Assembly: GCA_947495685.1 (NCBI GenBank)
Contig: CANLZY010000040.1
Span: 1-38,053, forward strand
Direction of reading: 5' to 3'
DNA length: 38,053 nt
Origin: an uncultured Tropicimonas sp.
GTDB lineage: Bacteria; Pseudomonadota; Alphaproteobacteria; Rhodobacterales; Rhodobacteraceae
Shown here: positions 1-38,053 of the stretch, one piece after another
Layout: the number at the start of each line of letters is the position of its first letter
Numbering within the stretch: position 1 is the stretch's first letter
Notes under the pieces: model-generated
Seen by the model: the letters and a program-made list of their open reading frames with translations, nothing else
What the model was told of the DNA's origin: nothing
Databases searched by the model: none
Program-made: the position numbers and the translations under genes

Positions 1-590
1 GGTTGCCCAGTGTTGGGCCCATGCTCGCCGCAAGCTGAAGGAAGTCTTCGACCGCGGGGGTTCCAGGATCGCCGGCGAAGGCCTACGCCGGATCGTCGAA
101 CTCTACCGCATCGAGGCGGAGATCCAGCGCATGGGGCCCGGTCAGCGTTTGTCCGCCCGTCAGGCGCCTGGCGCACCCCTTGTCGCCGAGTTCGGTGACT
201 GGCTGCAGGCGCAGTGCCTGCGTGTCTCGGCCAAGTCGCGCCTCGGCGAGAAGCTGACCTGCATACACCGCCAATGGGGCGGCCTGCAGACCTTCCTTCG
301 CGACGGCCGCGTCGAGATCGACTCCAATGCCATCGAGAACCTGATCCGCCCGATTGCCCTTACGAGAAAGAATGCGCGCTTCGCCGGACATGACGAGGGC
401 GGCCGCACCTGGGCCCGCATCGCCTCCTTGATCGCCACCGCAAAGATCAACGGCGTCGAGCCCTTCGCCTATCTGAAGGCGACCATCGAGGCGATCGACG
501 CCGGTCACCCGGACAACAGTATCAACGAGCTGCTTCCCTGGAACGTCACCCCGTCAAGCTGATCTCACGTGGGGCGAAGACAGCGCTTAC
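1..590 (+). mobile_element. Right-hand part of an IS66-family insertion sequence
   Basis: The window opens inside an IS66-type element. Its transposase C-terminus runs to 562. At 568-590 lies a terminal inverted repeat which, read from the outside in, begins GTAAGCGCTGTCTTCG, the typical IS66-family end. The element therefore ends at base 590. The left end is outside the window, so the usual 8-bp target duplication cannot be checked; the flanking 8 bases would be 591-598. The insertion lies inside the 3' end of the MarR gene. Confidence 0.88.
2..562 (+). CDS. IS66-family transposase TnpC, C-terminal part (5' end outside window)
   Basis: This frame is open from base 2 and begins with CWAHARRKLKEVFDR, the conserved start of the IS66 transposase catalytic region. 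Further on come the family hallmarks EIDSNAIENLIRP, which holds the catalytic glutamate of the DDE triad, then RKNARFAGHDEGG and a short C-terminal domain ending in LPWN. About 186 residues are visible of a family length near 510-540, so the N-terminal helix-turn-helix and zinc-finger part is missing here. The visible part has no frameshift, so the element may be intact to the left. Typical IS66 copies also carry tnpA and tnpB upstream, which cannot be seen. Confidence 0.92.
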   Translation, partial: VAQCWAHARRKLKEVFDRGGSRIAGEGLRRIVELYRIEAEIQRMGPGQRLSARQAPGAPLVAEFGDWLQAQCLRVSAKSRLGEKLTCIHRQWGGLQTFLRDGRVEIDSNAIENLIRPIALTRKNARFAGHDEGGRTWARIASLIATAKINGVEPFAYLKATIEAIDAGHPDNSINELLPWNVTPSS

Positions 591-988
591 AACAAATCCA
601 CAATCTGCGGGCACTTATCAGTGCTCAAATCGGCCAGTACGGATGCGTTCTTGGCCTCCGCTACCGTCAGGGCCGGGTCTCGCAAAGACTGGCCATGCTC
701 TGTCAGCCATGTGTGTTGCACACGCCGATCCGATGAATTCTGCTGTCTGACAATGAGGCCGTTGCGCTCCATCTTCGCCAGGGTGTTGGCCATGGTCGCC
801 TGTTCTACCCCCACACGGTCGACAAGCTGTTTCTGGGGCGGGCCGTCCTGATCCCAAAGGTGGACTGTGATCGGAAAGACATCAGTTGAAAGGCCAAGTG
901 GCCTTATCCCGTCCTGAAGCGCTCCTCCAAACAGCCGCGCAAGATGGTTGATGAGGCACCCCGTAGGGCTTTGTCTGAAAGGTGCCAT
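587..988 (-). CDS. MarR-family transcriptional regulator, 3' end cut by IS66
   Basis: The 133-residue product has the winged-helix core of the MarR family: a recognition region around residues 50-75 (KQLVDRVGVEQATMANTL, then KMERNGLIVR) and the wing SSDRRVQHTWLTEHG. Such proteins bind palindromic operators as dimers and often repress a divergent neighbour, here the metallo-hydrolase remnant starting at 1207. The last leucine codon uses base 590, the final base of the IS66 end. The stop TAA at 587-589 lies wholly inside the IS repeat, so the native C-terminus has been replaced. The family is usually about 140-160 residues, so roughly 10-25 residues of the dimerisation helix are probably lost. 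Function after truncation is uncertain. Confidence 0.8.
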   Translation of the reverse strand: MAPFRQSPTGCLINHLARLFGGALQDGIRPLGLSTDVFPITVHLWDQDGPPQKQLVDRVGVEQATMANTLAKMERNGLIVRQQNSSDRRVQHTWLTEHGQSLRDPALTVAEAKNASVLADLSTDKCPQIVDLL

Positions 989-1206
989 GCATCCCTCAAT
1001 TCACTGAATGGCGCGCTCTGCGTCAACTATATAGCCTGCAATTATACACTTGAAATGAGTCGCTTTGAGGTCGATGCATCAGCCAAAGAACAGCGGGCGA
1101 TTCATTGAGTGCCAGACCAAGAAGATTCCCGGCGACCAATATCATTGACTGGTCAGCAGGCTCTTCCTTCTCCCCAGACAGAATTCAACATCATGAGGAA
1201 AAGAAA

Positions 1207-1787
1207 ATGCTGATTCAGACCACTCCACTCTGGAGAAATCTCGCTCCGGCTTTCGCACTGACACTGTCCTGCGCATCAAGCGGTGCCATCGCGCATGAAC
1301 ACGAGATTGGCAACGCGCCAAAAAATGCGCTCTCATGGACGGCTACACAGCTTGAGCCCGGAATATCCATGCTGGAAGGCATTGGCAGGAATCCCGGGGC
1401 AAACCTGGGTCTTCTCAACGGTCCTGACGGGAGCGCTATGATCGACAACGGTTTGCCGCTTGCCGTTCCAATGACAATGGCGACGATTGAAAGCATGGTG
1501 GGAGGCGAGGTCGACTTCGTCATCAAAAACCATGGCCATCTTGATCAAAAAGGTGGCAACTCCGCCCTTGCCGGGGCCGGTGCGGTGCTGTTTGGGCATG
1601 ACAATGCTCGGCGCGAACTAAAGGCTGACAAGCAATACGATCGCGCTGGTTTACCGTCCTTGCTTTCAATGACGAGATCATCCCGCATCTGAACAGCCAG
1701 ACAGCAAACGTGTTCTACATGCAACCAGCGCATACCGATAGCGACGTGGAGCCACCATTGACGGACAACGCCGCATTCTCGAACTGA
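1207..1787 (+). pseudogene. Metallo-beta-lactamase-fold hydrolase, frameshifted and truncated
   Basis: The start is set at 1207 (ATG behind GAGGAAAAGAAA) rather than an upstream codon. Residues 1-30 look like a signal peptide. The body matches MBL-fold hydrolases: GANLGLLNGPDGSAMIDNG, then NHGHLDQKGGN, then ALAGAGAVLFGHDNARREL. Near 1660-1668 the frame shifts by one base. Homology continues in the next frame as FNDEIIPHLN and then QPAHTDSD, a second zinc-ligand region, and fades at about 1755 with a stop at 1785-1787. The metal motif expected as HxHxDH reads HGHLDQ, so its last histidine is lost. With the frameshift, a missing C-terminal half and the lost ligand, this is almost surely dead. 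It was probably controlled by the adjacent MarR gene. Confidence 0.82.
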
Positions 1788-2005
1788 CCCTCGCTTCGCC
1801 AAGTGTCGCTGAGGAAGGCTTTGGAAATGGCCAGGTCAAAAGGTCTCTTGGGGCCGATCACGCACGGTGAAACTATGCTGCGTCAGCGATGAGTTTTCCA
1901 GAATGGACGCCGGCTTCACGCAGGAAGCTCCCCATGAAAGCCCTCAGCCAAGTGTGGCAGTGTCCCGCATGGATGCTGTTCAGATCTCTTTGGCACCTGC
2001 CATTC

Positions 2006-2760
2006 TTAGTGGAAAAGCGGCACATCGCGGTTCCCATGTTCAAGCCTCAGGAAATCCTCTCGCGAGAATGCCTTGCCGCGTCGATCATTGAACGCCCAGA
2101 CGATTTCGGACAGCGACTGCCCTTCTTCCACCGTGTAGCCGCCGACACCGAATTCGTTGATCGGCTGCGTTCTGGTTCCGCCTGCGACAGCCGAGGAGGT
2201 TAAGCCTTCATCGGTCCTTTCTATGCGGTTTCCTTACTCGACACCAAGGACTTTCCCGGCTTGCCTGGTTTGCGCGATCGATCGCGTTTCGCGTCGAACT
2301 CCGTCCCCATCAGAATCCAAGGTCGGCAGAGCATGCGGTAGATTTCCGGGCACATCCATACCGTCCCTGTATTTCGATTCCCTGCCTGTCCCGTGACGCA
2401 TCGCCGGGTTCGCCCAGCCCATGCCGTGGGCGGCTCTTTGGGAGGCTCGATGGCTTCATCGGTTCCGGGAGTGCGTCGGCAGCATCGAACTGGCTTTGGT
2501 GGGTCTATGAGGTCGTCGATCTCATCATACGGCGAGGTTTGGCGGCGGGGTTCGAACAAGTGGCAGCGAACCCGGAAGATGTTCAGAAGCTGGATCAGAA
2601 CCTTCGGGTTAAAGAGCGCGCCTTGGATGTATGATCCGCCGACGCGGGCGCCGCCCGATCCGGCTCGATCAGCAGCGCTCTACCGCGCGCGCAGAGAGTT
2701 CATGAACGTGTTGGCCGGTTGCAGGGTGGCCTTGTAGGCCCACGGCGCCAGATCTTCGCG
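2006..2760 (-). pseudogene. Decayed reading frame with a LysM-like segment
   Basis: No intact gene is visible, but minus-strand fragments look protein-like. From about 2203 down to the stop at 2006-2008 a frame reads GVGGYTVEEGQSLSEIVWAF and then NDRRGKAFSREDFLRL, which resembles a LysM peptidoglycan-binding motif. The same frame is open from 2422 to a TAA at 2234. Upstream, other fragments read LAPWAYKATLQPANTFMN (about 2745-2690) and GSYIQGALFNPKVLIQLL followed by NIFRVRCHLFEPRR (about 2655-2550), separated by a TAG and a frame change. I infer one or two genes broken by several lesions. No function is assigned beyond the LysM resemblance. Confidence 0.4.
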
Positions 2761-2811
2761 CGGCCCATCATCCAGTTCCGCTTTGAAGGGGGACCGTTTC
2801 AGCCTCGTCCG

Positions 2812-3483
2812 CTATTCCAACGGCAGGATCGGGAAGCCGGCAACCTCGTCGTGTTCGCCGATTGTCTGGGTTGGTGATCTCACCCATATCGAGGGGACAG
2901 CGGTGATCTTGAAGTTCGAGACTTCGAAAGCCCTCTTGGTTCTACCTGGATGGATTCCTGTGTTAATGAACGTTTCGATGTTGGTCTTCGTCACCGTTGA
3001 GGCGCCGGTGAACTCGGTGAATGTGCCATCGAACGTGCCTTCATTCCGAAAAGTAACGGGTGCCCCGCGACATGTCTTCACCTTCGCGAGGCGCTCGCCC
3101 TTCTTTGCCGACTTGCTGAAGGACATCGCCATCCAGACAAACCGGTCTTCCTTGAATTCCTCGTGAAAGATATGAGGCAACACTTACCTGAAGCGTCGCT
3201 TCCGGTTCCGTCGTCAGGACGATCTTGCCGGACGGAAGGGCCTCTTTCACAAGGATGAAATGCGCAGCCTTGGTGTAGATGTCCCGCGTGGTCATGCCTT
3301 TGAATGAACCGCGCTCTTCCGACTCACCAGCAAGGGACCCGAACCAGCATCGGCGAATTTCGCGATCCGCGCGATCATGCCGTCGGTTTTCGCCATGACA
3401 TCGGCGATGGCTTGTTGCTGCGCTTTGGTCCGATCTGGCATTTTGCGTTCCGCGCGTCGCTGAAACGCGGGTAGTCCGTTCAC
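2812..3483 (-). pseudogene. Decayed gene fragments of unknown function
   Basis: Three minus-strand fragments follow each other in different frames. About 3440-3300 reads QQQAIADVMAKTDGMIARIA. From 3295, starting at an ATGA overlap with the previous stop, comes MTTRDIYTKAAHFILVKEAL and SGKIVLTTEPEATLQVS. From about 3180 to 2812 comes HIFHEEFKEDRFVWMAMSFS and later GTFDGTFTEFTGASTVTKTN. Composition and continuity suggest one or two former proteins split by small indels, in line with the fragments at 3480-4311. I do not recognise the family. A cluster of genuinely small overlapping genes is possible but less likely. Confidence 0.35.
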
Positions 3484-4311
3484 GCAGGCGCAAAGAACTG
3501 GGCTTCACGGAAACGGCCGGTGGGCCGCTGCCAAGAGAATTTCGGAGCCGTGCGCTCGGACTTCCCGGAATAGGTCTGGCTGTGATTGATTGGGCCGCCG
3601 TCCTCGTCGAGGTAGGTCTGGTTGAACAGATCCACCGGCGCCACGCGCGGGTCGAAATTCACGTCGATCCGGTCGAAGCGGCCCCCACAATGCGCATGAT
3701 ATCGTTGATGTCTGCGCTGTTGAGAATTGCCCCGAGAATCCGGAGGTTGCCTTTTGTATCGATCTGCCCTGCGTGCGGCACCGAGACAGAGAACCGAGCG
3801 CCTTTCTTGCCGCGGTACGGATTGAGCACGACCCGTATGGGCTTCGGCGTCGCGTTCCGCTTCACGTCTTTGCCTCCGCGGTTTTGCCTCCGCGGTCCTT
3901 CGTCCGTTCATGCACGCCGTTGAGGGCAAATTCTTCGGGGCGATCCAAGAGCCGAGTGCCGCAAGCCCCACATTCGGTCCCATTGCGGATCTTCCCTTGG
4001 CATTTCACCGTCCGCTGATCGACCCAATGATGGGGGTCGTGTTCGTATCCGAACACCCATTTCACGCGCCGCGATCACTTGTCGGTTCCCGAGAGCTTGT
4101 ATCCGCCCGGACCATGTCGCCCGGCGATGTCCATCTTTTCGTCGGGGGTGTTCGGGAAGCGTTCCTTCCAGGCTTGTTGACGCTCAGTCTTGGTTTTGAA
4201 TTCTTTTCCAAAACAGATGCAGTCTGGATTAAGGCAGGTGTTCAGGCGGCATTTCGCTGTGCCTGGGGAGATCTGCGACGGCTTGAAATTGAGTTCAGGC
4301 AAGTCTGACAT
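3480..4311 (-). pseudogene. Decayed Cys-rich gene fragments of unknown function
   Basis: Reading starts at 4311 (MSDLPELNFKPSQIS) and passes cysteines in KCRLNTCLNPDCICFG. It meets an in-frame TGA at 4075-4077, then continues in the same frame as WVFGYEHDPHHWVDQRTVKC and ECGACGTRLLDRPEEFALNG to 3862. A GTGA overlap then leads to GARFSVSVPHAGQIDTKGNL and RILGAILNSADINDIMRIVG (to 3659), and another GTGA overlap to a fragment with PVDLFNQTYLDEDGGPINHS (to 3480). The cysteine pairs suggest a zinc-ribbon-like element, but I cannot name the family. Either one gene carries a nonsense codon and frameshifts, or these are tiny overlapping genes. Confidence 0.38.
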
Positions 4312-4809
4312 CGGAACCTCGCGACTGCGCGGCTCCGTCTTGAGGCGTTTACAAGTCGACCATGTGGGCGAACCGCTTGCGATTGGATGACGCGGACGGC
4401 AGTCTGGATGTCCTCAATCGCGAGGGGATCAATCTTGATGCAGCAGATTGTTGGTCGAATGCTCTGAACAAGAAGACAGCAGATTCTTGGCAACGCAGCG
4501 TTTCCAAGGATCTGTTCGATAAGGGAGGCGAGGAAACTCTCTCGAATCGTCGCCCTGTTGTGCTCTGCGAGAGATCACCGAAAAGCACACAAAACTCAAA
4601 TGACTGGCGCGAAGATCGCACCAGCCTCATGTCAGGGCGTGTCCCACCACAGCGGATGCGTCAACCATCTGGCGTGGCCCAGTCTCGACAAGCGGCAATG
4701 ACAGATCCACGTGCCCAACGGCATGCGGGTTTTCCTGCGGGCGTGGTCTGCGATGCCGACGTGGTCAAGCGTCGTCGCGTCAGGGTCCAGCCAGGCGCTT
4801 TGGCATCAC
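4312..4809. other. Intergenic stretch with no recognisable gene
   Basis: About 500 bases lie between the decayed fragments and the end of ettA. Open frames exist on both strands, but none has a convincing ribosome-binding site, protein-like composition or a family motif. I see no clear terminator for ettA and no tRNA-like fold. Confidence 0.5.
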
Positions 4810-6465
4810 CTACCGGGTGAACTTCTTGTACTTCACCCGCTTGGGGTCAACGGCATCCGGGCCAAGGCGGCGGATCTTGTCTTCCTCATAGGCTTCGAAG
4901 TTGCCCTCGAACCATTCCACGTTGGCCTCGCCTTCAAAGGCCAGGATGTGGGTACACAGACGGTCGAGGAAGAAGCGATCGTGCGAAATGAGGACCGCGC
5001 AACCGGCAAAATCGTCCAGGGCGTCTTCGAGGGCACGCAGGGTCTCGACGTCGAGGTCGTTTGTCGGTTCGTCGAGCAGCAGCACGTTGCCGCCATCCTT
5101 CAGCAATTTGGCCAGGTGGACCCGGTTGCGTTCGCCGCCCGAGAGCAGGCCGACCTTTTTCTGCTGGCCGCTGCCCTTGAAGTTGAAGGCACCGCAATAG
5201 GCGCGGGAGTTGATCTGGGCGTCGCCCAACTCGATGATCTCGCCGCCACCGGAGATTTCTTCCCAGACGGTCGCGTCGGGGTTCAGCGAGTCGCGCGACT
5301 GGTCGACATAGGACAGATCCACCGTGTCGCCGATGGTGACGGTGCCCGAATCTGGCTGTTCCGAGCCGGTGATCATGCGGAACAGGGTGGATTTGCCCGC
5401 ACCGTTGGGCCCGATCACACCGACGATGGCGCCGGGCGGAATCGAGAAGGACAGGTTCTCGATGAGTTGCTTGTCGCCGTAATGCTTGGAGACGCCTTCG
5501 ACCTCGATGACCTTCTGGCCAAGCCGGGGGCCGTTGGGAATGACGATCTGTGCCTTGCCGACGCGCTCGATCTTGGACTGGTCGGCCAGTTTTTCGTAGG
5601 CGTTGATCCGGGCCTTCTGCTTGGCCTGACGGGCCTTGGCGCCGGCGCGAATCCACTCAAGTTCGCGGTCCAGCGTCCGCTTCTTGGACTTGTCTTCCTT
5701 GGCCTCGCGCTCCAGCCGCTTGGCCTTCTGCTCCAGCCATGCGGAATAGTTGCCCTCGTAGGGGATGCCGCGGCCACGGTCGATTTCCAGGATCCAGCTG
5801 GTGATGTCGTCGAGGAAGTAGCGGTCGTGGGTCACGATCAGGATCGTGCCCTTGTAGTCCATCAGGTGCTTTTGCAGCCAGGCGATGGTCTCGGCGTCCA
5901 GGTGGTTGGTCGGTTCGTCGAGCAGCAGCATGTCCGGCTCTTCGAGCAGCAGACGGCACAACGCAACGCGGCGGCGTTCACCGCCCGACAGGTGCTCGGG
6001 CATGGCATCGTCCGGCGGGCAGCGCAGGGCCTCCAGCGCGACGTCGATCTGGCTGTCGAGATCCCAAAGGTTCTGCGCGTCGATCTCGTCCTGCAACTGC
6101 GCCATCTCGTCGGCGGTCTCGTCCGAGTAGTTCATCGCCAGTTCGTTGTAACGATCCAGGATGTCCTTCTTTTTCTTGACGCCCATCATGACGTTGTCGC
6201 GGACGGTCATGTTTTCTTCGAGCGACGGCTCCTGCGGCAGGTAGCCGACCTTGGCGCCCTCGGCGGCCCAGGCCTCGCCGGTGAAATCCTTGTCCAGCCC
6301 GGCCATGATCTTCATCAGGGTCGATTTACCCGAACCGTTGACGCCGACGACGCCGATCTTCACCCCCGGCAGGAAGTTGAGCCGGATGTTCTCGAAGCAT
6401 TTCTTGCCGCCCGGATAGGTCTTGGAGACGCCATCCATGTGGTAGACGTATTTATAGGCTGCCAT
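4810..6465 (-). CDS. ettA: Energy-dependent translational throttle protein EttA (ABC-F ATPase)
   Basis: The 551-residue soluble protein has two ABC ATPase domains in tandem and no membrane segment, the ABC-F architecture. Walker A motifs are at residues 41-49 (GVNGSGKST) and 352-360 (GPNGAGKST). Signature LSGGE motifs are at 159-163 and 441-445, and Walker B DE pairs at about 183-184 and 465-466. Between the domains, residues about 240-290 are rich in K, R and E, the linker that contacts P-site tRNA in EttA. Length, the start MAAYKYVYHM and the end VKYKKFTR fit EttA rather than Uup or ABCF1/2 types. In E. coli it binds the ribosomal E site and gates the first elongation step according to the ADP/ATP ratio. 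It stands alone, with no obvious operon partner. Confidence 0.96.
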   Translation of the reverse strand: MAAYKYVYHMDGVSKTYPGGKKCFENIRLNFLPGVKIGVVGVNGSGKSTLMKIMAGLDKDFTGEAWAAEGAKVGYLPQEPSLEENMTVRDNVMMGVKKKKDILDRYNELAMNYSDETADEMAQLQDEIDAQNLWDLDSQIDVALEALRCPPDDAMPEHLSGGERRRVALCRLLLEEPDMLLLDEPTNHLDAETIAWLQKHLMDYKGTILIVTHDRYFLDDITSWILEIDRGRGIPYEGNYSAWLEQKAKRLEREAKEDKSKKRTLDRELEWIRAGAKARQAKQKARINAYEKLADQSKIERVGKAQIVIPNGPRLGQKVIEVEGVSKHYGDKQLIENLSFSIPPGAIVGVIGPNGAGKSTLFRMITGSEQPDSGTVTIGDTVDLSYVDQSRDSLNPDATVWEEISGGGEIIELGDAQINSRAYCGAFNFKGSGQQKKVGLLSGGERNRVHLAKLLKDGGNVLLLDEPTNDLDVETLRALEDALDDFAGCAVLISHDRFFLDRLCTHILAFEGEANVEWFEGNFEAYEEDKIRRLGPDAVDPKRVKYKKFTR

Positions 6466-6618
6466 TGATCTGCTCGCTTGCTGGAAATCGGTGTCGAGCG
6501 CTATCTAGCCGTCGTGCGGCTGGGTTTCAATCGTACTCTCGGCGGCTGGACAGGCTGCGACCCTGAAAATATGCGGTTTCAGTGCGCTGGAGGGGTGGCA
6601 AGTGCCGAACGGCCCGAC

Positions 6619-7527
6619 CTAGCGGTGGTCGGCCTCCGGGACCATCCGGCGGAGCCAGTCGCCAAGGTCGCTGGCCTGCGTTCCCGCGATGAGGCCGCGC
6701 CATGTCGGGATGTAACTGCCGTTCAGCGGCGGGGCAGGGGGGGTGACCGGCCCACAGCTGGCAACATCGAGCGGCCCGCCGCCCCAGAGCACCCCGGCCA
6801 CGGCTTCACCGTCGTCGAGCTTTATCAGCAGCGGAGCGCCGCTGTCACCGGGAAGGATGCGTCGACCGTTTGCCCGCAACGGGGGCAGGGCGATCAGGTG
6901 ACAGGCATTGCTGCCCCAGTGTTTGACCGGTCCGGTCCGGCGTCTGGGGCTGGGGGCCTCGGCAAAGGTCGGCATGCCCCAGCCGGCGTGGCGCAGGCTG
7001 GCCCGGGACAGCATGGTGTCAGGCCGATCGGGCACCGTCGTGACCACCGGCACCGCGCGGGCCGCGTAGAACGGCACCGGAATGTCGAGCCTCAACAGCA
7101 CCATGTCGGCACAGTGCGGCAGGCTGTAGGCGACCACGGTGCGGGTGATCCGGGCCGCCTTGCTGTTGTTGCCAAAGCCGACGTCAACCGCCCCGCCACC
7201 GGGCCGGTACCACTGCATCGGATCCTCCCAGCTGCCTCCCTGAACCCGCGCCTGCTGTTGGAGGCCCGTGCAGTCTGCCATGTCTGCCGTGATCGGTTTG
7301 GCCTGACGGAAGGGCGGCGGAAAGCAATGAGAGGCCGTCAGCACGACCCGATCCGAGATCAGGGTGCCGCTGCACCGACCCACAAAGGCGACGGCGTTGC
7401 GGAGGGGGTCATAGGGATCGTCGCTGTCCTGCGCGACGATGTCGGCCAATGACTGTTGCGACATGACCGAAACCGGCGGCAATGCAATGACCAGCCCCAA
7501 CAGGAGCGTCAAGAGAAGGCGTATCAT
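6619..7527 (-). CDS. Secreted trypsin-like serine protease (S1 family)
   Basis: I start at the ATG at 7527, giving 302 residues, because it opens a clear signal peptide (MIRLLLTLLLGLVIALPPVS); the longer frame adds 21 unlikely residues. The chymotrypsin-fold triad is visible: histidine in LTASHCF, aspartate in ADMVLLRLD, and serine in LPGDSGAPL. Several cysteines (C in VGRCSG, SHCF, ADCTG, NACH, ASCGP) could form disulfides, as expected in the periplasm or outside the cell. The substrate is unknown. It is followed about 47 bp upstream on the same strand by the end of the metallo-hydrolase gene, so the two may be co-transcribed. Confidence 0.85.
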   Translation of the reverse strand: MIRLLLTLLLGLVIALPPVSVMSQQSLADIVAQDSDDPYDPLRNAVAFVGRCSGTLISDRVVLTASHCFPPPFRQAKPITADMADCTGLQQQARVQGGSWEDPMQWYRPGGGAVDVGFGNNSKAARITRTVVAYSLPHCADMVLLRLDIPVPFYAARAVPVVTTVPDRPDTMLSRASLRHAGWGMPTFAEAPSPRRRTGPVKHWGSNACHLIALPPLRANGRRILPGDSGAPLLIKLDDGEAVAGVLWGGGPLDVASCGPVTPPAPPLNGSYIPTWRGLIAGTQASDLGDWLRRMVPEADHR

Positions 7528-7574
7528 GCCGGCAGTGTAGTTCGGGGCGTTCGGGTCGGGAACGCCCCTTGCCG

Positions 7575-8546
7575 TCACAGGTACTGCCACGGAGCAGGTG
7601 CAAAATGATACCCGTCACCGAACGTATCGAGGTAGCCAATGCCAGGAAAGTTCATGTGCATTCCGGCGATCATCTGCCCGGTCCCGGCGAGCGACGCCAT
7701 CAGGTCCTTGCGGGTCGCGGCGGCCAGTTCCGGATCGGTATCGAACATGATGGTAACCTCGGGGCGGGCCAGCTGCACCGCCGGAACATGGATGATATCG
7801 CCCCAGATCAGCAAGCTGTCGGTGCCCGATTCCAGCATGTAGCCGGTGTGGCCGGTGGTATGCCCGGGCATCGGGCGTGCTGTCATCCCGGGTGCGACAT
7901 CGGCCTCGCCGGAAATGAACCGGACCCGGTCGCCATAGGCGGCCAGCGTCGCCTTGGCGAGGTCGAACATCGGGCGGAACTGCTCCGGAGCCTGTCCACG
8001 GATGTCCTCCGAGGTCCAGAAGGCGCGGTCGGCTTCGGGCACGATGACCTCCGCATTGGGAAACACCGGCGCGCCGTTCATGGTCGCGCCACCGATGTGA
8101 TCCCCGTGCAGGTGGGTCACGATCAGCCGGGTCACCCGCGCAGGGTCCATCCCGAGAGCGGCAAAAACCTCGGGCAGGTGCCCCAGTGTCGGACCAAAGA
8201 TCGGGCCGGTACCCGAGTCGATCATCCAGACCTCGTCGCCGGTTTCGATCATGTAGGCGTTCACGGCGCCCTGCACGTTGGCTGGGTCCATGTGCCCGCG
8301 TTCGATCAGGGTCGCGAAACCCTCAGGGTCGATGCCCTGCAATGCATCTGGTGAAAAGGTGATGAACCCGTCCGACAACGCCGTGACCACGGCGTCGCCC
8401 ACGCGGAACCGTTGTGCGGCGGTCACCTGGGCACCGGCGCTGCCATCACTGGCTGTCTGGGCGCGCACCCGAATCGGCGTCAGTCCGACGGTGCCTGCGG
8501 TCAGGGCCGCGGCCGGTATGGCTTTCAAGAGATCCCGTCTGTGCAT
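7575..8546 (-). CDS. Exported MBL-fold metallo-hydrolase
   Basis: The 323-residue protein starts with MHRRDLLKAIPAAALTAGTV, a twin-arginine-type signal, followed by a processing region near AQTA (residue 30). The zinc motif HLHGDH lies at residues 145-150. Further ligands are seen in PGHTTGHT (about residues 228-235), in GDIIH, and in a C-terminal histidine. The pattern is that of the AHL-lactonase/arylsulfatase-like branch of the superfamily, but the substrate cannot be read from the sequence. The ATG is preceded by GGGGAGGA, a strong ribosome-binding site. It is divergent from nadD; the leader contains a short GC hairpin at 8566-8581. It is intact, unlike the MBL gene at 1207. Confidence 0.88.
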   Translation of the reverse strand: MHRRDLLKAIPAAALTAGTVGLTPIRVRAQTASDGSAGAQVTAAQRFRVGDAVVTALSDGFITFSPDALQGIDPEGFATLIERGHMDPANVQGAVNAYMIETGDEVWMIDSGTGPIFGPTLGHLPEVFAALGMDPARVTRLIVTHLHGDHIGGATMNGAPVFPNAEVIVPEADRAFWTSEDIRGQAPEQFRPMFDLAKATLAAYGDRVRFISGEADVAPGMTARPMPGHTTGHTGYMLESGTDSLLIWGDIIHVPAVQLARPEVTIMFDTDPELAAATRKDLMASLAGTGQMIAGMHMNFPGIGYLDTFGDGYHFAPAPWQYL

Positions 8547-8685
8547 GATGTCCTCCCCGGTGATCAGCCGCCACGGCGGCTTGAATTGTCGGGCAAGTGT
8601 ACCTCAAGATTGACTTGTGCGGTTAACGGAAACAATACACGACCGTGGAGACGACCCCATTGGACCCAATCGAAAGGCCCGGGTA

Positions 8686-9285
8686 GTGCGATACGATCTG
8701 CCCCATGCCGGGCCGGGACAGGCCATCGGTCTGCTGGGCGGCTCCTTCGATCCGCCCCATGCGGGTCACATGCATATCACCCGCGAAGCGCTGAAACGGT
8801 TCGGGCTGGATCGGGTCTGGTGGCTGGTCAGCCCCGGCAACCCGCTCAAGACCAAGGGGCCGGCTCCGATCGACCGACGCCTGGAAGTGGCCCGGAGGAT
8901 GGCGGCGCACCCAAGGGTGACAGTTACCGACGTCGAAACACGGATCGGCACCCGCTACACCGCCGAAACCCTGAGCACATTGCAGGGCCTGTATCCCCGC
9001 GTCCACTTTGTCTGGCTGATGGGGGCAGACAACCTGACCCAGTTCCATCGCTGGGACAACTGGGAATGGATCATGCAGAACGTCCCCGTCGGCGTGCTGG
9101 CGCGGCTGGGCGATCGGATGCCGGCCTGCACGTCGCCCGCTGCCCGCCGCTTTGCGGCCTATCGGTTGCCTGCCAGCGAGGGGCGTCGCCTGCCCTATGC
9201 CGCGTGTCCGGCGTGGTGTTTCGCCAACGTGCCGATGCTCGATATCTCCTCGACCGAGATCCGGGCCCGCGGCGACTGGACATGA
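8686..9285 (+). CDS. nadD: Nicotinate-nucleotide adenylyltransferase
   Basis: The enzyme transfers AMP from ATP to nicotinate mononucleotide to give deamido-NAD in NAD biosynthesis. The nucleotidyltransferase hallmarks are [11 protein letters not shown] near the N-terminus (the HxGH site) and the C-terminal [11 protein letters not shown] (the ISSTxxR site). [10 protein letters not shown] and FHRWDNW are also typical. I prefer the GTG at 8686, behind GAAAGG, because the protein then starts [12 protein letters not shown], close to the fold, at 199 residues. A GTG at 8617 in the same frame would add 23 residues of poor quality. The stop TGA overlaps the ATG of the transporter that follows (ATGA), so the two are translationally coupled. 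Confidence 0.93.
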
Positions 9286-10142
9286 ATCGCCTGCCGATTG
9301 CGGCCGTTGCAATGATGCTGACCGGAATGGCGCTGATCCCGGCCGGCGACAGTGCGGGCAAGCTGCTGGTGACCGAGCACGGCACCACCGCGTTTTACGT
9401 TGCCTGGACCCGGTTCGGATTGGGGGCCCTCGTGGCCTTTGGGGTGGTTCTGGCCGGCGGCCACCTGCCGCGCCGTGCGCTGTACGCGGATTGGCGGATC
9501 TGGCTGCGGGCGTTGCTGATCGTCGGCGGTATCGTCAACATGCTGATGGCGTTGCGCACAGAGCCGATTGCCAATGTGTTTGGCGCCTTCTTTGTCGGTC
9601 CGGTGTTCAGCTATGTCCTGTCGGCGACCTTGCTGCGCGAACCGGTGAGCGTGACCCGTACGGCGCTCTTGCTTGCGGGGTTTGCCGGTGTCCTGCTGGT
9701 GGTGCGCCCCGGCTTTGGCATGACGCCGGGGCTTGGCTTCGCGGTGATGGGCGGGCTGTGTTACGGGGCCTACCTGACCGCGAGCCGCTGGTTGTCGGAG
9801 GCCGCCCGTCCGGCCGAACTGCTGTTGTCGCAACTGGTGATCGGGGCGTTGGTGTTGGCGCCGTTGGCGGTGCCGACCTTGCCCAATGTGACACCAGCAC
9901 TGGCGGGTCTGACGCTGGCCTCGGCTCTGTGTTCCATGCTGGGGAACCTGTTGCTGGTCATGGCCTATCGGCTGGCACCGGCATCGCGGCTGGCACCGTT
10001 TGTCTATTTCCAACTGGTGGCCGCAACGGTGCTGGGGCTGGTCATCTTTGGCGACGTTCCCGACACACTGGCGCTTGCCGGGCTTGGCCTGCTTTGCGCT
10101 GCCGGATTCGCGACCTTTGCGTTGGGTCGCAAGGGCGTCTGA
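9282..10142 (+). CDS. EamA/DMT-family inner-membrane transporter
   Basis: The 286-residue protein is almost entirely hydrophobic, with about ten predicted membrane helices in two halves, the EamA repeat architecture of drug/metabolite transporters. Conserved features are the loop with [15 protein letters not shown] in the first repeat, and [19 protein letters not shown] followed by a second set of five helices. Its start overlaps the nadD stop by four bases, which implies co-translation but gives no clue to the substrate. The gene converges on the CofD-like gene, with 40 bp between the two stop codons and only a weak hairpin there. Confidence 0.85.
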
Positions 10143-10182
10143 TCGATAGGCGGCTCCGCCTTGCCCGTCACTGCCCCCCGGA

Positions 10183-11478
10183 TCAGGCGAGCGAGATCAG
10201 CGCGTCACACAGTCGGGCCGGATCGTATCGGGTGGGCGATTTGGGCGCGCTCAAGGGCAGCGCGAGACTGGGTACGCCATGGGCCCGCGTGACCTCGCGG
10301 GCGGCCTTGCTGCTGAATTCTTGCGTGTCGCACAGAACCACGCTGATCAACCTGTCGGCGGGGCAGGCTGCGCCGGCATCCCGTCGAAGCACCTCCAGCA
10401 GGGCGCCGACCTGGTCGGACAGGGTCATGCCGGGGCATTCGGGGTCTGTGCCAAGGCTGGGCGCATAGACCTTGGGCACCTCCCGGGCGGCGATGCTGTG
10501 TCCGACACTTGCCGGCAACAGGTTGGCGATTACACTCGAAAAGAGGCTGCCCGGCGGATAGCAGATCAGGTCCGCCTGTTCGATCAGTCGCCGATTGCGT
10601 TTGGGCAGCCGGACCGTGTCAGGCGCCACCTCGTCGGTTCCGTCGGTCAGGAACAGCCGCTGGATCGGCTGGTCCAGCGGCGGTTCTTCCTTGCCGGTCA
10701 ACCGGCGCTGACCGATGATCCGCCGACCATCCGCCAGGTCGGCACCGATATGCAGGTTCCGGTCCACGACCGCCCGCACGGTGCCAAGAACCGCAACCAT
10801 CTTGGACATCAGGAACAGCACCGGCTCCAACGCGCGGTCATTGGCAAAATACCCTCCCGCGATGATCAGGTTGCCGACGCTGGCACGACGAAAGTCGAAG
10901 TCGTCCGGCATGTCGGAGGCAAAGCTGCGCAACTGGGTCAGGATCAGGCTGCGCATCGGTTGGGACACGGCTTTCATCAGCTTGTGCTCGCCGGCCAGCA
11001 GGGCCCGGACCTCGGCCTCCAGTTCCGCCCGGGGGCCTTCGGACGGCAGGCGGTGATGGAACAACCGAAAGATGTCGGGTTGGCCTAGATCGGTTTCGTC
11101 TGCCAGGGCGATCAAACGGCTGCGCAGGTCGCCCACCGCCGGCATGTCGAAAGCCTCGCGCAAGACCTGCGAACTGCCGCCGCTGTCGAAGGGCGTGATA
11201 AGGTGGGCCGAGTTGTGGGTATAGCTCTTCAGTTGTCGTGAAATGTCGTTCAGTGCGCTGCCGCCGCTGAAGAACAGCAGCCGTGGGCCGAGGTGTGGCA
11301 AGCTTCGCGCACGAGCGACGCGCAATTCGTCGGGGATCACGGCGCTGCGAGAAACGATCAGATCTGCCACGGTAGGGCCCTCCATCAGACCCCGAACATC
11401 GTCAGGAATCTGTCCTGTTTCCTCTATAGAACCGAACGGTGACGGCCCTGAACCGTTTTCTCGATCCGATAGGGTCAT
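10183..11478 (-). CDS. YvcK/CofD-like family protein
   Basis: The 431-residue protein carries the YvcK/CofD signature blocks in order: LLFFSGGSALNDISRQL (phosphate-binding loop), ITPFDSGGSSQVLREAFDMP and GDLRSRLIALAD, then FDFRRASVGNLIIAGGYF, LGTVRAVVDRNLHIGADL, and near the C-terminus YPPGSLFSSVIANLLP. CofD transfers phospholactyl groups in F420 synthesis. YvcK proteins bind UDP-sugars and act in cell envelope and carbon control. With the inserts and extended length it may belong to the separate CofD-like group sometimes called GAK, which I cannot confirm. It is divergent from the molybdenum cofactor operon starting at 11649. The start at 11478 is the first in frame; an ATG at about 11382 is an alternative. 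Confidence 0.75.
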   Translation of the reverse strand: MTLSDRENGSGPSPFGSIEETGQIPDDVRGLMEGPTVADLIVSRSAVIPDELRVARARSLPHLGPRLLFFSGGSALNDISRQLKSYTHNSAHLITPFDSGGSSQVLREAFDMPAVGDLRSRLIALADETDLGQPDIFRLFHHRLPSEGPRAELEAEVRALLAGEHKLMKAVSQPMRSLILTQLRSFASDMPDDFDFRRASVGNLIIAGGYFANDRALEPVLFLMSKMVAVLGTVRAVVDRNLHIGADLADGRRIIGQRRLTGKEEPPLDQPIQRLFLTDGTDEVAPDTVRLPKRNRRLIEQADLICYPPGSLFSSVIANLLPASVGHSIAAREVPKVYAPSLGTDPECPGMTLSDQVGALLEVLRRDAGAACPADRLISVVLCDTQEFSSKAAREVTRAHGVPSLALPLSAPKSPTRYDPARLCDALISLA

Positions 11479-11648
11479 CTCGTCTACCCGTCACAGGTTG
11501 GCATCCCGTGCGATCTGCGCCGACCCGGCGCGCGCCGGCTGTGGATATCTGCGGTTGGGCATTTGACTGCGGCGTCCAGTTGCGCCACTCAGGGGGACCG
11601 GGAGGGCCTGCTTTGGGGCGGGCCGCGGCACAAGGGAGGTCGACCGTC

Positions 11649-12539
11649 TTGGCAACATTGGACGAAACAGCCGGCTATGTTCTGGCGCCCGATCCCGCCG
11701 ACGAGTCGCTGACTGCCCGGGTGCAAGGGGTGGATCAGGACGGCGCGCTGGTCGAAGTTCGGGTCGTCACGGAACGGCCGCTGACGATCTATCTGAACGC
11801 GCGCGAGATCGTGACCGCCATGACCATTGGCGATCATCCCGATCTGCTGGCCATCGGGTTCTTGCGCAACCAGGGGATGCTGTCCCCGGACGAGCCGATC
11901 ACGGGCGTCGACTATGACGACGATCTGCAGGTCGTGGTGGTCCGCACCGAACGGCAGACGGATTTCGAGGACAAGCTCCAGAAAAAGACCCGCACCAGCG
12001 GTTGCGCTGTGGGCACCGTCTTTGGCGACATGATGGACGGGTTGGAAGGGGTCACGATGCCGGCGGGGGAAGTCCGCACCAGCTGGCTCTATGCTCTGGC
12101 TCACCAGATCAACCGCACGCCCAGCCTGTACCTGGAGGCCGGTGCGATCCACGGCACGGTGCTCTGCCAGCAAGATCGCCCTCTTGTCTATATGGAGGAT
12201 GTCGGTCGTCACAATGCCGTCGACAAGGTCGCCGGATGGTTGTTCGTCAACGGCGTCGATCCGGCGGACAAGATCCTTTACACGACCGGGCGCCTGACCT
12301 CCGAGATGGTACTCAAGACGGCGCATATGGGCATTCCGGTGCTGGTGTCGCGATCCGGGTTCACCGCCTGGGGCGTGGAGCTGGCCCAGCAGTTGGGGAT
12401 GACGCTGATCGGGCGGATGCGCGGACGGCGGTTCACCTGCCTGAGTGGCGCGGAACGGCTGATCCGCGATGTCGATCCGTCCGAGATCGACGAGGATCGC
12501 AAGGCGCATCGGCGCAAGGGGGCGCAGTCCGATGGATAA
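11649..12539 (+). CDS. fdhD: Formate dehydrogenase accessory sulfurtransferase FdhD
   Basis: FdhD carries sulfur from a cysteine desulfurase to the bis-MGD cofactor of formate dehydrogenase, which is needed for activity. I start at the TTG at 11649 because GGGAGGT sits at the right distance upstream, giving 296 residues; upstream residues in this frame look non-coding. Family blocks seen are RPLTIYLNAREIVTAMTIGD, then TRTSGCAVGTVFGD, EAGAIHGTVLC, MEDVGRHNAVDKVAGW and TTGRLTSEMVLK. The loop cysteine equivalent to E. coli Cys121 is present, but the second cysteine of the E. coli CxxC pair is a glycine. Its stop overlaps the mobA start by 8 bases, so it heads a tight operon. Confidence 0.94.
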   Translation: MATLDETAGYVLAPDPADESLTARVQGVDQDGALVEVRVVTERPLTIYLNAREIVTAMTIGDHPDLLAIGFLRNQGMLSPDEPITGVDYDDDLQVVVVRTERQTDFEDKLQKKTRTSGCAVGTVFGDMMDGLEGVTMPAGEVRTSWLYALAHQINRTPSLYLEAGAIHGTVLCQQDRPLVYMEDVGRHNAVDKVAGWLFVNGVDPADKILYTTGRLTSEMVLKTAHMGIPVLVSRSGFTAWGVELAQQLGMTLIGRMRGRRFTCLSGAERLIRDVDPSEIDEDRKAHRRKGAQSDG

Positions 12540-13164
12540 AACTCCTGACGGCATTGCCGGGGTCATCCTTGCGGGTGGCCTGTCGCGCCGCATGGGCGGG
12601 GGGGACAAGTCGCTGCTGGACCTGTCGGGCGAACGCCTGCTGGACCGGGTGATCGCGCGCCTGCGCCCGCAGGCCGGCCCGCTTGCGCTGAACGCCAACG
12701 GCGATCCGGCACGGTTTGCCGGAGCCGGTCTGCCGGTGATCGCGGATTCCGTTGTCGGGCACCCCGGCCCTCTGGCCGGTGTTCTGGCCGGCATGGACTG
12801 GGCGGCGGGGCTGGGCGCCGACCGGATCGTGACGGTCGCGGCCGACACACCGTTCTTCCCGACCGACCTTGTGGCGCGCCTGTCGGGCGGGATCGGCGCG
12901 GCACCGATTGCACTGGCTGCCACACCGCATCCGACGCGAGGTTTGATGCGGCAACCGACCTTTGGCCTGTGGGACGTGGCGTTGCGCGACGACCTGCGTG
13001 CCGCCCTGGCCGCCGGCATACGCAAGGTCGTCATCTGGACCGACGGGCACGGCGCCGCCGATGTGGCGTTTGACGCGCCCGACGGTCGTGATCCGTTTTT
13101 CAACGTCAATACGCCGGAGGATCTGCTTGAGGCCCGGCAGCGCAGTCAGGAGGGCACCGCGTGA
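12532..13164 (+). CDS. mobA: Molybdenum cofactor guanylyltransferase
   Basis: MobA joins GMP from GTP to Mo-molybdopterin, a step toward the bis-MGD cofactor of formate dehydrogenases and nitrate reductases. The 210-residue protein has the nucleotidyltransferase start GVILAGGLSRRMGGGDKSLL (LAGG..RMG..DK), then GPLAGVLAGMDWA, the metal-binding VAADTPFFP, and near the end FFNVNTPEDL. The ATG lies inside the end of fdhD, and the stop overlaps the mobB GTG by four bases. The length matches the family (about 190-215). Confidence 0.93.
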   Translation: MDKTPDGIAGVILAGGLSRRMGGGDKSLLDLSGERLLDRVIARLRPQAGPLALNANGDPARFAGAGLPVIADSVVGHPGPLAGVLAGMDWAAGLGADRIVTVAADTPFFPTDLVARLSGGIGAAPIALAATPHPTRGLMRQPTFGLWDVALRDDLRAALAAGIRKVVIWTDGHGAADVAFDAPDGRDPFFNVNTPEDLLEARQRSQEGTA

Positions 13165-13670
13165 GGCTGTTTGGGGTGACCGGTTGGAAGAACGCCGGCA
13201 AGACGGGGCTGATGGAACGACTGGTCAGCGAGATGACGGGCCGGGGCCTGCGGATTTCCACCGTGAAACACGCTCATCACACCTTTGACGTCGACCAGCC
13301 CGGCAAGGACAGCCATCGCCACCGCGAAGCGGGGGCCGAACAGGTCTTGCTGGTGTCGCGCCGCCGCTGGGCATTGATGCACGAGTTGCGCGACACCGAA
13401 GAGCCGCCTCTGGCGGACCTGTTGGCGCAGCTTGCGCCGGTCGATCTGGTCCTGATCGAGGGCTACAAGCGCGACCGACACCCCAAGATCGAAGCCCACC
13501 GCGCCGAGACCGATCACCCGCTGATCGCGCTGGAAGACGACACCATTCGCGCCATCGCCAGCGATGCCCCCGACCGGATGCGCACCCGCCACCCGGACCA
13601 GACGGTGCTGGACCTCGATGACACGGCGGCGGTTGCCGATTTTGTTCTGGCCCAGGTCGGCCTGCGATGA
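13161..13670 (+). CDS. mobB: Molybdopterin-guanine dinucleotide biosynthesis adaptor MobB
   Basis: MobB is a small P-loop GTPase that assists MobA in guanylating the molybdenum cofactor. The 169-residue product begins MRLFGVTGWKNAGKTGLMER, in which GWKNAGKT is the Walker A loop. It continues with STVKHAHHTFDVDQPGKDSH and RHREAGAEQVLL, and has LVLIEGYKRDRHPKIE as the Walker B region, all typical of MobB. It starts with GTG overlapping the mobA stop (GTGA) and ends overlapping the moeA start (ATGA), so translation of the whole set is coupled. Confidence 0.93.
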   Translation: MRLFGVTGWKNAGKTGLMERLVSEMTGRGLRISTVKHAHHTFDVDQPGKDSHRHREAGAEQVLLVSRRRWALMHELRDTEEPPLADLLAQLAPVDLVLIEGYKRDRHPKIEAHRAETDHPLIALEDDTIRAIASDAPDRMRTRHPDQTVLDLDDTAAVADFVLAQVGLR

Positions 13671-14932
13671 TCACCCCGCCAAAGCTGCGCAATGATTGCT
13701 TTGCCCTGCCGCCGGGCGTCGACTGGATCCCGATGCAGGAGGCGATGGACCGGCTGCGGGGGGGGATCGCCCCGGTTGCGGCGTGCGAAACCGTGCCGCT
13801 GGCGCGGGCGACGGGGCGCATCCTTGCGCGGGACTCGGTGGCGCGCCGGGCCAACCCACCGGCGCCGAATTCGGCGGTCGATGGCTTTGGCTTTGCCGGC
13901 CCTGTTCCAGACGGTCCGGTCACGTTTCCGCTGGTCGAAGGGCGTGCGGCGGCTGGGGTTCCGTTCTCCGGCAGGGTACCGGCGGGCGCGGCGATCCGCA
14001 TCCTGACAGGGGCGATCCTGCCGGCGGGGGTCGATACGGTTGTGCTGCAAGAAGACATTGCAAGCGACGGAACCAGCATCGCCTTCAACGGGCCGCTCAA
14101 GGCAGGCGCCAACGCCCGGCGCGCGGGCGAAGACATGATCGAAGGCGCGGTGGCCCTTGCGGCCGGGCGTCGCTTGCAACCGCAGGATATCGCGCTTCTG
14201 GCATCGGTCGGCCTGTCGGAGGTCGCGGTATTCCGCCCGCTGCGCGTGGGGGTGCTTTCCAACGGCGACGAGGTCGTCCCGCCCGGAACCATCGCGCCCG
14301 AGCGGATGGGCCGTGGCGCGATCTATGACGCCAACCGGCCGATGTTGCTGGCGCAATTGGCGGCATGGGGCTTCGAGGCGGTGGATCTGGGCGTGGCGCC
14401 CGACAGCCTGAACGGGCTGCGGACCTGCCTCGACGGCGCGCGCACCAGGGTTGATGCGATTCTGTCCTCGGGCGGGGTTTCCACCGGCGACGAGGATCAC
14501 GTGTCGGCGCTGCTTCAGGCCGAGGGGCAGCTTGACACATGGCGGATTGCCATCAAACCCGGTCGCCCGCTGGCGCTTGGCCTGTGGCACGGTGTTCCGA
14601 TCTTCGGGTTGCCGGGCAACCCGGTCGCGGCCTTTGTCTGTACCCTGCTGTTTGCCCGGCCGGCGCTGGAAGTGCTCGCGGGCGGTGATTGGCAGGTGCC
14701 GCAGGGGTTTGTGGTGCCGGCCGCCTTCGAAAAACGCAAGAAGCCAGGCCGGGTCGAGCTTCTGCGGGCCCGGATGACGCCCGAAGGACAGGTCGAGGTC
14801 TTTGCCTCCGAAGGGTCCGGGCGGGTGTCGGGCCTGTCGTGGAGCACCGGGCTGGTGATGCTGGACGATTCCGAACGGCACGTCCGGCCGGGCGATCCGG
14901 TACGGTTTCTGCCCTATGCCGACTTTGCCTGA
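13667..14932 (+). CDS. moeA: Molybdopterin molybdenumtransferase MoeA
   Basis: MoeA inserts molybdate (or tungstate) into adenylylated molybdopterin. The 421-residue protein shows the usual domain order: an N-terminal linker with ATGRILARDSVARRANPPAP and NSAVDGFGFA, a beta domain with RILTGAILPAGVDTVVLQED, the MoCF fold with ILSSGGVSTGDEDHVSALLQ and FGLPGNPVAAFVCTLLFA, and a C-terminal beta barrel. The substrate-binding acidic and glycine residues are in place. It overlaps mobB by four bases. The tup genes follow after a 111-bp gap that may hold their own promoter. Confidence 0.95.
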   Translation: MITPPKLRNDCFALPPGVDWIPMQEAMDRLRGGIAPVAACETVPLARATGRILARDSVARRANPPAPNSAVDGFGFAGPVPDGPVTFPLVEGRAAAGVPFSGRVPAGAAIRILTGAILPAGVDTVVLQEDIASDGTSIAFNGPLKAGANARRAGEDMIEGAVALAAGRRLQPQDIALLASVGLSEVAVFRPLRVGVLSNGDEVVPPGTIAPERMGRGAIYDANRPMLLAQLAAWGFEAVDLGVAPDSLNGLRTCLDGARTRVDAILSSGGVSTGDEDHVSALLQAEGQLDTWRIAIKPGRPLALGLWHGVPIFGLPGNPVAAFVCTLLFARPALEVLAGGDWQVPQGFVVPAAFEKRKKPGRVELLRARMTPEGQVEVFASEGSGRVSGLSWSTGLVMLDDSERHVRPGDPVRFLPYADFA

Positions 14933-15043
14933 CGCCTCCGCGGCGGCGGGTATGTTTGGCGCACGGCACGTTTTTCCACTGGCCTTCCTCGGATGGCTCC
15001 CCTTAGGTTGGCGCCAATTCCTGTCCTGTTTGCAACGGTATCC

Positions 15044-15748
15044 ATGAACGAGCTTTTCGAAGGCCTGGCAGAGGCCGCCCGGCTGATCGTGACGCTGGAT
15101 TCCGACCTGATCGAGATTTCGCTGCGGTCCCTGCAGGTGACGGTCACTGCCGTCATCGTCGCGTCGGCAATCGGCTTGCCGCTGGGAGCGTGGCTTGCCG
15201 TGAACCGGTTTCGCCACCGGCGCACGGCCATCGCGACGCTGAACGCGCTGATGGGACTGCCGCCGGTGGTGGTCGGGCTGGTGGTTTACCTGCTGTTGTC
15301 GCGTTCCGGCCCGTTCGGCGTGCTGGGGCTGCTGTTCACGCCGACGGCAATGATCGTCGCCCAGATCATCATCCTGACTCCGCTGGTGGCATCGATTGCC
15401 CACCAGGCGATGCGGGACATGTGGGCCGAATATCATGACCTGCTGATTTCGCTGAACACGACCCGCTGGCAGCGGATCCGGGTGCTGATCTGGGATGGGC
15501 GGCGCGCGTTGCTGACGGCCTCGCTGGCGGGCTTTGGCCGCGGGATCGGCGAGGTCGGGGCGATCATGATCGTGGGTGGCAACATCGACCATTCCACCCG
15601 GGTCCTGACGACGGCCATCGCCTTGGAGACGGGCAAGGGCAATTTCGCGCTGGCGCTCGGGTTGGGTTTTGTCCTGATCGGGTTGGCGCTGTTGGTGAAC
15701 GGTTTGATCCACACCCTGTCGCATACCGAGGTCAGTGACCGATGGTAG
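15044..15748 (+). CDS. tupB: Tungstate ABC transporter permease TupB
   Basis: I start at the ATG at 15044 (MNELFEGLAEAARLIV), giving 234 residues; an in-frame start at 14993 adds 17 residues that lack a ribosome-binding site. The protein has five to six membrane helices and a cytoplasmic EAA loop, GFGRGIGEVGAIMIVGGNID, which couples to the ATPase. The helix-loop block RSLQVTVTAVIVASAIGLPL and the segment ALMGLPPVVVGLVVYLLLSR are typical of TupB/ModB-like permeases. With tupC and tupA it forms a complete oxyanion importer. The end overlaps tupC by seven bases. Confidence 0.88.
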   Translation: MNELFEGLAEAARLIVTLDSDLIEISLRSLQVTVTAVIVASAIGLPLGAWLAVNRFRHRRTAIATLNALMGLPPVVVGLVVYLLLSRSGPFGVLGLLFTPTAMIVAQIIILTPLVASIAHQAMRDMWAEYHDLLISLNTTRWQRIRVLIWDGRRALLTASLAGFGRGIGEVGAIMIVGGNIDHSTRVLTTAIALETGKGNFALALGLGFVLIGLALLVNGLIHTLSHTEVSDRW

Positions 15749-16461
15749 AGGCGCTGATCCTTCCGCTGAGGCTGTCTGGGGCCATGGTGCGTCGCAAGGG
15801 GCGCACCATCGTCGGGCCGGTGGATCATCAGGTGTCGGCCACCGGGTTCACCATTGTCATGGGGCCAAACGGCGCCGGCAAGACGACGTTGCTGCGGATG
15901 ATGCACGGGATGGAGCGCCTGTCGGCGGGGAGCGTGACCTGGCAGGTGCCCGAACGTGATGCCCGCGAGCGGCAGGCCTATGTCTTTCAGACCCCGGTCA
16001 TGATGCGGCGGTCGGTGCTGGACAATGTCGCCTATCCGCTGATCGTGCACGGCGTGCGCCCGAAACCCGCCCGTGCACGGGCGGGCGCCTGGCTGGAGCA
16101 GGTCGGCCTTTCAGGGTTGGCGGATCGGCAGGCGACGGTGCTGTCGGGCGGCGAGCGGCAAAAGCTTGCCCTGGCCCGCGCCCTGATCCGGGCACCGCAG
16201 ATCCTGTTTCTGGATGAACCCTGTGCCAGCCTTGACGGGCGGGCCATGCGCGACATCGAGGCGATTCTTCGCGCCGCACATGCTGCTGGCACCCGGATCG
16301 TCATGGCCACGCACGACATGGGGCAGGCCCGCCGGTTGGCGACCGAGGTCTTGTTCGTACATCACGGCGCCCTGCACGAGGTCGCTTCGGCCAGCACGTT
16401 CTTCGATCATGCATCCACGCCCGATGCACGGGCTTTTCTCAAGGGAGACATTCTGGAATGA
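15742..16461 (+). CDS. tupC: Tungstate ABC transporter ATP-binding protein TupC
   Basis: The 239-residue ATPase has Walker A MGPNGAGKTTLL (about residues 40-48), a Q-loop VFQTP, the signature LSGGERQKLALARAL, Walker B ILFLDEPCASLD, and the switch histidine in MATHD. It lacks the C-terminal oxyanion-sensing (TOBE) extension of ModC, consistent with TupC. It sits between the permease and the binding protein with overlaps on both sides (7 bases with tupB, 4 with tupA), so the three are made together. Confidence 0.9.
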   Translation: MVEALILPLRLSGAMVRRKGRTIVGPVDHQVSATGFTIVMGPNGAGKTTLLRMMHGMERLSAGSVTWQVPERDARERQAYVFQTPVMMRRSVLDNVAYPLIVHGVRPKPARARAGAWLEQVGLSGLADRQATVLSGGERQKLALARALIRAPQILFLDEPCASLDGRAMRDIEAILRAAHAAGTRIVMATHDMGQARRLATEVLFVHHGALHEVASASTFFDHASTPDARAFLKGDILE

Positions 16462-17267
16462 AACTGCGCTTTTTCGCGGCCGTTCTGGCTGTGGTCACGG
16501 CATCGCCCGTCTGGGCCGACAGCATGAAGATGGCGGTCACGACCTCCTTTCACAACTCTGGCCTGTCGGAGGTTCTGCTGCCCGAAATCAAGGCCGACCT
16601 GGATCTGGAGGTCCAGTTGCTGGTGGTGGGCACCGGTCAGGCGATCCGATTGGGCGAGGCCGGCGACGTGGATGCGATCCTGGTGCATTCCCTCCCTGCC
16701 GAGGAGGCCTTCGTGGCCAGTGGCAACGGCACCCACCGGACCGAGATCATGTACAATGATTTTGTGCTGATCGGTCCCGCGTCCGATCCGGCGGGCATTG
16801 CCACCGCACCAACCGCTGCCGCGGCGATGACGGCCATCGCGGAGACGGGCGCCGCCTTTGCCAGCCGGGGTGACGACAGCGGCACCCACAAGAAGGAACT
16901 GTCGCTCTGGACCGAGGCCGGGATCGACGCCGCACAGCGCCCGGTGGATTGGTACAAGGAGGCCGGGGCCGGCATGGGAGCAACGCTGAACACCGCCAGC
17001 GGGCTGAATGCCTATGTCATGTCGGACCGGGCGAGTTGGTTGAACTTCGGCAACAAGGGCGACCTGAAGCTGTTGTTCTCGGGCGATCCGGCGCTGTTCA
17101 ACCAATATGCCTATCTTCCGGTCAATCCGGCGGTGCACCCACACGTGAAGGCCGCCCCTGTCGCGCGGCTGGAGGCGTGGTTGGTGTCAGACCGCGCGAA
17201 AGGTCTGATCAACGGCTACACCCTGGAAGGTGAGCAATTGTTTACCTTCAACGCGAAGCCGAAATAG
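16458..17267 (+). CDS. tupA: Periplasmic tungstate-binding protein TupA
   Basis: The 269-residue product has a signal peptide (MKLRFFAAVLAVVTASPVWA, cleaved before DS). The mature part begins KMAVTTSFHNSGLSEVLLPE, the TTS..NSG oxyanion-binding start of the TupA/WtpA-like family. GTGQAIRLGEAGDVDAILVH and FASRGDDSGTHKKELSLW follow, the latter giving a second set of serine/threonine ligands. TupA binds tungstate far better than molybdate; this is family knowledge, and a molybdate preference here cannot be excluded from sequence. It is the last gene of the block, with a strong terminator 30 bp downstream. Confidence 0.9.
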   Translation: MKLRFFAAVLAVVTASPVWADSMKMAVTTSFHNSGLSEVLLPEIKADLDLEVQLLVVGTGQAIRLGEAGDVDAILVHSLPAEEAFVASGNGTHRTEIMYNDFVLIGPASDPAGIATAPTAAAAMTAIAETGAAFASRGDDSGTHKKELSLWTEAGIDAAQRPVDWYKEAGAGMGATLNTASGLNAYVMSDRASWLNFGNKGDLKLLFSGDPALFNQYAYLPVNPAVHPHVKAAPVARLEAWLVSDRAKGLINGYTLEGEQLFTFNAKPK

Positions 17268-17296
17268 GGCCACCCACCGAACTGGGTGATGTGCAG

Positions 17297-17325
17297 ACGG
17301 CCGCGGGGGTCCGCGGCCGTTTCGT
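17297..17325 (+). terminator. Rho-independent terminator after tupA
   Basis: A perfect 10-bp inverted repeat, ACGGCCGCGG (17297-17306) and CCGCGGCCGT (17311-17320), closes a four-base loop and is followed by a T-rich tail (TTCGTCGT). It lies 30 bp past the tupA stop and about 30 bp before the end of the convergent hupE-like gene, so it may serve both. Confidence 0.75.
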
Positions 17326-17352
17326 CGTGTCGGGAGGCTGCGACTGCGCGGG

Positions 17353-18366
17353 TCAGAACCCGGCAACGCGTTCTACCACCCACCAGGTCGCAACACAGCC
17401 GATGGCATAGCCGGTGATCGCGGTGCCGGTTGGCCCGATGGTTCCGTCGCTGTGAAGGACGCCGGTGCGGAACCGCCGGACGATCTGGAACAGCAACAGG
17501 ACAACGCCGACAAAGGCCAGTTGCCCCAATTCGACCCCGACGTTGAAGGCAAGCAGGGCCGCCGGGATGTCGCCCTCGGGCAGGCCGATCTCGGACAATG
17601 CACCGGCAAAGCCCAACCCGTGCAGCAGCCCAAAGGAAAACGATATCACCCAGGGGTATCGTTCACTCAGCCGCATCGCACCCTGACGGTGCTTCAGAAT
17701 CTCGATCGCCAGAAAGACGATCGACAGGGCAATGACCGCTTCGACCGGGGGGCCGGGAACGCTGAGCAGCCCCAATGCGGCAAGGGCCAGCGTGATGGAA
17801 TGGGCAACCGTGAACGCCGTGATTGCGCCGACCAGTCGCCACGGGTCGCGGATCAGCACCAGCAGCGCAAAGACAAACAGCAGGTGGTCCCAGCCGGACA
17901 GGATGTGGTCGAATCCGAGCTGGGCGTAGCTGCCGAAGACGGCCCATGTGGAGGGCACCTCCGGCACGACATGGCTTGGCGCGTCCGGGGTCAGGCGGAT
18001 GGTGGAGGGGGCCCGGTCCTGGGGCTGGATGCGCACCAGAACATCGGTACGCTGTGCCTCCAGTCCGGGGATCGCGATGGTGCCGCCCTGCAATCCATCG
18101 GGGCAGTCGGCGATCCATGCGGTGATCCAGGCAGAGCCGTCGTGGTTTGGCGCTGCGCCGTGGTCGGGGGTGCAGGTGGTCGGCAGGGTGGCGTCGATGG
18201 CCATCGGGGCGCCGTTGACATCGGGTTTTCGCCAGAAGACCTGCCAGGTCTCGGGCGTCATCTGACGCAGGTCCAGGTATCCCGGCTCCAGCGCGTGACC
18301 TGACGCGGTGCCCAGCCAGCCAAGTGTCAGCAGCACCCCAAGAAGGGCCCGGAAGAGCGCGGTCAT
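17353..18366 (-). CDS. HupE/UreJ-family membrane protein
   Basis: The 337-residue protein has a signal peptide (ending TASGHA), a periplasmic domain of about 120 residues with cysteines in PTTCTPDH and IADCPDG, and then six to seven membrane helices. The membrane part starts with the family hallmark GFDHILSGWDHLLFVFALLV, which holds conserved His and Asp residues. It continues with FTVAHSITLALAAL and GLLHGLGFAGALSEIG, both with helix-embedded histidines. HupE/UreJ proteins are linked to nickel or other metal uptake, but this long, soluble-domain type has no settled function. It overlaps the isomerase gene upstream by four bases (ATGA), and the two form a pair. Confidence 0.82.
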   Translation of the reverse strand: MTALFRALLGVLLTLGWLGTASGHALEPGYLDLRQMTPETWQVFWRKPDVNGAPMAIDATLPTTCTPDHGAAPNHDGSAWITAWIADCPDGLQGGTIAIPGLEAQRTDVLVRIQPQDRAPSTIRLTPDAPSHVVPEVPSTWAVFGSYAQLGFDHILSGWDHLLFVFALLVLIRDPWRLVGAITAFTVAHSITLALAALGLLSVPGPPVEAVIALSIVFLAIEILKHRQGAMRLSERYPWVISFSFGLLHGLGFAGALSEIGLPEGDIPAALLAFNVGVELGQLAFVGVVLLLFQIVRRFRTGVLHSDGTIGPTGTAITGYAIGCVATWWVVERVAGF

Positions 18367-19205
18367 GGGTTCAGCCTTTCGGCCAGGGTTGCCACGTCGG
18401 GAACCTCGATGTCGTAGCCAGCCTCAAGTGCTTCGTATTGTGCCTTGGCAAGTTCTTCGGTGGTGTCTCGACGCCATTCCAGCAGCACATCCTCGCGGAT
18501 CGTGTCGAACGGGGGCAGGGCAGCCGAGGTTCGTTCCGTGACCCGCACGAGGTGCGCGCCATAGCCCGATTGCACCGGACCGGCCCAGGTGCCGACCGGG
18601 AGCGCGGCCAGTGCCTCGGCGAAACCACGTCCAAAGGTTCCGTTGATCGTGCGCGCCGGGGCAAGCGGCATGCCACCCGGAAGCAGCGAGCGTGCGCCCT
18701 GGGTTTGTGGATCGGCGCCGCCCGACAACGCGGCGAGAGTGGTGGTGACGGTGTCCGCGCCGGCCTCTTGCCCGAGATACACCTGCGCGAAGGCGGTTTG
18801 GCCGGGGACGGTGAACCTCTCGGCGTTGGCGTTCAGAAAGCCCTGGAGGGTTTCGTCGTCCGGCTCCATCGCCTGTGCGACGGAGGTTGTCAGGAAATCC
18901 ATCTTTTGCACCAGCCGGCCGCGGATGACGCCATCACCTGTATCGAGGCCAAGGGCACGTGCTTCGCGCACCATCACCTCCTCGCGCACCAGGCCCCCAA
19001 TCATCGTGTCCAGTTCCTTGGCGGTGGGCGGGCGCCGCCAGGTTGCCTCGTACTGGTTCAACAGCCGGTCGACATCGGATGTGTCAACGACGATACGATC
19101 CGGTGCCTCGGAGGTGTCCGACGGAGGATTGAGCAGGGAAAACCACGCAAAAACAGCGACGGCCATCAGGAAAAAGTGGAAAAGCGGTTCCTTGAGAAGG
19201 CGCAT
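18363..19205 (-). CDS. Membrane-anchored parvulin-type peptidylprolyl isomerase
   Basis: I start at the ATG at 19205, giving 280 residues, because it opens a single membrane anchor (LLKEPLFHFFLMAVAVFAWF) behind AAAGGA; the longer frame adds 21 Arg-rich residues. The body is a periplasmic chaperone-like N-domain with LVREEVMVREARALGLDTGD. A parvulin (PpiC/rotamase) domain follows, with GTFGRGFAEALAALPVGTWA and SGYGAHLVRVTERTSAALPP. Such proteins assist folding of exported proteins. It is translated with the HupE-like protein, its likely client or partner. Confidence 0.85.
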   Translation of the reverse strand: MRLLKEPLFHFFLMAVAVFAWFSLLNPPSDTSEAPDRIVVDTSDVDRLLNQYEATWRRPPTAKELDTMIGGLVREEVMVREARALGLDTGDGVIRGRLVQKMDFLTTSVAQAMEPDDETLQGFLNANAERFTVPGQTAFAQVYLGQEAGADTVTTTLAALSGGADPQTQGARSLLPGGMPLAPARTINGTFGRGFAEALAALPVGTWAGPVQSGYGAHLVRVTERTSAALPPFDTIREDVLLEWRRDTTEELAKAQYEALEAGYDIEVPDVATLAERLNP

Positions 19206-19375
19206 GCCGAGGGTCCTTTGTCGAGGCAGGTTGTCGCGGCAAGGTAGCAGCGTCTGTGCGCGCCGCAACTGGTGTTGGGGGCGACGATCCGGTACATTGA
19301 ATTATCTGATGATCGGGGAAAGGGTGTCCGACACTGGCACGCCGCCTCGGCGCCATGAAACCTCGGAGTCCCCGC

Positions 19376-20407
19376 ATGTCTTATGTTCCCAATCCTGACC
19401 GCTATGACCGCATGACGTATCGCCGGTGCGGGTCGTCCGGGCTTAGGTTGCCGGCGATCTCGCTGGGTCTGTGGCACAATTTCGGCCATGATACGCCGCA
19501 TCGGACCAAACAGGAGATTTGCCGGGCCGCGTTCGACCACGGCATCACGCATTTCGATCTGGCCAATAACTATGGCCCGCCGCCGGGCTCGGCCGAGGAG
19601 GCCTTTGGCGAGATCCTGAGAACGGATTTCAGGGGCTACCGGGACGAGTTGATCATCTCGTCCAAGGCTGGCTACAACATGTGGCCCGGGCCCTATGGCG
19701 AATTCGGCAGCCGCAAGTACCTGATTGCCAGCTGTGACCAGAGCCTGAAGCGGATGGGTCTCGACTATGTCGACATCTTCTATTCACACCGCTTCGACCC
19801 TGAGACCCCGCTGGAAGAGACCATGGGCGCGTTGGCCGACATCGTGCGGGCCGGAAAGGCGCTGTATGTCGGCATCTCGTCCTACAACTCGGCCCGCAGT
19901 CGTGAAGCGGCGGAGATCCTCGAGGATATGGGCGTGCCGCTGCTGATCCATCAGCCGAGCTATTCGATGCTGAACCGCTGGGTGGAGCGCGATGGGTTGC
20001 GCGAAACGCTGGCCGGGCTTGGCGTCGGGTCGATCGCCTTTTCGCCGTTGGCCCAGGGAATGCTGACGAACAAGTACCTCAACGGCGTGCCCCAGGACAG
20101 CCGGGCGACCAAGGGCGGATCGTTCCGCGACGGGTTCCTGACGGAGAGCGCGCTGGCAAGCGTTCGGGCATTGAACGAGGTTGCCGCGCGGCGTGGACAG
20201 ACCCTGGCGCAAATGGCGCTTGCCTGGGTTCTGCGCAACGGCGGCATCACCACGGCGCTGATCGGGGCAAGTCGGCCTCAGCAGGTGATCGATTGTGCTG
20301 GTGCGGTTGAGAATCTGGAGTTCACCGACGCGGAACTGGCCGAGATCGACACGCTGTCCTCGGAAGAGGATATCAACATCTGGGCCGCCTCGTCAGAAGG
20401 CGTCTGA
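19376..20407 (+). CDS. gpr: Aldo/keto reductase, L-glyceraldehyde 3-phosphate reductase type
   Basis: The 343-residue cytoplasmic NADPH-dependent oxidoreductase matches E. coli YghZ (Gpr) closely over its whole length. Shared blocks include SLGLWHNFGH, ITHFDLANNYGPPPGSAEEA, LKRMGLDYVDIFYSHR and LLIHQPSYSMLNRWVE. Catalytic residues of the AKR tetrad are D and Y in FDLANNY, K in ISSKAGYN and H in FYSHR. The E. coli enzyme reduces L-glyceraldehyde 3-phosphate and methylglyoxal. I start at the ATG at 19376; an upstream in-frame ATG at 19355 adds 7 residues. It is divergent from the isomerase gene with a 170-bp gap. Confidence 0.92.
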   Translation: MSYVPNPDRYDRMTYRRCGSSGLRLPAISLGLWHNFGHDTPHRTKQEICRAAFDHGITHFDLANNYGPPPGSAEEAFGEILRTDFRGYRDELIISSKAGYNMWPGPYGEFGSRKYLIASCDQSLKRMGLDYVDIFYSHRFDPETPLEETMGALADIVRAGKALYVGISSYNSARSREAAEILEDMGVPLLIHQPSYSMLNRWVERDGLRETLAGLGVGSIAFSPLAQGMLTNKYLNGVPQDSRATKGGSFRDGFLTESALASVRALNEVAARRGQTLAQMALAWVLRNGGITTALIGASRPQQVIDCAGAVENLEFTDAELAEIDTLSSEEDINIWAASSEGV

Positions 20408-20415
20408 TCTGGTCT

Positions 20416-20440
20416 GGGCGGGGGAGGCTCCCGCCCGTCG
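20416..20440 (+). terminator. GC-rich hairpin between convergent genes
   Basis: GGGCGGG (20416-20422) pairs with CCCGCCC (20430-20436), with further pairing inside the loop. It follows the aldo/keto reductase stop by 8 bp and lies before the convergent lactate dehydrogenase end. There is no T-run, so it is a weak candidate. Confidence 0.4.
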
Positions 20441-20527
20441 GGACGCATCATGGATGCGTGCCTCCCGTTGGGCGTGGCCGCGCGGTGCCCGCGCGGCTGC
20501 AGCGCTCTGTTTCGACCGCATATTCCG

Positions 20528-21460
20528 TCAGAGGTCGAGCGCCTGTGCCGTATCTCGCAGAAGCAGGACGCTCTGCTCGAGGGCTGCTTTTTCCGCAGGG
20601 TCCAGATCCGGGGCAAGGTCCAGTTCCACGCCATTGCGCCCGATCACCCGCGGGATGGAATAGGCGATCTGCGGCAAGCCGGCGATGCCGTGGGTCTCGG
20701 TCGAGACCGACATCACGATCCGCCGATCCTGGGAGATCGCCGACACCAGCCGCGCCAAGCCGGCGCCGATACCGTAATACGTCGCCCCCTTTCCCGCGAT
20801 GATCGAATAGGCCGCGTTGCGCACGGCGTCGTCGATCCGGGCGCGGACGTCGGCGGTAATCGGCGCGCCGGCATAGGCCGCAAAGGCATCCAGCCGCATG
20901 TTGGCCGCCCGGACGCTGGACCAGGCCAGCACTTCGCTGTCACCGTGTTCGCCCAGAACGTATGCGTGGATCGATTGTGGCGTGATGCCGATCTGGGCGC
21001 TCAGCAGGCTCCGAAACCGCGCGGTGTCGAGAATCGTCCCCGAGCCAATCACCCGATGGGCGGGCAGGCCCGACAGCTTGTGGGCGATGGTGGTCATGAT
21101 ATCGACGGGGTTGGTGGCAACCAGCAGGATCGGATCCGGCACCACGGCCAGGATTGACGAGATCACGGTGCGAAAGACCTCGGCGTTTCGCGCCAGCAGC
21201 GATAGGCGACTTTCACCCGGTTTCTGCCCGACCCCGGCCGCCAGGATGACGATCTCGGCCCCGGCGAGATCTGCGTAATCACCGCTCGTGACGATCGTGG
21301 TGGATGCAAAGGGCATGCCGTGGTTGATGTCTTCGGCCTGCGCGCGCGACATGGCCGGATCAAGATCGACCAGCACGACCGATTGCGCCACGCCGAGCAG
21401 GCCAATGGCATAGGCCGCCGTGCTGCCGACCATTCCGGCTCCGATAATTCCGACTTTCAT
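20528..21460 (-). CDS. ldh: L-lactate dehydrogenase
   Basis: The 310-residue enzyme interconverts pyruvate and L-lactate with NAD(H). The Rossmann loop is GIIGAGMVGSTAAYAI at the start. The specificity loop reads GQKPGESR with Gln79, equivalent to Gln102 in LDH; malate dehydrogenases have Arg there. The catalytic pair is Asp145 and His172 (GEHGDSE), and the substrate Arg is in DTARFR (Arg148). I start at the ATG at 21460, preceded by GAAAGGGG, because the fold begins right there; the longer frame adds 12 residues. It lies about 100 bp downstream of the DUF4424 gene on the same strand and might be the end of that transcript. Confidence 0.92.
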   Translation of the reverse strand: MKVGIIGAGMVGSTAAYAIGLLGVAQSVVLVDLDPAMSRAQAEDINHGMPFASTTIVTSGDYADLAGAEIVILAAGVGQKPGESRLSLLARNAEVFRTVISSILAVVPDPILLVATNPVDIMTTIAHKLSGLPAHRVIGSGTILDTARFRSLLSAQIGITPQSIHAYVLGEHGDSEVLAWSSVRAANMRLDAFAAYAGAPITADVRARIDDAVRNAAYSIIAGKGATYYGIGAGLARLVSAISQDRRIVMSVSTETHGIAGLPQIAYSIPRVIGRNGVELDLAPDLDPAEKAALEQSVLLLRDTAQALDL

Positions 21461-21562
21461 GCCTGCGCCCCTCTCGATTGCACTGCTTGCGCACAAACTA
21501 GCCTGTTGGACGCGCGAGCGAAGCCTTTTTCCGGATCGGCGCGGGGCAAACGTTGCTGGCGT

Positions 21563-22561
21563 TCAGGACTCCGGCATCTGCGATATGAACAACACCGTCA
21601 GATCGTGGTCGGGGGTGTAGTTTTCCGCGCTCCATTCGAATGTCGTCGGGCCGGTCTTGCGGATGCCATCCCGGCACAGCGAGACAAGTGCGGCGGGGCT
21701 GCCCTTGTCGATGGTCAAATGGAACCGGCCGATCGGGCCGCGCCAGTTGTTTGCGGTGGTCAGGATATAGTCCAGCAGCTTGAGCGACAGGATGTCGTGT
21801 TCGCTGGCCGCAAGCATCCGCCGGGCGCCGGATTCGAAGGACGGATCGATACAGGCCTCCCGATGAAAACTGCGGGCCTCGATGTCGTAGTCGGAAAAGA
21901 ATGTCCAGGTCGGCACCGGCGTATAGGCATGGTGAACCTCGACGTCCTGTCCCTGCGGAAAGGTCATTTTCCAGAAATAGGTCAGGTGGGTCTGCCAGGC
22001 GGGCCAGAAGCCGTCGCCCCAGTCGTCGTCGTGGATGGCGCCGGCCTGGCGAAGCTCTGCCAGGGCTTGCGATGGCAGGTTGTCCAGATGCGCGTACAGG
22101 CGGTCGGCGGAGGCCTGATCGGGCGTCACCATGGTCACCGGGATCTGCCAGCGGGCCAGCAGGGCGGTCACATCTGTTCCGGTCTTGCCGATCGCCTTGG
22201 CGTCCAGTTGGGGTCCGATCGGTGCGCCGTCGATCCACAGCTGGAAATCCACCACGTCGTACGGGTCTCCGGGCACAAAATCATAGGAGGCCTCTTCGGA
22301 ATATTCGATGGGGGGCAGCGGAAACGCGACAAGCGTGGTGATCGGCTGCGCTCCGGTGTTGCGGAACAGGTAGCGCACCCGGATCTCGTCAGTGCTGAGA
22401 TAGAGGTCTTCCTCCAGCATCCGGATGTCGGCATTGGGAACCAGCACAAGGTCGCCGGTCTGCAGGCTGGCGGTCGAATCATTGGCCAGCGCCTCGCCCC
22501 CCGCCAGGAACAAGGTCGCCACAATGGACGCGGCGGCGGTCCGGATCATGTGTCGAGTCAT
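21563..22561 (-). CDS. Exported DUF4424-family protein
   Basis: The 332-residue product has a signal peptide (MTRHMIRTAAASIVATLFLA, cleaved near ALA-ND). The mature part resembles DUF4424 proteins: NDSTASLQTGDLVLVPNADI and RMLEEDLYLSTDEIRVRYLF, then VAFPLPPIEY and beta-rich segments such as GPTTFEWSAENYTPDHDLTV. Family function is unknown to me; the composition suggests an Ig-like periplasmic domain. The start is supported by GGGGAGGG upstream. It follows ccmI by 54 bp, with an imperfect GC hairpin between, so it may belong to the cytochrome-maturation operon. Confidence 0.75.
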   Translation of the reverse strand: MTRHMIRTAAASIVATLFLAGGEALANDSTASLQTGDLVLVPNADIRMLEEDLYLSTDEIRVRYLFRNTGAQPITTLVAFPLPPIEYSEEASYDFVPGDPYDVVDFQLWIDGAPIGPQLDAKAIGKTGTDVTALLARWQIPVTMVTPDQASADRLYAHLDNLPSQALAELRQAGAIHDDDWGDGFWPAWQTHLTYFWKMTFPQGQDVEVHHAYTPVPTWTFFSDYDIEARSFHREACIDPSFESGARRMLAASEHDILSLKLLDYILTTANNWRGPIGRFHLTIDKGSPAALVSLCRDGIRKTGPTTFEWSAENYTPDHDLTVLFISQMPES

Positions 22562-22615
22562 GTTTCGCCCTCCCCAAGGCAGGATGGCGGTCCGCCGTGT
22601 CAGGCGGCGGTCCCG

Positions 22616-24037
22616 TCAGTTGGCGCCGATGACCTCTCCGGCACCGGCGCGAAGCTCGGCAAGCACCGAGTCGTTGCCATCATAGTGATCCATCGCCGAG
22701 GCGTAAGCGGCCCTGGCCTTGTCCAGTCGTCCGAGGTTGGCATAGGAGCGCACCAGCATGATCCAGCCGTCCAGGTTGTCGGGGTTCTCTTCCAGCTTGG
22801 CGGCGAGCCCGGCGACCATGCCGTCGATCATGTCGTCCTGCTCCTCCTGACTCAGCGCTGTCACGGCTGCGATCTGGTCTGCGTCAGGTCCGGTAACGCC
22901 CGGGCCACGGTCCAGCATGTCCAGCCCGAGCGCCCGGGCGGTTTCGTCGAACATCTGCAACACGAAGGGCGCTGCCTTGAAGTGGCGTCGACCCTCGTTG
23001 ATCGCAGCCAGCGCGGCGTCGTTGTTGCCAAGACCGGATTGTTCCGTGGCCAGGGCGATCCAGGCCTTGTAATCGGTCGGATCTGCCGCGAGGACGGCGG
23101 TCAACTCCGCAACCCGATCAGCACTGGCTGCAGGGCTATCGGTGCCACCGGCGGCGGCAATTTCGGCCGGGGTCGCATCGGGCAGATAGCGGATGATATC
23201 GTGTTTCAGGAAGCGGGTCATGTTGATGATATCGCGCCGGATCATCGCCACCCAAGGCGCGTTTGGCGGGGAGTCCGCGTAGAGCCGGGACCAGTCCTGC
23301 ACAGCGCCTTCGAAGTCCTGGCTTTGGGCCTTTGCCAGCGCCACGTAGTAGCGGGCGCGGGAATCAGCTTGCTCCGCCAGAACCTGTTCGAACAGGATCC
23401 GGGCCGCGGGCGGCACCTTGTTGCCGTTGGCCAGCGTCATGGCCTCGGCGTAGGCCGACAGCACGGCTGGGTTGTTGTCGGACAATTCCACCGCGTGACG
23501 ATACGCATCCGCGGCCGAGGCGTTGTCGCCAATCTCGGCATAGGACCGCGCCAGCACCCACCAGGTTTCGAAATCATCGGGGGTTTCGGCGGCCGCGTCG
23601 ACCAGCAACTGGATGGAACTGTTGATGTCACCCGCCGCCGCCTGCTGCGTCAACATCTCGGTGCGGCGTGCGGCCAGCGGTTGGTCCGGTTCGTCGGGCG
23701 CGCCGAGGGCCGCATAGAGCCCGACCACCGCGGCGACTGACACGCCAGCAAGGCCCAGGCCCGCCGGCACGGACCGGTGGCCGACGAAGAACCCTTGATC
23801 GAGGTTCCTGGCTGCGGACAGGGCACGACGTTCGATCTCGTGCCGGGCGGCCTGGCATTCGCCGTCGCTGATCAGACCGGCCTGCCGGTCGCGTTCGACT
23901 TCGTCGAGCTGATCGCGATAGATCGAGATGCTCGAATCGGTGGCGTCCATTTCCATTTGGCCGCGCCGAAGGAACGGGCGGGCCATCCACAGGCCGGTCA
24001 GGGCGGCCAGGAGTGTGAGTATGCTCCAGAACAGCAT
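22616..24037 (-). CDS. ccmI: Cytochrome c biogenesis protein CcmI (heme lyase subunit)
   Basis: The 473-residue protein has the CcmI layout: an N-terminal membrane helix (FWSILTLLAALTGLWMARPF), a cytoplasmic loop with YRDQLDEVERDRQAGLISDG, a second helix (VPAGLGLAGVSVAAVVGLYA, about residues 90-110), and a long periplasmic TPR region. That region includes DDFETWWVLARSYAEIGDNA and later DNLDGWIMLVRSYANLGRLD. CcmI holds the apocytochrome for heme attachment by CcmF and CcmH. In the nitrite-reductase-specific system the TPR partner is NrfG. Its start overlaps the ccmH stop by one base. Confidence 0.92.
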   Translation of the reverse strand: MLFWSILTLLAALTGLWMARPFLRRGQMEMDATDSSISIYRDQLDEVERDRQAGLISDGECQAARHEIERRALSAARNLDQGFFVGHRSVPAGLGLAGVSVAAVVGLYAALGAPDEPDQPLAARRTEMLTQQAAAGDINSSIQLLVDAAAETPDDFETWWVLARSYAEIGDNASAADAYRHAVELSDNNPAVLSAYAEAMTLANGNKVPPAARILFEQVLAEQADSRARYYVALAKAQSQDFEGAVQDWSRLYADSPPNAPWVAMIRRDIINMTRFLKHDIIRYLPDATPAEIAAAGGTDSPAASADRVAELTAVLAADPTDYKAWIALATEQSGLGNNDAALAAINEGRRHFKAAPFVLQMFDETARALGLDMLDRGPGVTGPDADQIAAVTALSQEEQDDMIDGMVAGLAAKLEENPDNLDGWIMLVRSYANLGRLDKARAAYASAMDHYDGNDSVLAELRAGAGEVIGAN

Positions 24038-24513
24038 CAGCGTTCCTCCTGTCCGAGCAGGCGCCGGGCTTCGGCGTGATCGGCATCCGACATGTGTGAG
24101 AGGTCTTCAGGGGCGGTCTTGCGGCCGCGCAGATATGTCGAAAGCAACCCGCCGCCCAGCAACAGGAAGCCGATCGGTGCCAGCCACAACAGGTAGGTTT
24201 GCGCCGTGACCGGCGGATTCAGCAGGACGTAGTCGCCAAAACGGCTGCGGACGTATTCCAATACCTCGGCGTCGCTGTCGCCGGCATCCATCCGTTCGCG
24301 CACGACCACCCGCAGGTCCTTGGCCAACCCGGCGTTGGAGTCAAAGATCGACTGGTTCTGGCAGACAAGGCAGCGCAGTTCGCGGCCGATCTCGCGGGCG
24401 CGGGCCTCTCGGGCGGGGTCGGCAAACATCTCGTCAGCGTCGACGGCCAGAACAGGGGCCGCGAGGGTCATTGTCAGGGCGGCGAGTCCGGCGCACAGAA
24501 CGGAACGGATCAT
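24037..24513 (-). CDS. ccmH: Cytochrome c biogenesis thiol protein CcmH (CcmL/NrfF type)
   Basis: The 158-residue protein has a signal peptide, then the family motif LRCLVCQNQSIFDSNAGLAK with the LRCxxC redox pair that reduces or binds the apocytochrome CXXCH cysteines, and a C-terminal membrane helix (TYLLWLAPIGFLLLGGGLLS). I start at the ATG at 24513, giving a good signal peptide, rather than 19 residues upstream. It is the short form (also called CcmL, NrfF or Ccl2), with the TPR part encoded separately as ccmI. It lies between ccmF (10-bp gap) and ccmI (overlap). Confidence 0.93.
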   Translation of the reverse strand: MIRSVLCAGLAALTMTLAAPVLAVDADEMFADPAREARAREIGRELRCLVCQNQSIFDSNAGLAKDLRVVVRERMDAGDSDAEVLEYVRSRFGDYVLLNPPVTAQTYLLWLAPIGFLLLGGGLLSTYLRGRKTAPEDLSHMSDADHAEARRLLGQEER

Positions 24514-24523
24514 GGGGGCTCTC

Positions 24524-26503
24524 CTATTCCGCTGGTTGTGCGGCCATGCGGCGGCGGTCCGAGGGGGCACCGACCCGCAAGCGGCGGTCGAACAACGAGA
24601 TCAGCGCCGATAGCGTGATCAGCAACGCCCCCGTCCACATCCAGGGCACACCGGGGTTGTAGTAGTATCGGGTCACGTAGCCGCCCGTTCCATTCGGATC
24701 GCCCAGCACGCCGTAGAGATCGCCGTGCCAGAGGGTGACGATCCCGGCCTCGGTCGTCGGCTGACGCTCTACCGGGTACCAACGGCGCTCCGGCGCCAGG
24801 CTGGTCACGAACTTGCCGTTCCGAGTGACCTCCATCCGGGCGATCGACGTCTGGAAATTCGGCCCGGCGGTGTTGCGGATCTCGTGCAGGGAAAATTCGT
24901 AGGGGCCGACCTTGGTGGCGGTGCCGGGCTGCACGGTCTGGATGGCCTCGGCGCTCCACACCGACACGGCAATGACACCGGCCGCCGCGATCGCCATCCC
25001 GGCGTGGCCAAGATAGAGACCATAGGCCGATGCGGGCAGGCCGACGGCTCGGCGCAGAGCAATCGCCGGCCTCGCTTTCGGCAGGCCGATACGCCGTCCG
25101 AAATCGATCAGCGTGGCCACGGCGAGGAAGCTGGCAATGAAGACGCCCAGCAGGCCAACGGCATCCCACAACCCAAGCGAGACCGCGAGGATCAGCGTCA
25201 GGATCAGGGATATGGCGGCCGTCAGGCCGGTGCGGCGCAGCACCTCTGCCCGGTTCGCCCGCTTCCAGGCCATGAACGGCCCGATGCCGGCCGCCAGCAT
25301 GGCAAGCCCGAAGATCGGCAGGAAGGTCTTGTTGAAGTAGGGTGCCCCGACCGAGATCTTGGCGCCGTTCAGCAGTTCGAGGAACAACGGGTAGAGCGTG
25401 CCGACAAAGACCACGCCGCAAGCCGCTGCCAGCAGCAGGTTGTTCACCAGCAGGCCGGTTTCGCGCGAATAGATCGAGAACACCCCGCCATCCTGCAGTT
25501 TCGGAGCGCGCCACGCATAGAGCGTCAGCGCACCGCCGATTGCGATGCAGAGCAGCAGCAGGATAAAGGCGCCGCGCTCGGGATCCGTGGCAAAGGCATG
25601 AACCGAGGTCAGGATACCGGAGCGGACCAGGAAGGTGCCGATCAGGCTGAGCGAGAAGGTCAGGATCGCCAGCAGGATGGTCCACTTGAGCAGCGCGTTG
25701 CGCTTTTCGACGACAATGGCGGAATGCAGCAGGGCCGTTCCGACAAGCCATGGCATGAAGGAAGCGTTTTCCACCGGGTCCCAGAACCAGAACCCGCCCC
25801 ATCCAAGCTCGTAATACGCCCACCAGGACCCGAGCGCGATGCCTGCGGTCAGCCCCGACCAGGCGAACAAAACCCAGGGGCGCATCCAGCGCGCCCAGGC
25901 CGGATCGACCCGCCCGGTGATCAACGCCGCGACGGCAAAGGAGAAGGCGGTCGAGAACCCGACGTAGCCGAGGTAGAGCAGCGGCGGGTGAAAGGCGACG
26001 CCCGGGTCCTGCAACAGCGGGTTCATCCCCTCACCGTTGATCGGCGCATTGGCCAGACGTTCGAAGGGATTCGAGGTGACCAGGATGAAGAAATAGAAGC
26101 CGACCCCGATCATCGCCTGCACGGCCAGCACCGTGGCCCGGACGACCACCGGGATCACCCGGCCAAAGATCGAGATCAGCACTCCGAACAGCGACAGCAT
26201 CAGCACCCACAGCAGCATGGAGCCTTCGTGGTTGGCCCAGACGCCGCTGACCTTGTAGAGCATCGGCTTGGAAGAGTGCGAGTTCAGCGCCACGACCTTC
26301 AACGAGAAATCCGAGACGACAAAGGCCCAGGTGAGGGCGGCAAATGCCATTGCCGTACCGAAGAACTGCACCTGCGCGGCAGTATCGGCAACCTTCATGG
26401 CCGCCGGCGAGCCGTTTACCGTGCCCCACAGGGGCACGGTGGATTGTATCAGCGCGGCCACGAGAGCGAGGCACAGGGCGAAATGTCCGAGCTCGATGAT
26501 CAT
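24524..26503 (-). CDS. ccmF: Heme lyase membrane subunit CcmF
   Basis: The 659-residue polytopic protein (about 14-15 membrane helices) carries the WWD heme-handling domain GSWWAYYELGWGGFWFWDPV at residues 226-243, preceded by FHPPLLYLGYVG with a conserved histidine and SGVWANHEGSMLLW with another. CcmF/NrfE proteins transfer heme from CcmE to apocytochromes together with CcmH and CcmI. The ATG overlaps the stop of the FNR-type regulator gene (ATGA), so synthesis is coupled to that regulator. No ccmE, ccmG or ccmABCD is in the window; those must be elsewhere. The set F-H-I alone beside a multiheme cytochrome recalls nrfEFG. Confidence 0.95.
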   Translation of the reverse strand: MIIELGHFALCLALVAALIQSTVPLWGTVNGSPAAMKVADTAAQVQFFGTAMAFAALTWAFVVSDFSLKVVALNSHSSKPMLYKVSGVWANHEGSMLLWVLMLSLFGVLISIFGRVIPVVVRATVLAVQAMIGVGFYFFILVTSNPFERLANAPINGEGMNPLLQDPGVAFHPPLLYLGYVGFSTAFSFAVAALITGRVDPAWARWMRPWVLFAWSGLTAGIALGSWWAYYELGWGGFWFWDPVENASFMPWLVGTALLHSAIVVEKRNALLKWTILLAILTFSLSLIGTFLVRSGILTSVHAFATDPERGAFILLLLCIAIGGALTLYAWRAPKLQDGGVFSIYSRETGLLVNNLLLAAACGVVFVGTLYPLFLELLNGAKISVGAPYFNKTFLPIFGLAMLAAGIGPFMAWKRANRAEVLRRTGLTAAISLILTLILAVSLGLWDAVGLLGVFIASFLAVATLIDFGRRIGLPKARPAIALRRAVGLPASAYGLYLGHAGMAIAAAGVIAVSVWSAEAIQTVQPGTATKVGPYEFSLHEIRNTAGPNFQTSIARMEVTRNGKFVTSLAPERRWYPVERQPTTEAGIVTLWHGDLYGVLGDPNGTGGYVTRYYYNPGVPWMWTGALLITLSALISLFDRRLRVGAPSDRRRMAAQPAE

Positions 26504-27285
26504 GCCGGCACCTCGTGCAGGGCCCGCGGCCCGCCCCTGACAATTTGCGTCCGAAAGGATTCGGGTTCAGGGAGGTCAACCGGCAGGCGCCGCCCGACTT
26601 CTGCCAGATCGGGAATGATGTATTCGCTGGGCGACAGGAATTTCACCAGTTTCATCTTTTTCAGGCGGGTCAGAATCCGGCTCACGGTTTCGGCGTTCAG
26701 ACCAAGGTAATCCGCGATATCCTCGCGCGACATCGGCAGAGTCACAAGATGGCTCTGATCTTCGGTCGCACCCGCCCGCACGGCCATCTCGGCCAGAAAC
26801 AGCGTCACGCGCTCGACGCTGTCGAGGCGGCCGAGCGTGGTGATGTGGGCCTGGCTGCGCTCCAGCCGACGGTGGACAACGTGAAACGTCGCCGCCAGGA
26901 AAGCCGGGTCGGCCTGCAGTTCACGGGCCTGCGGCGACAGGTCGATTTCGCAGATCGAGCAGTCGGTGAGGGCCTCAAGCCAGTTCTGGCTGCCCGGGCC
27001 GGCCATCAGGCTGCAGACGGTTTCCCCGGCACCTTCGAGTGAAATAATCTGGCGCCGCCCGTCCTCGAAGGCAGTGCAGCTGGCCGCGGTTCCCGAGACG
27101 ACAATCCAGAATTTCAGGCAGGCATCCCCGTCGCTGCACTCCAGGCGGTCGCCGCGCACCAAGGCGTGATTCTGGCGAATGGCCTTGCTCGGGTCGCTGG
27201 GAAGGAAGGTGCACAACAGCCTTGCACAGCTGGCGCAATCCTGCGGTCTTCCGGTTTCCCGGAAGGCTTTCTGTTGGTTTGGCAT
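26500..27285 (-). CDS. FNR-type Crp-family regulator with N-terminal cysteine motif
   Basis: The 261-residue protein has an N-terminal cysteine cluster (C17, C20, C25 in DCASCARLLC), a cyclic-nucleotide-type beta roll, and a cysteine at 112 (SICEID) that aligns with E. coli FNR Cys122. Together these could hold an oxygen-sensitive [4Fe-4S] cluster, although the C20-to-C25 gap is x4 rather than x5. After a dimer helix comes the helix-turn-helix MSREDIADYLGLNAETVSRI (186-204), with Glu199, Ser202 and Arg203 equal to the FNR residues that read TTGAT. Extra cysteines at 50, 56, 70, 91 and 109 are unusual. It heads the ccmFHI operon and faces the multiheme cytochrome gene. Confidence 0.9.
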   Translation of the reverse strand: MPNQQKAFRETGRPQDCASCARLLCTFLPSDPSKAIRQNHALVRGDRLECSDGDACLKFWIVVSGTAASCTAFEDGRRQIISLEGAGETVCSLMAGPGSQNWLEALTDCSICEIDLSPQARELQADPAFLAATFHVVHRRLERSQAHITTLGRLDSVERVTLFLAEMAVRAGATEDQSHLVTLPMSREDIADYLGLNAETVSRILTRLKKMKLVKFLSPSEYIIPDLAEVGRRLPVDLPEPESFRTQIVRGGPRALHEVPA

Positions 27286-27324
27286 CGGCGTCCCTGTTCG
27301 CGAAACGTGGGTTGCTTTCGGGCG

Positions 27325-27366
27325 GTGATATACATGGATCTACCGCAGTGCCTTGTTTTGGATCAA
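27325..27366 (-). promoter_or_regulatory. FNR-type operator and promoter for the regulator-ccm operon
   Basis: TTGTT-N4-ATCAA at 27353-27366 matches the FNR consensus TTGAT-N4-ATCAA at 9 of 10 positions. On the minus strand a -10-like TATCAC lies at 27330-27325. This places the dyad centre (27359.5) near -41.5 from a start at about 27318, the class II activator position. The regulator start codon is at 27285. Autoregulation is inferred. Confidence 0.65.
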
Positions 27367-27454
27367 TTCCGCCTTTCGGCCGCCTGTGGGCCGGGAAACC
27401 TCCCGGAATCGGCGTGGATCGCCGGCTGGCGCCAAATCGGCAATCGACGGTTTC

Positions 27455-27497
27455 CTGACAAATGTCAGAGCGGAGACGCTCACGAACGCGTTATCAG
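27455..27497 (+). promoter_or_regulatory. Second 5-4-5 dyad and promoter for the multiheme cytochrome
   Basis: CTGAC-N4-GTCAG at 27455-27468 is a perfect inverted repeat with FNR-family spacing that keeps the TGA/TCA core. A -10-like TATCAG follows at 27492-27497, placing the dyad centre (27461.5) about 42 bp upstream of the expected start near 27504. The cytochrome start codon is at 27534, behind AAGGAG at 27521-27526. Binding by the neighbouring regulator is inferred. Confidence 0.6.
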
Positions 27498-27533
27498 ACT
27501 CGGGATCGAGGACTCTAATCAAGGAGTAAACGC

Positions 27534-29903
27534 GTGAAACGGATGTTCCTGTTTCTGACACTCCTGCTGGGAAGCACGGCCTTTGCCGTCGCCCAGGAGG
27601 CGTCACAAGAAGCCGTTCCGATGGAAGTCAGTGCAGAACTGGCCGCCGAGAAGGGCTGTCTTTCCTGCCACGAAGGCATCGAGAAATTTACCCAGGGCGT
27701 CATGATGGAGACCATCGAGGCGACGGGTGAGGATTACGGCGACCCGGCTGGTTGTACGGTCTGCCACGGTGGAACCGTCGGCGGTACGACGGTCGAAGCC
27801 GCGCACGCGGGCACCCACACGGTGCTGGCCGAAGACGGCGGGCCGCACACCTTCTATCCGGATCCGGGAGCGGTGTGGATCGCCGACAAGTCCTGTGGGC
27901 AAAGCGCCTGCCACGAGGGATATCCCGAGCGCCTGATCAAGTCGCTGATGAACACCGAAGCCGGAAAGCTGCAGGGCAACCTGTGGTCCTGGGGAGTCAT
28001 CGACACCCATCAGGCGGTCTACGGCAACTATGACCTGGTTGACGAGGACGGGTCTGTTCCGATGGTGGGCACGGATGCCTACAAGGAATACATGACCGCC
28101 TTTGCCGAGTCGCATCCCGAGCAGATGCCCACCTCGATGGAGCAGGTGCCGGAAGTGGATGTCGATCAGATCTCCGAACACCCGAATCTGGCCGGTATCA
28201 CCTATTCGCGTCAGCAATGTCAGCGGTGTCACGTTGGCGTGAATGGTCGTGAAAAGCGCGGCGATTATCGCGGCGCCGGGTGCTCCTCCTGCCACGTTCC
28301 CTATTCGAACGAAGGCTTCTACGAGGGCGGCGACCCGACCATTTCCAAGGACCAACCGGGCAAGCTGCTGACTCACCAGCTTCAGGCCACGCGCAAGTCC
28401 AAGGTCACGCATGGCGACCTGGAATATTCCGGCATTCCGTCCGAGACCTGCAACTCCTGCCACAACCGCGGCAAGCGGATCGGCGTGAGCTATCAGGGTA
28501 TCATGGAGTTCCCCTACGGGTCCCCCTACTCGGCAACGGGTGGCAAGCAGCCCAAGCTGCACACCAAGAACTACCTGTTCATCAAGGACGACCTGCACCA
28601 CCAGATCCAGTCGCGCGACGGCAACCCCGCCGGCGGCATGCTCTGCCAGGACTGCCACACCACCGTGGATATGCACGGCGACGGCAACCTGCCCGGCACG
28701 ACTCTGGCCCAGGTGGAGATCGAATGTGAGGACTGTCATGGCACCGTTGGCCAATTCCCGTGGGAACTGCCGCTTGGCTATGGCGAAGAGTTCCAGCAGG
28801 AGATCGCCCAGGACGCCCGTGGCCTGACAGACGAGCTGATGGACGAGCAGTACTTTGCCGAAGTCTATGATGAAGAAGACGGGTATCTTCTGACCGCTCG
28901 CGGCAACCCGTTTGGCAACGTCGTCAAGAAGGGCTCCAAGGTCATCCTGCACTCGGCCTCCGGTCTCGACTTCGAGATCCCGGTGCTCAAGCAGATCGCG
29001 ATCGACGGCACATGGAAGTCGCCGAACGCCGAAGTGGCCATGATGTCGGTTGGCAAGCACATGGAATCCATGGAGTGCTATGCCTGTCACGCCGACTGGG
29101 CTCCGCAGTGCTACGGCTGCCACATCACCGTCGACTATTCCGAAGGCAAGACCGATGTTGACTGGATCAACAACGCCAATGCCCGCGAGGACAATGGTCT
29201 GACCGGCGATGCGCCGCTTGGTACCAATGGCCTGACAAGCGCCGGCAAGGTCTCCGAGACACGCTCCTACCTGCGTTGGGAAGAGCCGACCCTCGGGATC
29301 AACGGCGAAGGTCGCGTCAGTCCGCTGATGCCTGGCTGTCAGGTCATCACAACGGTCATCGACAAGGACGGCAACACGGTCGCCCATAACGAGACCTGGA
29401 TGACCCCGGATGCCGGCGGCACCAAGGGCCTGGACCATGCCGCTGTGCAACCGCACACCGCCGGTCGCCTCGCCCGGACCTGTGAAAGCTGTCACAACAA
29501 TCCCAAGGCCCTCGGCTACGGGATCAGCGGTGGCCGCTTCATGAAAGGGTACGAGGATGGATTCACGGTCGACCTGGAAACCGCGTTTGGCGAAACCATC
29601 CCGCAACAATCGCAACTGCAGTCGCAGCCGATTCCGTCGCTGGATCATGACCTGAGCCGGATCGTGACCGAGGACGGCAAGCAACTGGTGACGGTCGGCT
29701 CGCACTGGCCGCTGACCAGCCCGCTGCCGCAGGAGATGCGCGAAAAGATGGAGCGCACCGGACTGTGCATGGGCTGCCACCAGAACATGACGAACGAGGA
29801 ACTGTGGGCCAAGGTCAACACACCCGCGTTCGTCACCAACGAAGAGCACCAGGATGTGATGGATCAAGCCATCCACGCCCTGGCTGACAAGAAGTCCGAC
29901 TGA
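27534..29903 (+). CDS. Periplasmic dodecaheme-type multiheme cytochrome c
   Basis: The 789-residue protein starts at a GTG and has a signal peptide (MKRMFLFLTLLLGSTAFAVA). Eleven CXXCH heme-binding motifs have their first cysteines at residues 42, 74, 229, 250, 306, 371, 398, 515, 526, 650 and 745. A twelfth motif is CX4CH (CGQSACH, 121-127). Hemes cluster as 1-3, 4-8 and 9-12. The middle part (SYQGIMEFPYGSPYS and DCHTTVDMHGDGNLPG, then IECEDCHGTVGQFPWELPLG) recalls uncharacterised multiheme cytochromes. It does not match NrfA, HAO or OTR by any motif I can see, and it has no CXXCK site. There is no C-terminal membrane anchor, so it should be soluble in the periplasm. A transcription terminator follows. 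Confidence 0.93.
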   Translation: MKRMFLFLTLLLGSTAFAVAQEASQEAVPMEVSAELAAEKGCLSCHEGIEKFTQGVMMETIEATGEDYGDPAGCTVCHGGTVGGTTVEAAHAGTHTVLAEDGGPHTFYPDPGAVWIADKSCGQSACHEGYPERLIKSLMNTEAGKLQGNLWSWGVIDTHQAVYGNYDLVDEDGSVPMVGTDAYKEYMTAFAESHPEQMPTSMEQVPEVDVDQISEHPNLAGITYSRQQCQRCHVGVNGREKRGDYRGAGCSSCHVPYSNEGFYEGGDPTISKDQPGKLLTHQLQATRKSKVTHGDLEYSGIPSETCNSCHNRGKRIGVSYQGIMEFPYGSPYSATGGKQPKLHTKNYLFIKDDLHHQIQSRDGNPAGGMLCQDCHTTVDMHGDGNLPGTTLAQVEIECEDCHGTVGQFPWELPLGYGEEFQQEIAQDARGLTDELMDEQYFAEVYDEEDGYLLTARGNPFGNVVKKGSKVILHSASGLDFEIPVLKQIAIDGTWKSPNAEVAMMSVGKHMESMECYACHADWAPQCYGCHITVDYSEGKTDVDWINNANAREDNGLTGDAPLGTNGLTSAGKVSETRSYLRWEEPTLGINGEGRVSPLMPGCQVITTVIDKDGNTVAHNETWMTPDAGGTKGLDHAAVQPHTAGRLARTCESCHNNPKALGYGISGGRFMKGYEDGFTVDLETAFGETIPQQSQLQSQPIPSLDHDLSRIVTEDGKQLVTVGSHWPLTSPLPQEMREKMERTGLCMGCHQNMTNEELWAKVNTPAFVTNEEHQDVMDQAIHALADKKSD

Positions 29904-29912
29904 GGTTGGATG

Positions 29913-29947
29913 TCCCGGCCACCTTGCGGGGTGGCCGGGATCTTCTC
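29913..29947 (+). terminator. Rho-independent terminator after the multiheme cytochrome
   Basis: An 11-bp stem, TCCCGGCCACC (29913-29923) with GGTGGCCGGGA (29930-29940), ends in TCTTCTCTT. It lies 10 bp past the cytochrome stop and 22 bp before the next gene, so it should limit read-through into the Rap1a-like gene. Confidence 0.75.
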
Positions 29948-29969
29948 TTGCAATCCGGGGTACCAGAAC

Positions 29970-30323
29970 ATGCGCAAGACTTTGATTTGCACGATCGCCG
30001 CCATGGGGCTGGCCACGATCGCCTCCGCAGACTCCGCCGCTTACACGGCGAAGGAGTTGCTGTCGCCCTGCCAGGAAGCGGACAACGACGCCCGGTGGGG
30101 CGAGGCCGCCGAGACCGAATGCGAACAATACCTGATGGGATTCCTCGGCGCTTTGGCGGTCACGGGCGCTGGCGAGGGCTTCTGCCTGCCGGACCAGAAT
30201 GTCGCCGACGAAGTCCGCTGGGCCTACATGCGGTGGGTTCACGCCTCGTACAGCCAGCGCACCCAGCTTCCGGCGGCAGAAGCCGTCATGGGCACGCTCA
30301 AGGACAGCTTTGCCTGTAAGTAG
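29970..30323 (+). CDS. Secreted Rap1a/Tai-like small protein
   Basis: I start at the ATG at 29970, giving 117 residues with a signal peptide (MRKTLICTIAAMGLATIASA); the longer frame runs through the terminator. The mature part has the Rap1a-type pattern: YTAKELLSPC near the start, a cysteine in ETECEQYLMGFLGAL, then GEGFCLPD, and an end in LKDSFACK. That is four cysteines likely forming two disulfides. Rap1a/Tai4-fold proteins include immunity proteins to type VI amidase effectors, but many family members are not immunity proteins and no effector is seen here. Its stop TAG (30321-30323) is shared with the insertion site of the IS element downstream. Confidence 0.7.
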   Translation: MRKTLICTIAAMGLATIASADSAAYTAKELLSPCQEADNDARWGEAAETECEQYLMGFLGALAVTGAGEGFCLPDQNVADEVRWAYMRWVHASYSQRTQLPAAEAVMGTLKDSFACK

Positions 30324-31154
30324 GGTCAGGCCTCATAGCCAGAAAACGACTGTTGCCGCGAGAGCGATGGCCGAGAGGAAGACCTTTGGGCATCTGTCGT
30401 AGCGTGTAGCCACTCGTCGCCAGTCCTTGAGGCGACCGAACATGCACTCGATGCGATAGCGGCGCTTGTATCGCCGCTTGTCGTGTTTGATCTTTGTCTT
30501 GCGGGACGTCCTGGGCGGGATGCACGGGCGAATTTCCCTATCTGCCAGTGCGTTCCGGAACCAATCCGCATCGCGACCCCTGTCGGTGAGCAGCCAGACG
30601 GCATCCGGCAGGGAGCCAGGCATGGCCGCGGCGCCCTTGTCGTCGCTCGCCTGGCCGGCTGTGACGAAGAAGCGGATCGGACGCCCAGTGTGATCGGTGA
30701 CGGCGTGAAGTTTGGCGTTCATTCTCCCCTTCGTTCGACCGATCAGGCGTCCACGCCCCCCTGTTTCACGCTCAGGCTCGATGCCGTGCGGTGTGCCTTC
30801 AAATATGTCGCGTCGATCATGATGGTCCGGGGATCGTGAGCTTCTTCTGCCAGGCCGGTCATGATCCGGGCAAAGACACCCATTCGGCTCCAGCGGACCC
30901 AACGGTTGCAAAAGGGTCTTGTGAGGGCCGTGTTCGACGGGAGCATCACGCCACCTCAACCCATTGCGGTTGATGCATATAATCCCACTCAACACCCGCC
31001 GATCATCGACACGGGGACGCCCGTGAGACTTGGGAAAGAATGGGCGCAACCGCTCCATCTGTTCGTCGTTCAATCAGTATGGATCACTCATACCACACCT
31101 CCAGGGAGGTGCGATGAATCATGCTCCAAGATCTAAATCAATGGGTCCTGACCC
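30323..31154 (-). mobile_element. IS5-family (IS427-like) insertion sequence, 832 bp
   Basis: Terminal inverted repeats GGGTCAGGCCTCATAG (from 30323) and, read from the other end, GGGTCAGGACCCATTG (from 31154) agree at 13 of 16 positions. A TA dinucleotide flanks both ends (30321-30322 and 31155-31156) as the target duplication, typical of IS427-group elements. The single encoded transposase is damaged. Confidence 0.85.
30333..31091 (-). pseudogene. IS5-family transposase, damaged
   Basis: The original ATG is at 31091 behind GGAGGTG, but the sixth codon is TGA where TGG (Trp) is expected before LNDEQMERLRPFFPKSHGRP. The frame then holds until about 30915, where an extra T (CTTTTGC) shifts reading to NRWVRWSRMGVFARIM and IMIDATYLKAH, which includes the first catalytic Asp. 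At 30746-30751 a run of six G (seven expected) returns it to GRGRLIGRTKGRMNAKLHAV, and it continues through LLTDRGRDADWFRN and the Y-rich C-terminal block ending VVFWL. With one nonsense codon and two shifts it is unlikely to be active. Some IS427-group elements use programmed frameshifting, but that would not explain the TGA. Confidence 0.85.
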
Positions 31155-31156
31155 TA

Positions 31157-31603
31157 GAAGCGTCATGGTTCGACGGCACGTTGCCGTCCGAGGGGACCAT
31201 CGGAGAAATCACGATGAAGACACTTGTCGAGTAGGGAACAGAGCCTGAGGTTTTGCGGCCGCGGTTCCAGGAAGAGGTTCACCGCCAGTCCCACTTCAGG
31301 TTCGATGAGCATGTTCTGCCGGTCCAAGAAGATGGTTATGATTGCAAAGGATCGACATAGGCGGACACTTCGCCGGACTTGGGCGGCTCCGCCCATACAG
31401 CGAGCAATCAGCCTACCGTGGTCACAGTGGATTTGTGCTTGCAAAGGAAAAACGATTCAAACGAAGCGCAAGTTTTCGGAAATCCGAGATATCACGAAAC
31501 TCGGACGACTTGAGAGAGCGTGTTGCTTGCCGGCACCGCCGGCGCACGACATTCGGTCCAATCAGATTGTGCCATATTTCGGAGAGTATTACGAAGTAAG
31601 CAC
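31157..31603. other. Non-coding stretch, nothing recognised
   Basis: Between the IS element and the terminator-like hairpin I see no gene with a ribosome-binding site and family motif on either strand. A short hairpin GACGGC-ACGTT-GCCGTC lies near 31173-31189, which before the IS insertion would have sat about 20 bp past the Rap1a-like stop; it has no T-run. Confidence 0.45.
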
Positions 31604-31642
31604 AAAATGTGGCCGTGACCTCCTCAGTCGCGGCCGCATTTT
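31604..31642. terminator. Long hairpin, bidirectional terminator type
   Basis: A 16-bp stem (31604-31619 with 31627-31642, two G-T pairs) and a seven-base loop have an A-run at the left and a T-run at the right, so it can work in both directions. It lies about 90 bp past the end of the minus-strand endonuclease-family gene. Confidence 0.7.
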
Positions 31643-31732
31643 GAAAAGAGCCTGATCATCGCAGAAAGCAACTGGCGAGTCTCACCAAGCGGAGGGCGTC
31701 GGGGGTTTGCCGGGCCTTTTTTCGTTGCAGGC

Positions 31733-32674
31733 CTACGGAGCCGGGTCAAAGTCGACCATGACGGCCGCGTGATCGCTGGCATGGGGGCGATGCCGCCCGA
31801 CGCCGTGCAATCTTGGTCCGGGATACAGGCCGGCCTCCGTGCCCATGCCCTCGCGCACGAGGCGGGGTGTGGCAGTCGGCCAAGCCGACGCCAGCGCCGG
31901 AGAGGCAAGCATCGAGTCCGGCCGCGAATACAGCCGCAAGCGCGGCTCGTGATAGGACCATCGCTGTCCCTGGGGCCGGCGCTCCAGCAGATCCACCGCA
32001 AAGGGCGCGCGCAGCGGCCCGATATCCTGCTTGTCGGACGGAACACGTGGCGACAGTTCGTTCAGGTCACCAAGGACAAGCCACAGCGCGTCAGCCGGGG
32101 CAACGAATCGTCGTTCGATCAACCGTCGCACGGCCTTGGCTTCTGTTCGTCGAAAGTCATGTGTTTCCTGCGTGTCTGGATGAGGTGCCTTGAAATGGCA
32201 CAGGAACAGCGTTAGCCGACCCAGACGCACGATCAGACAATCGCGGCAGAACACCGGGCGGCTCGCTGGCTGGCCACAAGCGGGGGCAAGGCCCAGATCG
32301 GCGGGCACAAGCTTGGCATGGCTCTCGATGCTGGTCGGAACAAACCGGCTGAGGAGCGCGAGGTTGCGACCCATGCCGTCGTTACCCGGTAGGCACACTC
32401 GCACCGGATAGGGCGCAAGACCCGTCCGGACGAGAAACCGATCATGAAAGTAGTCCAGTGTCGCTAGGTCGTGAACTTCCTGAAGAGCCACGACGTCGGC
32501 GTTCATGTCATGCAAGACGGCGCCGGTCAGGCGTCGGTCGGCCCGATCAAAGGCCAGCGCTCCGAACGGGCTGTCCGGTGACAGACCGCCGTCGCGCGCG
32601 CCGTCAAGCCAGCGCACGCCATCCGACCCGCACCGCAGGCGCAGGTTCTGGACGTTGAAGGTGGCGATCCTCAG
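31733..32674 (-). CDS. Endonuclease/exonuclease/phosphatase-family protein, probable CTG start
   Basis: The family motifs are present: the metal glutamate in ADVVALQEVHD, GDLNELSPR with Asp and Asn, and SDHAAVMVDF at the end. The typical N-terminal strand IATFNVQNLRLR is encoded just upstream of the first standard start (GTG at 32617). The only codon that includes it without crossing the stop of the previous gene is CTG at 32674, giving 313 residues. Translation would then start 12 bases past the stop of the small upstream gene, probably by coupling. If GTG at 32617 were used, the first catalytic strand with its Asn would be lost. Substrate (DNA, RNA, phospholipid or phosphatase) is unknown. 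Confidence 0.75.
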   Translation of the reverse strand: MRIATFNVQNLRLRCGSDGVRWLDGARDGGLSPDSPFGALAFDRADRRLTGAVLHDMNADVVALQEVHDLATLDYFHDRFLVRTGLAPYPVRVCLPGNDGMGRNLALLSRFVPTSIESHAKLVPADLGLAPACGQPASRPVFCRDCLIVRLGRLTLFLCHFKAPHPDTQETHDFRRTEAKAVRRLIERRFVAPADALWLVLGDLNELSPRVPSDKQDIGPLRAPFAVDLLERRPQGQRWSYHEPRLRLYSRPDSMLASPALASAWPTATPRLVREGMGTEAGLYPGPRLHGVGRHRPHASDHAAVMVDFDPAP

Positions 32675-32686
32675 ACGCTGGTTGCG

Positions 32687-32839
32687 TCAGGCCGCCTGGG
32701 CGCATTGCTGCACCGACAGATCCATGACCGGATCCTCGGGGCCGCATTCTTCGCCCGTCAGGGGGTAGTGCTGGGTATCGGTACAGGCAAAACCGAGAAA
32801 GGCGATGCCAAGGACGGCCAGCAGGGTCTTCAGTTTCAT
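32687..32839 (-). CDS. Small lipoprotein-like protein
   Basis: This 50-residue protein is preceded by a strong ribosome-binding site (AAAGGAGGAAACC before the ATG). It starts MKLKTLLAVLGIAFLGFACT, a hydrophobic signal ending in a cysteine that could be lipidated, although the box GFAC is not ideal. The mature part has further cysteines in EECGPEDP and VQQCAQ. It is in the same frame as the endonuclease-family gene downstream, with only its stop and four codons between. No function can be assigned. Confidence 0.6.
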   Translation of the reverse strand: MKLKTLLAVLGIAFLGFACTDTQHYPLTGEECGPEDPVMDLSVQQCAQAA

Positions 32840-33076
32840 GGTTTCCTCCTTTCGGAGTGTCCCGCCCTGCGTCCGGAACGCCCGGACGGCATTGGCAGGC
32901 AAGGCGGGGTATCCGCCCGTCGCACTCACACTCTAGTAGCTCCCTTGAACGCCCTTCAATGACCCTGATCAAGATCCCGACCCGCATTCCGTTCCGTCAC
33001 AACGACGACGATTCCATTTGACTTGGGTCGGTTGCTCCCTCATCGCGATCCTGTTCCCGAACCGGAGGCGTTCCCC

Positions 33077-33961
33077 TTGTCGAAAAATGTGCGCGGAGCG
33101 CTGTTCATGGCGCTCAGCATGGCGGCCTTTACCTTGAACGACGCCATGATGAAGTCGGTGTCGGACGAAATGTCGATGTTTCAGGCCCTGTTTCTACGGG
33201 GCGCCTTCAGCACGGCCTTGATGGTCGCGCTGGCGGTTGCGATGGGGCCGCTGACCCTGCGCCTGCCGCGCCGGGATCGGACGCTGGTGGCCCTGCGGAC
33301 CCTGGCCGAGATCGCGGCGGCCTGGTTCTTCATTACGGCACTGTTCAACATGCCATTGGCCAATGCCTCTGCCATCATGCAGGCATTGCCGCTGACGGTG
33401 ACGTTGGCGGGGGCCGTTTTCCTGGGCGAGGCTGTCGGTTGGCGGCGGCTGCTGGCCATCCTGATCGGGTTTGTCGGCGTCATGCTGATCGTGCGGCCCG
33501 GGGCCGAAGGTTTCACGATCTATTCTGTCTATGTCGTCATAGCGGTGGTCTGTGTCACGGTGCGAGACCTGACGGCGCGCATGGTGTCGGAGGAAACCCC
33601 CTCGACGACGGTCGCCATCGCGGCTTCTTTCGGGGTGTGGGTCTTTGCTGGCGTCGGATTGACGACGGAAGAGTGGCAGCCCGTCAGCCTCGGATCGGCC
33701 ATCGCCCTGGCCGGGGCGTCCATTACCATTGTCGGCGCCTACCTGTTTTCGATTTTGACGATGCGGATCGGAGAGATCGCCTTCATCGCGCCGTTCCGCT
33801 ATACCTCGCTGCTCTGGGCGCTGCTGCTTGGGCTGGTCGTGTTCGGGGATTGGCCCGACAGCCTCACGTTGCTCGGGGCGGCGATTGTCGTGGCAACCGG
33901 AATATTCTCGTTCCGAAGGGAGCAGAAACTTGCCGCCGAAGCCGCGAAAGCAGCGCAATAG
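33077..33961 (+). CDS. EamA/DMT-family transporter
   Basis: I start at the TTG at 33077, because GGAGG (33064-33068) is correctly spaced and the protein then opens LSKNVRGALFMALSMAAFTL, the first helix. The 294 residues form about ten membrane helices in two EamA repeats. LPLTVTLAGAVFLGEAVGWR and IGFVGVMLIVRPGAEGF end the first repeat, and PFRYTSLLWALLLGLVVFGD lies in the second. The family exports metabolites or drugs; the substrate is unknown. It is the last gene before the str operon and has no clear terminator. Confidence 0.85.
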   Translation: MSKNVRGALFMALSMAAFTLNDAMMKSVSDEMSMFQALFLRGAFSTALMVALAVAMGPLTLRLPRRDRTLVALRTLAEIAAAWFFITALFNMPLANASAIMQALPLTVTLAGAVFLGEAVGWRRLLAILIGFVGVMLIVRPGAEGFTIYSVYVVIAVVCVTVRDLTARMVSEETPSTTVAIAASFGVWVFAGVGLTTEEWQPVSLGSAIALAGASITIVGAYLFSILTMRIGEIAFIAPFRYTSLLWALLLGLVVFGDWPDSLTLLGAAIVVATGIFSFRREQKLAAEAAKAAQ

Positions 33962-34240
33962 GGGGTCATTTCACGGGGGTCTGTTGACAAGGCTGGCGAT
34001 TCTCAATAGAGCACGCCCACTCGGTCACGGGGATTCCGTTGGACCGGCCTTACAGAACTAGAAGTGGTCAAGATCCGGGCCTAAAGCCCCGATCCTCTGT
34101 AATCCCACACCGCGTCGTTTCCGTGTACGAGGAAGCGCCTGCGGTTTTTCTCGCTTTGCGGACGCGCAAGGTGCGATTGAGCAAAAAAGCCCTCGCGGTA
34201 CGCGCGAGAAGAAAAGAAAGCTAGACTGGGGAAATCCGGA
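33962..34240 (+). promoter_or_regulatory. str operon promoter and leader
   Basis: A perfect -35 TTGACA at 33984-33989 and a weaker -10 TAGAGC at 34007-34012 are 17 bp apart, so transcription should start near 34019. This leaves a leader of about 220 bases before rpsL. It includes a hairpin CTCGCG-GTACG-CGCGAG (34192-34208) close to the rpsL start, which could matter for translation control. I found no S7-type binding mimic by eye. Confidence 0.6.
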
Positions 34241-34612
34241 ATGCCGACGATCCAACAGCTGATCCGCAAGCCGCGGCAGCCCAAAGTGAAACGATCCAAA
34301 TCGCAGCACCTAGAGAGCTGCCCGCAGAAGCGCGGCGTGTGTACGCGCGTCTACACCACCACACCGAAGAAGCCGAACTCGGCCATGCGGAAAGTGGCCA
34401 AGGTTCGTCTGACGAATGGCTTCGAAGTCATCAGCTACATCCCCGGTGAGAGCCACAACCTGCAGGAGCACTCGGTTGTGCTGATCCGCGGCGGTCGTGT
34501 CAAAGACCTTCCCGGTGTGCGCTACCACATCCTGCGCGGCGTGCTGGATACCCAGGGCGTCAAGGACCGTAAGCAGCGTCGCTCGAAATACGGCGCGAAG
34601 CGTCCCAAGTAA
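34241..34612 (+). CDS. rpsL: 30S ribosomal protein S12
   Basis: The 123-residue protein has the full S12 sequence: [13 protein letters not shown] at the start, [20 protein letters not shown] with the lysine at the usual streptomycin-sensitivity site intact, [20 protein letters not shown], and [12 protein letters not shown]. It is part of the decoding centre of the small subunit. It is the first gene of the str operon, with rpsG 12 bp downstream. Confidence 0.98.
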
Positions 34613-35095
<483 letters not shown>

Positions 35096-35122
35096 CACCA
35101 CTTTACGCCTGAGGACCCCCCC

Positions 35123-37240
<2,118 letters not shown>

Positions 37241-37269
37241 TCCTTTGAAAACGTGACCCGAGGGGTATC

Positions 37270-37914
37270 GTGACCGTTCACATCGAAGACTGCGGGATGA
37301 GCTATTTCAGCGTGCCAAAATGCGCCAGCTCGTCCCTCAAGTACTACTTCTTCGAGATCCAGAATGGTTTCGCCTTCCGGAAATTCCGGGCCAACGGGGT
37401 CACGTACCATGAACATTCCTTCTTCCGTGCGTTGCCGTATGCACGCGCGGTGGAGGGGACCCGGGACGACTGGTTCAAGGTCGCCGTCATTCGGGATCCG
37501 ATCGCACGCTTCTTGTCGTGCTACTCGAACAGGGTTGTCCACCGGAAGGTGCTGACCCGCAACGAGATCGGGGCCGAAGATAGCGAGCGGGGGCTGGTGC
37601 AGGATCCGGACCTGTCCAACTTCGTCCGCTTTTTTGAGCGGTACCGCGAAATCAACGGCGATGTTGCCTGGCACAGCCAGCCGCTTCGCTTCTTCCTTGG
37701 GGGGACGCCGGAGTATTTCGGTCGCCTCTACACCCCGGCAGATCTGGGGCAGCTGAGGGAGGATGTTGCGGCGCGAACGGAACGGCACGCGGAACTTCCG
37801 TGGGTCAAGACAGAGGGTCCGAAGCTGCGCCGGGATGACTTGTCCGCGGCCGAGGTCGCAAAGATCGAAAAGCTGTTCGAGGACGATTACGAGGTCTTCG
37901 GAAAGTACTTTTGA
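37270..37914 (+). CDS. Sulfotransferase family 2 protein, inserted in the str operon
   Basis: The 214-residue soluble protein has the two PAPS-binding motifs of the family: SYFSVPKCASSSLKYYFFEI (residues 11-30) for the 5'-phosphosulfate, and FKVAVIRDPIARFLSCYSNR for the 3'-phosphate, with the conserved Arg and Ser. It starts at a GTG behind GAGGGGT. Such enzymes move sulfate from PAPS to carbohydrates or other acceptors; the acceptor is unknown. It lies 29 bp after fusA and 63 bp before tuf, in the same direction, so it is probably transcribed with the translation genes. Its shorter length compared with eukaryotic relatives is usual for bacterial members. Confidence 0.82.
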   Translation: MTVHIEDCGMSYFSVPKCASSSLKYYFFEIQNGFAFRKFRANGVTYHEHSFFRALPYARAVEGTRDDWFKVAVIRDPIARFLSCYSNRVVHRKVLTRNEIGAEDSERGLVQDPDLSNFVRFFERYREINGDVAWHSQPLRFFLGGTPEYFGRLYTPADLGQLREDVAARTERHAELPWVKTEGPKLRRDDLSAAEVAKIEKLFEDDYEVFGKYF

Positions 37915-37977
37915 ATAGACGTTTGCACCATCGGTCCAGGGGGTGTGAGCGGAACGGGAAAAGGAAAGGAACGCCTC

Positions 37978-38053
37978 ATGGGTAAGGAAAAGTTTGACCG
38001 CAGTAAGCCGCACGTCAACATCGGCACGATTGGCCACGTTGACCACGGCAAGA
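37978..38053 (+). CDS. tuf: Translation elongation factor Tu, N-terminal fragment (window end)
   Basis: The frame starts at the ATG at 37978 behind AAAGGAAAGGAA and reads [20 protein letters not shown], then VDHGK, the G1 loop of EF-Tu, up to the end of the window. It completes the rpsL-rpsG-fusA-tuf order. Confidence 0.95.

Follow-up and report, generated by a model that had tools for sequence, protein, structure and literature searches.

The window, that is the whole stretch of 38,053 nucleotides analysed here, in our best reading, which we regard as rather probable, encodes a soluble periplasmic cytochrome with twelve hemes, ExtM-like and anaerobically induced, which belongs to a conserved cassette together with its own regulator and a heme-lyase complex. 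This conserved neighbourhood, which the first-pass annotation left unmentioned in this finding, tells at least as much as the CX4CH heme motif that drew attention to the protein. The regulator and the CcmF-CcmH-CcmI arm (26503 down to 22616) are divergent from the cytochrome gene, a Rap1a-like gene is located directly 3' of it, and the arrangement is repeated in alphaproteobacterial relatives. The features of the locus are as follows.

22616–24037, minus strand: CcmI-type protein with a TPR domain, an apocytochrome chaperone by analogy (family scans)
24037–24570, minus strand: CcmH/NrfF-type thiol oxidoreductase (Pfam CcmH over, NCBIfam NrfF under the cut-off)
24524–26503, minus strand: heme lyase gene of the CcmF/NrfE type, the second in the genome (family scans, CcmF tree)
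26500–27285, minus strand: Cys-rich Crp/Fnr-type regulator (Pfam cNMP_binding and Crp HTH over the cut-off)
27353–27366, no strand assigned: FNR-like box TTGTTTTGGATCAA, matching the consensus at 9 of 10 positions, in the divergent promoter region
27521–27526, plus strand: Shine-Dalgarno sequence AAGGAG of the cytochrome gene (read from the sequence)
27534–29903, plus strand: twelve-heme periplasmic cytochrome of 789 amino acids, distant ExtM relative (motifs, Pfam, NCBIfam)
27894–27914, plus strand: heme site 3, CX4CH (CGQSACH, residues 121–127; translation, alignment)
27903–27908, plus strand: two extra codons AGC GCC (Ser-Ala) in comparison with CXXCH relatives (codon alignment)
29337–29339, plus strand: codon of C602 in the context PGCQVITT, Cys in 62 of 62 aligned sequences
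29970–30323, plus strand: small secreted Rap1a-like protein, 117 amino acids from the ATG at 29970 (by eye)

The cytochrome reading frame starts with GTG and its product has a Sec-type N-terminus, VKRMFLFLTLLLGSTAFAVA, with cleavage before QE and a signal peptide of approximately residues 1–20 (cleavage read by eye). The heme motifs are in order CLSCH, CTVCH, CGQSACH, CQRCH, CSSCH, CNSCH, CQDCH, CEDCH, CYACH, CYGCH, CESCH and CMGCH, which amounts to eleven CXXCH and one CX4CH. Translation thus confirmed what the first-pass annotation had described, namely a 789-residue protein that bears a signal peptide, eleven CXXCH motifs and a single CX4CH at residues 121–127, and a motif scan over all 789 residues agreed with its statement that CXXCK is absent, as it found none. 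As the protein has 25 cysteines for twelve motifs, one of them, C602, is left over as the single cysteine outside a motif. In an alignment of 62 sequences ten non-motif histidines are invariant and two more nearly so (H473 in 61 rows and H194 in 58), and many arginines, tyrosines and lysines are also invariant. Against seven relatives, one of them carrying CXXCH at site 3, dN/dS is 0.085–0.132 and the gene is therefore under purifying selection.

The NCBIfam profile ExtM (NF040943) matches the cytochrome with an E-value of 9.4e-64 and 215.7 bits, colinearly over profile positions 14–510 of 599, while the equivalog cut-off of 800 bits is not reached. With this colinear homology and its twelve heme motifs the protein falls into an ExtM-like superfamily, and sequence comparison makes it a remote relative, colinear with ExtM but outside the ExtM equivalog. 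The same profile matches 27 of 398 sampled Pseudomonadota genomes at E ≤ 0.001, without reaching the cut-off in any of them. ExtM from the selenite/tellurite cluster of Geobacter is described as a twelve-heme cytochrome (PMC5877670), and Table 5 of a second paper lists 12 CXXCH for GSU2935, which is ExtM (PMC2825233). What the window cytochrome shares with this protein of the extHIJKLMNOPQS cluster, in a comparison made through the profile, is the colinear homology and the number of hemes; its neighbours differ. Among the 19 other window reading frames scanned against NCBIfam none matched any Ext family, the ExtM neighbours ExtKL, ExtN, ExtO, ExtP and ExtI included, and the ExtN and ExtO models match the cytochrome itself only, weakly, with 65.8 and 65.2 bits against a cut-off of 200.

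Over their cut-offs are the generic Pfam multiheme models Cytochrome_C7, Cytochrome_C554, MtrC-MtrF II/IV domain and Cytochrom_c3_2, and no NCBIfam model exceeds its cut-off for the cytochrome. NrfA, already set aside by the first-pass annotation on motif grounds, gave neither a profile match nor a CXXCK site, and the NrfB pentaheme model reached 22.9 bits against 184. The CX12-15CH-type site of the octaheme MccA/SirA is also absent, every CH pair being part of a CXXCH or the CX4CH. HAO and OTR provided no chain in the solved-structure searches, the c554 match in Pfam being a generic one. In these searches the cytochrome alone found at best a thrombin chain (0.56) and the 62-row profile a cytochrome c555 trimer (7e-4 over 34 positions), neither of which we count as a relative. 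From 62 sequences AlphaFold2 produced a moderately confident model (mean pLDDT 68.7, pTM 0.71) in which confidence is low around hemes 6–9, 11 and 12, and using this model as query Foldseek returned nothing at E ≤ 0.001 among solved structures. The profile search proposed earlier thus revealed no close characterised family, ExtM being only distant at 215.7 of 800 bits. The protein was called uncharacterised before, which holds in so far as no NCBIfam model is over its cut-off and no fold matches, but it does have a family, the ExtM-like one. As a solved relative, a matching fold, a CXXCK and an NCBIfam assignment are all missing, a reductase or an electron hub, as first proposed, remains the best guess.

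In a search through species genomes 200 stretches encoding the cytochrome were confirmed, and 80 of the 200 were analysed as relatives. From 93 loci we removed six presumed same-species copies (L003 and L005–L009, judged by matching coordinates and identities), four fragments without site 3 (L046, L055, L065 and L092) and four identical rows (L020, L024, L025 and L037) to obtain 79 rows; L046 begins at site 3 with CGQCH, so that it was excluded as a fragment, and would be the 57th CXXCH row. Of these 79 non-redundant rows, 56 carry CXXCH at site 3 and 23 carry CX4CH, the latter always in the form C[GS]Q[SA][AG]CH (23/23). The CX4CH rows comprise the window, six Aliiruegeria/Tropicimonas loci (L014–L019) and 16 labelled as gammaproteobacterial. 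All remaining heme sites are CXXCH wherever the rows cover them, with only ten motifs visible in L004 (cut contig) and in L070 (two pieces of the reading frame). All 62 aligned sequences have C121, C126 and H127, and among the 79 rows there is neither a third spacing nor a degenerate site 3, both cysteines and the histidine being kept throughout. CX4CH as a product of chance or an artefact of a single genome can be ruled out, because it is common to six of six genomes of the genus that bear the gene, its cysteines and histidine are invariant and it recurs in the 16 gammaproteobacterial-labelled rows.

Site 3 has switched repeatedly between the two forms, with at least seven changes of state on trees built without the site columns. 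Supported branches force five of the changes in the quick tree of 79 rows and six in the careful tree of 76 rows (seven in the 5–95% bootstrap range), which was calculated without a mixture model and after omission of L053, L062 and L064 as long branches; both trees are flagged for long branches and the counts give no direction. As judged from the alignment, CX4CH is thus a two-residue insertion at site 3 and not a hallmark of the protein, most relatives having CXXCH. The oddity pointed out in the first-pass annotation is real, but it does not distinguish the protein, since site 3 is mostly CXXCH and switches repeatedly. By independent pairs no residue in those listed of the 12 columns covaries significantly with CX4CH, a comparison of six pairs with almost no power.

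Both forms very probably bind heme 3, because an empty site should tend to decay and yet the cysteines and the histidine are kept at a dN/dS of about 0.1. CX4CH is not a usual substrate of System I, and one could therefore imagine a site 3 that is empty or decaying in the CX4CH lineages, leaving eleven hemes there. We consider this very unlikely, as all 23 CX4CH rows have retained Cys, Cys and His over at least seven changes of state with no other spacing appearing in the 79 rows, and as a four-residue spacer is compatible with heme attachment elsewhere: for MmcA mass data place heme on CXXXCH and CXXXXCH (PMC11024163). Cytochrome c3 is likewise described with two CXXXXCH motifs (PMC10454114). 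The likeness to cytochrome c3 and MmcA is limited to this spacer in some of the heme motifs, as these are smaller tetraheme and heptaheme proteins with no relation shown, and, unlike in them, a single site switches its spacing from one close relative to another in the family of the window cytochrome. The two-residue insertion probably represents a local variation that is nearly neutral or tunes the potential rather than the mark of an active site. With site 3 alternating while the other sites stay CXXCH, the family offers a natural experiment on the tolerance of the System I lyase, and it could also tell whether the spacing of the motif alters the properties of the heme. In the open-licence literature, among the matches listed, no title or abstract opening dealt with this family or with toggling at site 3.

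The genome of the window possesses two CcmF genes. In 14 genomes compared (the nine of the genus and five further ones of the family that bear the gene) all 11 with the cytochrome have two to three copies of CcmF, and all three without it have one. A CcmF gene within 4 kb of the cytochrome is present in 38 of the 79 rows and none is that near in 41, some of their contigs ending early; 34 of 79 rows combine a CcmF in the locus with a regulator match within 600 bases, and 47 of 79 have a Rap1a-like reading frame in the locus. In the CcmF tree, with E. coli NrfE and CcmF on long branches of unsure placement, 20 neighbouring CcmFs are included, of which 16, each from an alphaproteobacterial locus, group in one clade (support 100), 12 other CcmFs of these genomes form a separate clade (support 100) and five a third one, while L044, L072, L081 and L085 are located outside the cassette clade. 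With a second CcmF, a CcmH and a CcmI next to a multiheme cytochrome and a CcmF distinct from the other one of the genome, the locus has the make-up of a dedicated CcmFHI cassette. In the L044 locus CcmF-G-H-I-like genes (reading of the open reading frames, with BLAST matches for CcmF, CcmH and CcmI) adjoin the cytochrome, the regulator and the Rap1a-like gene, and ABC-transporter and CcmC-like genes were read upstream. The gammaproteobacterial group has other neighbours, a TPR protein in 24 of 93 loci and a secreted protein without family match in 22 of 93.

Dedicated lyases have precedents in NrfEFG, which serves NrfA (PMC12285233), and SirEFG, which serves SirA (PMC6976685), and as in these systems the multiheme cytochrome of the window stands beside a second set of the CcmF-CcmH-CcmI type. 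Unlike SirA and NrfA it has no CXXCK or CX12-15CH site, the solved-structure searches contained no NrfA, HAO, OTR or MccA, and CcmF also adjoins relatives with only CXXCH. This last difference bears on the idea that the neighbouring CcmFHI exists specifically in order to load CX4CH. NrfEFG and SirEFG are known as dedicated lyases for odd motifs (PMC12285233, PMC6976685) and all seven alphaproteobacterial CX4CH rows (window and L014–L019) do have the cassette, but CcmF lies within 4 kb in 30 of 56 CXXCH rows as against 8 of 23 CX4CH rows, and 15 of the 23 have none so near. CcmF is thus not enriched with CX4CH, and we rejected the motif as the reason for the second CcmFHI, an explanation that now appears extremely unlikely.

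The Crp/Fnr-type regulator belongs to no named NCBIfam family (FixK, FnrL, Fnr), as all seven matches are under the cut-off with the best one at 82.2 against 300 bits. In 34 aligned rows C17 is conserved in 27 and C20, C25 and C112 in 32 each, and by analogy to E. coli FNR these four cysteines are candidate ligands of an iron-sulfur cluster. Of 37 loci with a minus-strand regulator match 36 provided sequence (all but L050), and in 33 of 36 a TTGAT-N4-ATCAA-like box with at least 8 of 10 positions precedes the cytochrome gene, where shuffles preserving base composition only lead one to expect about 2.9. Crp/Fnr domains, N-terminal cysteines and the target box are all present, and the regulator is probably of the FNR type with an iron-sulfur cluster. 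The involvement of a Crp/Fnr-type protein is a further likeness to the nrf system, whose genes are under FNR control, and to the sir system. In the latter CRP acts on sirA via SirR (PMC6976685).

Taken together, a mechanism can be proposed as follows. The divergent FNR-type regulator would bind the TTGAT-N4-ATCAA-like box and one or both arms would be switched on as oxygen falls, a step that we infer because box and cysteines are conserved. Sec would export the apo-cytochrome, and the neighbouring CcmF-CcmH-CcmI would mature it in parallel to NrfEFG and SirEFG, which is suggested by the co-inheritance of these genes with the cytochrome. All twelve sites would then be loaded, conservation strongly suggesting that the lyase accepts either CXXCH or CX4CH at heme 3. 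Electrons might pass from the quinol pool to a NapC/NirT/TorC protein in some lineages, or to another carrier in others, and then to the cytochrome, from where they might leave to some soluble acceptor or partner. A NapC/NirT or TorC gene adjoins the cytochrome in four distinct loci, identified by family scan in L063 and L064 and by BLAST to these in L054 (identical to L003) and L062. As a universal donor NapC/NirT was rejected, since the three cytochrome-bearing genomes G420, G515 and G629 are without PF03264 (NapC/NirT), so that such a donor is not general. No dedicated membrane partner recurs among the neighbour clusters recognised by eye. A class I cytochrome c was also considered as a conserved partner, but its six-locus cluster proved to be scattered over unrelated positions, with an adjacent gene in L045 only.

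For the role of the cytochrome itself we favour a reductase, to which we give slightly less than an even chance, ahead of a pure electron hub and, further behind, a dehydrogenase. As a hub or capacitor the protein would store electrons and shuttle them between periplasmic carriers at low oxygen without performing any chemistry. A protein with no CXXCK or CX12-15CH-type special site, with ten invariant and two near-invariant non-motif histidines, enough for mostly bis-His hemes, and with neither a recurring dedicated membrane partner (by eye) nor a general NapC/NirT would be well suited for this. We nevertheless see the hub as a doubtful explanation, since the adjoining regulator and lyase set resemble the nrf and sir reductase clusters (PMC12285233, PMC6976685), and since the invariant C602 and the many invariant arginines, tyrosines and lysines suggest a catalytic constraint.

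A dehydrogenase or oxidase would oxidise a reduced sulfur or nitrogen compound and pass the electrons to cytochrome c or quinone. Several relatives come, by their record labels, from symbionts or from groups that we take to be sulfur oxidisers, and the cytochrome-bearing genomes without NapC/NirT quinol dehydrogenases would also fit. Against this role, which seems distinctly improbable to us, the FNR-like box and the NapC/TorC neighbours in four loci point to a reductive one, and by eye neither Sox nor Dsr was recognised among the neighbour clusters. Going beyond the reductase reading, one could speculate that the family is an undescribed one of FNR-controlled twelve-heme terminal reductases, spread together with their dedicated lyase among mostly marine proteobacteria, with C602 being catalytic, possibly on a sulfur or chalcogen oxyanion, and heme 3 being tuned by insertion and removal of the two residues; in this full form we regard the proposal as unlikely. 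The position of C602 is not Cys in the ten-heme relative L105, where heme motifs 10 and 12, C602, H343, H356 and H772 are all replaced together, a single case which hints that C602 may be tied to heme 10 or 12. Among 32 genomes of its order no further ten-heme relative was found besides that of L105.

The family as a whole has been little studied and occurs mostly in marine bacteria. Counting the genome of the window each time, the cytochrome gene is carried by 4 of 385 genomes sampled from the class, by 6 of 9 from the genus and by 6 of 295 from the family. The closest relatives among the 80 of 200 listed are from Aliiruegeria and Tropicimonas, one of which is probably the genus of the window, followed by other Rhodobacterales, Roseibium, Kiloniellales and many labelled as gammaproteobacterial, several of these being symbionts. 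Labels of metagenome-assembled genomes as Dehalococcoidia, Planctomycetota or Deinococcota may result from mis-binned contigs; in the class of G692 the gene was found in 1 of 48 genomes, G692 alone. The plasmid collection contained no match to the cytochrome locus. Since its occurrence is patchy and taxa are mixed in the tree, we infer that the cassette moves between lineages. It suggests that Roseobacter-type bacteria and related groups have an unrecognised anaerobic electron-transfer function. As it is also present in named strains, by record label of Aliiruegeria, Tropicimonas, Roseibium and Shimia, this is testable.

Ten ORFs (L106–L115), each of about 1300–1500 residues, match part of the ExtM profile (NF040943) and carry eight to ten heme motifs each, as counted within about 1050 residues per ORF, and they probably represent a separate large multiheme family. 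The relative of the cytochrome found at L105 in genome G859 is a ten-heme form without heme motifs 10 and 12, and C602, the otherwise invariant cysteine outside the heme motifs, is missing there as well. Alongside the cytochrome, the gammaproteobacterial relatives (L067 12415–13911 and equivalents) have a TPR protein and a secreted protein, the latter about 193 aa long and without a match in Pfam or NCBIfam.

In the CcmF tree, five of the 17 CcmFs from outside the cassette form a third clade, and two of their loci were inspected by eye:
L151 7709–9730, third-clade CcmF
L152 5812–7854, third-clade CcmF
At both loci CcmF adjoins CcmG-like and CcmI-like ORFs as well as two-component or metal-handling ORFs, and no ORF listed for either locus has more than two CXXCH motifs.

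Within the window, an IS4/IS5-type transposase ORF (30333–31073, minus strand) immediately follows the Rap1a-like gene. Consecutive cofactor genes, assigned by Pfam, occupy 10183–17267:
10183–11478, minus strand, CofD-like
following the CofD-like gene: FdhD, MobA-like, MobB and MoeA
following MoeA: ABC transporter whose binding protein is PBP_like_2
This run appears to serve a formate dehydrogenase by handling molybdenum or tungsten.
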